From Egibacter rhizosphaerae (lineage in GTDB: Bacteria; Actinomycetota; Nitriliruptoria; Euzebyales; Egibacteraceae), in the NCBI RefSeq assembly GCF_004322855.1, contig NZ_CP036402.1:868001-932000 (forward strand): a stretch of 64,000 nucleotides of DNA, given 5' to 3'. Positions within the stretch are counted from its first letter, which is position 1. The number at the start of each line of letters is the position of its first letter. Below are positions 1 through 64,000 of the stretch, one piece after another. The translations under genes and the position numbers were made by a program. The notes under the pieces are model-generated. The model ran no database searches, had not been told where the DNA came from, and was given only the letters and a program-made list of their open reading frames with translations.

Positions 1-1
1 G

Positions 2-943
2 GCGCTGCGGATCGCCCCGACCATCGGTGACGGTGACCCGGCGGTCTACTTCGACGCCCAGGTGACCCAGGCGCGGCAGCCGGCGATCCTGGCCGCCCTC
101 GACGCCGGCTTGCACGTCTACACCGAGAAGCCGATCGCCGAGACGGTCGAGGGTTCGGTCGAGCTCGCGCGCGCGGCCCGCAAGGCCGGGGTCACGCACG
201 GGGTGGTCCACGACAAGCTCTACCTGCCGGGGCTCACGAAGCTTTCCCGCGTGGTCGACAGCGGCTTCTTCGGGCGCGTGCTGTCGGTGCGGGGGGAGTT
301 CGGCTACTGGGTGTTCGAGGGCGACTGGCAGCCCGCGCAGCGCCCGAGCTGGAACTACCGCGCCGAGGACGGCGGCGGCGTCGTCGTCGACATGTTCCCA
401 CACTGGAGTTACGTCCTCGAGAACCTCATCGGGCGGGTCGAGGCGGTCACCGCGAAGGCCGTGACGCACATCCCCGAGCGCTGGGACGAGCAGGGCCGCC
501 GCTACACCGCCTCGGCCGACGACGCCGCCTACGCGATCCTCGAGCTCGAGGGCGGGGTGATCGCCCAGATCAACTCGTCCTGGGCGGTTCGTCTCTACCG
601 TGACGAGCTGGTCGAGTTCCAGGTCGACGGGGTGCACGGCAGCGCGGTCGCCGGGCTGTTCGGATGCCGCACCCAGGATCGGGCCAACACGCCCAAGCCG
701 GTGTGGGACCCCGACGTGCCGACGTCGCACCGCTTCCGCGACCAGTGGCTCGACGTCCCTGACAACACGGCCTTCGACAACGGGTTCAAGCAGCAGTGGG
801 AGGCCTTCGTCCGCGACGTCGCCGACGGCGCTGCGCATCAGTACGACTTCGTCTCCGGCGTACGCGGCAACCAACTGGCCGCCGCGGGCCTGGCGTCGTC
901 GCGTGAGGGCAGCCGCGTTGCCCTGGAGGAGATCCACCCATGA
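2..943 (+). CDS. Gfo/Idh/MocA family oxidoreductase, 5' end outside window
   Basis: NAD(P)-dependent sugar or polyol oxidoreductase of the Gfo/Idh/MocA family. The frame is open from base 2, so the start lies upstream; the GTG at 62 falls inside the Rossmann domain and is not a true start. The family EKP motif (VYTEKPIAE), carrying the catalytic lysine, is visible near codon 44, followed by the C-terminal alpha/beta substrate domain. The stop overlaps the next start by 4 bases (ATGA), indicating an operon with translational coupling. The substrate is unknown; the neighbours suggest catabolism of a modified sugar or inositol-like compound. Family assignment is firm, specificity is inference. 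Confidence 0.9.
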   Translation, partial: ALRIAPTIGDGDPAVYFDAQVTQARQPAILAALDAGLHVYTEKPIAETVEGSVELARAARKAGVTHGVVHDKLYLPGLTKLSRVVDSGFFGRVLSVRGEFGYWVFEGDWQPAQRPSWNYRAEDGGGVVVDMFPHWSYVLENLIGRVEAVTAKAVTHIPERWDEQGRRYTASADDAAYAILELEGGVIAQINSSWAVRLYRDELVEFQVDGVHGSAVAGLFGCRTQDRANTPKPVWDPDVPTSHRFRDQWLDVPDNTAFDNGFKQQWEAFVRDVADGAAHQYDFVSGVRGNQLAAAGLASSREGSRVALEEIHP

Positions 944-2100
944 GCACCAGTGTCCGCCTGCGCCGACCCGACGGCTCGACGTACGTGCGCGAGCTGCACG
1001 ACCCCCCGGTCTGGCCGCAGCCGACGCGGCCGATCGCCAGTCGCGTCGCGTATGCGGCGGTTCCGGTCATGGCCGCGCCCGCCGGCGCCAACGCCCTCGG
1101 CGCCACCGCCGAGCTCGACTGGGAGGCCACGCTCGCGGTCCGCCGCGAGATCTGGGCCTACGGGCTCGGTGTCGCCGAGGCGATGGACACCGCCCAACGC
1201 GGCATGGGCTTGGACTGGGCCACCACCGAGGAGCTGATCCGCCGCAGCAGCGCCGAGGCCGCGGCGGTGGGTGGTCGGATCGCGGCCGGGGCGGGCACCG
1301 ACCACCTCAGCGGCGCCGCGACGGTGGGTGAGGTCGTCGCCGGCTACGAGCACCAACTCGAGGTCGTCGAGCGGGCCGGCGCCCGGCCCATCCTCATGGC
1401 CAGCCGCCACCTCGCCGCGCTCGCCCGAGGTCCGGGCGACTACGCCGAGGTGTACGGCAAGCTGCTGGCCCAGGTACGGCGCCCGGCCATTCTGCACTGG
1501 CTCGGGGCGCCATTCGATCCAGCTCTGGCGGGCTACTGGGGCAGCGCGGACCTCGACGAGGCCTCCGAGGCCTTCCTCGAGATCGTCAACGCCCACGCCG
1601 ACGTCGTCGAGGGTGTGAAGATCTCGTTGCTCGACGCCGATCGCGAGGTCGCCCTGCGGGAACGGCTACCGGCGGGCGTGGCGATGTACACCGGCGACGA
1701 CTTCAACTACCCGACGCTCATCCGAGGCGACCAGCGCAGCTACAGCGACGCGCTGTTGGGGATCTTCGCCGGGATCGCCCCCGCGGCGTCGGCGGCGCTG
1801 CAGGCGCTCGACGCAGGCGACGTCGAGGGGTTCGACGCCGCGTTCGCGCCGACGGTGCCGTTGGCCCGCCACGTGTTCGCCTCGCCCACCTACTACTACA
1901 AGACCGGCTTGGGCTTCCTCGCGTGGCTTCGGGGCCAGCAACCGGGGTTCACGATGGTCGGCGGCCTGCAGGGAGGGCGGAGCGTCCCCCACCTCGTCCG
2001 CGTCCTGGAGCTCGCCGACGAGGCCGGGTTGCTGCCTGACCCCGAGCTCGCCGCGGCGCGGATGGGTGCCTTCCTCGACGTCGCCGGGGTGAGCCGGTGA
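940..2100 (+). CDS. DUF993 family, dihydrodipicolinate-synthase-like TIM-barrel protein
   Basis: 386-residue protein resembling the DUF993 family, usually annotated as dihydrodipicolinate synthase family. It is probably a class I aldolase or lyase of the DHDPS/NAL superfamily. The segment VEGVKISLLD near residue 228 fits the position of the Schiff-base lysine strand of that fold, and MYTGDDFNYPTLIRG lies just after it. Length is normal for the family. It sits second in a three-gene operon with 4-base overlaps at both ends, between an oxidoreductase and an isomerase, a set seen in actinobacterial sugar-catabolic loci. The reaction is not established. Confidence 0.85.
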   Translation: MSTSVRLRRPDGSTYVRELHDPPVWPQPTRPIASRVAYAAVPVMAAPAGANALGATAELDWEATLAVRREIWAYGLGVAEAMDTAQRGMGLDWATTEELIRRSSAEAAAVGGRIAAGAGTDHLSGAATVGEVVAGYEHQLEVVERAGARPILMASRHLAALARGPGDYAEVYGKLLAQVRRPAILHWLGAPFDPALAGYWGSADLDEASEAFLEIVNAHADVVEGVKISLLDADREVALRERLPAGVAMYTGDDFNYPTLIRGDQRSYSDALLGIFAGIAPAASAALQALDAGDVEGFDAAFAPTVPLARHVFASPTYYYKTGLGFLAWLRGQQPGFTMVGGLQGGRSVPHLVRVLELADEAGLLPDPELAAARMGAFLDVAGVSR

Positions 2101-2987
2101 CCGCGGTGGACGTGCCCTCCGGGGTGCTGGCGAGCATGACGACGCCTGCGCCGGGGTCCCCGGAGCTGGCGCGGCTGTCGCTGAACCAGAAGACGACACA
2201 GCGCTGGAGCGTCCCCGAGGCGGTCGAAGGCTGCGTGCAACGCGGCATCCCCGCCATCGGCCTGTGGCGCGAGCACGTGGCCGCGACCGGGGTGGAGGCG
2301 AGTGCTCGGGCCGTCCGCGAGGCGGGTCTGCGCGTGTCGTCGCTGTGTCGCGGCGGATTCCTGACCGCCGATGACGACACCGCGCGTCGCGAGGCGCTCG
2401 ACGACAACCGGCGCGCCATCGAGGAGGCCGCGACCCTCGGCGCGGAGTGTCTCGTGCTCGTCGTCGGCGGGCTCCCGAAGGGGTCGCGTGACCTCGACGG
2501 TGCCCGCGAGCGGGTCCGCGCCAGCCTCGAGGTCCTCGCGCCCGCGGCCGCCGACCACGGCGTGCGGCTGGCGCTGGAGCCGCTGCACCCGATGTACTGC
2601 GCCGACCGGGCGGTGCTGTCGACGCTCGGCCAGGCGTTGGACTTCGCCGAGCCCTACCCCCCCGACGTCGTGGGCGTGGCGGTGGACACGTTCCACATCT
2701 GGTGGGACCCGGACGTGCGCGCGCAGATCCTGCGCGCGGGTCCGCGGATCGCGACCTTCCAGGTCTGCGACTGGCTGACACCGCTGCCCTGCGACGTGCT
2801 CATGGGCCGGGGGATGATGGGCGACGGCCACATCGACTTCGCGCCGCTGCGCGACGCGGTCGCTGCGGCCGGCTACACCGGTGACATCGAGGTCGAGATC
2901 TTCAACGACGACGTGTGGGACGCCGACCCCCACGCCGTGCTGGACACCACGGCGCGGCGCTACGTCGAACGGGTCCTGCGCGCGTGA
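2097..2987 (+). CDS. sugar phosphate isomerase/epimerase (xylose-isomerase-like TIM barrel)
   Basis: 296-residue TIM-barrel protein of the AP-endonuclease-2/xylose-isomerase-like superfamily, which binds divalent metal and isomerises or epimerises ketoses. Metal-site candidates are the glutamate in LALEPLHPMYC, the Asp/His pair in VAVDTFHIWW, the histidine in GDGHIDF and the glutamate in DIEVEIF near the C-terminus. Its GTG start overlaps the preceding gene by 4 bases, so it is the last gene of the operon. Third position after an oxidoreductase and an aldolase-like gene fits an oxidise/isomerise/cleave route. The substrate is unknown. Confidence 0.88.
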   Translation: MTAVDVPSGVLASMTTPAPGSPELARLSLNQKTTQRWSVPEAVEGCVQRGIPAIGLWREHVAATGVEASARAVREAGLRVSSLCRGGFLTADDDTARREALDDNRRAIEEAATLGAECLVLVVGGLPKGSRDLDGARERVRASLEVLAPAAADHGVRLALEPLHPMYCADRAVLSTLGQALDFAEPYPPDVVGVAVDTFHIWWDPDVRAQILRAGPRIATFQVCDWLTPLPCDVLMGRGMMGDGHIDFAPLRDAVAAAGYTGDIEVEIFNDDVWDADPHAVLDTTARRYVERVLRA

Positions 2988-3044
2988 TTGTGCGGAGGAG
3001 GTGAGCGACGCCGCCGACGCGGGCGAGACCGCACGCTGAGAGCC

Positions 3045-3290
3045 TCACCGGGCGATCTCGATGACGAGGTTACCGACGTGCTCTCGGCGCGCGAGGGCGT
3101 CCTGGGCATCGGCGATCTGCTCGAGTGCGTAGGTGGCGGCGACGACCGCGGTGAGGTCACCGGCCGGACCGCCTCGACGACGGCGGCGAACTCCTCCCGA
3201 GTGCCAGTGGTGGCGCCGATGAGCTCGAGCTCGTCGAGGTACAGCGTGCGCAGGTCGAGTTGGATGGCCTGGTGGCGGGGTTGTCCGCCT
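3045..3290 (-). pseudogene. zinc-type dehydrogenase/quinone oxidoreductase, C-terminal remnant
   Basis: Only about 80 C-terminal residues of a medium-chain dehydrogenase remain. One frame reads RHQAIQLDLRTLYLDELELI then GATTGTREEF. After a one-base shift near 3150 the frame continues DLTAVVAATYALEQIADAQD and ends HVGNLVIEIAR, the usual C-terminus of zinc-binding alcohol dehydrogenase/NADPH:quinone reductase proteins. The GroES-like domain and nucleotide site are absent. It abuts the next remnant head to head. Confidence 0.7.
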
Positions 3291-3329
3291 ACGCCCAGCG
3301 CACGCCGGCCCCGCCTCGCACCGGGGCCT

Positions 3330-3764
3330 GCCGCTGCCCGGACTGCCGCTGGTGCTCAGCTGGGAGGGGGGCGATTTCGGTTCGCTGGTCGGCGAGGTCG
3401 AGGCATCGTCGCCGGCATCCAGCTGGGCGACGCCTCGTGGGTGGCCTCGATGCTCGGCGCTGGACTCGCCCTCGTTCCCGCCATGTGGCTCATCGTTGGC
3501 GTCACCGTGGCGCTGTACGGGCTGGCTCCTCGCCTCGCCCCCCTCGGCTGGGCCATCTTCGGCTACGCCGCCCTCGTCACCTTCATGGGAGACGCGCTCG
3601 ACCTGCCCGACGGTGCCCGGGCCCTCTCCCCCTTCCATCACGTACCAGAGCTGCCCGGCGGCGACGTCGACGCCACCGCGCTGCTCGTCCTCACGACGAT
3701 CGCAGCCGTCCTGGTCCTGCTCGGCCGAGCCACCCTGCGACGGCGCGACGTCAACGTCACCTAG
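3330..3764 (+). pseudogene. ABC-2 type exporter permease, C-terminal remnant
   Basis: C-terminal part of a large ABC transporter permease of the polyketide-antibiotic exporter type. Visible parts are two hydrophobic segments, the lumenal motif LSPFHHVPELPGGDVDATAL and the terminal GRATLRRRDV. The first few codons (GLPLVLSWEGGDFGSL) lie in another frame, so there is at least one frameshift near 3400. The N-terminal two thirds are missing. It directly follows the fused end of the dehydrogenase remnant, evidence of past rearrangement. Confidence 0.7.
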
Positions 3765-3801
3765 GACGCCGCTTCGATCTCCGCCGCGGCGTTCGAGTCG
3801 G

Positions 3802-4341
3802 TCAGTGCGACCCCCGTGGCGGACCGACGGAGTAGCGCGCGCACGCGAAGGCCTTGTTCTGCGCCAGCTCCTCGAGCCGCAGGTCGAGCCGGCGCGGCAA
3901 AAGCGGCGCGCCGCGCCCCAGCGTCACCGGCGCGACGTAGGTGATGATTTCGTCGAGCAGGCCGGTGTCGGCGAACTGGCCGGCCAGATCACCGCCACCG
4001 ACGATCCACAGGTTCTTGTCGCCGGCGGCGGCGGTCATCTCGTCGTGAACGGCCCGGACATCGCCGCGGGCGAACCGCACGTCCCCGTCGACCTGCGGCA
4101 GGTCCCGGCTGGTCATCACCCATGCTGGTAGCTGGAACGGCCACGTCCCGTTCTCGTGTCGCACGACCCACTCGTACGTCGCCGACCCCATCACCAGGGC
4201 GCCGATGCGGGCGAAGAATTCGTCGTAGTTCAGCGGGCCGGCCTCGTCCTGGTCCTGACGGAGCAGCCACTCCAGCGAGTGGTGCTCGTCGGCGATGAAC
4301 CCGTCGAGGCTCGTGGCGGTGTAGTACGTCGTGAGGCTCAT
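3802..4341 (-). CDS. dihydrofolate reductase family protein (RibD C-terminal-like)
   Basis: 179-residue protein of the RibD_C/DHFR-like fold. Family hallmarks are the N-terminal TATSLDGFIA, the central VMGSATYEW and WVMTSRDLP, and the NADPH-binding IVGGGDLAGQF followed by DEIITYVAPVTLGRG. Members reduce small substrates with NADPH, but standalone copies like this have no assigned substrate and should not be called true DHFR. The ATG at 4341 is chosen because it overlaps the stop of the AraC-DinB gene by 4 bases (ATGA), implying co-transcription and translational coupling. A second, diverged homologue lies at 40037. Confidence 0.9.
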   Translation of the reverse strand: MSLTTYYTATSLDGFIADEHHSLEWLLRQDQDEAGPLNYDEFFARIGALVMGSATYEWVVRHENGTWPFQLPAWVMTSRDLPQVDGDVRFARGDVRAVHDEMTAAAGDKNLWIVGGGDLAGQFADTGLLDEIITYVAPVTLGRGAPLLPRRLDLRLEELAQNKAFACARYSVGPPRGSH

Positions 4342-5272
4342 GTCGTCTCTCCTCGCTGGGCGCGCAGCCACATGATCGGATCGCCGTCGTCGACGTCGCG
4401 GCCGGCGGCGTCGAGCATCCGCCGCACCACCTGACGTCGGTGGGCCGAGTAGGTCAGGACGTGGGCGATGACGCTGCTCATCACGAAGCTCTCCGGGGGA
4501 TCGCAGAGCGCGTCGATGAGCCGGTCGTTCCAGGCGCCGCGACGGTCGATGTCGCGGACGGTCTCCAGCCACCGCGGCGCGACCGCCTCGTGGCGTTCGA
4601 GCAAGCGAGCGGCATCCGGGGCGTCTGCCCGTGACGGCATGTCGAGGCCCTCGATGGAGGCGAGCCACACCTCCTTGGCGAAGACCAGGTGCTCCAGCAC
4701 CGCTGCGATCGACTCCTCCGGGCCGTCCCACGACAGCACGGTCGTCCCCGGCTGGCGGATGGCACGAAGATCCTCGTCGGTCAGCCCCTTGGCGAGCTCC
4801 AGCAGCGCCCGAGTGTCCTCGAGATCGTGGGCCACCATCTGCAGAGCGAGCGGGTTCATCGGCTGCTCCTCGGCGTGCACCCACAGCGACGTGGGCGGGT
4901 GGAAGTGGATGCCGTTCGGGGCAGGCAGCCAGTGGCTGGTCCCCGGCGGGCTGGACGGTGAGCGGCCAACGCCCGGGTGAACGCACGGCTGAACCCCTCC
5001 ACCGACTCGTAGCCGGCCGCCCAGGCCGCATCCGTCACCGACATGTCACGCGCGAGCTGCCAGCCGGCCCGCTCCAGCAACACCCGCCGGCGCATCGTGA
5101 TCGGTGGCTCCCCCGTGGCGCGCGAGAGCAGCCGGCTGAAGTGGTACGGCGAGCTGAAGGCGCCCTCCGCCAAGTCATCGAGCCGCCGGTGAGCCCCGTC
5201 GGCTGGACCCTCGGTGTCCTGGAGCACTGCGTCGAGCAGCTCCCGCAGGCGGTCACGTCCGTTCGTACCCAT
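4338..5272 (-). pseudogene. AraC-type HTH regulator fused to DinB-like domain, one-base frameshift
   Basis: N-terminal part (from ATG 5272) is an AraC HTH with AEGAFSSPYHFSRLL and AAWAAGYESVEGFSRAFTRA. The C-terminal part (frame ending 4338) is a DinB-like helical bundle with MVAHDLEDTRALLELAKGL and a putative metal histidine in HLVFAKEVW. The two frames join seamlessly if one base is restored near 4967-4970, giving AFGRSPSSPPGTSHWLPAPN. AraC-DinB fusions are known in actinobacteria, so this is one broken gene rather than two. Downstream it is coupled to the RibD-like gene, its likely target operon. The lesion could be a true mutation or an assembly error. Confidence 0.8.
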
Positions 5273-5421
5273 GCCGGCAGTGTGGCCGGATCTCCGCAGG
5301 ACCGCCCGACCGTTCTTGCTCTCCGCGACAGGGTTCCCGCCCTGGGAGCCAGGTGCGTCCGCCGAAGCGGTGTAGCACCTCACCTCGGGATGCGATAGCG
5401 GAGATCGTGCCCGACGAGAAC

Positions 5422-5877
5422 CTACGACGGCGCGTGTCGGAGCATCTGCACCCCCATGGCCGCAAGCACGAAGGCGGCCCCAGTCGTCACGTGCATCGTC
5501 GCCAGGAGCACACCGGTTCCGGTGTCGTGTCCGCCGTCCAGCGGTCCGACGGCCGACACCACGGCGAACACGCCCGCCACAACCGCCAGCACCGCGACCC
5601 ACCGGCGCGACCACCGAGCAGCCAGCGCCAGCAACGCCGCGCCGACAGCGAAAGGGACCAGCGTCGTCAGGATCACCTTGATGACGCCCACCTCCAGGTT
5701 CGGTTCGCCCAGGCCCGGGTCCACGACGAAGCTGGCCCCCGCCACGCGTCCGATCCCCCACAGCGCCACGTTGACCACGGTCGCGGCGACGGCGCCGACC
5801 GTGGCGGCTCGGATCACCGCCCGTTTGCGCGGAGCTATGGTCGTCGGTGACGGAGTGGTCGTCGAGACAGTGTGCAT
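5422..5877 (-). CDS. DUF6069-like integral membrane protein
   Basis: 151-residue protein with a short basic, Thr/Pro-rich N-terminus and four predicted transmembrane segments (about residues 21-45, 66-88, 92-115, 125-145), resembling DUF6069 membrane proteins often found beside one-component regulators. The start at 5877 is preferred over 5946 because GGAGGA lies 5 bases upstream. It is transcribed like the downstream AraC-DinB gene but separated by about 150 bases, so it is not clearly in the operon. The function is unknown. Confidence 0.75.
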   Translation of the reverse strand: MHTVSTTTPSPTTIAPRKRAVIRAATVGAVAATVVNVALWGIGRVAGASFVVDPGLGEPNLEVGVIKVILTTLVPFAVGAALLALAARWSRRWVAVLAVVAGVFAVVSAVGPLDGGHDTGTGVLLATMHVTTGAAFVLAAMGVQMLRHAPS

Positions 5878-6062
5878 GGGCTCCTCCAGGCAGGCGCGGC
5901 GGACCGTCACCAGTCGTGTTTGACACCCCTTCTCCACATACGACACCGCGTGCCGCGGGAATGTGACACCGTCCGAGCGGTCGACCAGCTCCAGAGTTCG
6001 GTGGCCCCCTCAGACGACATGGACGAGCTTGTCGGGGTGTCGGACGGGGAGTACGCGGATGG

Positions 6063-6329
6063 TCACACCGACTTGGATCGTTGGACGCGTTGCAACTCCC
6101 GTTCGATCATGTGCTGCTGCAGTCTTGTCCCGGAAGCGCTGACGAACCCGGTGTGGGCGAGAAGGCCGATGCCCCATCCCCAGAAGTGGCCGGCTGCGGG
6201 CTCGAAGCCGGACTGGGAGAACAAGATCGCGTTGACCGTCAGGAAGGCCAGCGTGTGGACCGCCAAGCCGGCCTTCTGTCGGACGCGACGTTCGGCTGCC
6301 TCGTACTGTTCATCGGGCATGGTGCTCAT
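6063..6329 (-). CDS. 2TM-domain small membrane protein
   Basis: 88-residue protein with a charged N-terminal helix (EQYEAAERRVRQK), two hydrophobic segments around residues 22-38 and 48-64, and a basic C-terminal tail. This is the layout of 2TM domain proteins (PF13239-like). Its ATG lies inside the 3' end of the PadR gene (20-base overlap), so the pair is an operon. PadR-plus-small-membrane-protein pairs usually mean the regulator controls the membrane protein. The function is unknown. Confidence 0.75.
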   Translation of the reverse strand: MSTMPDEQYEAAERRVRQKAGLAVHTLAFLTVNAILFSQSGFEPAAGHFWGWGIGLLAHTGFVSASGTRLQQHMIERELQRVQRSKSV

Positions 6330-6936
6330 CCTCTCGCTTGAGGTCGGTCTTCATCGGTGCGTCGTTATGGGTTTCGATGGTGGGCATCTCGCCGGTGTCA
6401 TCCAGCGTCTCGACGTCACGCCAGAAGGCCAGTGACACGCGCCGGTAGCGCCGACCCATCTCGAGGGCGGCGCGGTTGAAGCGCGTGGCACCGGTCGGGG
6501 CGAGGTGCTGGGCCAGCCCTTCGTAGTGCTCGATCCACTCGCGGTGAATCTCCTGTTGGCGCCGAGCCAGCACGCGAAGTTCGTCGTCACCGGCCTCGGC
6601 AGCGAACGCGAGTTTGAGCAGTCCTTCGTCGCGCAGCTCGACCGGTGGGGTTTCTGGGTCGGCGAGCCATGAGCGCAGGGTGCTCCGGCCCGTCTCGGTG
6701 AGCCGGAACACGCGCCGGCGTCGGCCCCCCTCTTCTTGCTCCTCCTCCAACAGCCCGCGCTCGGCGAGCTTCTGCGGCTCGGCATAGAGCTGCGAGTGCG
6801 GGAACGACCAGAAGTTGCCGATCGAGGCCTGTGCGGCTTGCTTCATGTCGTAGCTCGTGGCCTCGCCCATGAGGGCGACTAGACCGAGCACCGCTACTCC
6901 CGTGGCGCTCAGTTCCTGCGGCTCCGTGGTTGACAT
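6310..6936 (-). CDS. PadR family transcriptional regulator
   Basis: 208-residue PadR-type repressor. The winged helix-turn-helix spans about residues 12-85, including VLGLVALMGEATSYDMKQAA, FWSFPHSQLYAEPQKLAERG and a basic wing GGRRRRVFRLTETG. A C-terminal helical region follows (PadR C-terminal/Vir-like). It overlaps the 2TM gene downstream by 20 bases. Upstream (6949-6981) there are three ACCAT repeats, two of them as GGACCAT 14 bp apart, which could be operator elements. The ligand is unknown. Confidence 0.9.
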   Translation of the reverse strand: MSTTEPQELSATGVAVLGLVALMGEATSYDMKQAAQASIGNFWSFPHSQLYAEPQKLAERGLLEEEQEEGGRRRRVFRLTETGRSTLRSWLADPETPPVELRDEGLLKLAFAAEAGDDELRVLARRQQEIHREWIEHYEGLAQHLAPTGATRFNRAALEMGRRYRRVSLAFWRDVETLDDTGEMPTIETHNDAPMKTDLKREDEHHAR

Positions 6937-7289
6937 GACCCTAAGCATACCATGCGAACTGGACCATCCAGGTAGGACCATACGTTGCGGACGGCTCCTC
7001 CGGGTCCTGACGTGCCGCCTTCGCGCGCCCGCGCACCACGACGCGCACCCTTCGGTGACCACCGGGCTCGACGGGCGCCACGGCGAGGAAGGGCCAGCCG
7101 GATCGCCGGAGCCTGCAGCCTCGAATAGGCTTGAAGTCGGCCAATGAGCTGAGGAGGTCGTCGTGGGCGGGCCGAGCGGTTGAGCATCAGCGAGGTGGTC
7201 GTCGCACTCCTCGACGGCTCCGCCGAGGCTCGCCGTTGGCAGCAGACTGCAGCCGTCCACGAGAGCGTCCGAAGCCGGCAGGAGGGCTG
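6937..7289 (+). other. intergenic region between divergent padR and tetR
   Basis: No convincing gene. It holds the promoter side of the PadR gene, with the repeats GGACCAT at 6961 and 6975 and a TATGCT-like -10 that would place transcription start at or near the PadR ATG. The ribosome-binding GGAGGG of the TetR gene is at 7281. Frames extending the TetR gene to 7131 lack any ribosome-binding sequence or recognisable protein. Confidence 0.4.
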
Positions 7290-7934
7290 ATGGCCGAGTA
7301 CGCGGGCGCGAACGGGCGCACGGCGCGCTCACGGGAGAAGGCCGCGCAGATCCGCGCCGCGGCCCGGCGGCTGTTCCTCGCCAACGGGGTGTCGGCGACG
7401 AGCATGAACGCGATCACCGCCGAGGCAGGTGTGTCGAAGCAGACGGTGTACGCGTACTTCCCGAGCAAGGAGGCGCTGCTCGAGGACGTCCTCGCCGAGC
7501 TCGTCGGTCGCCGTGCTGAGCAGTGGCAAGCCCTTCACGGCGATGGCGCGCCGCTCACGTCCACGGACGAGCTACGCGGCGAGCTGACGAGCCTGGCCGA
7601 GGTCATCGTCGAGGCCCTGCTGCAACCCGACTACGTCGGAACCGTGCGGATCGTCATCACCGAGGCGGCACGAGACCCCGCGCTGGGCGAGCGCTTCGCC
7701 AACGCCGTGGCCCGCCCGGTGCTGGCGGCGGTCGCCGCGACGCTGCGCCGCGGACAAGAGGGCGGCGCGGTCCGTGCCGAGGTGAGCGAGGACGCCCCAC
7801 GGCTGCTCGTCGGCGCCCTCCTCACCTTCGTGCTGCTCGAGGGGCTCCTGCGCCCCGACCTGCTCGAGCGTCCACCTCGAGCGCGCATCGACGCGCTCGT
7901 GGGCGACTTTCTGCGCGGCATCGCCTCGCCCTGA
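7290..7934 (+). CDS. TetR family transcriptional regulator
   Basis: 214-residue TetR repressor. The HTH is at about residues 15-62 (REKAAQIRAAARRLF, then AEAGVSKQTVYAYFPSKEAL). The C-terminal ligand-binding domain has the TetR_C_7/AefR-like motif VRIVITEAARDPALGERF. Start ATG 7290 follows GGAGGG at 7281. It lies 106 bases before a co-directional ABC exporter whose promoter carries a near-perfect palindrome (7988-8010), so it very likely represses that exporter in the absence of a drug-like ligand. Confidence 0.92.
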   Translation: MAEYAGANGRTARSREKAAQIRAAARRLFLANGVSATSMNAITAEAGVSKQTVYAYFPSKEALLEDVLAELVGRRAEQWQALHGDGAPLTSTDELRGELTSLAEVIVEALLQPDYVGTVRIVITEAARDPALGERFANAVARPVLAAVAATLRRGQEGGAVRAEVSEDAPRLLVGALLTFVLLEGLLRPDLLERPPRARIDALVGDFLRGIASP

Positions 7935-7982
7935 ACGTCGACCGCGACCGTGGGACGCCCGCCCATCAGTGGCATCCACCCC

Positions 7983-8011
7983 TTGTGTCAAACCGTACGG
8001 TATGGTTTGAT
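7983..8011 (+). promoter_or_regulatory. TetR operator overlapping ABC-exporter promoter
   Basis: A 23-bp palindrome at 7988-8010 has outer arms TCAAACC and GGTTTGA and inner arms TAC/GTA, with one mismatched pair and a single centre base. A possible -35 (TTGTGT, 7983) and -10 (TTTGAT, 8006) are 17 bp apart and flank it. Size and placement match TetR-family operators. Assignment to the upstream TetR gene is inference from proximity. Confidence 0.75.
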
Positions 8012-8040
8012 TCAGCCAGTGGAGTGGATCGGAGAGGGCA

Positions 8041-9086
8041 TGGCAGCCGAGAACGCGGCGATCTGGGCCGATGAGGCCGAGGTGGTGTTCCGACGCCGTG
8101 GCCGTCCGCCGGTGTGCGCGGTCTCCGGTCTTGGCCTGGACGTGCCGGCCGGGACGGTGTTCTGCCTGCTGGGGCCAAACGGCTCGGGCAAGACCACGGT
8201 GGTCAACTTGCTCGTCGGTCTGCTGCGGCCAACGCGCGGGGCCGTGGCGGTGGCGGGGATGGACCCTCATCGGCAGCGCCGCGAAGTGCTGCGGCGCGTG
8301 GCCGTAGTGCCGCAGGAGACCGCGCTGTACGAGGAGCTGACCGGCAGGGAGAACCTCGAGTTCCACGCCCGCTACTACGGAGTCACCAGGGCGGCGGAGC
8401 GCCGGCGCATCGACGCGGCCTTGGAGTTGGTCTCGCTCGAAGGCACGGCCGGAGAGCGGGTGGGAACGTACTCGGGCGGGATGCGCCGCCGGCTGCTGCT
8501 GGCCCGTGCGCTGCTCACCGACCCGTCGGTGATCGTCCTCGACGAGCCGACCCTGGGCGTCGACGTCCAGTCCCGCCAGGCGATCTGGGAGCGCATCGAC
8601 GCGCTCGCCGACGAGGGCCGCACGATCCTGCTGACCACCAACCTCATGGAGGAGGCCGAGCGGCTCGGACGTGACCTGCTCGTCATCGACGAGGGACGCC
8701 CCGTCGCCGCGGGCACGCCCGGCGAGCTCAAGGCCACCGTCGCGCAGCGCACGGTGCGCCTGCAGGCATCCGACGAGCCCACGGCGGCGAACATCACCGA
8801 GCGATTCGCCGGACTGTCGGCTCAACGCAGCGGCATCGAGGTGCGCGTGGCGGTACCCACCGGCGACAGCGTCCCCTCCACCCTGCGAGCGCTCCTCGAC
8901 GCCGTTGAGTCGGACGGTCACGCCCTGGAGGGCATCGCGGTCGACGAGCCGTCGCTGCACGACGTGTTCCTGCGCGTCACCGGCCGAGCGCTGCGCGACC
9001 GCGCCGTCTCCTCGCCGGCACTCCCCGCGGTCGACGCGGGGACGAGCACGGCCCCGCGCGTGGCGGCCGCGGAGGACCAGCGATGA
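8041..9086 (+). CDS. ABC transporter ATP-binding protein (drug-exporter type)
   Basis: 348-residue ABC ATPase energising the two permeases downstream. Walker A GPNGSGKTT at 45-53, signature YSGGM at 144-148 and Walker B VIVLDEP at 164-170 are all intact, so it is probably active. The C-terminal extension ending in HDVFLRVTGRAL is of the DrrA/CcmA-like exporter type. ATG 8041 with upstream GGAGAGGG is chosen; an upstream GTG at 7950 would place the operator inside the gene. The stop overlaps the first permease by 4 bases. Confidence 0.93.
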
Positions 9087-10204
9087 TCACCAGCGCTCGT
9101 GCGACGTTGGCGATCGCCGGCAAGGATCTGTGCGCTGCCCGCCGACGGCCGCTGTTCCCCGCACTCGTCGTCGTGGTCTCGGCGCTGTTCGTCGGCGTCT
9201 ACGCCCTCGTGGTCCAGGTCTCGGCCACCACCCCGGCCGCCGTGGCTGACGGCGGCGGCAGCGAGCCGTTGCACGCAGCGCTCGCGGACCTCGACAGCGT
9301 CGACGGACCCATGCTCGAGCTGCGCACCAGCGAGCCCGCCCAAGCCCGGCGGCTCTTCGAGGACGGCGCCACCAACGCGCTGCTCGCCCTCCCCGACCTC
9401 GGCGAGGCGACCGGAGGGGACGCCCCGGCCACGCTCACCCTCGAAGTGCGCAACCTCAACTCCGACCTCGTCAAGAACGTGGAGCTGCGCGCCGAGCAGG
9501 CCGTCCGCGACTACGCCACGGCCCACACGGATGCCGACCTCGTCACCGTCCACGAGACCCCGCAGTTCGACGCCGACATGCGGATCAGCACCTACCTCGG
9601 CACCGCCCTACTGCTGTTCGCGGTCATGTTCGCCGCCACGGTCGGCACCGGGGCGCTGACCGCGGCCGAGTGGGAGCAACGCACCGCCAAGGCGGCCGTG
9701 CTCTCGCCCGCCGGACCGCTGCCGCTGCTGGCCGGCAAGTGGCTGTCGGGCGCAGCGATCAGCGCCGCGGCGCTCGCGCTCGTGCTGCCCGCCTTGGCGG
9801 TCGTGCTCGACTATCCCGTCACCTCGCTCGGGCTCCCCGCCCTGGTGGGGATCGGCGCGCTGTGGTGGTACGGCGCGGGGATCGGCGCGCTGCTGGGGAT
9901 GCTGCTGCGCCGCTCGCTGCCCCTCGTTCCCGTGTGCGTCGTCATCTCGGTCTTGCACCTGCTCATCAGCGGCTACGAGTCCTACATCCGTGGCTTCGCC
10001 CACGACGGCGCCGTCGCCGCGCTGTGGCGCGCGACCCACTGGTGGCCCACCGCCGCGCTCGCGGACCAGATCCGCTTCGACGCCGCCGGCACCGCGGTCG
10101 CCGTTGACTGGCTCGCGACGGCAGGAGCGAGCACCGTCGCCACGGCCGCGGCACTGGCCGCCGTCCTGCTGCACCGCCGCCTCGCGTTCACCCACGGCCA
10201 GTGA
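9083..10204 (+). CDS. ABC-2 type exporter permease
   Basis: 373-residue permease: one N-terminal transmembrane segment (about 28-48), a large extracytoplasmic domain (about 50-165), then five hydrophobic segments to the C-terminus. This is the ABC2_membrane_3 layout. The motif EWEQRTAKAAVLSPAGPLPL matches the conserved cytoplasmic EExxGT-like loop of this family. It overlaps the ATPase gene by 4 bases and is followed 10 bases later by a second permease, so the exporter is probably a heteromeric complex. The substrate is unknown; TetR control suggests a xenobiotic. Confidence 0.9.
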   Translation: MITSARATLAIAGKDLCAARRRPLFPALVVVVSALFVGVYALVVQVSATTPAAVADGGGSEPLHAALADLDSVDGPMLELRTSEPAQARRLFEDGATNALLALPDLGEATGGDAPATLTLEVRNLNSDLVKNVELRAEQAVRDYATAHTDADLVTVHETPQFDADMRISTYLGTALLLFAVMFAATVGTGALTAAEWEQRTAKAAVLSPAGPLPLLAGKWLSGAAISAAALALVLPALAVVLDYPVTSLGLPALVGIGALWWYGAGIGALLGMLLRRSLPLVPVCVVISVLHLLISGYESYIRGFAHDGAVAALWRATHWWPTAALADQIRFDAAGTAVAVDWLATAGASTVATAAALAAVLLHRRLAFTHGQ

Positions 10205-10214
10205 GGAGGCATCC

Positions 10215-11324
10215 ATGACCGTGCTGCGCGCCGTACTCGCCGCGCACCGACGCAACCTTCGACTGGCCCGCCGCGACCCGACGCTGCTGCTGCAAGCCGC
10301 CGTCGTCCCCCTCGTCGTCCTCGGCCTGTGCGCGGTGATCTTCGGCGGTGGGGGCGACGACTGGCCAGTCGCGGTCACCGACCACGCGGACACCGAGCGA
10401 TCCCGGGCGCTGGTGGCAGCAATCGAGGACTCCCGCTCGGGCATCTCCCCCTACTTCGACATCGTCCAGACCAACCCACAGCGCGCCGCCGAGCAGCTCG
10501 ACGAAGGACGACTGCAGCTACACGTCGAGATCCCCGCCGACTTCGACGCGACACGAGCGATCGACGTCGCGACCTACAACATCAACAGCGACGCGATGAA
10601 GAACGCCCGTCTGCGCCTCACCAACGCCCTCAACGCCTACGACGCCGACACCGGCCAGCTGCCGGTCGTCGTCGACCTCGACCGGACCGCCCCCGCAGAC
10701 GTGCCACGCACCGCCTTCATCGCCGGCAGCGCCGTGCTCCTCGCACTTGCCTTCGGCGCCGCCCTGCTCGCGGCCAACCTCTTCGCCGTCGACGCCGAGG
10801 CCCGCACCAGCAAGGAGATCGTGCTCTCACCGCTCGGTCCCGCGTGGGCCGGCGTCGCCGCCGCCCTGTCCGGGATCACCCTCGCTCCCCTGTCGGCGCT
10901 ACCGACCCTCCTCGCCGCCACCACGGCGTTCGGGCTGTCACCCGCCCCCGACGACGCCGTCCGCGCCGGTGCACTCCTCCCTCCGATCCTGCTCGCCGCC
11001 GCCGGCACCGGCGTCGCCGTCGCTGGTCTGCTGCGCCGACACCGCGCCCTACAGCCGGTCATCATCCTCGCCGGCATCGCGAGCTTCTTCGCCGCCGGCG
11101 GCCTCGTCGGCGTCGCCGACCTCCCGCCCGCGGCGCGAGCCTTCGCGGCTGTTTGGCCGCCGTCACGCGTCTTCGAGTGGCTCAATCCGGTGATGCACGG
11201 GTTCACCGCGCCGATACCACCGACTCAGTGGGCTGCGGGGGGCGCCGCCGCAGTCGCCGGCCTGGCCCTCGCCTCCCTCACCGGCCAGCGGGAGCGTGCC
11301 CTGTTCACCCGTCCGCGCCGCTGA
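10215..11324 (+). CDS. ABC-2 type exporter permease, second subunit
   Basis: 369-residue paralogue of the preceding permease: N-terminal transmembrane segment at about 28-48, an extracytoplasmic domain containing YNINSDAMKNARLRL (the neighbour has a similar RNLNSDLVKNVELR), then five C-terminal membrane segments. The cytoplasmic loop DAEARTSKEIVLSPLGPAW is the family motif. ATG 10215 has GAGGAGG 5 bases upstream. Last gene of the TetR-controlled exporter operon. Confidence 0.9.
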   Translation: MTVLRAVLAAHRRNLRLARRDPTLLLQAAVVPLVVLGLCAVIFGGGGDDWPVAVTDHADTERSRALVAAIEDSRSGISPYFDIVQTNPQRAAEQLDEGRLQLHVEIPADFDATRAIDVATYNINSDAMKNARLRLTNALNAYDADTGQLPVVVDLDRTAPADVPRTAFIAGSAVLLALAFGAALLAANLFAVDAEARTSKEIVLSPLGPAWAGVAAALSGITLAPLSALPTLLAATTAFGLSPAPDDAVRAGALLPPILLAAAGTGVAVAGLLRRHRALQPVIILAGIASFFAAGGLVGVADLPPAARAFAAVWPPSRVFEWLNPVMHGFTAPIPPTQWAAGGAAAVAGLALASLTGQRERALFTRPRR

Positions 11325-11400
11325 CCGCACCAGCCCTGGACGGTGGGGCCGCACGCGGCGGGCGTCGCCCGCTGCGCAACCGCGTGAACACCTCCGCCGG

Positions 11401-11895
11401 CTACCCCGTGGGTGCGGAGCCGACCGGCGCCGTCGCGTCATCGGGCTCGGCTGCGGTGGGGGCGCGACCGGCGACGAGCCGTCGTGCCATCCACCGCGCG
11501 GCCGCGATGACGCCAGGCAGCAGGACCACACAGATCAGCGCGCCGATTCCGAGCTCGAGGGCGACATCGCCGAGCGGTGCTCCCTCGACGCCGGCCTCGT
11601 ACGCGGGGGCCAGGAAGTAGTACGCCGGCATGAGGTAGCCGGGCCGCTGCGGCAGATCCGGCCAGACGAGGCGAGCAGCGCCTGTAGCGTGCCGCGCTCC
11701 TTCTCCTCCACCAGACTCGAGGCCGGGACATCCCTCCGGGGATGGCGACGGCGTACATGACCAGCAGCGGCAGCAGCCGCCACGGATCAGCAGCGTGAGC
11801 ACGATCGGTACCACCAGCGCCCACAGCACGATCGGCGAGCGCGGCCGGAGGCGCAGTTCCTTGCGAAGGACCTGCCAGGCCCGGCGTAGGCTCAT
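11401..11895 (-). pseudogene. ABC exporter permease, internally deleted and frameshifted
   Basis: Begins with an intact N-terminus (MSLRRAWQVLRKELRLRPRS, first membrane segment ending LTLLIRG), then jumps directly to C-terminal material. Conserved pieces PLLVMYAVAIPGG and SLVEEKERGTLQALL lie in two other frames before the original frame resumes at YFLAPAYEAG. About 200 residues of the extracytoplasmic domain are missing. It is the third gene of a minus-strand exporter locus whose middle permease is intact. Confidence 0.8.
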
Positions 11896-11932
11896 CGCTG
11901 CCCCCTCTTCTGCCTCGCGTGTGGACCCTGCC

Positions 11933-13024
11933 TCACGTGCGGGCGACGCGGCGGCCCAGCACCGCGGTGCCGACCACGAACAGGCCGACGCACCACGCGG
12001 CGAGCGCGCCGAGGTACGGCCAGGCCTCGGCCCAACCCTCGTCGTAGCCGGCCGTGCGCACGAGCGTCTCGACGAGCCCGTAGCTCGGCAACACCTGCAC
12101 CCACCACTCCGGCGTGCCGGGGAACAGGACCGCGAACGCGGGAATCGCGAGCGGCACGAAGAGCAACACGCTCCAGAACACCACCCCGACGAAGTCCTGC
12201 CCCGTCGAGCCGGCAAGCAGGCCGATGCCAGTGACGAGCAGCGCGCCGAGGGCGAGGACCGTGAGGATGAGCCCCGGCCGGTGGGTGAGCGTGCCGGTCA
12301 CCAGGGCGATCAGCACCGCCTGACCGAACGCGAGCACGGTGCCGAGCACCGCCTTGGCCGCGAGCACGTCGCTGACGCGCGCCGGTGTGGTGACCAGCGC
12401 GGTCGCGGTGCGCTGCGCGAGCTCCACGGCGACGAGGGAGGCCAGCGCGAACATCTCCATCGTGAGGACGATGAAGACGACGAGAGGCCGGAGTTGCTCG
12501 CGTAGCGACAGCGGGTCGTCGGCGCGGTCGATGCCGAGGACCATCCCCTCGACCTCGGGGACCTCGACCGGCGGTGCGTCGCCGGCGATGGCGAACGCCA
12601 CCTCGCGCGCGGCTCCCGCGAGCGCGGGGCGCAGGCCCTCGGGTACCTCCGCACCGACGTACAACTCGACCGTCGTGGGCTCGCCTGCGATGACGGACGC
12701 GACGAACCCGTCGGGGAACGCGAGCCCCGCGGCGACGTCCTCGCCCTCGGCGACGGCATCCTCGAGCGCGCCGGCCGAGTCGAACGCTGTGATGGCAAAC
12801 CCCTCGTCGCCGGCGTCGTCCGCAGCGTCGTCGACGAGCTGCTTGGCGCCGGGCAGGTGGATACCGACCGGCACCGTCGCCTCGACCGTCGCCGGCAGCA
12901 GCCAGAACAGCCCGCCGAAGAACACGAGCCCGAGGACCGTGATGAACAGGTAGAACCGGTCCCGGGAGAACAGGCGCAGGTCTTTGCCGACGATCGCGGC
13001 GACGATGCGGGCCCGCGCGCGCAC
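11933..13024 (-). CDS. ABC-2 type exporter permease
   Basis: 363-residue intact permease: cytoplasmic N-terminus IVGKDLRLFSRDRFYL, first membrane segment about 27-46, an acidic extracytoplasmic domain to about 190, then six hydrophobic segments. ELAQRTATALVTTPARVSDVLAAK corresponds to the conserved coupling loop. It lies between a broken ATPase gene (13033) and a broken partner permease (11401), so although its frame is open, the transporter it served is probably non-functional unless another ATPase substitutes. Confidence 0.88.
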   Translation of the reverse strand: MRARARIVAAIVGKDLRLFSRDRFYLFITVLGLVFFGGLFWLLPATVEATVPVGIHLPGAKQLVDDAADDAGDEGFAITAFDSAGALEDAVAEGEDVAAGLAFPDGFVASVIAGEPTTVELYVGAEVPEGLRPALAGAAREVAFAIAGDAPPVEVPEVEGMVLGIDRADDPLSLREQLRPLVVFIVLTMEMFALASLVAVELAQRTATALVTTPARVSDVLAAKAVLGTVLAFGQAVLIALVTGTLTHRPGLILTVLALGALLVTGIGLLAGSTGQDFVGVVFWSVLLFVPLAIPAFAVLFPGTPEWWVQVLPSYGLVETLVRTAGYDEGWAEAWPYLGALAAWCVGLFVVGTAVLGRRVART

Positions 13025-13032
13025 GCTGTTCC

Positions 13033-13596
13033 CTAGCCGAGTCGCCGCCCGGCGAACTCGACGAAGACATCCTCGAGCGTCGCCTCGTCGGTATCCACGG
13101 TGAGGAACAGCACATCAGGGCGGTTGAGCAGCGCCCGGGCGACGGTGAGGCGCTGGCGCTCCCCTTGGGGTACTCGTTCACCCGGTCGCCACCACGGCCG
13201 GTCAGGCCGACGCGGTCCAGCAGCTCGTCGAGGTCGACGTTGCGCAGGCCGAACAGCCGAGCGAAGAACGCGAGGTTCTCCCGGCCCGAGAGGCCCGGGT
13301 ACAGGTTCTTCTCCTCGAACACCACGCCGATGCGCGCCTGGATGGCCTCCCGCTGTGCCGGCATGGCCAGCCCAAGGATTTCGATGTCGCCAGCTTGGGG
13401 GGTCAGCAAGCCGATGAGCATGCGGATCGTCGTCGACTTCCCCGCCCCGTTCGGTCCGAGCAACCCGAGGATCTCGCCGGGGGCGACCCCCAGGGGACAC
13501 GCCGTCGGCGGCGACGAGGTCCCCGTAGGCGTAGCGCAAGCCCTCCGCCCGCACCGCCATGTCGAGCGCGTCGGGCAGTCGCAGTCGCGGACTCAT
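13033..13596 (-). pseudogene. ABC transporter ATP-binding protein, frameshifted, lacking Walker B
   Basis: The start frame reads AVRAEGLRYAYGDLVAADGV. After a shift near 13500 the next frame supplies [20 protein letters not shown] (Walker A) through RVGLTGRGGDRVNEYPKG. A second shift near 13165 returns to ERQRLTVARALLNRPDVLFL, which then joins TVDTDEATLEDVFVEFAGR. The DEPTxGLD Walker B/D-loop to H-loop region (about 80 residues) is deleted. Two shifts plus a catalytic deletion make this a clear pseudogene. Confidence 0.88.
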
Positions 13597-14040
13597 CGTA
13601 CGCCTGACGCCAACCCCCCCGCCCCCGATGCCTTGCCCGACACCGGGTCTCGATGCGCCAGCCCGTCAGGAGGGCCGCGATGACGTGGTCCCGCCGCAGT
13701 CGAGCAGCTCCTCACTCGCGTGCCCGGCTGGTGAACACAAACTCACCCAGCGCGGCGACCAGCAGGAGCAGCAGACCCGCGCGCAGCGCCAGTCGCATAC
13801 TCGCAGCGGCCTGAACGCGCACGAACGACAGGAGCGTAACCGCTGCTCCGCCAGGTTCATCTTCACTTCCCGGTCGACCGCACCGAAGGAATGGGCGATC
13901 AACTAGATTTAATGGTTGACCAGCCGGTCTCTAGGTTGAACGCCAGAGCCGGATGCGCCCCACCCAAGCAACTCGCCCGAATCGATCGTGGCACCGACGG
14001 CAGCGCGGTTCGCGACAGGATCATGCCTCCGCCGGTCACC
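13597..14040 (-). other. intergenic region with possible small decayed gene
   Basis: On the minus strand a frame beginning MNLAEQRLRS (ATG near 13862) continues, after a one-base shift, through FVRVQAAASMRLALRAG and a single hydrophobic helix to FVFTSRARE, stopping near 13724. This could be a small membrane protein or the N-terminus of something larger, but no family is recognisable. Nothing else is supported. Confidence 0.3.
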
Positions 14041-14070
14041 GCGACGAACGGAGACGAACGGAGGCGAACG
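14041..14070 (+). repeat. three tandem 10-bp repeats before CPBP gene
   Basis: Units GCGACGAACG, GAGACGAACG and GAGGCGAACG lie head to tail and end one base before the ATG at 14072. The last unit supplies the GGAGG-like ribosome-binding site. Gain or loss of a unit would alter leader spacing. Confidence 0.7.
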
Positions 14071-14071
14071 G

Positions 14072-14944
14072 ATGACCACGATGATCGGCACGGGCCGCCG
14101 CCCGAACGTAGTCGTTCGGCTCGCGGCGGTGATCACGGCGAGTCTGCTGATCTGGCTGGCGATGGGATGGCTGGCCGACACGGCGTTCGCCGCATGGCCG
14201 CCGAACATTGCCCACACCGCCAACGCCGTGGTCGTGTTAGTCCTGGCGGTCCCGATGGTCATAGCCGCTCGCCGTTACCTCGACCGGCGCCCCTGGGCAG
14301 GCCTGCGGGTGACCGGGCCCGGCGAGGGCTGGCGGCCGTTGGTCGTGGGCGCGGTGTCGTGGCTGGTCCCGGGGGTGGCTGGCATCGTGCTCGCGGTGTC
14401 GCGGGGATGGGTGCAGATCTCGGTCACCGGGCCGGTGACAACGCTGGTGGGCACCGTCGGACTGCTCGTCGTGCTCGTGCTGGTCTTCGAGGCCTTCCCC
14501 GAGGAGGTGATCATGCGCGGCTACGTCTACCGCAACCTCGCCGCGGCGATGCCACCATGGAGCGCGGTCGCGGTCCAGACGCTGCTGTTCACCCTGTTCG
14601 GGACCGTCCTCTGGACGGTCACGGCCGGCTGGACGGCCGCTGCCGAACAAGCGGGCATGTTCGTGGGGATGGGCGCGGTACTGGGCTGCATCCGTGTCAT
14701 GACCGGCAACGTGTGGGCCTGCATCGGATACCACCTCGTCTTCCAGGTCGCCGCGCAGCTGCTGCTCGGCGACCGGCACAGCATCGTCACCGTCGACGGT
14801 GCGCAGACGCTCACGCTGGTCGCGTTCGCGACCGCGTTCGCCATCGGACCGATCATCACCGCGCTGCTGTCACCCAACGATGCCAACTGGAGCCGTCCCG
14901 AACCCGACGGCACTCCAACGCGTCCCACCGGCATGGCCAGCTGA
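14072..14944 (+). CDS. CPBP-family (type II CAAX prenyl endopeptidase Rce1-like) membrane protein
   Basis: 290-residue membrane protein with about eight hydrophobic segments. CPBP motif 1, EExxxR, is present at 144-149 ([10 protein letters not shown]), and a later GYHLVFQ supplies a histidine. Motif 2 (FxxxH) is not seen: the corresponding segment reads [11 protein letters not shown]. Peptidase activity is therefore uncertain. In bacteria such proteins are intramembrane proteases or bacteriocin-immunity-like factors. Start ATG 14072 follows the 10-bp repeats. It is convergent with the ABC stump downstream. Confidence 0.8.
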
Positions 14945-15017
14945 CCGGCAATGCGCTCGTTAACGGCTGCGTGATCATCGTCCCGATCGGGGGGAGCCAC
15001 AGGCCCCCGCGACCCGG

Positions 15018-15174
15018 AACCGAGCAGGATCCTGATGGTGGTGGACTTGCCCGCGCCGTTCGGCCCGAGAAACCCATGAACCTCGCCAGGCTGCACGGTC
15101 AGGTCGAGGCGGTCGAGCGCGCGGTGGGTGCCGAAGGTCTTGACGAGTTGGCGGATGCCGATTGCGGCGGACAT
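15018..15174 (-). pseudogene. ABC transporter ATP-binding protein, N-terminal stump
   Basis: Only about 52 residues remain: [20 protein letters not shown], then [19 protein letters not shown] with an intact Walker A, after which family similarity stops abruptly at about 15018 and unrelated sequence follows. Its ATG overlaps the TetR stop by one base (TGATG), so this was a TetR-ABC operon whose exporter has been lost by truncation. Confidence 0.85.
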
Positions 15175-15842
15175 CAGGTCCCCTCTTCTGGCGCGGCGGT
15201 GCGGATGGTGCGGACGGTTTCCCTGATGCCGCGGCCCGTATCCGAGTCGGCGAACTCACCCATGGCGGAGTACACGTCGAGCATGGCCATCGGTATGCGG
15301 CCCGATCGGAGGCTCTCCTCCGGGGTCAGGCCAAAGCGGCGGCTGATCCACTCGATGAGCAGCGCCGTGCTCATGTGCATCGCGGTCATCATCGTGGCGG
15401 CGTCGTCAGCGGAATCGCTTCCCGGCGGGAACCGCTCCGGCCAGGCCGAGGTCAGGAACTCCCGTGTGCCGGCGGCCAAGTGGTCGAACACCTCGTCAGC
15501 AGTCTGCGAGCCCTCGAGCGCCGCCCGAGAGAGGTAGCGCATGAGGAGTGGGCCTTCCGCGAACAGGTCGCCGAGGGCGTTCGCATCCGCCAACTGACCC
15601 TTCTCGTGCAGATGCAACACCCGACGGTTGAAGACCTCGATCACCAGCTCATCGCAGGCCACCCGCAGCCCGGCCTTGGTGCCGAAATGATGCTGCACCA
15701 GGCCGAGGGACACCCCCGCCGCGGAAGCGATCCCCCGCATCGTCGCGCCTTCGATGCCCTTCTCCGCGAACTGTTCGAGTGCGGCATCCCGGATCCGAGC
15801 ACGGGCGGTCAGATCCGAAGGCTCGTAGTGGTGGGTACCCAT
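15174..15842 (-). CDS. TetR family transcriptional regulator
   Basis: 222-residue TetR regulator. The HTH spans about residues 12-60 ([17 protein letters not shown], then [20 protein letters not shown]). The C-terminal domain is similar to regulators adjacent to daunorubicin-type ABC exporters. ATG 15842 is chosen; a promoter (TTGACG/TATCGT) with an embedded perfect palindrome lies immediately upstream, indicating autoregulation. Its co-transcribed target, an ABC ATPase, is reduced to a stump, so this is a regulator that has lost its operon. Confidence 0.9.
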
Positions 15843-15849
15843 GCGATGG

Positions 15850-15878
15850 ACGATACGCTCGTATCGGAAGCACGTCAA
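15850..15878 (-). promoter_or_regulatory. TetR promoter with embedded operator
   Basis: On the minus strand a -35 TTGACG (15878-15873) and -10 TATCGT (15855-15850) are 17 bp apart. The perfect inverted repeat CGATACG-CT-CGTATCG (15851-15866) covers the -10 and the adjoining spacer. The position predicts repression by the TetR protein encoded immediately downstream. Confidence 0.75.
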
Positions 15879-16354
15879 CCGTATTGTAACAACCCGCCCG
15901 AGGGCCGCCCGGGTGCGCTGATGGCGTTCGTGAACGGCGCCGAGGCCCTCGCGCTCGGGCGGCTCGAACCCTCGGCGCGGCGCGGATCCTCGGCGCCCGC
16001 GCGCGCTTCTTCGGTCCTCGCGCCGCGACCCCGATCGACTGTCACGAGACCGCCTGGCAACAGCAGCGCTCGACCCGCTGCGGGTACTTCGCGCACGTTT
16101 CCCCGGGAACGTGGACCCAGCACGGCGCCGCGCCGCGCCGCCCCGTTGGCCGGGTGCACTGGGCGACAGCGAGACCGCGACCTCCTGGGTTCGGCTAATG
16201 GACGGGGAGTCTCCTCGGGTGAGCGTGCGGCGGCGGAGATGCTCGGGGCCCTTCCGTCGCGCACGGGATCGTGAAACCCCCACGTGTGGATCGGCCAGGC
16301 CCGGGTAGCCCGGGGACGCCCGACGCAACGAAGCCAACACGAAAGGGAGACCCT
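15879..16354 (+). other. intergenic region, no gene recognised
   Basis: Very GC-rich stretch; open frames on both strands lack recognisable protein similarity or start signals. The ribosome-binding sequence AAAGGGAGA of the small gene at 16355 lies at its end. Confidence 0.35.
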
Positions 16355-16579
16355 ATGTCCGAGCAACCGCGTCAGCGCGAGGGGATGCTGGAGACCGGCC
16401 AGGCTGCGCAGGCGGCCGGACAAGCCGGCGGAGTGGCCGGTGGCGCCGCAGGCGCGGCTGGTGGAGGCATGATCGGCTGGGCGATCGGCATGAACGGCGG
16501 CATGATCGTCGGGTTGGTCACCGGCATGTTCCTGGGGCTGGCCATCGGCCGCAGTCGCAGCGGGCGGCTGAGCGGCTAG
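16355..16579 (+). CDS. small glycine-zipper hypothetical protein
   Basis: 74-residue protein with a Gln-rich polar N-terminus, then alternating Gly/Ala stretches (GQAGGVAGGAAGAAGGG) and two hydrophobic Gly/Met segments ending in a basic SRSGRLSG tail. Glycine-zipper proteins of this shape often insert in membranes. The start is supported by AAAGGGAGA 5 bases upstream. No named family is recognised and neighbours give no functional hint. Confidence 0.65.
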   Translation: MSEQPRQREGMLETGQAAQAAGQAGGVAGGAAGAAGGGMIGWAIGMNGGMIVGLVTGMFLGLAIGRSRSGRLSG

Positions 16580-16657
16580 CTGTCCTCGAGCCGCGGCGGG
16601 CCGCACCGGGGGTGTGCCCGCCGCCGGCCTGAGCCTACGGCGACCCCCGCCGCGCGA

Positions 16658-17035
16658 TCAGGCGGGGCGGATGAGGATCTTGCCGATGGCGTGCCCCGAC
16701 TCGACCTCTGCGAGGGCCTCGCGGGCCTGCTCGAGCGGGTAGCTGCCGGTGACGTGCGGGTCGACGAGGCCGTACTGGATGACGCTGGTCATCTTCTCCA
16801 TCGCCTCCGGGTCGCGCTGTCGGGTCGCACCGCCGAGCTCGGTGACGGCCGGGTCGGCGGCCGACATCACGGGGGCGAGGTCGGTGGCCAGACGTGCAGC
16901 CTCACGCAGGGTCTGACCGCCGACCAGATCCACGACCAAGTCCACACCCTCAGGCACCACGTCACGGACCTGTGCAGCGAACCCGTCACCCGAAGCAACG
17001 TGGGTGGCTCCGGTTGACTCCACCAGGCGGCGTTT
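16658..17035 (-). pseudogene. zinc-type dehydrogenase/quinone oxidoreductase, C-terminal half
   Basis: About 121 codons of the C-terminal half remain: STGATHVASGDG (end of Rossmann helix), DLVVDLVGGQTLREAARL, then SYPLEQAREALAEVESGHAI and GKILIRP, the canonical C-terminus of MDR/quinone oxidoreductases. The N-terminal GroES-like domain and GxGxxG motif are missing; the sequence upstream is unrelated. A second remnant of this superfamily is at 3045 and an intact member at 23185. Confidence 0.8.
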
Positions 17036-17055
17036 GCAGATCGGGGTGTGGTTAC

Positions 17056-17076
17056 CTGACCTAGGTCAGACTCGCG
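17056..17076 (+). promoter_or_regulatory. metal-locus cis-element, copy 1 (perfect 14-bp palindrome)
   Basis: CTGACCTAGGTCAG (17056-17069) is a perfect palindrome followed by ACTCGCG. A 20-base block at 17057-17076 matches 16 of 20 bases in a second copy at 17573-17592. Copy 1 lies about 70-90 bases before the HMA gene and copy 2 about 75-95 bases before the ATPase gene. A shared operator for a metal-responsive regulator is the simplest reading; that regulator is not in the window. Confidence 0.65.
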
Positions 17077-17147
17077 CGTGGCGGTGGGCCTAACGTTGCT
17101 CTTGCCAGACCACAGGCAAGGGACACATCGGAAAGGGAATCACCACC

Positions 17148-17387
17148 ATGAGCACCACGACCTCCAACCCCACCCGCACCGTGCTGCGCGCCGAGGGCTT
17201 CTCCTGCCCCTCGTGCGTGTCGAAGATCGAAAAGCGAGTCGGCCGTGTCGACGGCGTGTCCAACGTCAAGGTGCATTTCGCGTCGGCCCGAATCGAGGTC
17301 GACCACGACCCGGACGTCGCTAGCGTCGACCAGCTGGTCGCCGCCGTGGCCAAGGCGGGCTACACCGCTCGGCCGACCGCCTTCTAA
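17148..17387 (+). CDS. heavy-metal-associated (HMA) domain protein, CopZ-like metallochaperone
   Basis: 79-residue single HMA domain (ferredoxin-like fold). The metal-binding CxxC is in FSCPSCVSKIEKRVGRVDGV, with typical strands VKVHFASARIEVDHD and terminal VAKAGYTA. It is likely a cytosolic chaperone delivering a soft metal (Cu+, Zn2+ or similar) to the P-type ATPase encoded at 17669, which lacks its own N-terminal HMA domain. ATG 17148 is preceded by GGAAAGGGAATCACC. A hairpin at 17477 probably ends its transcript. Confidence 0.88.
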   Translation: MSTTTSNPTRTVLRAEGFSCPSCVSKIEKRVGRVDGVSNVKVHFASARIEVDHDPDVASVDQLVAAVAKAGYTARPTAF

Positions 17388-17411
17388 GGCAGCGTCGAAC
17401 GGCCTTCGCCC

Positions 17412-17427
17412 GGCCCCTATCGGGGCC
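17412..17427 (+). terminator. short GC hairpin after HMA gene
   Basis: GGCCCC-TATC-GGGGCC, a perfect 6-bp stem 24 bases after the HMA stop codon, without a following T-run. It may act alone or with the larger hairpin at 17477. Confidence 0.45.
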
Positions 17428-17476
17428 TTGCCGGGGTTCACCCAAGTCCTCAACCGTTCTACCCCCGGCCCGGACC

Positions 17477-17516
17477 TGGCACCGCCTGCGGGATCTCACG
17501 ATCCCAGGCGGTGCCA
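17477..17516 (+). terminator. long hairpin separating HMA and ATPase genes
   Basis: Arms TGGCACCGCCTG...GGATC and GATCCCAGGCGGTGCCA pair almost perfectly with a 4-base TCAC loop and a small bulge. It lies between the HMA gene and the second cis-element, so the two metal genes are probably separate transcripts. No T-run follows; attenuation is an alternative. Confidence 0.6.
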
Positions 17517-17572
17517 GCTGCTGTGACGCCCCGGTCCTCGGGACAGACGAACCGAATCGGCCTGCGGCTACA

Positions 17573-17592
17573 TGACCTGCATCAGTCTCGCG
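17573..17592 (+). promoter_or_regulatory. metal-locus cis-element, copy 2
   Basis: TGACCTGCATCAGTCTCGCG shares 16 of 20 positions with 17057-17076, keeping the TGACCT and TCAG half-sites and the CTCGCG tail, but its palindrome is degraded in the centre. It sits 77 bases before the P-type ATPase start. Confidence 0.6.
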
Positions 17593-17668
17593 TCGTAGCC
17601 GCGGCGCACACTGAGCATCGAAGCCCGCACACGGCGGGTGAACGCAGACCAAGCAAGGAGCAACCGCT

Positions 17669-19612
17669 ATGGACACCCTGCGTAACGGCCGGTGGACGGT
17701 CCCAGCGATCTCAGGAGCGCTGATCGTCGTCGGGTTGCTGGCCGGTCGGCTCGCCGGCGTCGACGCCATCGGCGACCCGGCGATGATCGTGGCCGCGATC
17801 GTGGCGGGCACCCCGATCGTGATCAAGGCCTGGCGCGCGCTGCTGGCCAAGGTCGTGGGCATCGACCTGCTGGTCAGCATCGCCGCGATCGGCGCGATCG
17901 TCATCGGCGAGTACTGGGAGGCAGCGGCGGTCACGTTCCTGTTCGCCATCGGCAATGCCCTCGAGTCCGCCACGTTGAACAAGACCCGGTCGGCGCTGGC
18001 CGAACTGGTCGCGGTCGCGCCCGACGTCGCCGTGGTGCTGCGCGAGGGCGAGCAGGTCACCGTCGACGCAGCCGAGGTCGCCGTGGGCGAGACCGTGCTG
18101 GTCAAGAGCGGCGCCAAGGTCCCCGTCGACGGCGAGGTCATCGACGGCACCGGGGCGTTGGACGAGGCATCGATCACCGGAGAGTCCATCCCCGTGGAGA
18201 AGACCGCCGGCGATCAGGTGTTCGCCGGCACGATCTCCCAGGGCGGGTTCTTGCAGGTGCGGGCGACTGGCACCGGGTCGGACACGACGCTGGCGCGGAT
18301 CATCCACCGCGTCGAGGAGGCCCAGGACGCCAAGGCGCGCACCCAGCAGTTCATGGATCGCTTCTCGGCCTGGTACACGCCCGCGATCATGGGACTGGTC
18401 CTCGTGGTCGGCCTGGCCACCGGCAACGTAGTGCTGGCCTTCACCCTGCTGGTCATCGCCTGCCCCGGCGCGTTGGTGATCTCTATCCCGGTGTCGATCG
18501 TGGCCGGCATCGGGCGGGCCGCCAGGGACGGCATCCTGATCAAGGGCGGCGAGTACCTTGAGACCTCGGCCAAGGTCAGCGCCGTCGCGCTCGACAAGAC
18601 CGGCACGCTGACCCGCGGTCGCCCACAGTTGACCGATGTGGTCGCGCTCGACGCCGACAGCGAGCGAGCCGACGTTCTGGCCTGGGCTGCCCGGGCCGAG
18701 GCCGGCTCCGAGCACCCCCTGGCCCGGCCCATCCTGACCGCGGCCGCTGACGAGGGCCTGGACGTGACCGGTCTGCCCGACACGACCGAGCCGATCGCCG
18801 GCAAAGGCATCGCCGCCACCATCCAGGGGCGGCGGGTCCTGGTCGGAAACGCCGCTTTGCTCGACCAGCACCACATCGTCGACGTGGTCGGCGCCGGCGA
18901 GATCGCCGCGACGCTGGCCGCCGCGGGGCGCACGCCCATGATCGTCGCCCTCGACGACCGGGTCCTCGGCGTACTCGCCGTGGCCGATCAAGTCCGCGAG
19001 GGGGCCGCGCAGATGGTCACCGACCTGCACGAGGCCGGGGTCGACACCGTCGTCATGCTCACCGGCGACGCTCCGCTCGTCGCCCAGGCCGTCGGGCAGG
19101 CCGCCGGCATCGACGAGGTCCGCGCCGGCCTGCTGCCCGAGGACAAGCTCGACGCCGTCGCCGACCTCCAGCGTCAGGGCCACACCGTGGCCATGGTCGG
19201 CGACGGCGTCAACGACGCCCCCGCGCTGGCCACCGCCGACATCGGCATCGCCATGGGCGCGGCCGGCTCAGCCGTGGCGGTCGAGACCGCCGACATCGCC
19301 TTGATGGCCGACAACCTGGGCAAGCTGCCCGAGGCCGTCGCCCTCGCCCGGCGCACCGTCAACAACATGCGCCAGAACATCACCGTCGCATTGGGAACCG
19401 TCGCGGTCCTCCTCGCCGGCGTGCTCTTCGGCGACGTCACCATGTCGGTGGGCATGCTCGTCCACGAAGCATCCGTCCTGGTCGTCATCGCCAACGCCAT
19501 GCGCCTGCTCCGCCACCAGCCCGCCCCCAGCACCCGCGCGGCGACCGGCTCCGGGGCCCCGGCGTCTGCCGGATCCACCCCGGAAACCGCCCTCGGGGCC
19601 AAGACGCGCTAG
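17669..19612 (+). CDS. heavy metal translocating P1B-type ATPase with CPG motif
   Basis: 647-residue membrane ATPase exporting a soft metal ion. TGES at 170-173 (actuator), the transmembrane metal motif CPG at 265-267 (ACPGALVISIPVS), phosphorylation DKTGT at 309-313, the EHPLARP histidine motif and GDGVNDAPAL are all present, so it should be catalytically competent. There is no N-terminal HMA domain; the protein begins directly with the first membrane helix, and the chaperone is encoded separately at 17148. The CPG in place of the common CPC leaves the metal unassigned. The C-terminal 35 residues are Pro/Ala-rich and lack Cys or His. Confidence 0.93.
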   Translation: MDTLRNGRWTVPAISGALIVVGLLAGRLAGVDAIGDPAMIVAAIVAGTPIVIKAWRALLAKVVGIDLLVSIAAIGAIVIGEYWEAAAVTFLFAIGNALESATLNKTRSALAELVAVAPDVAVVLREGEQVTVDAAEVAVGETVLVKSGAKVPVDGEVIDGTGALDEASITGESIPVEKTAGDQVFAGTISQGGFLQVRATGTGSDTTLARIIHRVEEAQDAKARTQQFMDRFSAWYTPAIMGLVLVVGLATGNVVLAFTLLVIACPGALVISIPVSIVAGIGRAARDGILIKGGEYLETSAKVSAVALDKTGTLTRGRPQLTDVVALDADSERADVLAWAARAEAGSEHPLARPILTAAADEGLDVTGLPDTTEPIAGKGIAATIQGRRVLVGNAALLDQHHIVDVVGAGEIAATLAAAGRTPMIVALDDRVLGVLAVADQVREGAAQMVTDLHEAGVDTVVMLTGDAPLVAQAVGQAAGIDEVRAGLLPEDKLDAVADLQRQGHTVAMVGDGVNDAPALATADIGIAMGAAGSAVAVETADIALMADNLGKLPEAVALARRTVNNMRQNITVALGTVAVLLAGVLFGDVTMSVGMLVHEASVLVVIANAMRLLRHQPAPSTRAATGSGAPASAGSTPETALGAKTR

Positions 19613-19665
19613 CGACACCTTGCCTCCCTGGCCCACCGCCGCTGCGGCGTCGAGGACGCCCGAGG

Positions 19666-19890
19666 GTTGATCGACTAGCCAGCAAGGCCCGCTACAACGC
19701 CGTCATCCGCCTCCTCCTGCGAATGGGCGCGCCGCTGGGCCCGATGGCCTTGCTCACCGTCGCCGGTCGGCTGAGCGGCAAGCCGCGTTCCACGCCCATG
19801 GCGTTCGTCGTGCGGCTGCGCTTGTCTCCCACCCCGGCACCGAGGGCTGGTAGCCTTCGGCGCCCGGCTCGTCGTCCGCGGTGCGATCCC
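19666..19890 (+). pseudogene. F420/deazaflavin-dependent nitroreductase-family remnant
   Basis: The frame reads RYNAVIRLLLRMGAPLGPMA then LLTVAGRLSGKPRSTPMAFV, the N-terminal signature of deazaflavin-dependent nitroreductases. It then dissolves into low-complexity sequence after about 45 residues, with no start codon or downstream domain. It suggests an F420-using host lineage, as in actinobacteria. Confidence 0.65.
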
Positions 19891-20093
19891 CGGGATCACC
19901 CCTGAGACGTTGGGAGATCCGCCTCGACGGCGCGGGCAGCTACCCCGGCGACGCGCCATCCGGGACGTCAGGTGGAAGGAGGCCGTCACCGACTGCCCCG
20001 GCATCGACGCGGCGGACCCAGCCGGCGGGACTGCCCAGTCTTTGGCTAGCCTCGGGCTGGGCAGCGGACGGCTACGTGGTGGAGGGTCCGAGG

Positions 20094-20969
20094 GTGGCGG
20101 CAGGTGGCCGTTGGGCGTCCGAGGGGACCGGACCCGAACGTTCTGTCGAGGCACATGGGCCGGGTCCCGCCGCCCTGGTAGTTATCTGTTTGCTGGTGAT
20201 GGCGATGCCGCTTGGTCTCGCGGCTGCGGATACGCTCGTCGGCATCAGTGTGCGCGCTGCGGCCGCGATCTCCGGCCTCGTCGCGATGGCGCTTGCTGCG
20301 CGCGTACGGAGCCGCGCCGCCCTCGACGTCGGCTTGCTCACGGTGCTCGGCAGTCTCATCGGATTCGCACCGTGGCTATGGCAATGGCCGCCCGTCATCG
20401 CACTGGGGTGGGTCGCCCTGACCGCCCCGGTCAGTCGGCGACTGCTGGGGCCAAACCCGGATGGCACCAGGAGCTGGCGGGCATGGGCTCCGCTGGGCCG
20501 CCCCGACCCGGCCACGTGGCTGCTCACCGCAGTGACAATCCTCGCTTCGGCATCTGCGTTGCTGGCATGGGCTTGGTTGGCCGACTTGGACACTCCGGTT
20601 CGGCGCGCCTTCCTGGAACAGCTCAACGAGTTGCCGATCTGGGTAGTGGCGGCGTGGCTCGTTGCCTTCCCGTTGGTCAACGCGGCGGTTGAGGAAATCA
20701 TCTATCGCGGCGTCGTGCAGGGAGCGCTGCAGCAGACGCTGGGGAAGGCGACCTGGGCGGTCCTGTTGCAAGCGGTAGTGTTTGGTGGTGCGCACTATCA
20801 TGGCAACCCGGGTGGCTTCGCCGGCGTAGTATTGGCAACAGGCTACGGCGCGATGCTCGGGGTGATCCGCCTGCGCTCGCGAGGATTGCTCGCCCCATGG
20901 ATCGCGCATGTTTGTGCGGACATCACCATTGCGGTGGTGCTCCTAAGCCTCCTGGCGCAGCAGTTCTAA
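20094..20969 (+). CDS. CPBP-family intramembrane metalloprotease-like protein
   Basis: 291-residue membrane protein with about eight hydrophobic segments. All three CPBP motifs are visible: EEIIYRG (EExxxR), VVFGGAHYHG (FxxxH) and IAHVCADI (HxxxD), so it could be an active Rce1-type glutamic peptidase. GTG 20094 with GGAGGG at 20081 is the best start; the frame is open further upstream to 19881 but that part has no membrane or family character. Its GC content is slightly lower than its neighbours. The target protein is unknown. Confidence 0.82.
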   Translation: MAAGGRWASEGTGPERSVEAHGPGPAALVVICLLVMAMPLGLAAADTLVGISVRAAAAISGLVAMALAARVRSRAALDVGLLTVLGSLIGFAPWLWQWPPVIALGWVALTAPVSRRLLGPNPDGTRSWRAWAPLGRPDPATWLLTAVTILASASALLAWAWLADLDTPVRRAFLEQLNELPIWVVAAWLVAFPLVNAAVEEIIYRGVVQGALQQTLGKATWAVLLQAVVFGGAHYHGNPGGFAGVVLATGYGAMLGVIRLRSRGLLAPWIAHVCADITIAVVLLSLLAQQF

Positions 20970-21370
20970 CTTCAAGTTGTTCCCGGGGGGTGTTTACGCA
21001 TTCTCTGCGATGCGTTCATACAACCCCACCTCAACTTGTTCTGACGCCCTCCAATCGCGAACCTTGGCCGGGTCACGCCCCGTAGGGCTGAGGTTTCGGG
21101 GGTAGCAGGCCTCGCTCCACTTCGCCCGCGCTGCGGCACTACGCGAGGAGGCGAGGGCCTGCTCGGCTCTCTCGTCTCGCGATCCCCGTCGATGATCGCG
21201 AGGTTCGTCGTGATCGCCCACTGCGGCCGACCGTTCAGCGGCGATGACGAGCAGAGCGCTTCCATCCCGTGCTCGGTGACGAGCTCGCGCGCCGCTTCGA
21301 GGATTTGTGAGCGCCGCGCCCCGGCGAGCGGTTCGCCACGCCGCGCGAGACCTCCCCGCGCCGGGAGAGA
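20970..21370 (-). other. decayed region with TetR N-terminal remnant
   Basis: No intact gene. On the minus strand near 21250-21310 one frame reads SQILEAARELVTEHGMEAL, the first helices of a TetR-type HTH, then breaks off. The remainder has no recognisable coding content on either strand. Confidence 0.45.
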
Positions 21371-21545
21371 CTGCGACGTGCGTTCGACAAGTACGGGGTG
21401 GCCGGCGTGAGCCTGCTGGGCCAGTCCATCCTCCCCAGCCAGATCACGTCGATGGCGCTCGTCGGATTCGGCGCCTCCAAACGCGCGGTGATCGTGTGGC
21501 AGGTCGTATCCATCACCCACTGGGGGTCGCGTCGGGGTTCCCGCC
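21371..21545 (+). pseudogene. membrane protein fragment, possibly small multidrug-export/DedA-like
   Basis: A frame reading RRAFDKYGVAGVSLLGQSIL then PSQITSMALVGFGASKRAVI resembles the conserved first half of small export or SNARE-associated membrane proteins. It is open for only about 55 codons, lacks a start, and ends in low-complexity sequence. Family assignment is tentative. Confidence 0.4.
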
Positions 21546-21818
21546 GCCGTCGGGGGTGGATCTGCTCGACACGGCGTGACCCCGCCGCGTCGAGCGCGAG
21601 CCCGCACGGGCCAGGCGAGCGCTAGCCTCGATTATTCGTGGGGGTGCTGGCGGGTCCGTTCGGTAGCGACGTGTGGCCCTTGAGGTCGGCGGGGGTCGTC
21701 CAGGATGCCGGTCGGGCCGCCGTGGTGCTTGCTTGGGTGGCTCTTCGGGCAGCGCGAGCTGGCGGGGTGACCGCTTGTCGTGCTGGGCTGGGTTGTCAAG
21801 GTGCGCGGGTCGGTGGGG

Positions 21819-22845
21819 TCAGGCGGGTGCGGGCGGTAGGGCGCGCAATCGCTGGAACGCGGCGAGCAGTTCGGGGGTCCAGGGCCAGTCGGCGGCCAGC
21901 CGCAGGATGGTGCGCCGGCCGCTGCGGACCACGCGGGCGGCGGTGTGTAGCAGCTGGTAGCGCAGCCGTTTGGGTTCGGCTCTGGCCAGCTCCCCTGAGA
22001 GGGTCAGCGTCTGGGTCCGGACCTGCAGGTTCATGGCGGTCAGGGCGAGTTGGAGCCAGACGGCGTTGCGGTCGTAGTCGTCGCAGGGCAGGTTGCTCAT
22101 GCCGAGGTCTTTGAGGTTGCGGATGCGGTCCTCGGCGCGGGCGCGGGCCCGGTGGCGCTGCTCGAGGACGGCGATGTCGGCGTCTGGCTGGTCGGTGAGC
22201 AGCGCGGTGAACCGGTAGCCGTCGATGTCGTCGAGGCTCTGCTGCGCGCCGGGGTGCAGCGGTTCGCGGCGGATGATCAGCCGGCTGCCCGCTGGATACT
22301 CGGACAGGTCGATCATGCCGGTGGCCTCGGCGACCGCCGCGCCCTCGCGCAGCTGTCCGTCGGCGGTCAGCGCCGGTTCCCACACCGAGGTGTGCCAGGC
22401 CAGCGTGCGGATGACGGTCTTGACCCGTTCGGAGAGCTCGAAGGAGACCGAGAAGCCGCAGCCGGCCGCGACGGTGTGGGCGAGGAAGTCTTTGGCGGCG
22501 TAGCCCACATCGCCGCGCACCACGACCTCAACATCGTCGGCGAGCTCGGGGAGCCCGGCCAGGGCGGCGTCGAGCAGGCAGATGTGATCGGTGGCGGTGT
22601 TGGACCCGGCGTTGCCCGGGCCCAGCAGGCTGGCCAGCGCCTCGCCGGTGCCGTCGCCGCGGTCAACAAACGCCAGATCCGGGTGGTAGCCGAAGCTGTC
22701 CTTGTAGGTGCCCGCCGCCCCGTCCTTCTCCGAATGGGCGGTCACCAGCGGGGCGCCCAGATCGATGCACAACGGCTCGTCGCTGTCGGCGTCCAGGGCC
22801 GGCGGAGCGCCGCCGGGCAGACCCCACACATGCGCCCGAACCCGC
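21819..22845 (-). mobile_element. IS1380-family transposase, 5'-truncated
   Basis: About 340 C-terminal residues of a DDE transposase of the IS1380 family. It retains CIDLGAPLVTAHSEKDGAAG with the first catalytic Asp, HICLLDAALAGLP, VVVRGDVGYA with the second, and the DRIRNLKDLGMSNLPCDDYD region with the third acidic region and the C-terminal LQLALTAMNL. The N-terminal 100 or so residues and the upstream element end are missing: upstream sequence is a GNAT acetyltransferase stump, so the junction near 22850 is a recombination or deletion point. Mobility in cis is unlikely. Confidence 0.85.
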
Positions 22846-22849
22846 GCCA

Positions 22850-22920
22850 GCCGCCGCCTCGACGAGCGCAGCGACATCCCCGCGCACGACCGGGCGGAGC
22901 GTCACGATCCCGTCGCTCAT
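22850..22920 (-). pseudogene. GNAT acetyltransferase N-terminal stump
   Basis: ATG 22920 followed by SDGIVTLRPVVRGDVAALVE, the typical opening strand and helix of GNAT N-acetyltransferases, which after about 24 residues runs into the truncated IS1380 transposase. The rest of the domain is absent. Confidence 0.55.
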
Positions 22921-23184
22921 GACTGCGGCTGCGGCCGTGCGGTTAGATCCCGGCATCTTGCCATCGTAGAGGCAGTGGTTGACGCCCCCGACGTTCCCTT
23001 GCCGAGGAGCAGGATGCGCTCGACGACGCACAGCGGGTTGCTCACAGCGATCTAACCACCCTCATCCTAGGCAACCAAGGCGCCCCTCGCCGGGTAGGCC
23101 GGAAGTCGATCGGACACGCTTGCCGCCACTCTCAGTGGCCTGTTCGAGGGCCCAGGTCGCGCCTTGAGCGTGGGCGCTGATGCC

Positions 23185-24195
23185 CTACGGCACGACGACG
23201 ATCCGCCCCACCGCCTGTCCGGAGGCGAGGAGCTCGAGGGCGTCGGGCACCTGCTCGAGCGGGAAGGCACGCGCGACGACGGGCGTGATCGCGCCGTCCT
23301 CCAGCAGGTCGCGCAGGCGCGCCATCGACGCCGTGCGGTCGGGCGCCTTGAACGACGGTCGCGGCAGCCGCCGCTCCACCGGCGACCGAGCCATCAACCC
23401 AAACATTCTCGGGATGCTGCCCAGCCACCGCCGACCCTGCGCCCCAAACTGGTCATGGCCGATCAACCCGTACGCGCCGTCGTCGGCCAGCACTCGCCGG
23501 TACGCCGAGAACGGATGGTTGCCCACCACGTCGAACACCAAGTCATAGCGGTCGCTGCTGCGCGTGACGTCGTCGGTCGTGTAGTCGATGACGCGATCCG
23601 CGCCGAGCGCGCGCAGCAAGTCCAGCTTGCGGGTGTGATCCACCGCGGTCACCTGTGCACCCCACGACCGTGCCAGCTGCACGGCGATGGCACCCACCCC
23701 GCCGCCGGCCCCGTTGACGAGCACCCGTTGGGAAGGCGCTTGGTCCTGGTCGGGCAGGTTCGCCAGCGCGATGAGCCCGGCAGTGGGCACGGTCGCGGCC
23801 TGCTCGAACGTCACCTGCGACGGCTTGACGGCCAGGGCGTCCTCTGCCACCGCCACGTACTCGGCGTACGCGCCACCGTTGCGCCACTGCATCCCACCGA
23901 GCGTCTCACCCAACACCTCGTCACCGGGGCGCAACCGCGTCACCCCCGCCCCCACCGACTCGACCTCCCCGGCCATGTCCGTCCCAGGCACAACGTTGCT
24001 GGGGCGGCGCACGCCCGAGCCCATCAGACGCAACGCCCGCGGCAAACCGGTCACCACGTGCCAGACATCCGGATGCACCGATGCCGCCCGCACCCGCACC
24101 AGCACCTCACCATCCCCGAGCGACGGCAGATCGAGCTCGCGCACCCCCAGAACCTCCGGCGGCCCGCCGTAGCCCAACTGCACGACAGCTCGCAT
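23185..24195 (-). CDS. NAD(P)-dependent zinc-type alcohol dehydrogenase/quinone oxidoreductase
   Basis: 336-residue medium-chain dehydrogenase. The N-terminal GroES-like domain has DEVLGETLGG and PGTDMAGEVESVG, and the Rossmann motif is GAGGGVGAIAVQLA. The C-terminal segment FPLEQVPDALELLASGQAVG is the family ending. Structural zinc cysteines are absent, favouring NADPH:quinone or enone reductase activity. ATG 24195 has GGAGG 6 bases upstream and is preferred to 24225. It stands alone between remnants. Confidence 0.92.
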   Translation of the reverse strand: MRAVVQLGYGGPPEVLGVRELDLPSLGDGEVLVRVRAASVHPDVWHVVTGLPRALRLMGSGVRRPSNVVPGTDMAGEVESVGAGVTRLRPGDEVLGETLGGMQWRNGGAYAEYVAVAEDALAVKPSQVTFEQAATVPTAGLIALANLPDQDQAPSQRVLVNGAGGGVGAIAVQLARSWGAQVTAVDHTRKLDLLRALGADRVIDYTTDDVTRSSDRYDLVFDVVGNHPFSAYRRVLADDGAYGLIGHDQFGAQGRRWLGSIPRMFGLMARSPVERRLPRPSFKAPDRTASMARLRDLLEDGAITPVVARAFPLEQVPDALELLASGQAVGRIVVVP

Positions 24196-24384
24196 CACAG
24201 CCTCCACGCGTTCCCGCACGAGCACGGATCACTTCACTTCACGGCGCGTTCCCGCTCCTGCGCCGCATGCCCGATGCGCGCCTCGAATATCCCGCAGCTA
24301 CCCGCCCCGTGCAACACGGCACAACATCCCGCGGAACCTCCGTCGAGTCCAACCTGAGGTGGCTGTAGCGGGCGACGGACCGGG

Positions 24385-24501
24385 CTGCGGTCCTACCGGG
24401 TGGGGGCCTACCGGATCATCTACCAGCTGCGCGACGCGACCACCGTGCGCGTGGTCGCGATCCGCCACCGCGGCCCAGCGTACGACACCGACCCTCGCTG
24501 A
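24385..24501 (+). pseudogene. RelE/ParE-family toxin, C-terminal fragment
   Basis: 38 codons ending LRSYRVGAYRIIYQLRDATT VRVVAIRHRGPAYD, the C-terminal beta-strands with the conserved Arg and Tyr typical of RelE-type mRNA interferases. No start, N-terminal helices or antitoxin gene are present upstream, so it cannot encode a functional toxin. Confidence 0.65.
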
Positions 24502-24688
24502 TGAACGCAGAAGCGAGCAAGCCCTGTCCGACAGCCCCCCACCGCGCCTGCGGACCAACCTCCCTTGCCAACGCCGCCCCGCTGGGTTCGGTCTGCGGCC
24601 GGGCGGGTTTAGGCCGTGCGGGCGGGGTGTTCGGTGGCAGGTTCAGCTCGCGTAGTATTCGCTCAGAGATCCTTGGAAGGAAACGGTC

Positions 24689-24865
24689 ATGCATTCGGAT
24701 GGTGATCCTCCCGGCAATGATCCTCTGGGCTCCTCCCCGGAGACGGTGGGAGGCATGCGTACTGCCCGAGGTGCCCCTCGGTGGATCGCGCTGGTGCTGC
24801 TAGTGGTGGTGGCGCTCGGCATCCTTGGCGGCGTTGTAAGCATGATAATCAACTGGATTGTGTGA
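24689..24865 (+). CDS. 58-residue single-pass membrane protein
   Basis: A short frame with a good ribosome-binding site (GGAAGG, 8 bases upstream). The N-terminal 30 residues are polar and Pro/Gly/Ser-rich (MHSDGDPPGND...), followed by RGAPRWIALVLLVVVALGIL, a single transmembrane helix with an inward-facing arginine, and a short INWIV tail. No family is recognised. The surrounding RelE and PadR remnants are decayed but this frame is intact, suggesting it is either recent or under selection. Confidence 0.5.
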   Translation: MHSDGDPPGNDPLGSSPETVGGMRTARGAPRWIALVLLVVVALGILGGVVSMIINWIV

Positions 24866-24929
24866 CTAACCGTTGCCGCCACAGTGGACCGACGCGTGGG
24901 CCCGAACGGGACGGTCTATGGGGGTTTGT

Positions 24930-25036
24930 ACATGGGCGGGTAGAAGTGGCCGACGCTCGCGTCGATGACCTTCTTCAGCTCGTATCCACCCATCGGGCGG
25001 ATCGACAGCAGTCCGAGGAGAGCGAAACGTCACGAT
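24930..25036 (-). pseudogene. PadR regulator, N-terminal remnant
   Basis: Minus-strand frame reads RFALLGLLSIRPMGGYELKK then VIDASVGHFYPPMY, unmistakably the first two helices of a PadR winged-helix domain, then ends after about 35 residues. A one-base insertion near 25033 separates it from a possible GTG start. Its probable operator, an inverted repeat at 25042-25069, is still intact. Confidence 0.7.
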
Positions 25037-25041
25037 ATGGA

Positions 25042-25069
25042 ATGATACCATACACATTCGTGGTATCAT
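25042..25069 (-). promoter_or_regulatory. perfect inverted repeat upstream of PadR remnant
   Basis: Arms ATGATACCA (25042-25050) and TGGTATCAT (25061-25069), 9 of 9 complementary, spacer 10 bp. It lies directly upstream of the decayed PadR start, as expected for an autoregulatory PadR operator. A TATGGT hexamer on the minus strand could be a -10. Confidence 0.6.
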
Positions 25070-25190
25070 ACTGACGCGGTGTGCGTCGCGTCCTCGCCTC
25101 GCCTACACGATCAAGACCCCGACCTTGCATGAATGGTGTCGCGATATCCGGAAGTCTGGATTCCCGGTGTCGGGGCTGCGGCCGGGCGTG

Positions 25191-25625
25191 TCAGCTTCGG
25201 CGCGGTGGGAGTTGGATCTGGCGCAGGGGGGTGCCCCCGTCGATGAACAGCTGGCCCTGTGGGGTGAGTGCGTCGGCGACCTGTTGGAGAGCGATCTGGC
25301 GAACTTCTGGGTGTCTCCCGTCGAGGGTGCCGACACGAACGGCGAAGGCCAGGTCGTAAGGCTCCTCGTTTCCGAGGAGTTCGAAGTCCTCGACGGCGAC
25401 GCAACGGACGCTCATGAGGCCGGCATCGATCTCGGCGGCGTTCCTCTCGGCCAAGGCGATGCTCTTGGCGGAGCGGTCGATCATGAGGATGTGCCCGTCA
25501 CCAATGCGCCTGGCAACGGCCTTGGCGGCAGCGCCTGGGCCCCCGCCGATCTCCAGGACCCGCATCCCGGCTCGCAGCGGAAGAGCGTCGACGATCGCTT
25601 CCAGGCGTGGAGACAGCGGGCTCAT
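25191..25625 (-). CDS. class I SAM-dependent methyltransferase
   Basis: 144-residue Rossmann-fold methyltransferase. SAM motif I is VLEIGGGPGAAA; the acidic residue after the second strand is in ILMIDRSAKSI, and AVEDFELLG plus LFIDGG follow. It is short for the family but open from end to end. Its ATG overlaps the stop of the upstream SDR pseudogene by 4 bases, so it was the last gene of an ArsR/AHSA1-SDR-methyltransferase operon. Substrate is unknown. Confidence 0.8.
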   Translation of the reverse strand: MSPLSPRLEAIVDALPLRAGMRVLEIGGGPGAAAKAVARRIGDGHILMIDRSAKSIALAERNAAEIDAGLMSVRCVAVEDFELLGNEEPYDLAFAVRVGTLDGRHPEVRQIALQQVADALTPQGQLFIDGGTPLRQIQLPPRRS

Positions 25626-26207
25626 GCCGGGATGTCCCCGGGTTCGGTGATTCGGTAGTGCCGGGCGAGATCGGCGGTGGTCACGGTGTGTCCCGAGCGC
25701 TCGTTGGACGCGGGGTCGTTCCACAGAGCGGTGAGGACGCGGCCGACGTGTTCGACCGAGTCGCTTCCGGGTGGGAGCGGGTTGTCGCCGAAGGCCACGA
25801 GGATGGCTTCGGTGCGGGTAAATCCGGGGGAGACCGTGACCGCGGCGACGTCGTGTTCGGCGAGATCGCATGCGGTGGCTGCGCCGAGGGTGCCAACGCC
25901 CTGCATGGCCAGGTCATAGAAGACGTGTCCACTGCCGTTCTCGGGCAGGGCGTAGCCGGTGAGCACCAACATCCCTTTCCGTTCGATCAGCAGCCCAGCT
26001 GCGTGGCGGGCGGTGACAAGGTGGCTGCGCAGGCCGGCCTCGACCATATGGGCCAGTGCACCGTGCCGGGAAGATCCGAGTGCTTGTGGTGGCGGCTCTC
26101 GCGGTCGGTGACATGCCTAGTGACGCCTGTCTCAGCAAGCATCAGCGCGGTGCCTCGGCCGATGCCACGGGCGCCGCCCTGACCGGAGCAATCTTCTGCT
26201 TGCTCAC
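25622..26207 (-). pseudogene. short-chain dehydrogenase, internal deletion plus frameshift
   Basis: The GTG start at 26207 opens SKQKIAPV; a one-base loss inside the glycine motif (VTGGARGIGRG once restored) shifts the frame. The cofactor strand TDRES is followed by unrelated residues and then, in a third frame, GLRSHLVTARHAAGLLIERK through YDLAMQGVGTL and VTVSPGFTRTEA, the C-terminal SDR half. About 110 residues, including the active-site Ser region, are missing. The GTGA overlap with the upstream ArsR-AHSA1 gene shows former coupling. Confidence 0.82.
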
Positions 26208-27034
26208 GGCGCGCTCCCGTAGGCTTGGATCGTCGGTGGCTGGGCGTTCGTCCCCGTGACCCCGTACGACTCGCCGTCCTCGAGGAGCGCCTTCAACCGG
26301 TGCAGCAGGTCGCGCCAGCCGTCGTCGTAGCTGTGCTGCGACCCAGGGCCGAAGGCGCCGATGCTCTCGTGTTCCAGGTCGATGCGGGTGCCACCGGCCC
26401 GTTCGGTGAGTGTGAACCGGACGGTGCCGGTCACGGCGTCTCCGAGCCCGATCCGTCCGGTCCACGCGATGGACCGATCCGCGGCGAGCTCGGAGACGGT
26501 GCCCCACGCGGCCTCTTCGTCGTCAGCGTGTTCGCTCACCAACCCGCCCACGCGCGGTTCGGCGGTGATGCGGGTCTCGGCCCGGTCGATCAGCAGGCAG
26601 GGCGATCCCCACCACGGCGAGATGTCACCGGTGAGCGCCTCGAAGCAGCGTGGTGCTTCGGCAGCGATGTCGATCTGCTGGGCCACGTGCAGTCGGCGGA
26701 GGTCCATGAGCGTCTCCTCACCGTTCGATTCGAGCTGATCGCGCAGGCCATCCAGAACGGTGGCGTAGTGACGGTCGATCGGGCGCAGCCAGCCGATCGT
26801 GGCCTGGTAGAGGGCTGAGGCGTTGAGCGTGTTGTGTCGCTCTCGCCCGTACGCCGTGACCAACACCAGGCCGGCCTTGCGGAGCACACCGAGGTGGCGC
26901 TGGACCGCGAACCGGTCCACGCCCGTCGCCTCGACGATCGCACCTGTGGTGAGGGGCCCGGAGCGCAGTAGATCGATGATTCGCCGCCGCCCGGGGCTGG
27001 CGAGGGCCTGCCACACCGCGTCACGATCCTGCAC
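26204..27034 (-). CDS. ArsR-type HTH fused to SRPBCC/AHSA1 domain
   Basis: 276-residue two-domain protein. The winged helix (about residues 4-85) contains VWQALASPGRRRIIDLLRSG and TGVDRFAVQRHLGVLRKAG. A START-like SRPBCC domain (about 110-255) has DISPWWGSP and DGWRDLLHRLKALLEDGE. It has no metal-binding cysteine pair, so it is a ligand- rather than metal-sensing ArsR. The GTG start 27034 has GGAGG 9 bases upstream and is preferred over ATG 27070. It heads an operon with an SDR and a methyltransferase. Confidence 0.85.
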   Translation of the reverse strand: MQDRDAVWQALASPGRRRIIDLLRSGPLTTGAIVEATGVDRFAVQRHLGVLRKAGLVLVTAYGRERHNTLNASALYQATIGWLRPIDRHYATVLDGLRDQLESNGEETLMDLRRLHVAQQIDIAAEAPRCFEALTGDISPWWGSPCLLIDRAETRITAEPRVGGLVSEHADDEEAAWGTVSELAADRSIAWTGRIGLGDAVTGTVRFTLTERAGGTRIDLEHESIGAFGPGSQHSYDDGWRDLLHRLKALLEDGESYGVTGTNAQPPTIQAYGSAP

Positions 27035-27052
27035 CTCACCCTCCGACAATAC

Positions 27053-27074
27053 GTGCGCTGTACCGCACATATTA
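27053..27074 (-). promoter_or_regulatory. -10 element and inverted repeat before ArsR-AHSA1 gene
   Basis: On the minus strand a TAATAT -10 (27074-27069) is followed by GTGCGGTACAGCGCAC (27068-27053), an inverted repeat with 5-bp arms. This is a probable autoregulatory operator at the transcription start. No good -35 is evident. Confidence 0.5.
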
Positions 27075-27458
27075 CAGGAGCCGTCCGCCGGAGTCGAGAG
27101 CGGTCCGCCGCATGAGCACGATCGCGGAGAATGCACCACCGGCAGGGTGGGACTATCGAAGTGCCGGAATGGCGCTGGGCGCGCCGTTGCTGCAGGTGAT
27201 GCGGGCGCGCTATCGCGGTTCGTTGGCCTTCACTTCGGGGTGGGCCGTAGGCGTTGCGCGCGGCGCCGGATGTGAGCGAGGTTCGGGGGACAGCGAGGAG
27301 GATCGGGCCAAGGTGGGTCCAGACCAGACCAAGAACCCGATAGCGATGCCTTCGAGCGAGCTGGGCCGGCCAGCCCGGGCCGGGCGGGGGACCCAAGCCC
27401 GGACCAGAACGGTCTGGACGCCTGCGCCGGCCCTGCTGCCGAGGCGGGACGGACGCGA
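27075..27458 (+). other. intergenic, no gene recognised
   Basis: Frames on both strands are low-complexity shadows without recognisable domains. It separates the ArsR-AHSA1 promoter from the groEL terminator. Confidence 0.35.
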
Positions 27459-27490
27459 GGAGGGCCCCGCCGTTGCCGGCGGAGCCCTCC
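27459..27490 (-). terminator. hairpin downstream of groEL pseudogene
   Basis: Arms GGAGGGCCCCGCCG and CGGCGGAGCCCTCC pair at 13 of 14 positions around a TTGC loop, 27 bases past the groEL stop. It is a classical strong stem without a T-run. The terminator has survived although the gene is broken. Confidence 0.65.
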
Positions 27491-27516
27491 CCTGCGTACT
27501 GCAGAGCGTCAGACGA

Positions 27517-28070
27517 TCAGAAGCCCATGCCGCCCATGTCGCCCATGCCGTGGTCGTGACCGCCACCGGCAGCCTCGCCCTCGGGCTCGGGCTTGTCGGC
27601 GATCAGCGCCTCGGTCGTGAGCAGCAGGCTCGCGATGGACGCGGCGTTCTGCAGCGCGGACCGGGTGACCTTGGCCGGCTCGACGACGCTGACCTTGAGC
27701 AGATCCTCGTAGTCGCCGGTCAGGGCGTTGAGGCCCGAACCTGCCTCCATGCCAAGGACCCGCTCGACCACCACGGAGCCCTCGAGACCCGCGTTGCCAT
27801 CTTCGACGGCCGCACGCGTCGCGACAGGGCGTCCTCAATGCGGTGCTTGAGCTCCTTGAGCTCGGTCTCCGTCGCAGCGCCAACCTTGACGACCGCCACA
27901 CCACTGGAGAGCTTCGCGAGACGCTCCTGAAGTTTCTCGCGGTCCCAGTCCAGTCGGTCTTCTCGATCTCGGCCTTGATCTGGTTGATGCGGCCCTTGAT
28001 GTCGTCGTCGGAGCCTGCGGCCTCGACGATGACGTGGTTGCCGTGAGGGACGGCGAGGTACCCGCGAGGC
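27517..28070 (-). pseudogene. groEL: groEL (60-kDa chaperonin), internally deleted fragment
   Basis: Remnant of a chaperonin. [20 protein letters not shown] and [10 protein letters not shown] lie in one frame; [20 protein letters not shown] and [16 protein letters not shown] in a second; [20 protein letters not shown] and the intact C-terminus [20 protein letters not shown] to [16 protein letters not shown] in a third. The N-terminal 300-plus residues and about 80 residues between IEDAL and NAGLEG are missing. It cannot fold as a chaperonin; a working groEL must exist elsewhere. Confidence 0.88.
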
Positions 28071-28475
28071 GCGGCCGGACCCTCGTGCGGGCCCAGCGGA
28101 GGCGGTCGGCTGCGCGGCCCGACGCCAGGGACAGCCGCAGCGCTGCCGCCCATGACCCGGACGCCGGCTTCGTGGAGTTCGGCCACTTGGTTGCGCAGCC
28201 GCTGGTGTTCCTCATCCGACGCCGCCACCTCGCTGACCGCCGGGTCGGCACGAAGGAGCCGACGGCGCTGCCGCCGATGCGGAAGTCGTACTCAGGTCGC
28301 ATCATCCCGCTCGCCCTCGCCGATTCCCGCGTGGTTGACCAACCATACTGAGCGAGTCACACGCGATCCCCGCCTCGAGCGACGCACCACCACGCTGTTC
28401 GCCGCGCTGGCGCTCGCCACAGGCACCGTGACCAACGCACGCTCCCCCCTTCGCGGTGCTGCGCTCTGACTCCTC
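28071..28475 (-). other. unrecognised remnant upstream of groEL fragment
   Basis: A minus-strand start at 28305 reads MMRPEYDFRIGGSAVGSFVP, then after a frame change [24 protein letters not shown] before running into groEL sequence. It looks like the N-terminus of another gene fused by deletion, but no family is recognised. Confidence 0.35.
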
Positions 28476-29344
28476 TCACCTCGCGAGCGAGGCTGGATGG
28501 TCGAGTCGGGCCAGCTTGTGCGGGTTGTTGATCGCGTAGAGCCGTGAGACCCGGCCGTCAGCGACGACCAGACTGAGCGCCGCGTGGAGTTCGCCGTCGA
28601 GTTCGATCCGGATCGCCGGGGCGCCGTTGACCCACGTCGTGTTGGCGCGGAGGCCGGGTGCGGCTGTGACGAGGCCGGCAAGGAACCGGGCCACCCGATC
28701 GGCGCCGGTGACCGGGTGACGGACCGCCGACACGAGGCCCCCTCAGTCGGCGATCGCCGTGACGTCGGGCGCCAGCACCTCGAGGAGTGCCTGCACGTCC
28801 CCGGTGTGGAGCGCGGCCAGGAACCGCTCCACCACGACGTGCTGCTCGGTCGCGCTCACCTCCATGCGAGGTTGGCGAGGCATCACGTGCTCGCGACCCG
28901 GTGTGCGATCTGGCGGACCGCCGCCTGCGACTTGCCGATCGTTGCGGCGATCTCGGCGTAGGGGACGCCGAACACCTCGCGCAGGACGAACACCGCGCGC
29001 TCCGTCGGGCCGAGCGTCTCCAGCACCGTGAGCATCGCGATCGAGACGCTCTCGGCGAGCGCGACGTCATCGGCCACGTCGGGGCTGGTCAGCAGCGGTT
29101 CGGGAAGCCATGGCCCGACATAGTCCTCGCGCCGGCGGCTGAGCGTGCGCTGCCGGTTGAGCGCCTGCCGGGTGACGACCCGCACCAGGTAGGCGCGCGG
29201 ATCGTGCACCTCGGCCTGGTCGACGTTCGCCCACCGCAGCCAGGCCTCCTGCACGACATCCTCGGCATCGCTGGCTGAGCCGAGCAGCTCGTAGGCGATC
29301 GTGAACAGCAGGCTGCGGTGGGAAAGCGAACGGGTCGTCGCTCA
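28476..29344 (-). pseudogene. ECF41-type (SigJ-like) sigma factor with SnoaL-like C-terminal domain, broken
   Basis: Sigma-70 region 2 (SLLFTIAYELLGSASDAEDV, VQEAWLRW) and region 4 (LGPTERAVFVLREVFGVPYA, IAATIGKSQAAVRQIAHR) are followed by a SnoaL-like extension (ERFLAALHTGDVQALLEVLA to INNPHKLARLDHP), the ECF41 layout. Three lesions are visible: a one-base shift near 29323, a junction/frame break near 28885, and an in-frame TGA at 28743-28745 where the protein should read through a glycine run. Its start overlaps the stop of the carboxymuconolactone-decarboxylase gene by 3-4 bases, the known ECF41 gene pairing. Confidence 0.85.
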
Positions 29345-29935
29345 TGCCGAGGTTGGTAGGTCGTTGCTCGGGTTGGCCATCGGCGGCAACCCACAGGAGG
29401 TTGAGAACCCCTGAGCCTCGATGCCCAGTGCGACGTTCGTGCGCGCCGTCTGGTTCGCCAGCGAGATGAAGGCGGTCAGCTCGACCAGCGCGGGCGCGCC
29501 GAGCTGGTCGAGCAGCTGTGCGGACATGTCGTCGGTGACGGTTGGCGGGGTCTGGCTCATCGCCTCCGCGTAGGCCATCACCTCCCGCTCCAGCGGGGTG
29601 AACAGTTCCGACTCCCACCAGCGCGGGATCTCGCGCACCTTGGCCTCCTCGAGGCCTTCGTCGTGGGCCATGAAGTAGCCGAGGTCCAGGCAGAAGCTGC
29701 AGCCGACCAGGCTGGCCACCGCCATGTGGGCGAACGACTTCAGCTGCTCGTCACACTCGTTCCACCTGGTCGTCTTGTAGCCCATGCCCATGCTGGCCTT
29801 GAGCACTCGCCGGTTGTGCCACAGGACGCCTAAGCCATCGGGCACCACGCCAAACCGCTTCTTGCTGAACCGCTTCATCAGCGTGCCGTACAAACCTTCG
29901 ATCGGTGCCGGGGGGACCCGGGTTCCGTTCGCCAT
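29342..29935 (-). CDS. carboxymuconolactone decarboxylase/AhpD-like protein
   Basis: 197-residue helical protein of the CMD/AhpD superfamily with the redox CxxC-type motif in ASLVGCSFCLDLGYF (about residues 78-92) and a preceding conserved acidic helix. Members are peroxidase-like or act on cyclic lactones; this subgroup (COE proteins) is the usual partner and target of ECF41 sigma factors. ATG 29935 with AGGAAG upstream is preferred over 29965. It is upstream of and coupled (ATGA) to the sigma factor pseudogene, so it may now lack its activator. Confidence 0.88.
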   Translation of the reverse strand: MANGTRVPPAPIEGLYGTLMKRFSKKRFGVVPDGLGVLWHNRRVLKASMGMGYKTTRWNECDEQLKSFAHMAVASLVGCSFCLDLGYFMAHDEGLEEAKVREIPRWWESELFTPLEREVMAYAEAMSQTPPTVTDDMSAQLLDQLGAPALVELTAFISLANQTARTNVALGIEAQGFSTSCGLPPMANPSNDLPTSA

Positions 29936-30029
29936 GTCGCTTCCTGTCGTCGCGGACGTCGACATGAAGACACCGGTCGTGCCCTGACTGTGACACCTGC
30001 CCCTCGCACGTGGCGCGGCTCTCGCCCTC

Positions 30030-30836
30030 CTACCGGTCGGTGGTTGCAGCCGGGGTGTCGGCCTCGAGCAGGGTCTTGAGGCCGGAGAGGATCATGATCC
30101 AACCTCCGCTGACGCTCTCCAGCATCTTGCTGTCCGGTGTGTCGAAGTCGTCGTGGATGATGGTCAGCTTGACGCCCAGCTCAGCCACCTCGGCCGGCTC
30201 GATGTCGAAGGTGACCTTGGACCGTTCCTGGCGAGCCGCGTCGAACTCCTCGTCGGAGTCGAACAGGTCGCGGTGCATGGGTTGGAGGGTGTGCCAGGTG
30301 TAGGACAGCCGTTTGCCGGGCTCGGCTTCGAGCACGCGCTGACCGAGCTCCTCGAACTCGCCGTCCGGATCCGACTTCCACCGCACCGGCGATCCCACCT
30401 GCCAGTCCGATCGCGGTCCGGTGGCCCCCATGTAGACGTCGGTGAACGTGGGGTCGGTCAGCGCTTGGTAGAGCTTGTCGGCCGTGGTCTGGATGTAGAT
30501 CACGTAAACGAACTTCGGTGTGGTCACAGCGGTTCCTTCCAGATCGTGCTTCAGGTGGACGAGGGTGGCCAGGCGTCCCCGCTCGTATCGGCTGATCCAG
30601 CGATCGGCGACCTGGTGGATCGGCACGGGGTTGAGGTAGTGCAGCTTCTCGCGGCCCCGCCACACGGTGGTGACGAGGTTGGCGGCTTCCAACACTGCGA
30701 GGTGCTTGCTCACCGACTGCCGCGCGATCTCGAGTTCGGCGCACAGCTCGCGCAGGGTCTGGCCGTTGCGGGCGTTGAGCCGGTCGAGCAGCCGCCGACG
30801 ACTCGCGTCGGCCAGCGCCTTGAAGACGGCGTCCAT
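30030..30836 (-). CDS. ArsR-type HTH fused to AHSA1/SRPBCC domain
   Basis: 268-residue protein: ArsR winged helix at about 1-90 (MDAVFKALADASRRRLLDRL, ELEIARQSVSKHLAVLEAAN), then an AHSA1 domain (about 105-265) with FVYVIYIQTTADKLYQALTD and SGGWIMILSGLKTLLEAD. No metal-site cysteines are present. ATG 30836 is supported by GGGAAGG upstream and by a promoter carrying two tandem operators (30855-30898). This is the second of four ArsR/AHSA1 modules in the window, with a different operator from the others. Confidence 0.9.
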   Translation of the reverse strand: MDAVFKALADASRRRLLDRLNARNGQTLRELCAELEIARQSVSKHLAVLEAANLVTTVWRGREKLHYLNPVPIHQVADRWISRYERGRLATLVHLKHDLEGTAVTTPKFVYVIYIQTTADKLYQALTDPTFTDVYMGATGPRSDWQVGSPVRWKSDPDGEFEELGQRVLEAEPGKRLSYTWHTLQPMHRDLFDSDEEFDAARQERSKVTFDIEPAEVAELGVKLTIIHDDFDTPDSKMLESVSGGWIMILSGLKTLLEADTPAATTDR

Positions 30837-30854
30837 AGCGCCTTCCCGTTTCGT

Positions 30855-30905
30855 GCAGCCGGGCGGCTGCATGAAAAGAGAAGCAGCCATATGGCTGCCT
30901 GTCAA
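30855..30905 (-). promoter_or_regulatory. promoter with two tandem ArsR-type palindromes
   Basis: GCAGCCATATGGCTGC (30883-30898) is a perfect 16-bp palindrome and GCAGCC-GGGC-GGCTGC (30855-30870) repeats the same half-sites, 28 bp centre to centre. A consensus -35 TTGACA lies at 30905-30900 on the minus strand, so the upstream palindrome occupies the promoter spacer and the second lies in the leader before ATG 30836. Confidence 0.8.
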
Positions 30906-31016
30906 GGTTCGCAGCCTCGTGGCCGGCTCTCCGAAGTCGGGCGGCACCTGATCGAGTAGGCGGGCACCGGCACCCTCGGCCGCAATCTGGCCTGCGTCGC
31001 GGGGCGCGCGAGGCCT

Positions 31017-31045
31017 TTGACAACAATATTTGTCGCCGGTAGGGT
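31017..31045 (+). promoter_or_regulatory. promoter for leaderless ArsR gene
   Basis: TTGACA at 31017-31022, 17-bp spacer, TAGGGT at 31040-31045. Predicted transcription start is about 31052, the A of the first ATG. The spacer contains GACAA...TTGTC half-sites, a possible operator. No ribosome-binding sequence precedes the ATG, consistent with a leaderless mRNA. Confidence 0.65.
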
Positions 31046-31051
31046 CGCACC

Positions 31052-31675
31052 ATGATGGACATACGGGTCATCGACGAGCCCGCCGCGGCGAGTGTGGCGC
31101 TGGATCCCGTGCGAAGTCGGCTGCTCGCGGAGCTTCGCGAGCCGGCATCCGCCGCAGCGCTGGCCGAGCGCGTCGGGTCGCCGCGGCAGAAGGTCAACTA
31201 CCACCTGCGGAAGCTGGAATCGCATGGCCTGGTCCACATGGCAGGCGAGAAGCAGTGGGGCGGGCTGACCGAGCGCCGGCTGGTGGCGACCGCGTCGGCG
31301 TATGTCGTCTCTCCCAGCGCGCTCGGCCCGGTGGCCGCCGACCCGGAACGGCAGATGGACCGTCTGTCCGCGAGCTATCTCATCGCGCTGGCAGCCCGTG
31401 CGACGCGCGAGGTCGGCGATCTGGTCGGTCGGGCCCACAAGGCCGGCCAACGGCTAGCGACCCTGTCGGTGGACACGGTGATCCGGTTCCGATCATCACA
31501 GGAGCGGGCCGCGTTCAGCAGTGAGCTGACCGAGGCGATCAACCAGCTGGTCGCGAAGTACCACGACGAATCCGCGCCGGATGGGCGCTCGCACCGGCTT
31601 GTGCTCATGGCACACCCGTTGCCTCAGCCACGCGTTCCGAAGGAAGGAGGCAACGATGCCTGTGCACGAGAATGA
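31052..31675 (+). CDS. ArsR family winged-helix regulator
   Basis: 207-residue regulator with an N-terminal winged helix (about 15-80: DPVRSRLLAELREPASAAAL, GSPRQKVNYHLRKLESHGLV) and a helical C-terminal half that includes FRSSQERAAFSSELTEAINQ. Longer than minimal ArsR proteins, with no cysteine metal site. It is followed by an AHSA1-domain gene that overlaps its 3' end by 20 bases, so the pair corresponds to the fused ArsR-AHSA1 proteins at 26204 and 30030 but with the domains on separate proteins. Confidence 0.88.
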   Translation: MMDIRVIDEPAAASVALDPVRSRLLAELREPASAAALAERVGSPRQKVNYHLRKLESHGLVHMAGEKQWGGLTERRLVATASAYVVSPSALGPVAADPERQMDRLSASYLIALAARATREVGDLVGRAHKAGQRLATLSVDTVIRFRSSQERAAFSSELTEAINQLVAKYHDESAPDGRSHRLVLMAHPLPQPRVPKEGGNDACARE

Positions 31676-32540
31676 CGATGGCCACCGGTCTGTCGAGGCG
31701 GCCGTCGAGGTTCCCGGCTCGCCCGAGGACGTGTGGCGTGCGATCGCCACGGGTCCTGGCATCTCCTCGTGGTTCGTGCCCACCACCAGCGACGAGCGCG
31801 TGGGCGGTGAGACCGTAAACAGCTTCGGGCCGGGCATGGATGCGGTCGCGAGGATCACCGAGTGGAACCCGCCGCACCGCTACGCCGCCGAGTCCGAGGA
31901 GCCGGCCGAGACCGAGGAGGGACCGGGAACGGTCGCGACGGAGTGGATCGTCGAGGCGCGTGACGGTGGCAGGTGTGTGGTGCGTGTGGTGCATCGCTGG
32001 TTCGCGGAAACCGACCGGTGGGACGGCGAGTTCGAAGGTCACGCTTACGGATGGTCGTCGTCGTTCTTCCGCATGCTGCGGCTCTATCTCACGCATTTCG
32101 CAGGGCAGAAGTGCTCGGCCTTCGATCTGGCAGCCTTCAGCAACACGCCTCCGCCCGAAGCGTGGCGCACGATCAAGAGTGCGGTGAGGATCGACGAGGA
32201 GGCGCGCCGGGTCGAGGCACCTGCGGGGGCTCCCGAGCTCTCGGGCGCTGTGGAGAGTACGGAGATCACCGACCCGGACCTGCTGGGTGTCCGCGAAAGC
32301 TCACCGCAGATCCGCGCCGCCCTCGAGGGCATGGGAGGCGAGGAGCCGGAACTGCTCCTGCGCCTGGAGCGGCCGGCGCCGGGGATCGCTCACCTGTTCC
32401 TCATGCCGATGGGCGAGCAGACCATGGTGTCGATCCGCTTCTTCCTCTACGGCGATCAGGGTGCCGCGGCCGCAGCGGACGCCGAGCAAGCATGGAACGA
32501 CTGGCTCGCAGCACGGTTCCCCCAGGACGCGCCTGCATGA
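31656..32540 (+). CDS. SRPBCC/AHSA1-domain protein
   Basis: 294-residue protein. A START-like domain (about residues 12-150) opens with SVEAAVEVPGSPEDVWRAIA and WFVPTTSDERVGGE and contains the C-terminal helix YGWSSSFFRMLRLYLTHF. A second region (150-294) resembles another degenerate SRPBCC half. AAGGAGG lies 6 bases before ATG 31656. The overlap with the ArsR gene indicates co-expression. The ligand is unknown. Confidence 0.88.
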   Translation: MPVHENDDGHRSVEAAVEVPGSPEDVWRAIATGPGISSWFVPTTSDERVGGETVNSFGPGMDAVARITEWNPPHRYAAESEEPAETEEGPGTVATEWIVEARDGGRCVVRVVHRWFAETDRWDGEFEGHAYGWSSSFFRMLRLYLTHFAGQKCSAFDLAAFSNTPPPEAWRTIKSAVRIDEEARRVEAPAGAPELSGAVESTEITDPDLLGVRESSPQIRAALEGMGGEEPELLLRLERPAPGIAHLFLMPMGEQTMVSIRFFLYGDQGAAAAADAEQAWNDWLAARFPQDAPA

Positions 32541-32779
32541 TGGCCGCGAGCCTGCGTGCCGTCGGAGTCGTCGCACCGGCATCGCGGTTGCGCTCGTTCT
32601 GGTCGCGGTCGAGATGCTCAGCGGAACCGCGCATCGGTTTCCCTCCCCGAAGACCTTGAAGGGATTCGCGAGGAGATCCGTGCGCCGGGCGGCCGCACGA
32701 TCGCGGTCGCGGCAGCCGCTGTGTACGACTATCGCTTGTCGAGTCGGGGTGCGATCACAGCCACAGGATGGAGACTTGG

Positions 32780-33130
32780 ATGACCAAACCTCGGATCTAT
32801 ACGACGAGTTTCGCAACCATCTATCCCCACTATGTGACGAAGGCGGAGAAGAAGGGACGCACGAAAGCCGAGGTTGATGAGATCATCCGTTGGTTGACTG
32901 GATACAGCCAAACGGTGCTGGAGAAGCAACTAGAAGAGTCAACGGACTTCGAGACCTTCTTCGCAGAGGCCCCTGATCCAAACCCTGCACGGGATCAGAT
33001 CAAAGGTGTAGTCTGCGGCGTCCGAGTGGAAGACATCGAAGAGCCAACCATGCAGGAGATCCGCTACCTGGACAAGCTGATCGACGAGCTGGCGAAGGGA
33101 AAGGCCATGGAGAAGATCCTGCGGGAATGA
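32780..33130 (+). CDS. DUF2200 family protein
   Basis: 116-residue cytosolic protein of the DUF2200 family, full length for the family. Recognisable conserved segments are [20 protein letters not shown] at the N-terminus, [10 protein letters not shown], and [20 protein letters not shown] near the C-terminus. Function is unknown. Its codon use is noticeably less GC-biased than its neighbours (for example AAA, GAA and CCA codons), hinting at recent transfer. Confidence 0.9.
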
Positions 33131-33219
33131 CAACGACGCGGCTGCTCCCGGCGGATCTGGGATGGGAAAGCCGCGGAGCAGCACACGACAACCTACCGAT
33201 GATATGTGCGGAGGTCTTC

Positions 33220-33651
33220 ATGGGACGCGCCGTGGTGCACTTCGAGATCGAGGGCCGTGATGCTGCCACGTTGCGAGCGTTCTACGGCGCCCTGTTCGAC
33301 TGGCAGGCCAATGTCGACCCCGACAATCCGGCGGAGTACGGCCTGATCGACCGTGAGGAGAACCTCGACGCCACAGGAAGCGGTCTTGGAGGTGCGATCA
33401 GCCGGGTCCCCGACGAACCGTCGCCCTCATGGAACGGGCCGTCGCGAGCGGAGGGATATCCCGGCCATGTCACCGTGATCGTCGAGGTTGCGGATGTGGA
33501 AGCGACCTTGCGCCAGGCCGAAGCACTGGGTGGTACACGGATGCAAGGCCCCGATCCTCTCTTTCCCGGAGTCCAGATCGGCAAGTTCCTCGACCCCGAA
33601 CGCCACCTAATCGGTGTCATCACCGCACAAGGCCAGCCACCCTCTGAATAG
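33220..33651 (+). CDS. VOC family (glyoxalase/bleomycin-resistance-like) protein
   Basis: 143-residue protein with two beta-alpha-beta-beta-beta modules: AVVHFEIEGRDAATLRAFYG at the start and GHVTVIVEVADVEATLRQAE at about residue 85, ending KFLDPERHLIGVIT. This is the VOC fold used by glyoxalases, dioxygenases and drug-binding proteins. Metal ligands are plausible (His8, Glu near the C-terminus) but the substrate is unknown. ATG 33220 has GGAGG 7 bases upstream; the frame is open upstream to 33127 without support. Confidence 0.88.
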   Translation: MGRAVVHFEIEGRDAATLRAFYGALFDWQANVDPDNPAEYGLIDREENLDATGSGLGGAISRVPDEPSPSWNGPSRAEGYPGHVTVIVEVADVEATLRQAEALGGTRMQGPDPLFPGVQIGKFLDPERHLIGVITAQGQPPSE

Positions 33652-34128
33652 GCGTCCCCATCTCACGGAGTGACCGCACCATTGTCTTCCTTACGGGCGA
33701 GCAGACCGCCGTCGACGATCTGCTCGCCCTCGAGGGCTCACCCACCCGCGCTCCGTCGTCGAACAACTGCAGACCATCCCGGCAAGCGCCGCAGTGCAGC
33801 GGAGTTCTCGGGGGCGTTGGACCGCGGTCGCGGCAACCGTATTGACTTCTGCCGGAGTGGCACGCTGCACGGGGCTCGCCCCTGACCGCCTCGACGTCCC
33901 AACGCTCGCGGTAGGGCTCCATGGCCGAGGTCAAGGTGTCATTGTCCGGTGCAGCCGGGCCCGGGGGCCAACGGTTTCGGGATCGACCTCGATTAGCCCT
34001 CTGAAGAAGGGGTGGTCGATTAGCTCAAGTGCTACAACCGGACTTCCGCAGCAGTGGTCTGGCTGAGGGCGGCGAATCTGGGGTGTGACCTGCGGGAATG
34101 CCGGTTCGGCTAGGAACAGGGCGTGTCA
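33652..34128 (+). other. intergenic, unrecognised short remnant
   Basis: A frame near 33677 reads TIVFLTGEQTAVDDLLALEG and then breaks; it looks like a protein fragment but no family is recognised. The rest holds nothing I can support, up to the IS1634 element. Confidence 0.3.
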
Positions 34129-35919
34129 CTAGACCCGCGGGTGGGCTGGGGGTGTCGTGGGGGTGGGGTGTTGCTAGGCCGCGGCGTCTCGGGCGAGGGT
34201 GATGTCGCTGAACGCGGGCGGTTCGGCGACGTCGAGGGCGGCGAGGATGCGCTGCTGCTCTGGCGTGGTCTCGGTGCGCCGGGTCACGGTGGCGGTGGGG
34301 CTGGCAAACGTGCCGAGGTGCAGGGCGTCGAGTTCGTCGCGCAGGTTGCGCCACATGTCGCCGGTGGCCGTCTCGGCGATGCGGATGAGCAGCAACGCGA
34401 GCCAGCAGAGGGTGACGTGGACGCGGATGCGGTCCTCGAGGCGGTGGTAGATCGGGCGCAGGTCGAGGGTGTGCTTCATGTCGCGCCAGCCGGCTTCGAC
34501 TTCGGCGAGCTGCTTGTAGCCCAACGCGACGTCCTCAGGCGTGAGGCTGGGATCTGAGGTGCGCAGCAGGAACTTGCCGTCGAGCTTGGCCTCAGCGGCG
34601 ACCGCGGTCTGGTCGACGCGCAGCCGCCCGCCCTTGGTGACCCGCAGGAAGCGGTGCAGCCCCGGCTTGGTGCGCAGCTCGCCGCGCAGCTCGGTGCGCC
34701 GCGTGGCAGAGAGCGCATCGGAGCCTGAGATCCGCTCGGACAGCTGGGCGACGAGGCGTCCGCGGATGGCTTGGTCGCGGTCGGCTTGCTCGGGGTTGTG
34801 ACAGATCACGAACCGGTCCGAGGTGTCGTCGAGGGCGACTTCCTTGACGCGCAGGTTGCCCGCGACCTGGCGGTAGCGGCCCTGCCGGGACAGTGCCGCC
34901 TGGGCCTCGGGCGAGTGTGAGCGGAGCTTCTCGCCGAGGATGTAGTGCCCCCCGGCGCGCTGCAGATACCGGCGGTTCTCCGCCGAGGCGAACCCGCGGT
35001 CGCCGACCCACACCACCCTCGAGAGCTGCCAGGCGCGCAGGTCGTCCTTGGCCTGGCGGATCAGCGCGGCATCGGCGGTGTTGCCCGGCCACACCCAGCA
35101 GCGGATCGGGATCCCCTCCCGGGTGACCGCCAGCCCGACCACGACCTGCGGCAGATCGCCGCGGTGGTCCTTGCTGTTGCCGTGACTGCGCAACCCCGCC
35201 TGCGTCTCGCCGTCACCGTCGACGGCGACGTCGGGCTCGTCGAGCTCGAAGTACGTCGAGGTCGTATCGAACAGGATCAGATCGGTCTCGAGGTTCAACA
35301 GGTTGGCCACGCTTGAGTACACCTGCTCAGCGAGGGCGCCCTCGACCTCGACCAGCCGGTCCATCGCCCGGTAGCACGCGTCATCGCTTGTCCCCTCGAG
35401 CCCGGGGACGGCGGCCTGACTGCCCACCCACCGGGTCGCCGCGGCGTGCTTGCTCATCGGCTCCAACGCTCGGTTGGCCACCAGCGCGAACAGCACCCGC
35501 TCAGCGGACGCGTCCAGGCGGCGACCCTTGAGCAGCGCGCGCAGGGTCTGATCGATGCCCAGCTGGCGCCACAACCCATCCAGCGTCCACGCCCCCCCGT
35601 ACCGCGCCGAGGACTGCCACACCAGCGCCTCCGCCGCACCCGCCTCAGCCAGCTGCCGCTCGGGCGACAGCAGCCGACGCAGCGAGCCGATCAACCGCTC
35701 GACCGCGTCGGGATCGAGCTGGTCCTCGCGGCCGAGGTTGTGCAGCACCTTGGTGACCGACCGGCCCCGAGAGGCGTCCCACTCGTTGTGGCACAACTGC
35801 ACGTACACGACCTCGCTGCCGTCCTTGCGCCGCCGCGCCGACCGCCTGATATACATGACTAGCACCCTAGCCGATACACACCGCACAACCAAGCACCCAC
35901 ACCTCAAACGTGTGACTAG
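34129..35919 (-). mobile_element. IS1634-family insertion sequence, apparently complete
   Basis: Element of about 1.79 kb containing one transposase gene. Its ends begin with CTAG and form imperfect terminal inverted repeats: 34129-34154 and the reverse complement of 35894-35919 match at 18 of 26 positions. No clear target duplication was identified. It is the only apparently intact IS in the window. Confidence 0.75.
34174..35856 (-). CDS. IS1634-family DDE transposase
   Basis: 560-residue DDE transposase of the IS1634 family. The acidic triad is visible: first Asp in LILFDTTSTYFELDEPD, second in VVWVGDRGFASAEN, Glu in QLAEVEAGWRDMKHTLDLRP. The N-terminal YVQLCHNEWDASRGRSVTKV is typical of the group. 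The frame is uninterrupted and of normal length, so it could be active. ATG 35856 is chosen; no upstream codon has a better ribosome-binding site. Confidence 0.93.
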   Translation of the reverse strand: MYIRRSARRRKDGSEVVYVQLCHNEWDASRGRSVTKVLHNLGREDQLDPDAVERLIGSLRRLLSPERQLAEAGAAEALVWQSSARYGGAWTLDGLWRQLGIDQTLRALLKGRRLDASAERVLFALVANRALEPMSKHAAATRWVGSQAAVPGLEGTSDDACYRAMDRLVEVEGALAEQVYSSVANLLNLETDLILFDTTSTYFELDEPDVAVDGDGETQAGLRSHGNSKDHRGDLPQVVVGLAVTREGIPIRCWVWPGNTADAALIRQAKDDLRAWQLSRVVWVGDRGFASAENRRYLQRAGGHYILGEKLRSHSPEAQAALSRQGRYRQVAGNLRVKEVALDDTSDRFVICHNPEQADRDQAIRGRLVAQLSERISGSDALSATRRTELRGELRTKPGLHRFLRVTKGGRLRVDQTAVAAEAKLDGKFLLRTSDPSLTPEDVALGYKQLAEVEAGWRDMKHTLDLRPIYHRLEDRIRVHVTLCWLALLLIRIAETATGDMWRNLRDELDALHLGTFASPTATVTRRTETTPEQQRILAALDVAEPPAFSDITLARDAAA

Positions 35920-36182
35920 GCCGATCGCGGCCTCGGCAGCACCCACACCCCGCTGACCAGCACCATCACCCGCGCCTACCCCCAGAACCCGCCATCAGCT
36001 GCGGAACTCCGGCCAGGTTGCGGCCGCCAGACGCGCTGCACGAGACGGCACCCGCGGGCTCTCGACCCTCCCTGTGGCGGACTGGTTCTCGCCGATCCAT
36101 CGCACGGGGTCGGACGCGGAACATCTCGGCGTCGGGGCAGGGCTGAAGGCGGTCCCGCGGCAGCTGGCGGAGAAAGTCAGTG

Positions 36183-37215
36183 CTATCGCGCTTCGGCTGG
36201 CAGTTCGGCAGTGACCGCAAGGAGGTCCCAGCCATGCAGCCAACGTCCCTCGACCTCGCGCTCACCCCACGTGTCGACAGTGTTGTAGTAGCCGACCCGT
36301 TCGAGGACGTCGTCACCGTCGAGGAAGACGACCTCACGGTCGGTGGGGCCAGGTCGTAGGCGACGTCGCCGAGATCGATCCGGTAGGCGTCACCGACTTC
36401 GGCGACGAGCGGGCCGACTACGTCGGGATCGGTGAGCTCGCCCACGAGCTCGCCCTCCTCGATGTCGGCGGCTTCGCGGTCGGCCAGTGGCCAGGGCGGC
36501 CAGGGTCGGTGGGCACGTCGCGGATCTCGATCCGGTCGGTGCCGGCGATCTCCAGGCCGGCGGGCGGGCCGATCCCGTCGCCGGACGCCGCAGCGCTGCC
36601 GGCCTGCTCATCGCCGGCACCGGCAGGGTCGGCGTCCTCGGCGGGGTAGGCCACGGCACGGCCCTCGACGTCGGTGAGGTTCTCGGTGGACACGTCGATG
36701 CGCTCGATGGGCAGCTGGGCGGGGTCGGGCAGCCGGTCACGGTCGACGGCCACCACCAACCGGTACGCCTGGAAGTCGTCGGTGCATGCCTCACCCTGGT
36801 CGGCAGTGGAGGCCAGCGCCACCTCGATCCGGTCGTCGGTCGTCTCAATCCCGGTCACCCAGGAGGGGCAGGTGCCGGACTGCCCGGACGAGTAGACCAC
36901 GACCGCCTGCCGATCGAGGTCGACCGACTCGAGCCGGGCGTAGCGGCCGGGTTCGGCTGGGTCGCCGTCGGCGTCGGGCAGCGACTGCGGCACGTTGTCT
37001 TCCCACGCCCGCTGGGCCGTGCGCTCGTCGGAGGCGATCTCGACCAGCGCGTAGGCGTGGCCGGCGGCGTCCCGAAGCCCGTCGCGCCACCCCTCCGCCT
37101 TCGCCAGCACCACGACGCCGCCCCCGGCGGCATCCTGCTCGCCTGGCGTTCCGCCGCATCCGGTGACAACGACGGCGGCGACCGCGAGGACACCGACCCA
37201 TCCCATCATGCGCAT
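36183..37215 (-). pseudogene. secreted lipoprotein of unknown family, two frameshifts
   Basis: Starts with a lipoprotein signal (hydrophobic VGVLAVAAVVVTGC, lipobox Cys at residue 20), preceded by GGGAGGG. The mature domain contains VEIASDERTAQRAWEDNVPQ and SSGQSGTCPSWVTG. One-base losses near 36505 and 36350 shift the frame; restoring them continues WPPWPLADREAADIEEGELV, AYRIDLGDVAYDLAP and finally GWDLLAVTAELP before TAG at 36183. A second decayed copy of the same C-terminus is at 41054. The function is unknown. Confidence 0.75.
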
Positions 37216-37296
37216 GATCGCCCTCCCTTTTCGGAGTGAGACGACACCCACGGCCTGCCAGTTCCACCCAACGCTAGGCCAAGGTGTCCGCCCGCA

Positions 37297-37442
37297 TGGG
37301 GCAAGTCCAGCCGGTCACTGCCCAGATGCGGGACGAAGAGCGCCACTGGTCGGACGAGGCGTTTCAGGTGACCAGCGACACCATCGCCGTCGAGAATGAG
37401 ACGGCGGTTGCCGAGTCGAGGTGTTCTACGGCGAAGAACCAT
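37297..37442 (+). pseudogene. SnoaL/NTF2-like fragment
   Basis: A 48-codon frame reads MRDEERHWSDEAFQVTSDTI AVENETAV; after a one-base shift it continues RVEVFYGEEP. Strand pattern is like SnoaL/NTF2 domain proteins. It lacks both ends of the domain. Tentative. Confidence 0.35.
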
Positions 37443-37950
37443 TGACTAGGAATTTTCCGCGTCGCGTGGATGATCCGATTCGTTGAGACGGACCCTGTCA
37501 CTCCTCCGAGGGGTGGCCGTTTCGCTATCGAACGCGATGGACGATCGGCACATGTTCCACGCCTGCATGGATCTTGCGACGCCCCGGGAGCTGACGAGGC
37601 CGCTGATCCGCGGGCAACGGGGGCGTCGGCAAGCCCGCGGGCCTCGATGTGGATGGAACCGACCAGACCGAGATCCGCGAGGTGCCGCTGCCGGCCAGGT
37701 TGACCGACCTGCAGCGCATCCGCCTGGCCGCTGATCTGCTACGCGATCCTCTCCCAGCGGGTCGCGGTCGATCTCGACCTGCTGGTGGCCAAGGACCTCG
37801 GCGGGTTCGGCGCCACCGCAGAGCGGCTGTTTGCCGCTGACTACGCGGCCGTGTACCAGGCCGCGGGGCGGCTCGGCTGGACGCCGGGGTGGGCCAACGC
37901 GGTGCTGCGCGAGTCCCTCGCGGTGGTCTTGGGCCTGGCGCGGCCGGACG
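37443..37950 (+). other. decayed region before recombinase, possible hypothetical remnant
   Basis: From about 37700 a plus-strand frame reads LTDLQRIRLAADLL and, after a frame change, VAVDLDLLVAKDLGGFGATA ERLFAADYAAVYQAAGRLGW, running into the recombinase start. It looks like a helical protein translationally coupled to the recombinase, but no family is recognised. Upstream of 37650 nothing is supported. Confidence 0.35.
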
Positions 37951-39140
37951 ATGACCGAGCTGACCGCCGCCGACATCGCCGCGTTCGACGAGGCCATTGC
38001 GGCCAGCACCGTCGCGACGGTCTCGACGCGGCGGGTGTACCGCGCGCGGCTGCACAGCCTGCAGCAGCTCCTGTTCGAGCTGCGGGTGCTCGACGCGCCG
38101 CCGGAATGCTGCCGGCGTGCCGGATCGATCGCCGAGCGGCTCAAGGCGGTGCCCGCACGAGAGATCCGCCGGGCGATGCTGCGCTACCTCGACACCGAGC
38201 CGCGGTCCTGCGCCCCACCACCAATCTCGGCGTTGTGCGAGAGCCTGGTCGTCTTCGGGGAGTTCCTCGGCGGCGCCTGCCCCGAGGTCACCTCCTTGCG
38301 CCAGCTCGACCGAGGCCACATCGAGGCGTTCCTGCGGCACAACGCCACCCGCCCGTGGCGCGGGCGGGTCGCGCGCAACCAACCCGTCGCAGCCTCCGTG
38401 GCGCACGCCACCGTCCTCGCGGTCCGCAACTTCCTCGACGACATAACCCTGTGGGGGTGGGCCGAACGGCCCGCCCGCCAGTTGATCTTCGCCGCCGACG
38501 TTCCCCGCCTCGAGCGGCCGCTGCCGCGCGCCCTGGCCCCCGACCACGACGCCGCGCTGATGAGCGCCGTGGACCAGCTCGACGACCCTTTCGCCCGCTG
38601 CGGGCTGATCGCCCTCCGCGGCGCCGGCCTGCGCCTCGGCGAGCTGCTCGACCTCGAGCTCGACAGCGTCGTCGACTACGGCCCCGGCCGGCTCCTGGCT
38701 GCGGGTCCCCCTCGGCAAGCTCGCCACCGAACGCTCCGTGCCCCTCGACAACGACACCCTCGCCGCCCTCGACACCTGGACGGCCCACCGCGGCCAGCAG
38801 CGCGCCCTGCCGCATCCCCGCCACGGCCGGCCCACCGACTTCCTGTTCACCGAACGCGACCGCCGGCTCGGGCCCTGGCGCATCCGCAAGGCCCTCAACC
38901 ACGCCGTCACCGAGGCGGGATTGACCGGCCGCGACGGCGCGCCGCTGCGCGTCGTGCCCCACCAGCTGCGCCACACCTACGCCACCGGTCTGGCCAACGC
39001 CGGCATGACCCTGCAAGCGCGCGTGCTCGGCGCGGTCGGCCTCAGGGCACCGCGGGAGCGGCGGGCACCGCAGCCCTCGCCAACAAGAGCCACCCCGACC
39101 CCGAGCAACCATCCGAAGACCGGTGGGCCCCCCTTTTGAC
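37951..39140 (+). pseudogene. tyrosine recombinase/integrase, frameshifted and 3'-truncated
   Basis: ATG 37951 opens an N-terminal SAM-like core-binding domain (SLVVFGEFLGG, HIEAFLRHNATR) followed by the catalytic domain: LRGAGLRLGELLDLELDS carries catalytic Arg I. After a +1 shift near 38695, LGKLATERSVPL carries the lysine and HQLRHTYATGLANAGMTLQ carries the HxxR. Sequence similarity ends near 39025, so the second His/Trp and the nucleophilic Tyr are missing. It cannot catalyse recombination. It suggests past integration of a mobile element here. Confidence 0.82.
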
Positions 39141-39149
39141 CGCTGCCGC

Positions 39150-39177
39150 TTGACGCATACCGATATCGGTATATGAT
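39150..39177 (+). promoter_or_regulatory. ArsR promoter with perfect operator palindrome
   Basis: -35 TTGACG (39150-39155) and -10 TATGAT (39172-39177), 16-bp spacer. ATACCGATATCGGTAT (39157-39172), a perfect 16-bp palindrome, fills the spacer. Predicted transcription start is 39184-39186, at the ArsR ATG: a leaderless or near-leaderless transcript. Confidence 0.75.
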
Positions 39178-39185
39178 GGGTCCCC

Positions 39186-39527
39186 ATGGCACGAGCAGCG
39201 ACGACGTCGGACGTCTTCAACGCGATCGCCGAGCCGCAGCGCCGGGAGATCCTGGTGTTGCTGCGGGCGGGTGAGCGGCCGGTGACCGCGTTGGCCCAGG
39301 AGCTGGGGCTGTCCCAGCCGGGGGCGTCCAAACACCTGCGGGTGCTCCGGGAGGTCGGGCTGGTGCGGGACCGCAAGGCAGGCAAGCAGCGCCTGTACGG
39401 CCTTGACGCCCGCGGGCTGCGACCGGTCCACGAGTGGACCGGCGGGTTCGAACGGTTCTGGAACGAGAGCTTCGACCGGCTAGACACATACGTGCAGGAC
39501 CTCAAGCAGGCAAGGCAGGAGGAGTGA
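39186..39527 (+). CDS. ArsR/SmtB-type winged-helix repressor
   Basis: 113-residue minimal ArsR repressor: DVFNAIAEPQRREILVLLRA, recognition helix region LSQPGASKHLRVLREVGLVR, wing DRKAGKQRLYGLDARGLRPV. No Cys residues, so not a classical metal sensor; this subgroup regularly precedes AHSA1 genes. No ribosome-binding sequence precedes ATG 39186, and the promoter predicts a leaderless message. It heads a compact operon with AHSA1 (39531) and RibD-like (40037) genes. Confidence 0.92.
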   Translation: MARAATTSDVFNAIAEPQRREILVLLRAGERPVTALAQELGLSQPGASKHLRVLREVGLVRDRKAGKQRLYGLDARGLRPVHEWTGGFERFWNESFDRLDTYVQDLKQARQEE

Positions 39528-39530
39528 CCG

Positions 39531-40037
39531 ATGGCAGAGACAGGACGGGACGCGCCGGCGCAGTCCGCGACGGCCGACCGCGAGATCGTGATCTCCCGGG
39601 TCATCAGTGCCCCACGGGAGCTGGTGTTCGAGGCGTTCACCGAAGTCCGGCACCTGTCGCGATGGTGGGGACCGGAGGGGTTCACCACCACCACGCGGGC
39701 GTTCGAGTTCCGCGTCGGCGGGGAGTGGGACTTCGTGATGCACGGACGGGACGGGACGGACTACCAGGAGTGGATCACCTGGACCGAGATCGCCCCGCCG
39801 GAGCGGATCGCGCTGCTGCACGGTGAGTCCCGCGACGACCCGAACGCCTTCGAGTCGGTCCTGACGTTCGCGCCCGACGGCGCGGCGACCCGGATCGAGA
39901 TGCGCACGGTGTTCCCCACCAAGGAACTGCGCGACGAGGCGGTCGAGAAGTACCACGCGATCGAGGGCGGCCAGCAGACCCTGAGCAACCTGGCTGCCTA
40001 CGTCACCGAGAACGTGCAGAAGGGAGTTGAGGACTGA
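39531..40037 (+). CDS. SRPBCC/AHSA1-domain protein
   Basis: 168-residue AHSA1 domain: REIVISRVISAPRELVFEAF, the LSRWWGPEGFTTTTRAFEFR motif typical of the family, DYQEWITWTEIAPPERIALL, and the C-terminal helix GGQQTLSNLAAYVTENVQ. It likely binds a hydrophobic ligand and may act with the ArsR repressor as a sensing partner. It starts 3 bases after the ArsR stop, with GGAGG inside the ArsR 3' end. Confidence 0.93.
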   Translation: MAETGRDAPAQSATADREIVISRVISAPRELVFEAFTEVRHLSRWWGPEGFTTTTRAFEFRVGGEWDFVMHGRDGTDYQEWITWTEIAPPERIALLHGESRDDPNAFESVLTFAPDGAATRIEMRTVFPTKELRDEAVEKYHAIEGGQQTLSNLAAYVTENVQKGVED

Positions 40038-40657
40038 TGGCCGGGAAGGTGTTCTTCAGCGTCTCGATGTCGCTGGACGGGTTCATCGCGCCCGAGTCCC
40101 TTGAGGACTTGATGGGGCAGCAGTGGATGGAACTGCAGCAGTGGATGTTCCCGCAACGGTTCATCCGGGAGAATCTGAAGCTCGGCGAGGGCGGCGAGGA
40201 AGGGCGTGACAACGACATCGTGCGGGAGACGTTCGAGCGCACCGGCGCGAGCGTGATGGGCAAGCGCATGTTCGAAGCCGGCGAGCATGCGTGGCCGGAG
40301 GAGGCGCCGTTCCACACGCCGGTCTTCGTCGTGACGCACGAGAAGCGTGACCCCTGGGAGCGGCCGGGTGGGACCACCTTCCACTTCGTCAACGACGGCA
40401 TCGAGCCCGCCCTCGACCAGGCCCGCGAGGCCGCCGGCCACCGGGACGTCCGCATCGCAGGCGGCGGCGCGACGATCCTGGAGTACGTGAACGCCGGCCT
40501 GATCGACGAGTTCTCGATCACGCTTTCACCCGTGCTGTTCGGCTCCGGAATCCGCCTGTTCGAAGGCGTGGACGCGGGCCGCGTGGCCCTAGAGCCCGTC
40601 CGCGCGGAGCCCTCCCCAAGGGTGACGCACCTGACCTACACCGTCCGGGAGCGGTAG
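40037..40657 (+). CDS. dihydrofolate reductase family protein (RibD C-terminal-like)
   Basis: 206-residue RibD_C fold: VSMSLDGFIAPESLEDLMGQ, ASVMGKRMFEAGE, VFVVTHEKRDPW, NADPH loop IAGGGATILEYVNAGLIDEF and TLSPVLFGSGIRLFEG. Standalone family members are presumed NADPH-dependent reductases of unknown substrate. It overlaps the AHSA1 stop by one base (TGATG). An ArsR-AHSA1-RibD-like operon suggests ligand-inducible reduction of a small molecule; this is inference. Confidence 0.92.
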   Translation: MAGKVFFSVSMSLDGFIAPESLEDLMGQQWMELQQWMFPQRFIRENLKLGEGGEEGRDNDIVRETFERTGASVMGKRMFEAGEHAWPEEAPFHTPVFVVTHEKRDPWERPGGTTFHFVNDGIEPALDQAREAAGHRDVRIAGGGATILEYVNAGLIDEFSITLSPVLFGSGIRLFEGVDAGRVALEPVRAEPSPRVTHLTYTVRER

Positions 40658-41053
40658 CTGTCTCGACCTCAGCGCCCCCCCGCCGAGGCAGCAGCGCGGT
40701 GAGATCCTCGACGCTCTGAGCCTCAGGAAGGGCGAGCGTTCGGGCCGCGATCTCGGCCGCGCGCTCCTCCGAGAGGGACATCACCGCGTTGTCGTGAAAC
40801 TTCCTCGCCAGCTCAAGCTTCGCCAGTGAGTCACCAAGGGCCCCGGCTCCCGCGCCGCCGGTGTCGCGATGGCGTTCAAGCTCATCGAATCAGCACAGAC
40901 CCGGTGGCGGGCCCTCAACGCACCCCACCTCGTAGCGCTGGTCCGTGCCGGCGCAGTATTTCAAGAAACGGCAAGCTCATCGACCAGACGAATCAGAGGG
41001 TGGTGATCAGCAAGTCGCGTGACACGCCGATCCACAGGTCTTGACTATTTCTC
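40658..41053 (-). other. intergenic with unrecognised minus-strand remnant
   Basis: On the minus strand (about 40840-40670) a frame reads SLAKLELARKFHDNAVMSLS EERAAEIAARTLAL PEAQSVEDLTALLPRR, which looks protein-like but has no recognised family. It ends in low complexity near the RibD-like stop. Nothing else is supported. Confidence 0.3.
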
Positions 41054-41322
41054 GCGAGCTGACCGGTGAAGCTCACCGATGGTGAGGCGGTCGCCGCCCA
41101 CCGCTGAGGCGATCCACGACGCCCACCGCATCGATCTCGGCGACGTAGCGTACGGCCTAGCCTCGGACCGTGAAGTGGTCCTGCTCGATGGCGATGAGGT
41201 CCGCGAATGGCTCGGCTGCTACAACCAGCTCGACGCGTGGGGTGAGTACGGCATCGAGGGTCGCCGGCTGCACGACTGGGACATGGCTAGCGATCACCGC
41301 CGAGCTGCCCGAACGATCGTGA
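41054..41322 (+). pseudogene. second remnant of the 36183 lipoprotein C-terminal domain
   Basis: Plus-strand remnant reading KLTDGEAVAAHR, then after a shift EAIHDAHRIDLGDVAYGLAS, DREVVLLDGDEVREWLG and LDAWGEYGIEGRRLHDWD, then after another shift LAITAELPERS. It aligns throughout with the 3' end of the gene at 36183 (RIDLGDVAYDLA, EVVFLDGDDV, LLAVTAELP). Only the C-terminal third is present, in the opposite orientation and 4 kb away. Confidence 0.7.
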
Positions 41323-41374
41323 GGGACTGACCAGCCAACGAAGCTACCCTCTGCCGCGAGTCGGAGAGGTAGCC

Positions 41375-41995
41375 ATGTCGGCCCAAGGCAGCGGAGATCA
41401 CCGGGGCGGTGAGCGGCTCCCGCACGACCGGGAGGCGTCCTACGCTCAGACCCCACCTTGGGACATCGGCCGGCCGCAGGCTCCTTTCATCGCGTTGGCC
41501 AACGCCGGTCATTTGCACGGCGCGGTCCTGGACCTTGGCTGTGGGACCGGTGAGCACGCCCTGCTGGCCGCCGAGATGGGCCTGCCGCCAACGGGGGTCG
41601 ACCTCGCTCCGACGGCGATCGCCACAGCGCGGGACAAGGCGCGGCAGCGGGGTCTGCAGGCCCGGTTCCTCGTGGACGACGCACTGGCCGTCGACATGCT
41701 CGACGAGACCTTCGACGTGATTATCGACTGCGGGTTCTTCCACGTGCTGCCTGACTCGGCTCGCGGGTCGCTCGTGAACGTGCTTGGGCGAGTCATGGCG
41801 TCAGGGGCGGCCTACCACTTGCTATGCTTCAGCGATCGCGTGCCCGGCAGCGACGGTCCGCGCCGAATCCGTCAGGAGGAGATCCGGTCAATCTTCGCCG
41901 AGGGGTTTTCGGTCGAATCCATCGCCGAGTCGCAGATCGAGGCGACCTTCCTCGATGTTCCCGTGCCCGCATGGCTCGCGAGGATAACCCGCTAG
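41375..41995 (+). CDS. class I SAM-dependent methyltransferase
   Basis: 206-residue methyltransferase. SAM motif I is VLDLGCGTGEHALLAAEMG (about 59-77), acidic loop GVDLAPTAIATARDKARQRG, motif IV-like FDVIIDCGFFHVLPD. It belongs to the group containing small-molecule and thiopurine-type methyltransferases (PPWDIGRPQ is a recurring N-terminal motif in that group). ATG 41375 has GAGAGG upstream. It stands alone; substrate unknown. Confidence 0.9.
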   Translation: MSAQGSGDHRGGERLPHDREASYAQTPPWDIGRPQAPFIALANAGHLHGAVLDLGCGTGEHALLAAEMGLPPTGVDLAPTAIATARDKARQRGLQARFLVDDALAVDMLDETFDVIIDCGFFHVLPDSARGSLVNVLGRVMASGAAYHLLCFSDRVPGSDGPRRIRQEEIRSIFAEGFSVESIAESQIEATFLDVPVPAWLARITR

Positions 41996-42258
41996 TCACC
42001 GTTTAGGACACCAACCCGCATCACTCTCAGAGGTTCTTATAGGCGGCCGGCAAGCACTCGAGGGTAGCCCAGCCACTGCTGCGGACCGCACTTTGGGGTC
42101 TAGCGGGTCCGGGCGAGTAGGAGGGGCAGGTAGAACTCGTCGACGATTTCGTGAGCACGACTGAGCTGAGGCAGGCGGCAAAGTGCGTGTTCATGAATTG
42201 GGCCAATGCCGACCCACGCGGGGCCATCCCAGCTTGTGTGCACGATCGTGCAGGCAGG

Positions 42259-42492
42259 TCAGGCCCGAGGGTGGCCGTTTCCCCGTTGTCCGCCGCGTGT
42301 CCTCAGCCGATCGACCAGAAGGCTGATGAGTCCGACGGCCGTAAGAACATAGCCCGCGAGGACAACGACGCCTCCACCGATATCGGTGGGGGCACCAACG
42401 CGTCCGACCTCGAGTATCGCGAGTGTCCAGTAGAGCCCGATGAGCGCGAGGCCAACGATGAGGACCACGGCCGAGGCGCGCTTCGCTCTCAT
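42259..42492 (-). CDS. small two-helix membrane protein
   Basis: 77 residues: basic start MRAKRAS, membrane helix SAVVLIVGLALIGLYWTLAI, a short polar loop GRVGAPTDIGGG, second helix VVVLAGYVLTAVGLISLLVD and a basic tail RLRTRGGQRG. No family recognised. No strong ribosome-binding site upstream of 42492. The intact frame and positive-inside charge pattern support a real gene. Confidence 0.6.
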   Translation of the reverse strand: MRAKRASAVVLIVGLALIGLYWTLAILEVGRVGAPTDIGGGVVVLAGYVLTAVGLISLLVDRLRTRGGQRGNGHPRA

Positions 42493-42727
42493 GCGGTGAC
42501 TCTACATCCAGCCGGCATCCGGGGAGACAATCATGTCAAGTTCGCCAGAGGGAAGGGGCCGCCGGAAGGCAGTTTGGCCACGACGGACGATTGGACCAGC
42601 TGCGAGCCAATTGTAGGACCTGGAACCACCGCCACGGTTTCGAATGGTGTAGCCAGTTCACTGAGTTTTCGCCGACCGGCGGGAGCACATGGCCACACAT
42701 ACGCAGCACCATTTCGTCCTCGGCCAG

Positions 42728-43165
42728 CTAGAGCTGTGGCACGCACGCGACAACTTCCGTGCGCAACCGCCCGGGCGTGGTGTGCGCGAAGTCTCGGACA
42801 TCACGGATCAGGTGCGGTTGGTCGGCGTAGCCGGAGCTGGCTGCTACCTCGGCCCAGGTAGGTGCGGCTGGTGCCTGGAGGAAGGCTGCGGCGGTCTCGA
42901 AGCGGACGAGTCGCGCGGCCGTCGAGGGCGCCAGCCCGATCCCGTCGGCGAAGCGTCGGGCGAGGTGCCGCGACGACCAGCCGAGTTGATCAGCGAGCCG
43001 CGGGAGGCTTCCTCGTCCCTTCTCGATGCTCAGGCGGTGCCATGCGTGGTCCAACCGTGGGTCGGGGCCAGGGTCCTGCGTGAAGCGATCGGTCAGCACG
43101 CTGTCGGCGACCGCGTACCGTTCCGCCCACGAACGCGCCTCCGCCAACCGCAGGGTCATCCGACG
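42728..43165 (-). pseudogene. AraC-type regulator, C-terminal DNA-binding half
   Basis: Carries the linker ARSWAERYAVADSVLTDRF and both HTHs of an AraC domain: SLPRLADQLGWSSRHLARRF and WAEVAASSGYADQPHLIRDV, ending TEVVACVPQL. Similarity begins abruptly near 43165, where it meets an oppositely oriented ABC ATPase fragment; the N-terminal sensor domain is absent. A matching N-terminal half lies at 50866-51229 on the same strand. Confidence 0.82.
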
Positions 43166-43189
43166 CGCCTGCGCCCCCAGGAGCCCTCC

Positions 43190-43757
43190 AGGGGAACCGC
43201 TCGGTTGCCTCGACGAGCCCACGACGGGCCTCGACCCCCAGAGCCGGGCCAACCTCTGGGAGCACGTGCGCGGCTTGCGCAGCGGCCGCGGGGCGACCGT
43301 CGTGCTGACCACGCACTACCTCGAAGAGGCGGACGCGCTGTGCGACCGGGTCCTCATCATCGATGCCGGCCGGGTCGTCGCCGCCGACACGCCGGACGCG
43401 CTCAAGCGTCGCGTCTCCGGCGACGTGGTAACGCTCGACCTCTCGGAGGAGGCGGCGCTCGCTCGTGCCGAGCAGGAGCTCGCCGGCCTGCCGGACGTCC
43501 GCGACGTCCACGCCGAGCACCACAACGTCCGGCTGACGGTCGACGAGGGCGAGCGGACGGTGCTCGCGCTCGTGCGCCGCCTCGACGACGCCGGGATCGA
43601 CGTGGGCGGGTTCAGCGTCATGCGGCCCAGCCTCGACGACGTGTTCCTCACGCTGACCGGCCGCTCGCTGCGCGATGCCGAGCACGCCCCGACCGCCGAC
43701 CACACCGACGCCCCCGCCGACCCGCTGCCCGTCGGCGGCGGGGACCGCCACGCCTGA
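43190..43757 (+). pseudogene. DrrA-like ABC ATP-binding protein, C-terminal fragment
   Basis: Starts within Walker B (CLDEPTTGLDPQSRANLWE), then the H-loop VVLTTHYLEEADALCDRVLI and the DrrA-type C-terminal domain ending PSLDDVFLTLTGRSLRDAE. Walker A and the signature motif are missing, lost at the junction with the AraC fragment at about 43170-43195. It is followed 11 bases later by its permease partner. Confidence 0.85.
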
Positions 43758-43768
43758 CAGGAGGCCCC

Positions 43769-44526
43769 GTGTTCCGTGGCACCTGGCTCGTCTACCAGCG
43801 CGCGCTGCGACTGCAGCTGCGCGAACCCGTCTGGGTCGTGTTCGGGGTGGCCCAACCGGCCCTGTACCTGACCCTCTTCGGGCCGCTGCTCGAGCCCATG
43901 GCCGGCGCTCCAGGGTTCGGCGACGGCGACCCCTGGCTGGTCTTCACCCCGGGCATGGTGCTGTTGCTCGCGTTGTTGGCGCCGCCTTCGCCGGCTTCGG
44001 CATCCTCGCCGAGAAGCGGGAAGGGGTCATCGAGCGCGAGCGGGTGACGCCCGCCCGTCGCGGTGCGCTGCTGACCGGCCGCGTGCTGTCGACGTTGACG
44101 GCGCTGTTGGTGCAGTCGCTGCTGCTGGTCCTGATCGCGGTCGCGTTCTTCGGGTTGCGGCCGAGCCCCGGTGGGGTGGTCCTCACGCTGCTCCTCGTGG
44201 CGTTGCTCGGCGCCACCTTCGCGTCGCTCTCCTACGCCCTGGGGCTCGTCGCTCCCGGCGAGGACACCGTCGCGTCGGTGCTCAACAGCGTGACCCTGCC
44301 GCTGCTGTTGCTGTCCGGCATCCTCCTGCCGATGTCGCTCGGGCCGACGTGGCTCTACAACCTCTCGCGCGCGAACCCCGTCTCCTACCTCGTCGACGCC
44401 GCCCGGGACCTGTTCGCCGGCCAGTTCGCGACCGGAGACGTCGTCGCCGGCTTCGTCATCGCGGCCGTGCTGGCCCTGGTCGGCGGGATCGTCGGTACCC
44501 GGACGTTCCAGCGCGCGTCGAGCTGA
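43769..44526 (+). pseudogene. DrrB-like ABC-2 permease, one-base frameshift
   Basis: GTG 43769 with AGGAGG upstream opens YQRALRLQLREPVWVVFGVA and the first membrane helices. A one-base loss near 43977 separates this from GAAFAGFGILAEKREGVIER, the conserved EKREGTxE-like loop, and four more membrane segments ending at 44526. Apart from the shift the permease is complete, but its ATPase is truncated, so the exporter is dead in this locus. Confidence 0.85.
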
Positions 44527-44577
44527 CCCGCGGCCCCGTGCAGTCGCCTCGTGACGCGATCGGGCACGGAGCCGCGC

Positions 44578-45117
44578 TCACGGCGCGGTCATCGAGGCGA
44601 GCCTCGTGACCGTGTTCCAGTGCCGGGCGGTGCCGACCGTGCCCAGTTGCCGCTCGAGGTAGTCGAGCGTGAGCTTCGAGCGGCCGGCGCCGTTCGGGTA
44701 GTGCAGGTAGATCTCCCGCCCGGCGACCGCGAAGGCGTCGGGCGGGGATCGGTCGGGATCGAGGCCGTCCACGCGCTGGGCCGGTGGTGCCGCCGCGAGG
44801 AACGCCACGTGCAGCGACTTCGGGCCGGACGCCCGGGCGAGGAACGGGTTGTCGGCGACGACGGCGGCGAGGTCTCCGTGGGTCCGCAGCAGCACCCGGA
44901 TCTCGAAGCCGAACCGGTCGGCCAGCGCGGCCTCCACGGTCCCGACGAGGTCCTCGGGGTCGTCCGACGGCGCGGCGAACGCCACGTTGCCGCTCTGCAG
45001 GTAGGTCTCGACGTCGGTCAGCCCCAGGTCGCCGAGCGTCTCGCGCAGCTCGGCCATGGGCACTCGGGCGCGGCCCCCGACGTTGATGCCGCGCAGCAGG
45101 AAGACCATATGGCTCAT
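44578..45117 (-). CDS. DUF1697 domain protein
   Basis: 179-residue cytosolic protein of the DUF1697 family, with the hallmark N-terminus VFLLRGINVGGRARVPMAEL, the QSGNVAF motif and the C-terminal region NTVTRLASM. Function unknown. Start 45117 is chosen; 45123 is equally possible. Last gene of a minus-strand cluster with two VOC proteins and an AraC regulator, separated by 90 bases from the VOC gene upstream. Confidence 0.92.
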   Translation of the reverse strand: MSHMVFLLRGINVGGRARVPMAELRETLGDLGLTDVETYLQSGNVAFAAPSDDPEDLVGTVEAALADRFGFEIRVLLRTHGDLAAVVADNPFLARASGPKSLHVAFLAAAPPAQRVDGLDPDRSPPDAFAVAGREIYLHYPNGAGRSKLTLDYLERQLGTVGTARHWNTVTRLASMTAP

Positions 45118-45207
45118 GGGCACCCCATACCCTCCGTCGGTCCGCGGCGCACCGTAGCGGAGGGCGACGGTTCCGAGGGTCTGGGGGATACGCGCCCGCA
45201 GGGCCGG

Positions 45208-45624
45208 TCACTCCCCGGCGTAGGTGCCGAACGCCCAGAGGTTCCCCTCGACGTCGCGGACGGAGAAGTCCCGGGACCCGTAGTCCTCGTCGCGCAACTC
45301 GCGGACGACCTCCGCGCCGGCCGCCTTGGCCCGTCGGTAGAGCGCGTCCGGGTCGTCGGTGACGACGTAGGTGATGGCCGGGCACGCGGGCACGGAGGCG
45401 AAGGGCTCCTGCCCCGCGCCCCGGGAACCGAGCATGAGGCCCCCGCCGGGCCAGCGGAGCTCGGCGTGGACGACGAGGCGGTCGTCGCGTTCGTCCGGGT
45501 AGACGGCGACCTCCTCGAAGCCGAAGGCCTCGACGAGGAAGGCGATCGCGGCGCGGGCGTCGTCGTAGACGAGCACCGGCCAGACGGTGACGGGCGTGGT
45601 CGCATCGGTGGTTGAAGTGTCCAT
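45208..45624 (-). CDS. VOC family (PhnB/glyoxalase-like) protein
   Basis: 138-residue VOC-fold protein: VWPVLVYDDARAAIAFLVEA, the central MLGSRGAG, TYVVTDDPDALYRRAKAAGA and the terminal DYGSRDFSVRDVEGNLWAFG characteristic of PhnB-type VOC proteins. It begins 4 bases after the AraC stop, so the AraC regulator and this protein are co-transcribed. It may bind or detoxify a small molecule. Confidence 0.92.
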   Translation of the reverse strand: MDTSTTDATTPVTVWPVLVYDDARAAIAFLVEAFGFEEVAVYPDERDDRLVVHAELRWPGGGLMLGSRGAGQEPFASVPACPAITYVVTDDPDALYRRAKAAGAEVVRELRDEDYGSRDFSVRDVEGNLWAFGTYAGE

Positions 45625-45628
45625 GCGC

Positions 45629-46471
45629 TCAGTCTCCGTGGTCCGCGTCCGGTTCGTCTTGAACGAATGGGAGCTCCTCGGCGAGCCACACCGTCGGGGG
45701 GCAGCCGGCGAACCGGTTCCAGTCCCGCGTGAGATGGGACTGGTCGGCGTACCCGCACGTTGCCGCGACGGTGGCCAGGTCCGGGTGGTCGTCGCGGCCG
45801 AGCAGCCAGCGTGCCCGGTCGAAGCGCAGCACGCCGGCGGCCACCTTGGGTGGGAGTCCCAGCTCGCGACGGAAGCGCTCGGAGAAGTGCCGCCGGCTCC
45901 ACCCGAGCTCCCGGGCGAGCGCGCCGACGGGCACCGTGCCGCCGGACGCCTCGAGGCGTCGCCACGCCCACGCCACGTCGGCCGGCGTCCGGGTGCGGTC
46001 CCGCAAGGACGCGACGAGCACCTCGTCGAGGATCGCGAATCGCTCGCCCCACGTGCCCGCCTGCGCCGTCCGCTCGGGTAGCGTGGCCACGCCCCTGCCG
46101 AGCAGGTCGGTGAGCTCGACGACGGTCGAGGCGATCGCGCCGGCCGGCATGCCGAACAGCGCCCGCGCCCCGGTCGGTGCCAGCTCGACCCCGATGCCCA
46201 CCTGGTCCCCGTCGTGCGCGACGACCGCCGGGGCCCCCTGCAGCCCGCCGACCACGGCCGCGTACGAGCCGCCCGGCTGCGTCGGATCCGGCATCGCCGC
46301 TACCTCGATCGGCTCGGCGAGGCTCACGATGAACGTCAGGTGCCTGGAGGGCAGCCCGCGGTGGAGCCCGGCGGGGAAGCCGGCGAACCGGTACCCGACG
46401 TAGCGCTCGACCTCGGGCCGCAGGGCCTCGTGTGGAGGCCCGAACCAGACCTCCGTCACCTGCTCCATCAT
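45629..46471 (-). CDS. AraC family transcriptional regulator
   Basis: 280-residue regulator: N-terminal sensor domain (about 1-150) with PSRHLTFIVSLAEPIEV and ELAPTGARALFGMPAG, then an AraC domain with HTHs VPVGALARELGWSRRHFSER and LATVAATCGYADQSHLTRDW, ending RFAGCPPTVWLAEELPF. It is the intact counterpart of the split copy (50866 and 42728). It lies between two VOC genes, the likely targets. Confidence 0.93.
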   Translation of the reverse strand: MMEQVTEVWFGPPHEALRPEVERYVGYRFAGFPAGLHRGLPSRHLTFIVSLAEPIEVAAMPDPTQPGGSYAAVVGGLQGAPAVVAHDGDQVGIGVELAPTGARALFGMPAGAIASTVVELTDLLGRGVATLPERTAQAGTWGERFAILDEVLVASLRDRTRTPADVAWAWRRLEASGGTVPVGALARELGWSRRHFSERFRRELGLPPKVAAGVLRFDRARWLLGRDDHPDLATVAATCGYADQSHLTRDWNRFAGCPPTVWLAEELPFVQDEPDADHGD

Positions 46472-46535
46472 GAGATCGTACTGCCGCCCCGCTGCGTCCG
46501 TCGGCTCGGTGCGGTCGGCGTCCCTTCCTTCCGGC

Positions 46536-46916
46536 TCAGTCCTGGTGAGGCTCGAACAGTTCGACGACGTTGCCGGCAGGGTCGGCGACGAGGGCCTGTC
46601 GCCCGCCCATGCCGCTGACGACATCCGAGCGGAACGTCACCCCCGCGGCCCGGAGGGTCGCGACGAGCCCGTCCAGGTCCTCGACCGTCAGCTGGAAGCG
46701 GTTCCAGCCACCCGGTCGTGGACCGTCGTCGCCGCCACCGGCGCGGCCGGCGCCCCCGGCCCCGGGTGCGTTGAGCAGCAGCCGGAGGCGATCCTTGTGG
46801 AGCCTGGCGAACCCCGGCGCGGGGTGGAGGTCGACGTCGAACCCGAGATGGTCACGGTAGAAGGCGATGGCTTGCTCGACGTCGTCGACGATGTAGCGCA
46901 CGCTCACGACATCCAT
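46536..46916 (-). CDS. VOC family protein
   Basis: 126-residue VOC protein: SVRYIVDDVEQAIAFYRDHL at the start, RLRLLLNAPG, FQLTVEDLDGLVATLRAAGV and terminal VADPAGNVVELFEP, whose final Glu is the usual metal ligand. A Gly/Ala-rich loop (GAGGAGRAGGGDDG) is inserted between the two modules. First gene of the VOC-AraC-VOC-DUF1697 cluster. Confidence 0.92.
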   Translation of the reverse strand: MDVVSVRYIVDDVEQAIAFYRDHLGFDVDLHPAPGFARLHKDRLRLLLNAPGAGGAGRAGGGDDGPRPGGWNRFQLTVEDLDGLVATLRAAGVTFRSDVVSGMGGRQALVADPAGNVVELFEPHQD

Positions 46917-46979
46917 GGCGCCCTCCGTGGTCGGGTCGGCGGTGTCGTACCGCGAAGATACGCAACCCCGGTCACCGTG

Positions 46980-49490
46980 TCAGGTTTCCCGTCGGCGCGC
47001 CCAGAGGACCAGCGCCCCCGGCTGCACGAGGATCGCGGCGAGCAGCGCGAACCCGATCCCGACGGACCCGAGCCGTCCCAGCGACTGCATCGGCGGCAGG
47101 TCGGAGAAGGACAGCACGACGAACGCGCCGAGCGTGGTGACGGCCGACCCCGTGAGCGCGGCCCCCGTCGCTCGCAGCGTGCGCTCGATCGCGATGTCGA
47201 CGTGGGCGTCCCGGAGGTCCTCGACGAACTGGTTGACGACGTGGACCCCGTAGGGCACCCCGATACCGACGGCGATGGCGGTCAGCGTCGCGGTCAGCAC
47301 GTTGAAGCTGACCCCGAGCAGCCACATCGTGCCGAGCAGCAACGCGGAGCTGACGACGGCCGGGACCATGGCGACGACCCCAGCACCCCCCGGCGATGAG
47401 CGAACGCGTAGTAGCCGGTGAGCAGCACCAGCACCACCACGAGGGTCGAACCGATCGCCCGCGCCTGGAACGCGCCGAGGTCGTCGCTCATCTCCGAGAC
47501 GATGATCGGCTCGCTCGTCACCGTCGCCGTGGCCCCAGCGCGCTCCACCGGCGCGAAGGCCGCCTCGACCCCGCGTCGGACGCTCTCGGCGCCGGCGTCG
47601 CCGGCGGTCGTGCGGATCTGCACGAGGGCCGCCTCACGGTCCGCGGACAGGAGCTGGGCCATCCGCGTCTCGCCGACCGCTTGGCGCAGTCCGTCGTAGA
47701 GCGCGTCGAGGTCCGCGTCGTCGGCGAACCCGTCGCCCGTCCAGACGTCCCCGGGTGGGCCGGACTGCGGCGCGTCGCCGGACCCGGCGTCGTCGCCATG
47801 CGCGGACGCGGGCTCCGCCGGCTGTTCGAGCATCGCCGCGGCGAGTGCGGCGACGGACAGCACCTGTGGGGTCCCGCCGACGGTGCGGACCCCTTCCAGG
47901 CCCGAGACCTCGCGCTCCGCCTCCCACAGGGCGTCGAGCACGGTGGGGTCGGTCAGGTCACCGTCGACGACCACGAACGTGGACTCGGTGACGCCGGCGC
48001 CGAACAGCTCCGCCTGGTGCGCGAGCGTGGCCTCCACCTCCGAGCCCTCGGGCACGAAGTCGTCGCGGTCGAACTCGACCTCCAGCTGGGTCGCGGCCAG
48101 CAACGACCCGGCGACGAGCCCCGCCGCGACCACGATCCCGGCGAAGGGGGCGCGGCGGGCCAGGCGGATCGGCCCGCGCATCAGCCCGGCGAGCCCGAGC
48201 TCCCGAACCGCGGTGGTCCCGTTGCTGCGGCTCCGGCCGTCCCGCCACACGCGGGCCGCGGGCACGAGAGACCCATGAGCAGGAAGGCGCACACCACGCC
48301 GGCCGCCACGAACACGCCGAAGTCGGCGAGCATCTGCAGCGGCGCGATCGCGATCGAGCCGAACCCGACGGCGGTCGCGGCCGTGGCGAGGACGAGCGCG
48401 GCGCCGACCGTGTGGAGTGCGCGCCCGGCTGCCGCCGGCGGCGGTTGTCCGGCCGCGCGCTGCTCGCGGTACCGGGCGGTCAGGTGCACCGAGTAGTCGA
48501 TCCCGAGGCCGACCAGCAGGACCGGGATGACCACCACCAGCTGGGTCAGCGGGCCGGTCCACCCGAGGTGCTGCGGGCCCAGCAGCGCCGCGAACCCGAG
48601 CGTCCAAACCACCGTGGCCACGAGCCCGGCGAACCCGACGGCCACGTCGAGCACCGACCGGTACGCGAGCGCCAGGATCAGCAGCACGGTCAGCAGCGCC
48701 GAGCCGAACAGCCTCGGAACCTCGCCCCGGATCGCCTCGAGCAGCCCCTCGCCGAAGAGACCGTCGGAGAACACGGTCACGTCGACCTCGGCCTGCGCGC
48801 CGTCCCCGGCTTCGGCGAAGGCGCCCTGCAGGCGCTCCCCGGCGTCGGTGCGTTCGCGCTCGGTGAGTCCGGGATCGAGCGGCACGACGAGCACGGTGGC
48901 GCGCGCGGTCCCCGCGTCGGCGTCGAAGTCGTCGGAGACCAGGCTCGCCAATTGCGGGTTCGTGGCCACCGCCTCACCGAGGGTCGCGCCCACCCGGGCG
49001 TCGCCCGTCACGTCGGGGCTCGTCACGTCGGGGCCCGTGGCATCGGGGTCCGTGGCATCGGGGTCCGTGGCATCGGGGCCCGTGACGGGTTGGTCCGGTG
49101 CCGCTGCGGTTCCCTCGGGGAGGCCCGCCGTCAGCGACAGCAGCTGCGGCCGACCTCCCTCGTCGGTGCGCGCGTCGCTGCCCAACGCCTCCACGGCGAC
49201 GTCCTCGGCAGCCAGGACGGCCTCGATGCCCCGAGCGCTGAGCAGATCTCCGCCGGGACCGGCTCGAGGATCACCTGCAGCGTCGCCGCCGGGTCGGTGA
49301 ACTCCTCGCGGACGCGGTCCATCGCCTGCACCGCCTCGGAGCCCTCGCGTCCGAGCTGGGTCAGGTCGACCTCGACCTCGAGGTCCGTCGCGAGCGCCGC
49401 CATGCCGACGGTGGCCGCCGCGAGCGTCACCAGCACCGACCGCGGCCACCGCGTGGCCACCGTCGCGAGCGCGTCGAGCAAGGTGCGCAT
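46980..49490 (-). pseudogene. MMPL-family RND transporter, three frameshifts
   Basis: About 830-codon MMPL-type exporter in four frame segments: first helix TRWPRSVLVTLAAATVGMAA; ARGIEAVLAAEDVAVEAL through the first membrane bundle with GLGIDYSVHLTARY; second half RRAPFAGIVVAAGLVAGSLL; final bundle LLGVSFNVLTATLTAIAVG with GVPYGVHVVNQF. Shifts lie near 49250, 48270 and 47385; no large part is missing. It could therefore be an assembly artefact or a recent pseudogene. The start at 49490 follows GGAGGG. It is controlled by the TetR-type protein upstream. Confidence 0.88.
49006..49080 (-). repeat. 15-bp tandem repeat x5 within MMPL gene
   Basis: Five head-to-tail 15-bp units (plus strand CGTGGCATCGGGGTC and variants with CGTCACGTCGGGGCT/C). 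They encode the pentapeptides GPDAT, DPDAT, DPDAT, GPDVT and SPDVT in the first extracytoplasmic loop. The period is a multiple of 3, so copy changes keep the frame. Confidence 0.85.
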
Positions 49491-49515
49491 CCGGCTGCCC
49501 CTCCGGGCTAATAAC

Positions 49516-49573
49516 TCAACAACTGATGAACTCATCCTACGCCGGGTCAAGAGCAGATGTCAACAGACGTTGA
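49516..49573 (-). promoter_or_regulatory. MMPL promoter with TetR-type operators
   Basis: -35 TTGACA (49563-49558) and -10 TAGGAT (49539-49534) on the minus strand, 18-bp spacer. TCAACAGACGTTGA (49560-49573) has arms TCAAC/GTTGA and overlaps the -35. TCAACAACTGATGA (49516-49529) is a weaker copy near the transcription start. The same arm pair occurs upstream of the TetR gene. Confidence 0.7.
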
Positions 49574-49618
49574 GTATTGAGCCCCGCAGCGCCGGGGCAT
49601 GGGCCGGGCTCGCCTCGG

Positions 49619-50212
49619 CTAGGCTCCGCCCACGTCGCCGCTGAGGTACCGCTGGAGCGTCGGAGCGACCGCGGCGACCACCATCTCGGGGTCCGCCGAG
49701 GCGAGCGGTTCGACCCGGGCGACGTGGCGCAGGATCGCGAGCCCCATGACCTGGGACGCCAGGAGCGTGGTGCGGAACCGATGTTGGTCGGGGGCGATCT
49801 CGACGACCAGCGGGGACACCATGGTCTCGAGCATGAACTCCCGCAACGTTCGCATGACCTGCTCGTCGGTCAGGGCCGACCGCAGGAGGGACTGCATCAT
49901 GGCCTGCCCGTTGTCGGTCCCCCAGACCTCGAGCAGGGTGCGGACGAGCCGCTCCCCGGCACGCTCCGCCTCACCGGGAAGCACCGATCCGACGACCGGG
50001 GTGGGATCGAACGGGAGCTCCAGGGACGCGACGAACAACTGCCGCTTGTTGCCGAAGTAGTGATGGACCAGCGCCGGGTCGACACCCGCGGCGGCGGCGA
50101 TCCGGCGGATCGTCGCTCCCGAGAAGCCGTCGACGGCGAACTGCTGCCGCGCCGCCGCGAGGATCTCGCTGCGCGTGTCGACGTTGCCGGGCCGTCTGCC
50201 GGTACGGGCCAT
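49619..50212 (-). CDS. TetR family transcriptional regulator
   Basis: 197-residue TetR regulator. HTH at about residues 14-60 (RSEILAAARQQFAVDG, AAAAGVDPALVHHYFGNKRQ). The C-terminal TetR_C_17-like domain includes LLRSALTDEQVMRTLREFML and RHVARVEPLASADPEMVVAA. It is immediately upstream of the MMPL exporter on the same strand. Identical TCAAC-N4-GTTGA sites in front of both genes imply it represses itself and the exporter. Confidence 0.92.
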   Translation of the reverse strand: MARTGRRPGNVDTRSEILAAARQQFAVDGFSGATIRRIAAAAGVDPALVHHYFGNKRQLFVASLELPFDPTPVVGSVLPGEAERAGERLVRTLLEVWGTDNGQAMMQSLLRSALTDEQVMRTLREFMLETMVSPLVVEIAPDQHRFRTTLLASQVMGLAILRHVARVEPLASADPEMVVAAVAPTLQRYLSGDVGGA

Positions 50213-50320
50213 CAGCCCGCCCTCAGTCGCTCCGGCCCCGGTGATCGAGCCACCCCGGAAGCAGGGCCGTGTCGCGAGTCCGTTCGCATCGCGGCCAAGC
50301 TAGCCGGGTGACGGGGGAAG

Positions 50321-50334
50321 TCAACGCCGGTTGA
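50321..50334 (-). promoter_or_regulatory. TetR autoregulatory operator
   Basis: TCAACGCCGGTTGA: arms TCAAC and GTTGA separated by 4 bp, identical in arm sequence and spacing to the site at 49560-49573. It lies 109 bases upstream of the TetR start. Confidence 0.6.
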
Positions 50335-50390
50335 ACCCCGGGACGCCCCTACCCCGGGACGCCCCCGCCAACCCCGGGACGCCCCCGCCG
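50335..50390 (+). repeat. three direct repeats of 16-20 bp
   Basis: ACCCCGGGACGCCCCT (50335), ACCCCGGGACGCCCCCGCCA (50351) and ACCCCGGGACGCCCCCGCCG (50371) follow each other without gaps, beginning one base after the operator. Function unknown; probably slippage-generated. Confidence 0.75.
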
Positions 50391-50394
50391 TCGG

Positions 50395-50865
50395 TTACCC
50401 GATGGTCGCGTCGGTCACCTCTCCGTCCTCGATGTGGAGGTTGACGCGGTCGGGACGGAAGTCGTCGGTGACGACGAATAGCTCGCCGTCGCGGTACACG
50501 ACGCGGACGCTCGCCCCCTCCGCCTCGAGACGCTCGGTCGCCTCCTGCTCGCCGAGGCCGACGAGGTCCTCCACGAGTGCCTCGAGGTCCGCGCTGGGGC
50601 CGTGATCGTCCGGTTCGTCTGGCGGGGGCTGCGGGGCCGGCAGCTCGCGCTCGCGGGGCGGCGCCGCCGGGTCGGGTTCGATCGGGAGTGTGTCGGCGTC
50701 GGCGGGCGGACGCTCGTACTCGAGGAACCCGTCCTCGATCGCCAGCGTCTGCCAGGGGCCGCCGTCCTCGTCGGTGAAGATGTAGGACGGCACCAGCCAC
50801 ATGGCGCGGTCGACGTCGGTGACGACGACGAGGCCCTCCTCGACGTCGACGAGGACCACTTCGAC
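50395..50865 (-). pseudogene. secreted-protein C-terminal fragment, I78/PASTA-like tail
   Basis: About 155 codons: strand-rich segment VVVTDVDRAMWLVPSYIFTD, an acidic Pro-rich linker (RERELPAPQPPPDEPDDHG), then LVGLGEQEATERLEAEGASV RVVYRDGELFVVTDDFRPDR VNLHIEDGEV, resembling I78/potato-inhibitor-type modules that end actinobacterial lipoproteins. The N-terminus with signal peptide is missing: upstream of 50865 the sequence becomes the AraC N-terminal fragment. Confidence 0.6.
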
Positions 50866-51229
50866 CGTCTGTTAGCTCACGCATCGGGACCCCGAAGGCG
50901 CGACGGGCGCCGGTCGGTGTCAGTTCGATCTCCAGGCCTTCGGTCTGCTCGGACGCATGCAGGTGCACGGGCCCGAGGTGCAGACCGGCCACGAAGCAGT
51001 CTGACGGTCGGGTCTCGGCGTCGAGTGTCGAGGTTGTGGTGACCTGGCCCTCCCAGGGCACCACGACGGAGACGTGGCTGCGGGGAAGCAGGCAGTACGC
51101 CGGAGCGGGCACGTCTCCCGCGATGAATGGGCGGTAGCCGCGGACCTGCGGCTGAAGCCACCTCGCGGGCGCGGCCAAGTCCCCGATCAGGGCAGCGGGC
51201 TCCGGTGTGGTGGCGGTTGGTCTGTTCAT
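50866..51229 (-). pseudogene. AraC-type regulator, N-terminal sensor half
   Basis: About 120 residues from ATG 51229: QPQVRGYRPFIAGDVPAPAY, LPRSHVSVVVPWEG, CFVAGLHLGPVHLHASEQTE, LEIELTPTGARRAFGVPMRE, matching the sensor domain of the intact AraC at 45629. The DNA-binding half is missing; similarity ends near 50866. The fragment at 42728-43165 supplies almost exactly the missing C-terminal part on the same strand. Confidence 0.75.
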
Positions 51230-51257
51230 CGTCCGGCCCTACCTCGTGGGGTTCCGT

Positions 51258-51701
51258 TCACTCCTTGGGCGCAGCGTCGTCATCGGCGACTCGCCGTGCC
51301 AAGGCTGCCAGCACAGCGGTGAACTGTTGCGTGGTCTCAGTAACCAGCCACCGACGGACCAAGGGGACTAGTAGCCCGCTCATCCTTTCCGTCTTCACGA
51401 CACGCACCTGGCCGCCGTCGGCAGGCTCGATCACGAACCGATGGATGGCCGTGAAGAGGCCCGGGACGAACGTGCGCCCGCGCTGCGCAAGCTCCCGTCC
51501 GGGCTCGATCCTGGTCAGGATCGGCCGGAACGTGAGTTCACGGCCGGTGGTGGTCCGGAGTGTCTCCCAACGCGAGCACCAGGCTCCAATTCACCTTGCC
51601 AGGCCACGACGTGCGGGGTTCCAGTCCGGATATCGATCCGGTCGGGCGAGCACGCCCCAAACCTGCGCCGCGGAGGCAGGGATCTCGATCTGCACAGTCA
51701 C
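51258..51701 (-). pseudogene. SRPBCC family protein, multiple frameshifts
   Basis: Starts TVQIEIPASAAQVWGVLARP DRYPDWNP, shifts near 51600 to ELEPGARV, then again near 51560 to LRTTTGRELTFRPILTRIEP GRELAQRGRTFVPGLFTAIH RFVIEPADGGQVRVVKTERM and ends VADDDAAPKE. All parts of a START-like SRPBCC protein are present in three frames, so only small indels separate it from a complete gene. Confidence 0.78.
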
Positions 51702-51865
51702 TTCGCACGACCACCAGTTCACGACTACTCCGTCCGACGCGCCCGCTTGCCACGACAGCTTCCGATCGCCGTCTGGTTTCGTCTTGAACAGATCGGACCT
51801 CGAGGGCCGTCGCCGTCACCGCACTCACCATCGAGCGGCCATTCCACAAGACAAGCAAGACGAGG

Positions 51866-52735
51866 TTACGGGTGCCGCCGAAATGTGTGTTCGAGATGGG
51901 CGATCGCGGCGTCTCGGTATCGCCGGTCACCGGCCTCGAAACCGAAGGCGAGGTCTTCGATCAGGGTGCAGCGTGCGTAGAACGCTATCCGGTCGCGGCT
52001 TCCGACACCCAACTCGCAGGAGTACTCGCCAAGGATCCGCTCCAGGACGCGAGGACCGAAGTCGCGGAACAGTCGGGCGAAGTCGCGGCAGGGGTCGGTC
52101 AGGGCCGCGTCGCTCCAGTCGATGATTCCGGTCAAGCGTCCGTCTTGCGGATCGACCAGCAGATGCTCGGCACCAAGATCGTTGTGACAGAGTGCGATCG
52201 CTGTCGGCTCGTGAGGTGTCGGAGAGGCGAGGAACGCCTCGAGCGCTCGCCGCGCATCGATCGGAAGCTCGCCGGCGATGCTGCGGTAGGTGTCCGCGGC
52301 GTCGTCACGCCAGGTCGGCAGCGGGTAAGGGTCCGGGGCTGCCATCTCAGAGGCCAACGTGATCGGTGTCGCATGGAGCTTCGAGAGGGCGTCGGCGAGC
52401 GGCGCTGCGACAGCCAGCGGGTCATTGACCCCCATGCCCAGCAGCGACCGGCCGGCAATGCGACGGCAGACGAGCACTCCACGACCCGCGTCGACGAGCA
52501 CGGGCACCGGGATCGCGATTCCGAGGCGACCAGAAAGGTAGGTGAGCAGCGACGCCTCGCGAACGAGCGCATGGCCGCGTGCAAGATCGTGCGTCCTCGC
52601 CACGCGTACGACGAGATCGTCGTCGGCGGCGTAGACCTCATGGTCGGTTCCGCTGCCCAGCAGCGACGTGGTCAGATCCGGGCGTTCGAGACGTCGGCGT
52701 AGCCACACAACCAGATCGTGCGCGGGTGCGGTCAT
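51866..52735 (-). CDS. aminoglycoside-phosphotransferase-fold (APH-like) kinase
   Basis: 289-residue APH-family protein. The nucleotide-binding N-lobe has GSGTDHEVYAADDDLVVRVA with the ATP-binding lysine replaced by Val-Arg; the catalytic loop is ALCHNDLGAEHLLVD (HxD then N-equivalent H), and the magnesium DxD-like loop GIIDWSDAALTDP. The family covers antibiotic and small-molecule kinases; true resistance cannot be inferred. The missing canonical lysine (VVRVA rather than VxK) is worth noting but Arg occurs in homologues. Confidence 0.88.
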   Translation of the reverse strand: MTAPAHDLVVWLRRRLERPDLTTSLLGSGTDHEVYAADDDLVVRVARTHDLARGHALVREASLLTYLSGRLGIAIPVPVLVDAGRGVLVCRRIAGRSLLGMGVNDPLAVAAPLADALSKLHATPITLASEMAAPDPYPLPTWRDDAADTYRSIAGELPIDARRALEAFLASPTPHEPTAIALCHNDLGAEHLLVDPQDGRLTGIIDWSDAALTDPCRDFARLFRDFGPRVLERILGEYSCELGVGSRDRIAFYARCTLIEDLAFGFEAGDRRYRDAAIAHLEHTFRRHP

Positions 52736-52904
52736 GAGAAGTCCTGTGGCCGACGACTCGTCACGGTGCCGGGCTCACCGGTCATCGGTCGGTCCGAACG
52801 CTCAGCCATGTCATCCTCGCCCGGTCACTCCACCCAACTGGCCGGGCTGGCCGTGAGCGGCCCGCAGCAGATTCGCCCACCCGATGCGCGAACATGGGCA
52901 CCCT

Positions 52905-53290
52905 GCACGTTAGTCCTTCGCCGGTCCTGAGGGCCGCGAGCCGGATCGAATCGGCGGAACCCGCTGGCGACGCGGCGCCGCACCAGCATGAACTCGGTCT
53001 TCGTCAGCGTGGCCAGCCTGGTCACGAGGCGGCCTCCGCCGCTGCGACGCGTGGAGTTCGTCGGGTCCCGGCCGGTCGGCTCGACGAACACGTCTTCGAG
53101 GCTGGCCTACCCCAGCCGGGGCGAAACCCGACCACGCCCGCGTCGTGGACCACGTTGGCGACGGTGTGGAGCACGTCGCCGTCGCCGCGGACCACCAGCT
53201 CCTCACCCTCGATGGTCTCCCCGTGGATCCCCGGAAGGTCGCGCAGGGTGGCGGCCGCCTCGAGCGGTGGAACGGTGCGCAAGCGCAGTT
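52905..53290 (-). pseudogene. ABC ATPase C-terminus and permease N-terminus remnant
   Basis: EGEELVVRGDGDVLHTVANV VHDAGVVGFRPG is the C-terminal accessory domain of an exporter ATPase. After a frame change DVFVEPTGRDP ends it. Immediately downstream, in a third frame, VTRLATLTKTEFMLVRRRV is the typical N-terminus of the paired ABC-2 permease, which is then lost near 52930. Walker motifs and membrane domains are absent. Confidence 0.65.
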
Positions 53291-53754
53291 GGCTGCCGGC
53301 CTGCACCGAGAGATCAGGCCACCCGACGTGTCGGTGGCCACCGCCGACCAACGATCCCGGCCGGGCCACGAAGGAAGCTGTGCAGCGACAACGGCAGGAC
53401 CGCCAGGCCGAGCGCGGCAACCGCTGCGGCCAGGGCAGGGGGCGCCGATGGCGCATGCCCATGGCCGCCAGGAGGGCTGGGCAGCGTACAAGGCGGCGAC
53501 GGAGATCGGCTCCCATGGATCTAACAGAGGGTCCTGCGCCCCAGCCCAGCGTGGTGAACACCCCTACGCCGCCGAGGTGCGCTGTCACAGCGGTCCCCGT
53601 TGCGGCTTGTGCGGCGCGACCGGCACTGCGGCTCATCGTGCTCCGATCGTTGGCGAGTTCGGCTCGCGGCCGGTGCGAGGGACTGGATGCCCTTCGGTGT
53701 CGCCGATCTGCACGCCACAAGGTCGGAGGCGGGTTGAGGACAGCACCATGATGG
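53291..53754 (-). other. decayed region with one membrane-helix remnant
   Basis: Near 53390-53450 a minus-strand frame reads ALAAAVAALGLAVLPLSLHS, a likely membrane helix of unknown origin. The other frames are low-complexity; no gene supported. Confidence 0.35.
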
Positions 53755-54966
53755 TCAGGGGGTACGGGCCGGCGCGGTCCAGTCGATGTGGTGGTCCCAC
53801 AGCCACAGGAAGGGGTCCCGGCCGGCTCGGAACATGTAGCGCATGGCCAGTGGCATGAACAGGTCGCGGGCGATGCGTCCGACGGGTCCGGCGGTCTTGC
53901 CGTTGCCGTTGCGGCGTCCTTGCGCGACCACGCGTTCGACGCGGCCGCGGCGCAGTTGTTCGTAGCGGGCGAGGGCGTCGGGCGTGTGCGGCCTGTCGCG
54001 GAGGCATTTGCCGAGCGTGACGGCGTCTTCGATGGCCATGGAGGCGCCTTGCCCGGCGGACGGGGACACTGCGTGGGCGGCGTCGCCGATGATGAGCATG
54101 CGGTGGTTGTGCCAGGTCGGCACCGACGGCAGGTCGTAGGTGATCCAACCGGAAAAGTTGTCCTCGGTGCGGTCGATGACCTCGAGGGCGGGGGTGGCGT
54201 CGTCGGTGAACAGCTCGGTGAGGTGGGTGCGCCACTGTTCGGGTGTTATCGCGGCGAGTTCGGCGGGGTCGGGCTCGCTTGGCGTCGGTGGGTTGGCGAA
54301 CCACCAGATGTCCCCGTCGGGAGCTTTGATGTAGCCGAAGAAGGAACGTTTGCCGAAGACGAGGTAGTTGACGCCCGCTTCTCCGGGAATGTCGATGCCG
54401 CGGGCGTAGCCGCCGGTGTTGAGGAACCCGACATAGGTCGCCTCGGGTGCGGCGGGGTCGATGAGCCGGCGGACCGTCGAGCGGAGCCCGTCGGCGCCAA
54501 TGAGCAGGTCCGCCTCCGCGATGCTGCCGTCAGCGAACCGTGCCTGCACACCTTCGGCGCTGATGTGCGCGTCGACGAGCTGTTTGCCGTGCTCCACGCG
54601 GATCCCCCGCCGCAGCACCTCTGCTCGCAAGGCGGTGTAGAGGTCGGGTCGGGTGATGGTGACCGCGCGGGTGCCGTCGGCGAGCGCTCCGCCGTTGGGG
54701 AAGTCGGCGAGGACCTTGGCGTTCCCATTCATGATGACCATCCGTGGGGTCGGGAACCCGCGTGCGAGCACTGGCTTGTCCATGTCGACTGCGCGGAGCG
54801 CGTCGATGCCGTTCAGTCCGAGGCCGAGGAACGCCCCGACGCCTTCGGCGCTGTCGGCGTAGGCCTCGTAGACGACCGCTTCGATGCCGGCCTTGTGCAG
54901 CGCGACGGCGGCGACCGGGCCGGCGACGCCGCCACCGACGATCAGTGCGGTTCGCACGTGGGCCAT
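53755..54966 (-). CDS. FAD-dependent monooxygenase (PHBH-type)
   Basis: 403-residue class A flavoprotein monooxygenase. GxGxxG FAD motif in TALIVGGGVAGPVAAVALHK (about 6-25), the DG motif LLIGADGLRSTVRR (about 155-168), and the second FAD motif LIIGDAAHAVSPSAGQGASM (about 290-309). These enzymes hydroxylate aromatic or polyketide substrates or inactivate drugs such as tetracycline/rifamycin; the substrate here is unknown. ATG 54966 has GGAAGGGGAG upstream. The region near 54990 lacks a regulator of its own. Confidence 0.93.
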   Translation of the reverse strand: MAHVRTALIVGGGVAGPVAAVALHKAGIEAVVYEAYADSAEGVGAFLGLGLNGIDALRAVDMDKPVLARGFPTPRMVIMNGNAKVLADFPNGGALADGTRAVTITRPDLYTALRAEVLRRGIRVEHGKQLVDAHISAEGVQARFADGSIAEADLLIGADGLRSTVRRLIDPAAPEATYVGFLNTGGYARGIDIPGEAGVNYLVFGKRSFFGYIKAPDGDIWWFANPPTPSEPDPAELAAITPEQWRTHLTELFTDDATPALEVIDRTEDNFSGWITYDLPSVPTWHNHRMLIIGDAAHAVSPSAGQGASMAIEDAVTLGKCLRDRPHTPDALARYEQLRRGRVERVVAQGRRNGNGKTAGPVGRIARDLFMPLAMRYMFRAGRDPFLWLWDHHIDWTAPARTP

Positions 54967-55078
54967 GTCCTGCTCCCCTTCCGTCTTGATGCTTGCTGTG
55001 ACGGTACGGAGCAGGTCGCGGCCTGTCGTCCGCCTGCGGGCGCCATCTCGCTGCGGCATCCGGCGTAGATGCGCTCTG

Positions 55079-55103
55079 TGCTGCTACCACCTGCGTAGCA
55101 GCA
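55079..55103 (-). repeat. perfect 9-bp inverted repeat between monooxygenase and response regulator
   Basis: TGCTGCTAC (55079-55087) and GTAGCAGCA (55095-55103), 7-bp spacer. It lies 70 bases past the response-regulator stop and 113 bases before the monooxygenase start, so it may be a terminator of the two-component operon or an operator of the monooxygenase. No T-run. Confidence 0.55.
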
Positions 55104-55172
55104 GGCGCTCCAGCACTCGAGCCTTGAGCGGCGCGGTCGACGGGACAGCCAAGGTGGACGCGAGGCGGCGGT

Positions 55173-55853
55173 TCAGCGTGGTCCGGCAAGGCCGGTCTCA
55201 TAGGCGATGACGACGAGTTGGGCACGGTCGCGGGCGTGGAGCTTGGTCATGGCGCGACTGGCGTGGGTCTTGGCGGTAGCCGGGCTCATGAACAGCCGCT
55301 GGCCGATCTCGTTGTTGGTCAGCCCCTGGGCGATCAGCGCCACGACCTCGCGTTCCCGGTCGGTGAGGAGCTCCAGACGTTCGGGCTCCTTGGGACGCTG
55401 GTGGGGGGCCTGCGCGAACTGGGCGATGACACGGCGGGTCACGCTTGGCGACAGCAGCGCTTGACCGGCGTGGACCTCATGGACGGCGCTGCGGAGCTCC
55501 TCGGGCTCGGTCTCCTTGAGCAGGAAGCCGCTCGCGCCGGCACGGAGCGCTTCGAAGACGTAGTCGTCGAGCTCGAACGTGGTCAGCACCACGACACGGG
55601 TACCGACCGTCCGCTGGTCGCCCAGGATGCGCCTGGTGGCCTCCAAGCCGTCCATGACCGGCATGCGAATGTCCATGAGCACCACGTCGGGGGCCAGCCG
55701 GCGCGCCAGCTCGACGCCCTCCTGTCCGTCGGCGGCTTCTCCGACGACCTCGATGCGCTCGTCGCGCTCGAGGATCAGCCGGAAGCCGGCCCGGACCAGG
55801 GTCTGGTCGTCGGCGAGCACGACCCGGACACCGGCGTCCGGCGACCGGCTCAC
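55173..55853 (-). CDS. NarL/LuxR-type response regulator
   Basis: 226-residue response regulator. Receiver domain (about 9-125): acidic pair in VVLADDQTLVRAGF, phosphoacceptor Asp in PDVVLMDIRMPVMDG, switch Thr in VVVLTTFELDD and Lys in GFLLKETEPEEL. The C-terminal LuxR HTH (about 158-222) contains LTDREREVVALIAQGLTNNE and SPATAKTHASRAMTKLHARD. It overlaps the kinase stop by 4 bases (ATGA), forming a two-component operon. Confidence 0.95.
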   Translation of the reverse strand: MSRSPDAGVRVVLADDQTLVRAGFRLILERDERIEVVGEAADGQEGVELARRLAPDVVLMDIRMPVMDGLEATRRILGDQRTVGTRVVVLTTFELDDYVFEALRAGASGFLLKETEPEELRSAVHEVHAGQALLSPSVTRRVIAQFAQAPHQRPKEPERLELLTDREREVVALIAQGLTNNEIGQRLFMSPATAKTHASRAMTKLHARDRAQLVVIAYETGLAGPR

Positions 55854-56803
55854 GAGCCCGGACCTGCGGTCGGCAGGTGGGCGTGCACGCGGAATCCGCC
55901 GTCGGCTCTGGGGCCTGCGTGCAGCCGGCCGCCGACCGCCTCGGCGCGCTCGCGCATCCCCTGCAGCCCGTACCCCACCGAGCCGGTCCCATCGGATCCC
56001 CGTCCGTCGTCGTCGACGATGATCTCCAGCTGCCCTCCGCGCTGGTCGACGGTGATCACCGCGGAGGTCGCACCGGCGTGACGGATCACGTTGGTCACTG
56101 CCTCCTGGACGATCCGGTAGGCCGTGAGCTCGGTCGTGGCGGGCAGGGCGTCACCGGCAGCCGCCGCGTGCAGGTCGATGCGCAGGCCGTCCTGACCAGC
56201 GGACTCCACGAGCGCGGGAAGGTCTGCGAGGGCGGGGGCGGGCGCGAGCGGGGACGGGTCATCGCCGTCGCGTAGCACGCTCACGGTCGCCCGCAACTCG
56301 GCCATGGCTTGCCGGGCGCTGCCGCGGATCGTCTGCAGCGCCGTGCGGGTGTCCTCGGAACGGTCGTCGAGGCTGTCGGTGGCCACGCCGGCCTGCACGG
56401 TCACCGTGGCGATGGTGTGCGCCATCACGTCGTGCAGCTCCCGAGCGATGCGCATGCGCTCGTCGATCACGCGCCGCTGCGCCTCCCGCTCCCGCTCGAC
56501 GTCGACTTGGCGGAGACGTGCCTGCACCTCCTGCCGGAGCGCCCGACGGCTGTAGACGGCGTCGCCGAGCAGCGCCACGAGCACGAACAGCGCCGAGTTC
56601 AGCGCGATCGAAACCAGCGGATCGCCTTCGACGACGGCGCGGAAGACGGCGCCGCCGCCCGCGAACAGCGCCGCGGCCAGCCACGCCCAACGCCGCTGTC
56701 CGGCTGCAGCGACGACGTAGATCGCCGCCATCAGCACCACCGTGACCGGCCCGCCCGGGTACCCCACTAGTCCCTGTCCCCGCTCATCGGCGCCGCAGGC
56801 CAT
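55850..56803 (-). CDS. sensor histidine kinase (HisKA_3 type), possibly N-truncated
   Basis: 317-residue kinase. Two or three membrane segments (about 15-85), coiled linker, phosphoacceptor His in ERMRIARELHDVMAHTIATV, ATPase N-box RIVQEAVTNVIRHAG and G-boxes VDDDGRG and VGYGLQGMRERAEAVGGRL. Related kinases usually have four N-terminal helices; here the frame begins close to YPGGPVTVVLMAAIYVVAA, so the first helices may have been lost. No good ribosome-binding site is seen at 56803, supporting truncation or another start. Confidence 0.85.
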   Translation of the reverse strand: MACGADERGQGLVGYPGGPVTVVLMAAIYVVAAAGQRRWAWLAAALFAGGGAVFRAVVEGDPLVSIALNSALFVLVALLGDAVYSRRALRQEVQARLRQVDVEREREAQRRVIDERMRIARELHDVMAHTIATVTVQAGVATDSLDDRSEDTRTALQTIRGSARQAMAELRATVSVLRDGDDPSPLAPAPALADLPALVESAGQDGLRIDLHAAAAGDALPATTELTAYRIVQEAVTNVIRHAGATSAVITVDQRGGQLEIIVDDDGRGSDGTGSVGYGLQGMRERAEAVGGRLHAGPRADGGFRVHAHLPTAGPGS

Positions 56804-57067
56804 GTCGGATCCGCGATCCGCAGTGCCTGGATGCCGGTCATCCCGAACGCCGCCACTTCCAGACCTGATCTTAGGAACCACGGCCGGTGCAGTCGTCGCC
56901 GGGTCGGTGGCGTCGTCCTACTCGATCTGTCGTATACCAGGCTGGCTCTGCTTCTTCCGCGGGCGTAGAGAACCGACGCCCCACGGCGGATGGCACGTGG
57001 TCCGCTCGGTCCTAGCGTCCCTGACGTCGCGACTGGTTTCGGAGCGCGCGAGCGAAAGGGGCTTTCG

Positions 57068-57295
57068 ATGGCCGGAGAGGTGTTCGTGCTGGCCTTGCTG
57101 GCGCTGCTGACCATCATCGGGTCGGTAGTGCTGTGGAACGTATTCGCCACCGCCCGCACCAAGATCGACGCGACCCCCATCGAGACCACGCGAGAGCTCG
57201 CCGCAGGAAGCGACCGCGGCTACCGACGCCTCGCAGAACACGCCGTCGACGCTGAAGAGCGCACCGCCGAATCCCTTGCCGAGCTCGCCCGATAA
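57068..57295 (+). CDS. small single-pass membrane protein
   Basis: 75 residues: membrane helix GEVFVLALLALLTIIGSVVL at the N-terminus, then a charged helical tail (TRELAAGSDRGYRRLAEHAV DAEERTAESLAEL) likely to form a coiled coil. ATG 57068 is preceded by GAAAGGGG. Adjacent to the multicopper oxidase gene 118 bases downstream and co-directional; whether they are one transcript is unclear. No family recognised. Confidence 0.65.
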   Translation: MAGEVFVLALLALLTIIGSVVLWNVFATARTKIDATPIETTRELAAGSDRGYRRLAEHAVDAEERTAESLAELAR

Positions 57296-57413
57296 CTCGA
57301 CCCCGAGCAGGGCAAAGACGCGGCGACACCCCCACGTCGTTCCTGAGCAGCCCAGCCGTCCCGCTCCATTCCCTTCGCACCATCTGCCTCACTCGCTGAC
57401 AGGAGACCAGCCG

Positions 57414-58919
57414 ATGCGTCGCCCACCGGTCCGCCGAGCGATCCGCTGGGTCGCGCTCCTCGTCGCGACCGTCGCGCTGACCGCCGTCGCCGCCGGCGCG
57501 TGGGTGTACGCCCAGGCGCAGGAATCGACCGTCGACGACCTCGACTTCGCCAACCCGCTCGCGATCCCACCGCTGCTCGAGCCAGACATCGACGCCGACG
57601 GGCGCAAAACCTTCGACCTCACCCTGCAGTCGGGCGAGACTGATTTTCTCCCGGGCGCCCAGACCGCCACGTGGGGCGCAAACGACACCTACCTCGGCCC
57701 GACACTGCGCGCCCGCCGCGGCGACGACGTGCGCATCCGCGTCGCCAACGACCTGGCCGAGCCGACGACGCTGCACTGGCACGGCATGGCCCTGCCCGGC
57801 GCGATGGACGGCGGACCCCACCAGATGATCGACCCCGGCGAGATCTGGCAGCCGCACTGGCTCATCGACCAGCCCGCCGCCACCCTCTGGTACCACCCCC
57901 ACCCCCACGGGCGCACCGCCGACCACGTCTACCGCGGCATCGCCGGGATGTTCATCATCGACGAGCACGACACCGACGAGCTGGCGTTGCCGTCCGACTA
58001 CGGGGTCGACGACATCCCCGTCATCGTCCAGGACAAGCAATTCGACGGCGACGGGCAGCTCAGCACCGCCGAAGGGCCCGCCAGCCTCGTCGGCGTCCTC
58101 GGCGACGACATCCTCGTCAACGGCACCCACAACCCGCACCTCGACGTCGCCGACCAACGGGTGCGGCTGCGGCTGCTGAACGCCTCCAACGCCCGCGTCT
58201 ACGACTTCGGCTTCGACGACGACCGCCGGTTCGCTCTCATCGGCTCCGACTCCGGACTGCTCGACGAGCCCGTCGACAGCACCCGGGTGCAGCTCGCACC
58301 CGGTGAACGCGCCGAGATCATCGTCGAGCTGCACCCAGGGGAGCGCACGACCTTGCGCAGCTACCCGCCCGACCTCGGCATGGGCTTCCCGCTTGAACGC
58401 ACTAACGGCGGACACGACACCTTCGACGTCCTGCAGCTGCGCGCAGCCGACCAACTGCGCGACGCGCCGCCGCTTCCCGGCACGCTGGCCTCCGTCGAGC
58501 GTCACCGGCCCGACGAGGCAGCCACCACCCGCACCTTTGAGCTCGAGGGCTTCTCCCGCATCAACGGCCGAGAGATGGACATGGCCCGCATCGACCAGAC
58601 CATCCCGCGCGGCGCCGTCGAGATCTGGGAGATCACCAATGCGAGCAACACCTACCACAACTTCCACGTCCACCTGGTGCACTTCCAGATCCTCGACATC
58701 GACGGGGACCCACCGCCGCCCGAGCTCGCCGGATGGAAAGACACCGTCTTCCTCGCCCCCGGCCAGACCGTGCGCATCATCAGCCGCTTCGACACCGAAC
58801 CCGACCCCGACGCCCCGTTCATGTACCACTGCCACATCCTCGACCACGAGGACGCCGGCATGATGGGCCAATACACCATCGCCCCGCCGACGGACAACAA
58901 CGCGCCCACCGACCGTTGA
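57414..58919 (+). CDS. multicopper oxidase (CueO/SpoIIID-like, secreted)
   Basis: 501-residue three-cupredoxin oxidase with an N-terminal membrane or signal segment (about 10-34). Copper ligands are complete: HWHG 121-124, WYHPHPHG 159-166, HNFHVHLVHFQIL in the third domain, and YHCHILDHEDAGMM with His472/Cys473/His474, His478 and axial Met483. It oxidises phenols, metals or bilirubin-type substrates at the cell surface using O2; a role in copper tolerance is plausible. ATG 57414 has AGGAG upstream; the open frame back to 57276 lacks signal character. Confidence 0.94.
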   Translation: MRRPPVRRAIRWVALLVATVALTAVAAGAWVYAQAQESTVDDLDFANPLAIPPLLEPDIDADGRKTFDLTLQSGETDFLPGAQTATWGANDTYLGPTLRARRGDDVRIRVANDLAEPTTLHWHGMALPGAMDGGPHQMIDPGEIWQPHWLIDQPAATLWYHPHPHGRTADHVYRGIAGMFIIDEHDTDELALPSDYGVDDIPVIVQDKQFDGDGQLSTAEGPASLVGVLGDDILVNGTHNPHLDVADQRVRLRLLNASNARVYDFGFDDDRRFALIGSDSGLLDEPVDSTRVQLAPGERAEIIVELHPGERTTLRSYPPDLGMGFPLERTNGGHDTFDVLQLRAADQLRDAPPLPGTLASVERHRPDEAATTRTFELEGFSRINGREMDMARIDQTIPRGAVEIWEITNASNTYHNFHVHLVHFQILDIDGDPPPPELAGWKDTVFLAPGQTVRIISRFDTEPDPDAPFMYHCHILDHEDAGMMGQYTIAPPTDNNAPTDR

Positions 58920-59354
58920 CCTCCCCGGACCACGACCAACCGACATCGAGGGTGAAATGAAACAGAGGGTGAGCCCCATCACGCGGCGTGCGGGACAAGC
59001 AGTGCGCCGAGTCCAACGTGGTCGACGTCCCTTCATCGATCTCGTGCCGGTCCCCGTCGTCCAGGGTGTCGACTTCCAGTGGCACAAGGAGGTGGATGAC
59101 CGATGCAGGCCAGCCCTCAATGCGTTCCAGATCACGTTGGAGGGATGGGCTTCTGCCCGCAGGCGACCAACCAGACCGCCAGCCCCGATACACGTTCCTC
59201 TGACAGTCCGGACGTCAGACCGCTTTCGGCAACCAGGCGATAGCCGCAGATGCCGGCAGGACGATGGCAGCAGGCCGTGGTCCGAAATGAACAGGTAGCC
59301 TCCGAGCGGTCCGGAGAATTTCATCGGATGCTGGGGCACTCGATCGGAGCGACC
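58920..59354 (+). other. intergenic, no gene recognised
   Basis: A frame starting ATG 58957 (MKQRVSPITRRAGQAVRRVQ) continues for 113 codons but lacks recognisable features. No antitoxin-like gene is evident immediately before the PIN gene at 59355. Confidence 0.35.
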
Positions 59355-59750
59355 GTGACCAAGTTTGTGGTCGATGCCAGCGCAGTCCTCCACCTTGCGG
59401 CAGAGAGTTTCGAGGTTGCCGAGGAGCACGAACTCCTTGCACCCACGCTCATTCGTTCGCAGACGCTGTCGGCGCTTCACGAGAAGGTCCACCGAGGAGA
59501 GCTTTCAGCAGACATCGCGCGCGATCGCCTGAAGGACATAGGGCGGATGAAGATGAGGCTCCTCGGGGACGCCGTACTGCGGAAGGTGGCGTGGGAGGTC
59601 GCCGATCAATTGCAATCAGCCTCGACGTACGACGCCGAGTACATCGCACTAACCAAGCTTCAGGCCCACGCGTTGGTGACCCTTGATGACGATCTCGCAC
59701 GTAGCGCCGCAGGGTTGGTCCAGACTGCGCCGATCGGCGCGCTGCGATAA
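59355..59750 (+). CDS. PIN-domain protein (VapC-like), solitary
   Basis: 131-residue PIN domain: first catalytic Asp in KFVVDASAVLHLAAES, conserved helix APTLIRSQTLSALHEKVHRG with the acidic position partly replaced, and the terminal acidic cluster in STYDAEYIALTKLQAHALVT LDDDL. PIN proteins are Mg-dependent RNases, usually toxins paired with an upstream antitoxin. None is seen here, so it may be an orphan or a housekeeping RNase. The start is uncertain: GTG 59355 or ATG 59328. Confidence 0.8.
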   Translation: MTKFVVDASAVLHLAAESFEVAEEHELLAPTLIRSQTLSALHEKVHRGELSADIARDRLKDIGRMKMRLLGDAVLRKVAWEVADQLQSASTYDAEYIALTKLQAHALVTLDDDLARSAAGLVQTAPIGALR

Positions 59751-60456
59751 GACCTGAGCTGAGACCGGCTGCTACCCGATCCCAGGAGCGGCTCTGGCAA
59801 TCACGTCGTGCCCGCGCTATTGCGGCCCTGGCGCTGTCGGAACCGCGCGACGCTGTGCCCGCTGGGCTGGCAAGACTGCGGGTTCCGGACGGGTGCGATC
59901 CGCGCTGTCAGTCAGTTGAGCGAACGTGCATGTCCAGCTTCCCGGCGGTCGGGAGCGAAGTCGAGCAACCCCACCTCTAACAGGATTCGTGACCGACTCG
60001 ATCAGCTGGACCGCATCCGAATGATCAGGGTCCTGCTGTCCCTCGGCCAAAACGCCTGTGAGCCGGGCGACGCATCGGTGCAAACCGAAGGACTCGGGCC
60101 CCACCCTGCGCACGGACCAACCCGGCGCAGGTTGAACTCACGCGGCTCAGCGAGGGAGGTTGGACCGTGGCCCTCGAGGTGGTCATTCGCCGCCGGGGGC
60201 TCGTCGTGCGAAGTCCGTGCCAGTGTGAAGCCTGGGCGTGCTCAGCTGACGTGTACGCCGCAGCGCATGGTCCCAGCGATGAGTCCCGGGCAGCCGACAT
60301 GTCCTCCAAGTGGATACTGCGGTCGGAACAGGAGGTGGCCATGCCCAACGTGTTCACGGCGACCCTGCAGTGCCGCTCGAGCAAGTCGAAGCCGTTGATG
60401 TTGGTCTGCCACTGGCTGCGTGATGCCGCTGGTGAGCAAGTCGAAGGGAGCCTGGG
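59751..60456 (+). other. intergenic, no gene supported
   Basis: Several frames without recognisable domains. A short frame at 60341 (MPNVFTATLQCRSSKSKPLM) has GGAGG upstream but only 39 codons and no similarity I can name. Confidence 0.35.
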
Positions 60457-60918
60457 ATGACACGCACGGATGTTGCGTCGCGGACCGTCACCGCACCGCC
60501 CGACAGGGTCTACGCCACGCTCATGGACCCCGAGGCGATGCTGCAGTGGCTGCCGCCGTCCGGGATGACTGCCCGGTTCGAACGCTTCGACGCGCGGCCC
60601 GGGGGTGGGTACCGGATGGTTCTGACCTACGCCGATGCCTCAGGGGCGCCGGGCAAAGCCACCGCCGACTCAGACGTGGTCGACGTCCGCTTCGTGGAAC
60701 TGATGCCAGGCGTCCGCGTCGTCCAAGCCGTCGACTTCGCGTCTGACGATCCCGCGTTCGCGGGCACGATGACCATGACGTGGGAGCTGGTCGCAGCGGA
60801 CGACGGTACCCGTGTCGAGATCCGCGCCGAGGACGTCCCTGACGGCATCTCGGCCGCGGACCATGCCGCCGGGCTCGCCAGCTCATTGTCCAACCTCGCC
60901 GCCTACGTGGACCGGTAG
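60457..60918 (+). CDS. SRPBCC/AHSA1 family protein
   Basis: 153-residue AHSA1-like domain: ASRTVTAPPDRVYATLMDPE at the N-terminus, MLQWLPPSGMTARFERFDAR, PGGGYRMVLTYAD, and terminal helix DHAAGLASSLSNLAAYVDR. No ArsR gene is adjacent, unlike the modules at 26204, 30030, 31052 and 39186. The start overlaps the end of an unrelated open frame, with GGGAGCC just upstream. The ligand is unknown. Confidence 0.9.
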   Translation: MTRTDVASRTVTAPPDRVYATLMDPEAMLQWLPPSGMTARFERFDARPGGGYRMVLTYADASGAPGKATADSDVVDVRFVELMPGVRVVQAVDFASDDPAFAGTMTMTWELVAADDGTRVEIRAEDVPDGISAADHAAGLASSLSNLAAYVDR

Positions 60919-61482
60919 CCTCTCGGCTGCCTTCCGGAGGGCACGTGGAAGCGAGCCGACCCTGCGACGCTGGCAACCCGCTTCGCTACAGGGCGTGAGG
61001 GCCGCCGCATCCGGCCTACCCGGCAAGGGTTGAACTCACCGGTCTGTCGGTGGGAGGTTGGACCGAACTCGCTCGGCCTGTCGCGGTCCTGGGGCCGACT
61101 CGAGGGTTGGGTCGTCGGCTTCTGCGAGGGTCAGGACGCGTCCCTGATGAGCGGCGCGGAGTCGTTGCCAAGGTGGAGTGGACCAGGCGGTATGCGTCTG
61201 AGCCGTGAATGCAGTCTGCGGTATGCCAGGGCTCGGAGGCACCGGAGGGGGTCTTGTCGGTGGCGAGCACGACGGCGGCGGGGCAAATCGCTGCTTGGGT
61301 CGCCGGTCCGGGCACGAAGAGGTGGGCCGTCCCAGGGGCCCGTACCGGCTCCAGAGTCTGAGCCACGTCCTCGTAGGAACAATCGGTGGTACCTGGCAGG
61401 CCGGCGGGGGCGCAGCGATGCGTCCCCGCTACCCGCCCCGGAGTGACGGGGCGGATTCGAGTTGACATTCTCATCTGATTGC
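60919..61482 (-). other. intergenic with uncharacterised open frame
   Basis: A minus-strand frame (61016-61474) contains the protein-like stretch YEDVAQTLEPVRAPGTAHLF VPGPATQAA but flanking residues are low-complexity and no family is recognised. I do not support it as a gene. Confidence 0.3.
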
Positions 61483-62400
61483 TCAGTGGTTCTTGCGGTC
61501 GGGGTCAGCCTGTGTGGCGAGCGCGTCGAGGTCCCAGCCCGCGGTGGTGGCGCCGGCTTGGTAGGCGCTGTCGAGGAAGGCCAGCAACGCAGCTCGCGGC
61601 TCGGAGGCGGTGCGGACGTCGTCGTAGGGCAAGAGGGCGCTGCCGCCGGTGGGCTGCCAGACAGCGGTGTCAGGAGCCAGCGGCTGTTCGGTCAACCCGC
61701 GGGGCTCGGGCGCGGTGTAGGAATAGAACGCCGGGTAGGGGGTGTGGGTGTCGCCGGGCCAGAACCCGAAGCTGATCACCTCGTGCGAGTAGGCCTCCGC
61801 GGTGACGGGGTCTGCGCCCGCGCGCGGTGGTGCGGGTCGGCCGGAGAAGCGCTGGAACGCGAGATCGAAGCTGTGCCAGAACAGCTGCACTGGCGCCTGC
61901 TTGCCGTTGAAGCGTCCCGCGAACTCGACGAACACCCACTGGATGCGTTGCAGCACCTGCCAGTAGCGCGCCACCCACTCGGGGTCGTAGGCGTGGTGTT
62001 GCCGGTCGTTGGGGAAGGCGGGCGAGTCCAGATCGAACGGCTCGGGATGCACCTGCGGGTGCACCCCCACCCGGTCGAGGGTCGCCAGCAGCTGGTGATA
62101 GAAGTCCGCGCACGCGAGCCCATCCACCAAGTCGAACCACTCGACGGTGCCATCGTCGACGGTGACCACCAGCCGGTGATCGACGAAGTCGAAGGTGATC
62201 TCCACCGTCTTGTCGCCCGACGGCATCGGTCCGGTGGAAAAGCCTCGGGTTGCCACGTGCAAGGTCACGTGCCACCAGTGGTTCTGGAACGGGACCAGGT
62301 CGAGGCGCACCTTGCCGACGATCTGGGCGTAGCGGTGCAGCGTCTCCTTCGGGGCGTGCCACTCCTCAAGCGGGAGCGCCGGCCAGACCGGGGCGGGCAT
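61483..62400 (-). CDS. DUF5996 family protein
   Basis: 305-residue protein of the DUF5996 family: WPALPLEEWHAPKETLHRYA, LVPFQNHWWHVTLHVATRGF, QVHPEPFDLDSPAFPNDRQH, VQLFWHSFDLAFQRFSGRPA and SHEVISFGFWPGD. Function unknown; the many conserved Trp/His residues suggest an enzyme. ATG 62400 with GAGGAGG upstream is preferred over 62463. It lies 60 bases downstream of the intron 3' exon on the same strand. Confidence 0.92.
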   Translation of the reverse strand: MPAPVWPALPLEEWHAPKETLHRYAQIVGKVRLDLVPFQNHWWHVTLHVATRGFSTGPMPSGDKTVEITFDFVDHRLVVTVDDGTVEWFDLVDGLACADFYHQLLATLDRVGVHPQVHPEPFDLDSPAFPNDRQHHAYDPEWVARYWQVLQRIQWVFVEFAGRFNGKQAPVQLFWHSFDLAFQRFSGRPAPPRAGADPVTAEAYSHEVISFGFWPGDTHTPYPAFYSYTAPEPRGLTEQPLAPDTAVWQPTGGSALLPYDDVRTASEPRAALLAFLDSAYQAGATTAGWDLDALATQADPDRKNH

Positions 62401-62459
62401 GAGTGCCTCCTCGTTGCTGGTGCGACCCACGAGCACGCCAAGAACAACCGACAGCCGCC

Positions 62460-62540
62460 TCACCCCGAGAGGCTACAGGACGTCGGGTCGCAGCAGCGGG
62501 CCTTCCCGGCGAGGACCGCAATCTGCAAGTACTCGAAGGG
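62460..62540 (-). pseudogene. 3' exon of gene interrupted by group II intron (26 codons)
   Basis: Immediately after the predicted intron 3' end the minus strand reads FEYLQIAVLAGKARCCDPTS CSLSG and stops at 62460. The composition is coding-like and the frame is open back to the intron boundary. If so, the intron interrupts the 3' end of a gene whose main part lies beyond the window. No family can be named from 26 residues. Confidence 0.4.
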
Positions 62541-62581
62541 AGTCGGGTAGCCCGGGGGGATCGCACCCCCGGGCCCCCACA

Positions 62582-62615
62582 GAACCGTGCTTGAACCTCT
62601 CAGCTCACACGGCTC
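62582..62615 (-). ncRNA. group II intron domain V
   Basis: 34-nt hairpin on the minus strand: GAGCCGTGTGAGC, then TGAGAGGTT loop, then CAAGCACGGTTC. The lower stem GAGCCGTG/CACGGTTC carries the conserved AGC-type catalytic triad position and tetraloop-like cap. It lies 13 bases after the maturase stop, as expected. Confidence 0.75.
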
Positions 62616-62627
62616 TTATCGTCCTGG

Positions 62628-63881
62628 TCACCAGACGGAGGGCACCCAGCGCCAGTGCTCGAACAGCCGGGGCTCCCGTTTGGTTGCTCCGGTGAACGCA
62701 CGATGGGCTGGGTGGACCCCTCGGAGCCGTTTGTGCTTGCGGCGGAGCCAGCGCACCAAGTAGGCGTTGATGCGCGCGAGGAGGGGATACATCGCGGAGC
62801 GGTAGAACGCTCCGTAGTAATTCATCCAGCCGCGGACGATCGGGTTGATCGCTCGGGCCAGTTCGACAAGGGTCAGGTTGGTTCGGCGGTGCAGCCGCCA
62901 TCGGCGGACTTGACCGCTGATTTTGTTGAGGGCGTCTTTGCTGATCGCGGGCGCAAACCCCAGGAAGATCCTGCCGTCTTTGCGCCGCGCGCCGCGCGGC
63001 CGGAACGTGAACCCCAGGAACGTGAAACTGGTGTGCTCGTAGTCGAGCGGCCGGTTCGCGTCCTTGCAGTACACGATCTTCGTTTTGGCCGGGTGCAATC
63101 GCAGCCCAACCTGTTCCATACGCTCGGCGATCGCGGCCAGCACGTGGCGGGCCTGGCGTTCGCTGACGCAGTGCACCACCGCGTCGTCGGCGTAGCGTTC
63201 GAACGGGACACGCGGGTAGGTCCGCTGCATCCAGGCGTCGAACGCATAGTGCAGGAACAAGTTGGCCAACACGGGCGAGACCGCTGACCCTTGGGGAGTC
63301 CCTTGGTCTCGCTGCAGCAAAAACCCGTCGGGCTGCCGCATCGGCGCTTGCAGCCACCGCTTGAGGTACAGCAGCACCCACGGGGCGTCGGTGTGGGCCT
63401 CCACAGCCTTGACGATGAGGTCATGCCGGACGCTGTCGAAAAAGCTAGCCACGTCAAGGTCAATGACCCAGTCGTGCTCCCAACAACGCTTGCGGCAGAC
63501 CGCCACCGCGTCCAACGCCGCCTTACCCTGCCGGTAGCCATACGAGTCGGGGTGGAACACCGGCTCCACCCGCGACTCCAGATGCATGGCCACCACGGTT
63601 TGGGCGACGCGATCGGCGACGGTCGGGACCCCGAGGGTCCTGGTGCCGCCGCCGTGCTGTTTGGGGATCTCCACCGCTTTGACCGGAGGCGGGAAGTAAC
63701 TCCCCGACGACATCCGGTTCCAGACCTTGTACAGGTTGTCCTGCAGGTCGGCCTCGAACGCCTCGATGGTCTGCCCATCGACCCCTGGCCCGCCGCCGTT
63801 CTTCTTGACCCTCTTGAACGCCTCCCAGACGTCCCACTTCGAGATCGCAAACGGCTTGCCTTGTGATTTCAGTTTGCTCAC
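62628..63881 (-). CDS. ltrA: group II intron reverse transcriptase/maturase
   Basis: 417-residue reverse transcriptase: RT block 2a/3 (RTLGVPTVADRVAQTVVAMH), GYRQGKAALDAV, block 4 VIDLDVASFFDSV, GTPQGSAVSPVLANLFLHYA, catalytic YADDAVVH, and GLRLHPAKTKIVY, then maturase domain X with GWMNYYGAFYRSAMYPLL. No C-terminal HNH endonuclease. The YADD and full block order indicate a potentially active enzyme. It splices and retro-mobilises the intron RNA that encodes it. Confidence 0.95.
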   Translation of the reverse strand: MSKLKSQGKPFAISKWDVWEAFKRVKKNGGGPGVDGQTIEAFEADLQDNLYKVWNRMSSGSYFPPPVKAVEIPKQHGGGTRTLGVPTVADRVAQTVVAMHLESRVEPVFHPDSYGYRQGKAALDAVAVCRKRCWEHDWVIDLDVASFFDSVRHDLIVKAVEAHTDAPWVLLYLKRWLQAPMRQPDGFLLQRDQGTPQGSAVSPVLANLFLHYAFDAWMQRTYPRVPFERYADDAVVHCVSERQARHVLAAIAERMEQVGLRLHPAKTKIVYCKDANRPLDYEHTSFTFLGFTFRPRGARRKDGRIFLGFAPAISKDALNKISGQVRRWRLHRRTNLTLVELARAINPIVRGWMNYYGAFYRSAMYPLLARINAYLVRWLRRKHKRLRGVHPAHRAFTGATKREPRLFEHWRWVPSVW

Positions 63882-64000
63882 CGCGACTCCTCCCAGGCGA
63901 TGCCTGGTTGGTCGGACGAACCACCACGGACGACCTGGCCCCTTCGCTCCACCCCCATTACAGGGGCTTCACCGCTACTACAAGCCAGTCCGCCAGCGCG

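Follow-up and report, generated by a model that had tools for sequence, protein, structure and literature searches.

Predicted Crp/Fnr-type operators upstream of the HMA and P1B-ATPase genes of Egibacter rhizosphaerae

Two neighboring genes of the window (the whole stretch of DNA that was analyzed, 64,000 nucleotides of Egibacter rhizosphaerae) encode an HMA metal-binding protein and a metal pump, and each is preceded by a copy of one sequence block. Both blocks are most probably operators of the genome's single Crp/Fnr activator, which would act on them from a class II position and in trans, after loss of the regulator gene from the window unit. Under this class II scheme a Crp/Fnr dimer would bind the dyad xTGAY-N4-RTCAx, centered at about -41, and bring in RNA polymerase at a promoter that has a -10 box but needs no -35 box. 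The HMA metal-binding protein would be expressed from one site and the CPG-type P1B metal pump from the other, with a hairpin separating the two predicted transcripts. The window unit, whose own regulator would have been lost by rearrangement, would most likely be controlled in trans by the Crp/Fnr protein encoded in a second HMA-ATPase-regulator operon (L094), whose promoter has the same extended site.

The repeated block and its surroundings

The relevant features of the window are:

16658..17023, minus strand: truncated oxidoreductase remnant (zinc-binding-dehydrogenase-type; PF13602; homology to the oxidoreductase of relatives)
17047..17076, plus strand: copy 1 of the shared block, 30 bp, TGTGGTTACCTGACCTAGGTCAGACTCGCG; predicted Crp/Fnr operator of the HMA gene
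17056-17069, plus strand: dyad of copy 1, CTGACCTAGGTCAG
17091..17096, plus strand: predicted -10 box TAACGT of copy 1, starting 28.5 nt from the dyad center
17148..17387, plus strand: HMA metal-binding protein, 79 aa, CPSC motif (PF00403, E 2.6e-14)
17476-17517, plus strand: strong intergenic hairpin and likely end of a transcript (region MFE -85.1 kcal/mol, z -3.3; no U-tract)
17563..17592, plus strand: copy 2 of the shared block, 30 bp, TGCGGCTACATGACCTGCATCAGTCTCGCG; predicted Crp/Fnr operator of the ATPase gene
17572-17585, plus strand: dyad of copy 2, ATGACCTGCATCAG
17607..17612, plus strand: weak -10-like CACACT of copy 2, placed by its sequence and spacing only; without T at -12
17669..19612, plus strand: P1B-type metal ATPase, 647 aa, CPG membrane motif (TIGR01525 and TIGR01512 above cut-off)

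The 20-base repeat noted in the preliminary description of this DNA is confirmed: TGACCTAGGTCAGACTCGCG (17057-17076) and TGACCTGCATCAGTCTCGCG (17573-17592) are identical at 16 of 20 positions, and they start 91 nt before the HMA ATG (17148) and 96 nt before the ATPase ATG (17669). The likeness extends further upstream, to 30 bp with 23/30 identical positions (17047-17076 vs. 17563-17592). Copy 1 also centers, as described, on a palindrome that is perfect over 14 bp. The repeat alone is only suggestive, because a best 20-mer match of at least 16 between both intergenic regions is reached in 1.4% of Markov resamplings (P about 0.014), and perfect 14-bp palindromes are not rare in themselves (18 in the window). 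These figures would leave room for a chance match or a functionless duplication. However, such a reading is already contradicted by conservation before orthologous genes at a fixed position, phase and -10 spacing (see below), and its probability is close to nil; the comparative data turn the weak evidence of the repeat into strong evidence.

Both copies contain a dyad, xTGAY-N4-RTCAx, that by its sequence appears to be of the Crp/Fnr (FNR/DNR/FLP-like) site type, with C or A as the outer base (CTGAC..GTCAG; ATGAC..ATCAG). The register first proposed, TGACCT-N3-TCAG, is off, the unit conserved across relatives being TGAY-N4-RTCA, and the other match of TGACCTNNNTCAG in the window (24966) therefore lacks the required R. 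As a motif, TGACCTNNNTCAG was dropped, being in the wrong register and close to chance at one mismatch.

The preliminary description found no regulator gene in the window. This holds for Crp/Fnr genes, but an ORF with a TetR-type domain (15174-16340, minus strand) lies upstream of the HMA gene at a distance of about 1 kb, so the window does contain a regulator-type ORF. The HMA-ATPase pair is flanked by Rce1-like CAAX-type membrane proteases (PF02517; 13988-14941 and 19881-20966, both plus strand), and a 352-aa ORF (21819-22877, minus strand) has the look of an IS1380-type transposase, judged by eye.

Conservation and promoter geometry

The comparison set consists of 80 loci with pump relatives, taken from the genome collection. 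Of 37 distinct bacterial upstream regions, 33 have the TGAY-N4-RTCA dyad 45-135 nt before the HMA gene; it is in none of the 11 distinct haloarchaeal upstream regions that served as negative control. The background rate of the dyad is 1.8% per 90 bp, and half-sites with any other spacer occur in at most 4 upstream regions. The same dyad is also present before HMA genes in some Bacillota and Pseudomonadota. The preliminary description had proposed a motif search upstream of other genes in this genome and in relatives, and had named lack of conservation before orthologues as an observation that would speak against it; the element is conserved, so this objection falls away.

In 30 of the 33 dyad-bearing bacterial regions the dyad center is followed, at exactly 29 nt, by the start of a TANNNT -10 box. 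Crp/Fnr activators in the class II position have their dyad centered at about -41.5, and the spacing to TANNNT therefore places the present dyad at this position. In both window copies the spacing is 28.5 nt, about one base below the 29-29.5 nt of the family. Each would thus combine the parts of a Crp/Fnr class II promoter (a TGA-N6-TCA dyad, a distance of about 41.5 bp and a -10 box), with a weak -10 box in copy 2.

ArsR, CsoR and MerR regulators commonly control P1B pumps, and the preliminary description suggested footprinting with candidates of these families. A metal sensor of this kind would find some further support in a CsoR-like gene near a distant homologue on a Lactiplantibacillus plasmid. 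Nothing at the present loci pointed to these families, however: the TGAY-N4-RTCA geometry, the class II spacing and the gene that accompanies the pair in relatives all point to Crp/Fnr, and it is very improbable that an ArsR, CsoR or MerR protein uses the blocks. For MerR, PMC1526738 places the palindrome within the 19-20 bp spacer between -35 and -10, whereas the window dyad, at -41.5, is upstream of the -10 box and falls outside such a spacer. The preliminary description thus holds up as regards shared regulation but most likely named the wrong regulator families.

The hairpin said to separate the two genes is present (stem at 17476-17517), but without a U-tract, and relatives with two sites also have strong hairpins. 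A second dyad before the ATPase gene is found only where the gap between HMA and ATPase genes is at least 189 nt (L116, L008, L022, L011, L017, the L010 group and the window), and gaps of up to 151 nt have the first site alone. A second site is missing in four loci whose gaps appear to be 199-252 nt; these gaps are overstated to varying extents, because the pump matches begin at residue 9-39. One locus is an exception (L029, a 288 nt gap and no second site). On a Corynebacterium glutamicum plasmid (L097) three near-identical Fnr-type sites at 3554, 3999 and 4893 each precede a separate gene, for HMA, a small hypothetical protein and the pump, respectively. Together, the conserved element, the tie between second site and long gap and the three-site plasmid argue well for what had been proposed for the window, namely two probably independent transcripts under one regulator.

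The regulator

Of 43 bacterial loci, 32 have a Crp/Fnr gene in the examined flank, usually at a distance of 75-300 nt from HMA, and 11 have none there. Annotated plasmids carry regulator-HMA-pump clusters in which the regulator is named Crp/Fnr, and in one annotated case the Crp/Fnr gene lies some kilobases from the pump cluster. In the pump tree, the window groups with L115, L117, L118/L025, L116 and L009/L114, all of which have a Crp/Fnr gene just 5' of HMA. The window has in this place, on the opposite strand, the C-terminal remnant of an oxidoreductase. In other relatives an oxidoreductase gene comes after the pump gene, and the remnant matches the C-terminal part of its product (residues 181-301) with up to 64% identity. 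Since its nearest relatives have the adjacent regulator where it has the remnant, the window unit seems to have lost its regulator by rearrangement. The remnant itself is a sign of a rearranged cassette.

The candidate regulator and its operon are found elsewhere in the same genome:

L094:9361-10107, minus strand: Crp/Fnr regulator (PF00027, E 2.4e-17; PF13545, E 1.4e-17)
L094:9361-12397 (G000:C1 about 3,649,360-3,652,396): second HMA-ATPase-Crp/Fnr operon

The genome encodes two PF00027 proteins. One of them, judged by its sequence, looks like a histidine kinase without a helix-turn-helix. A strong Crp helix-turn-helix occurs in only one, the L094 protein, which combines it with a cNMP-binding-type beta roll and is thus the single Crp/Fnr regulator of the genome. 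Its gene overlaps the end of a second CPG-type pump gene, itself preceded by a second HMA gene (HMA2). A genome of the same family (G018, locus L119) has the same arrangement, with a regulator 81% identical, and the second operon therefore looks resident. Its pump is only about 55% identical to that of the window. Some 2.8 Mb separate the two loci, and control in trans is therefore what we infer.

A dyad is located 96 nt before HMA2. In 4.64 Mb the extended pattern TACNTGAYCTNNRTCA is matched exactly at three places, the two window sites and the HMA2 site; the pattern was drawn from these sites, and the count therefore measures specificity and is not an independent discovery. The other sites of the genome with dyad and TANNNT (L122, L124 and L125) are not upstream of a plausible gene start. 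A different reading takes the window sites as relics of a rearranged cassette that lost its regulator, through which nothing in the cell now acts. The adjacent regulator is indeed gone, with a gene remnant in its place, and the -10 box of copy 2 is weak (CACACT). However, in both copies the dyad and the extended TAC flank are intact and agree with the resident regulator's HMA2 site. Copy 1 also retains a -10 box at a spacing close to that of the family, and relics are an unlikely explanation.

Among 17 regulators of relatives, residues C19, C123, E212, S215 and R216 are invariant, the latter three in the recognition helix, whose E-xx-SR pattern is that of the Fnr type. Two established types were considered and rejected. 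FNR proper, the [4Fe-4S] oxygen sensor, has four cysteines, and only C19 and C123 are invariant in the 17 relatives. In a cAMP-dependent CRP/GlxR protein the pocket would hold the residues GEL and RTSS of GlxR, which in the alignment are replaced by LGVL and RYPDS. The AF2 model of the regulator orthologue of L019 (mean pLDDT 87) matches GlxR and CRP structures. Many members have a His or a further Cys near the two cysteines. The regulator may sense by binding metal, by a disulphide switch, as is reported for FLP, or by a cluster with other ligands. A tentative and rather doubtful idea is that of a Crp/Fnr-fold metalloregulator, a metal-sensing activator in which C19 (N-terminal) and C123 (beta-roll) bind the pumped metal; with similar reserve, such a metalloregulator might be proposed for HMA/CPG-type pump genes in several phyla, outside the usual metal-sensor families.

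No description of this regulon, or of a CPG-type or Crp/Fnr-controlled metal pump, was found in the open-access literature searched, which covers few subscription journals, and the regulon may therefore be described in other literature. The sequences suggest a widespread, little-described pump group, with CPG and a separate HMA protein, that would be linked in Actinomycetota to a two-cysteine Crp/Fnr activator. Were the regulator to sense metal, one more protein family would join bacterial metal sensing; were it to sense redox or oxygen, metal export would be linked to thiol state or to respiration. In both cases the motif defines a sharp, testable regulon.

Comparison with known systems

The window pump and nearly all its relatives have CPG, whose cysteine is the sole cysteine of the pump in many relatives. 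At this position P1B-1 and P1B-2 pumps have CPC. The P1B subgroups listed in PMC3573892 have CPC, CPH, SPC (printed SCP) or TPC. The best curated subfamily match of the window pump is the cadmium family (TIGR01512), a likeness to the P1B-2 Zn/Cd ATPases ZntA and CadA; it differs from these in having CPG in place of the CPC membrane motif of P1B-2, in its separate HMA protein and in the predicted Crp/Fnr-type control element, where ZntA and CadA are under MerR/ArsR-type control. The fix genes are known to be controlled by Fnr-type regulators, and the copper ATPases FixI/CcoI of the fix operon are P1B pumps as well. By contrast, no cytochrome oxidase assembly genes were noticed beside the window HMA-ATPase pair, and FixI has a CPC motif (PMC5552934) where the window pump has CPG.

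The window promoters resemble class II promoters of the FNR/DNR/FixK type in their TTGAY-N4-RTCAA-like dyad about 41.5 bp before the start and in the TANNNT -10 box, but have C or A as the outer base; unlike FNR, the genome's regulator does not have the four-cysteine [4Fe-4S] set. The Crp/Fnr scheme appears to recur in distant bacteria together with pumps of the same kind, and would differ from the usual metal-sensor repressors. The closest parallels to the regulator are the FNR-like two-cysteine proteins of Gram-positive bacteria, FLP of Lactobacillus casei, FlpA of Lactococcus lactis and FlpS of Streptococcus suis (PMC5039431), which share the Crp/Fnr fold, two cysteines instead of four (here C19 and C123) and an Fnr-type site with a TGA-N6-TCA core. 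FlpS, however, is an activator of arginine deiminase genes (PMC5039431), whereas the targets predicted here are HMA and metal-pump genes.
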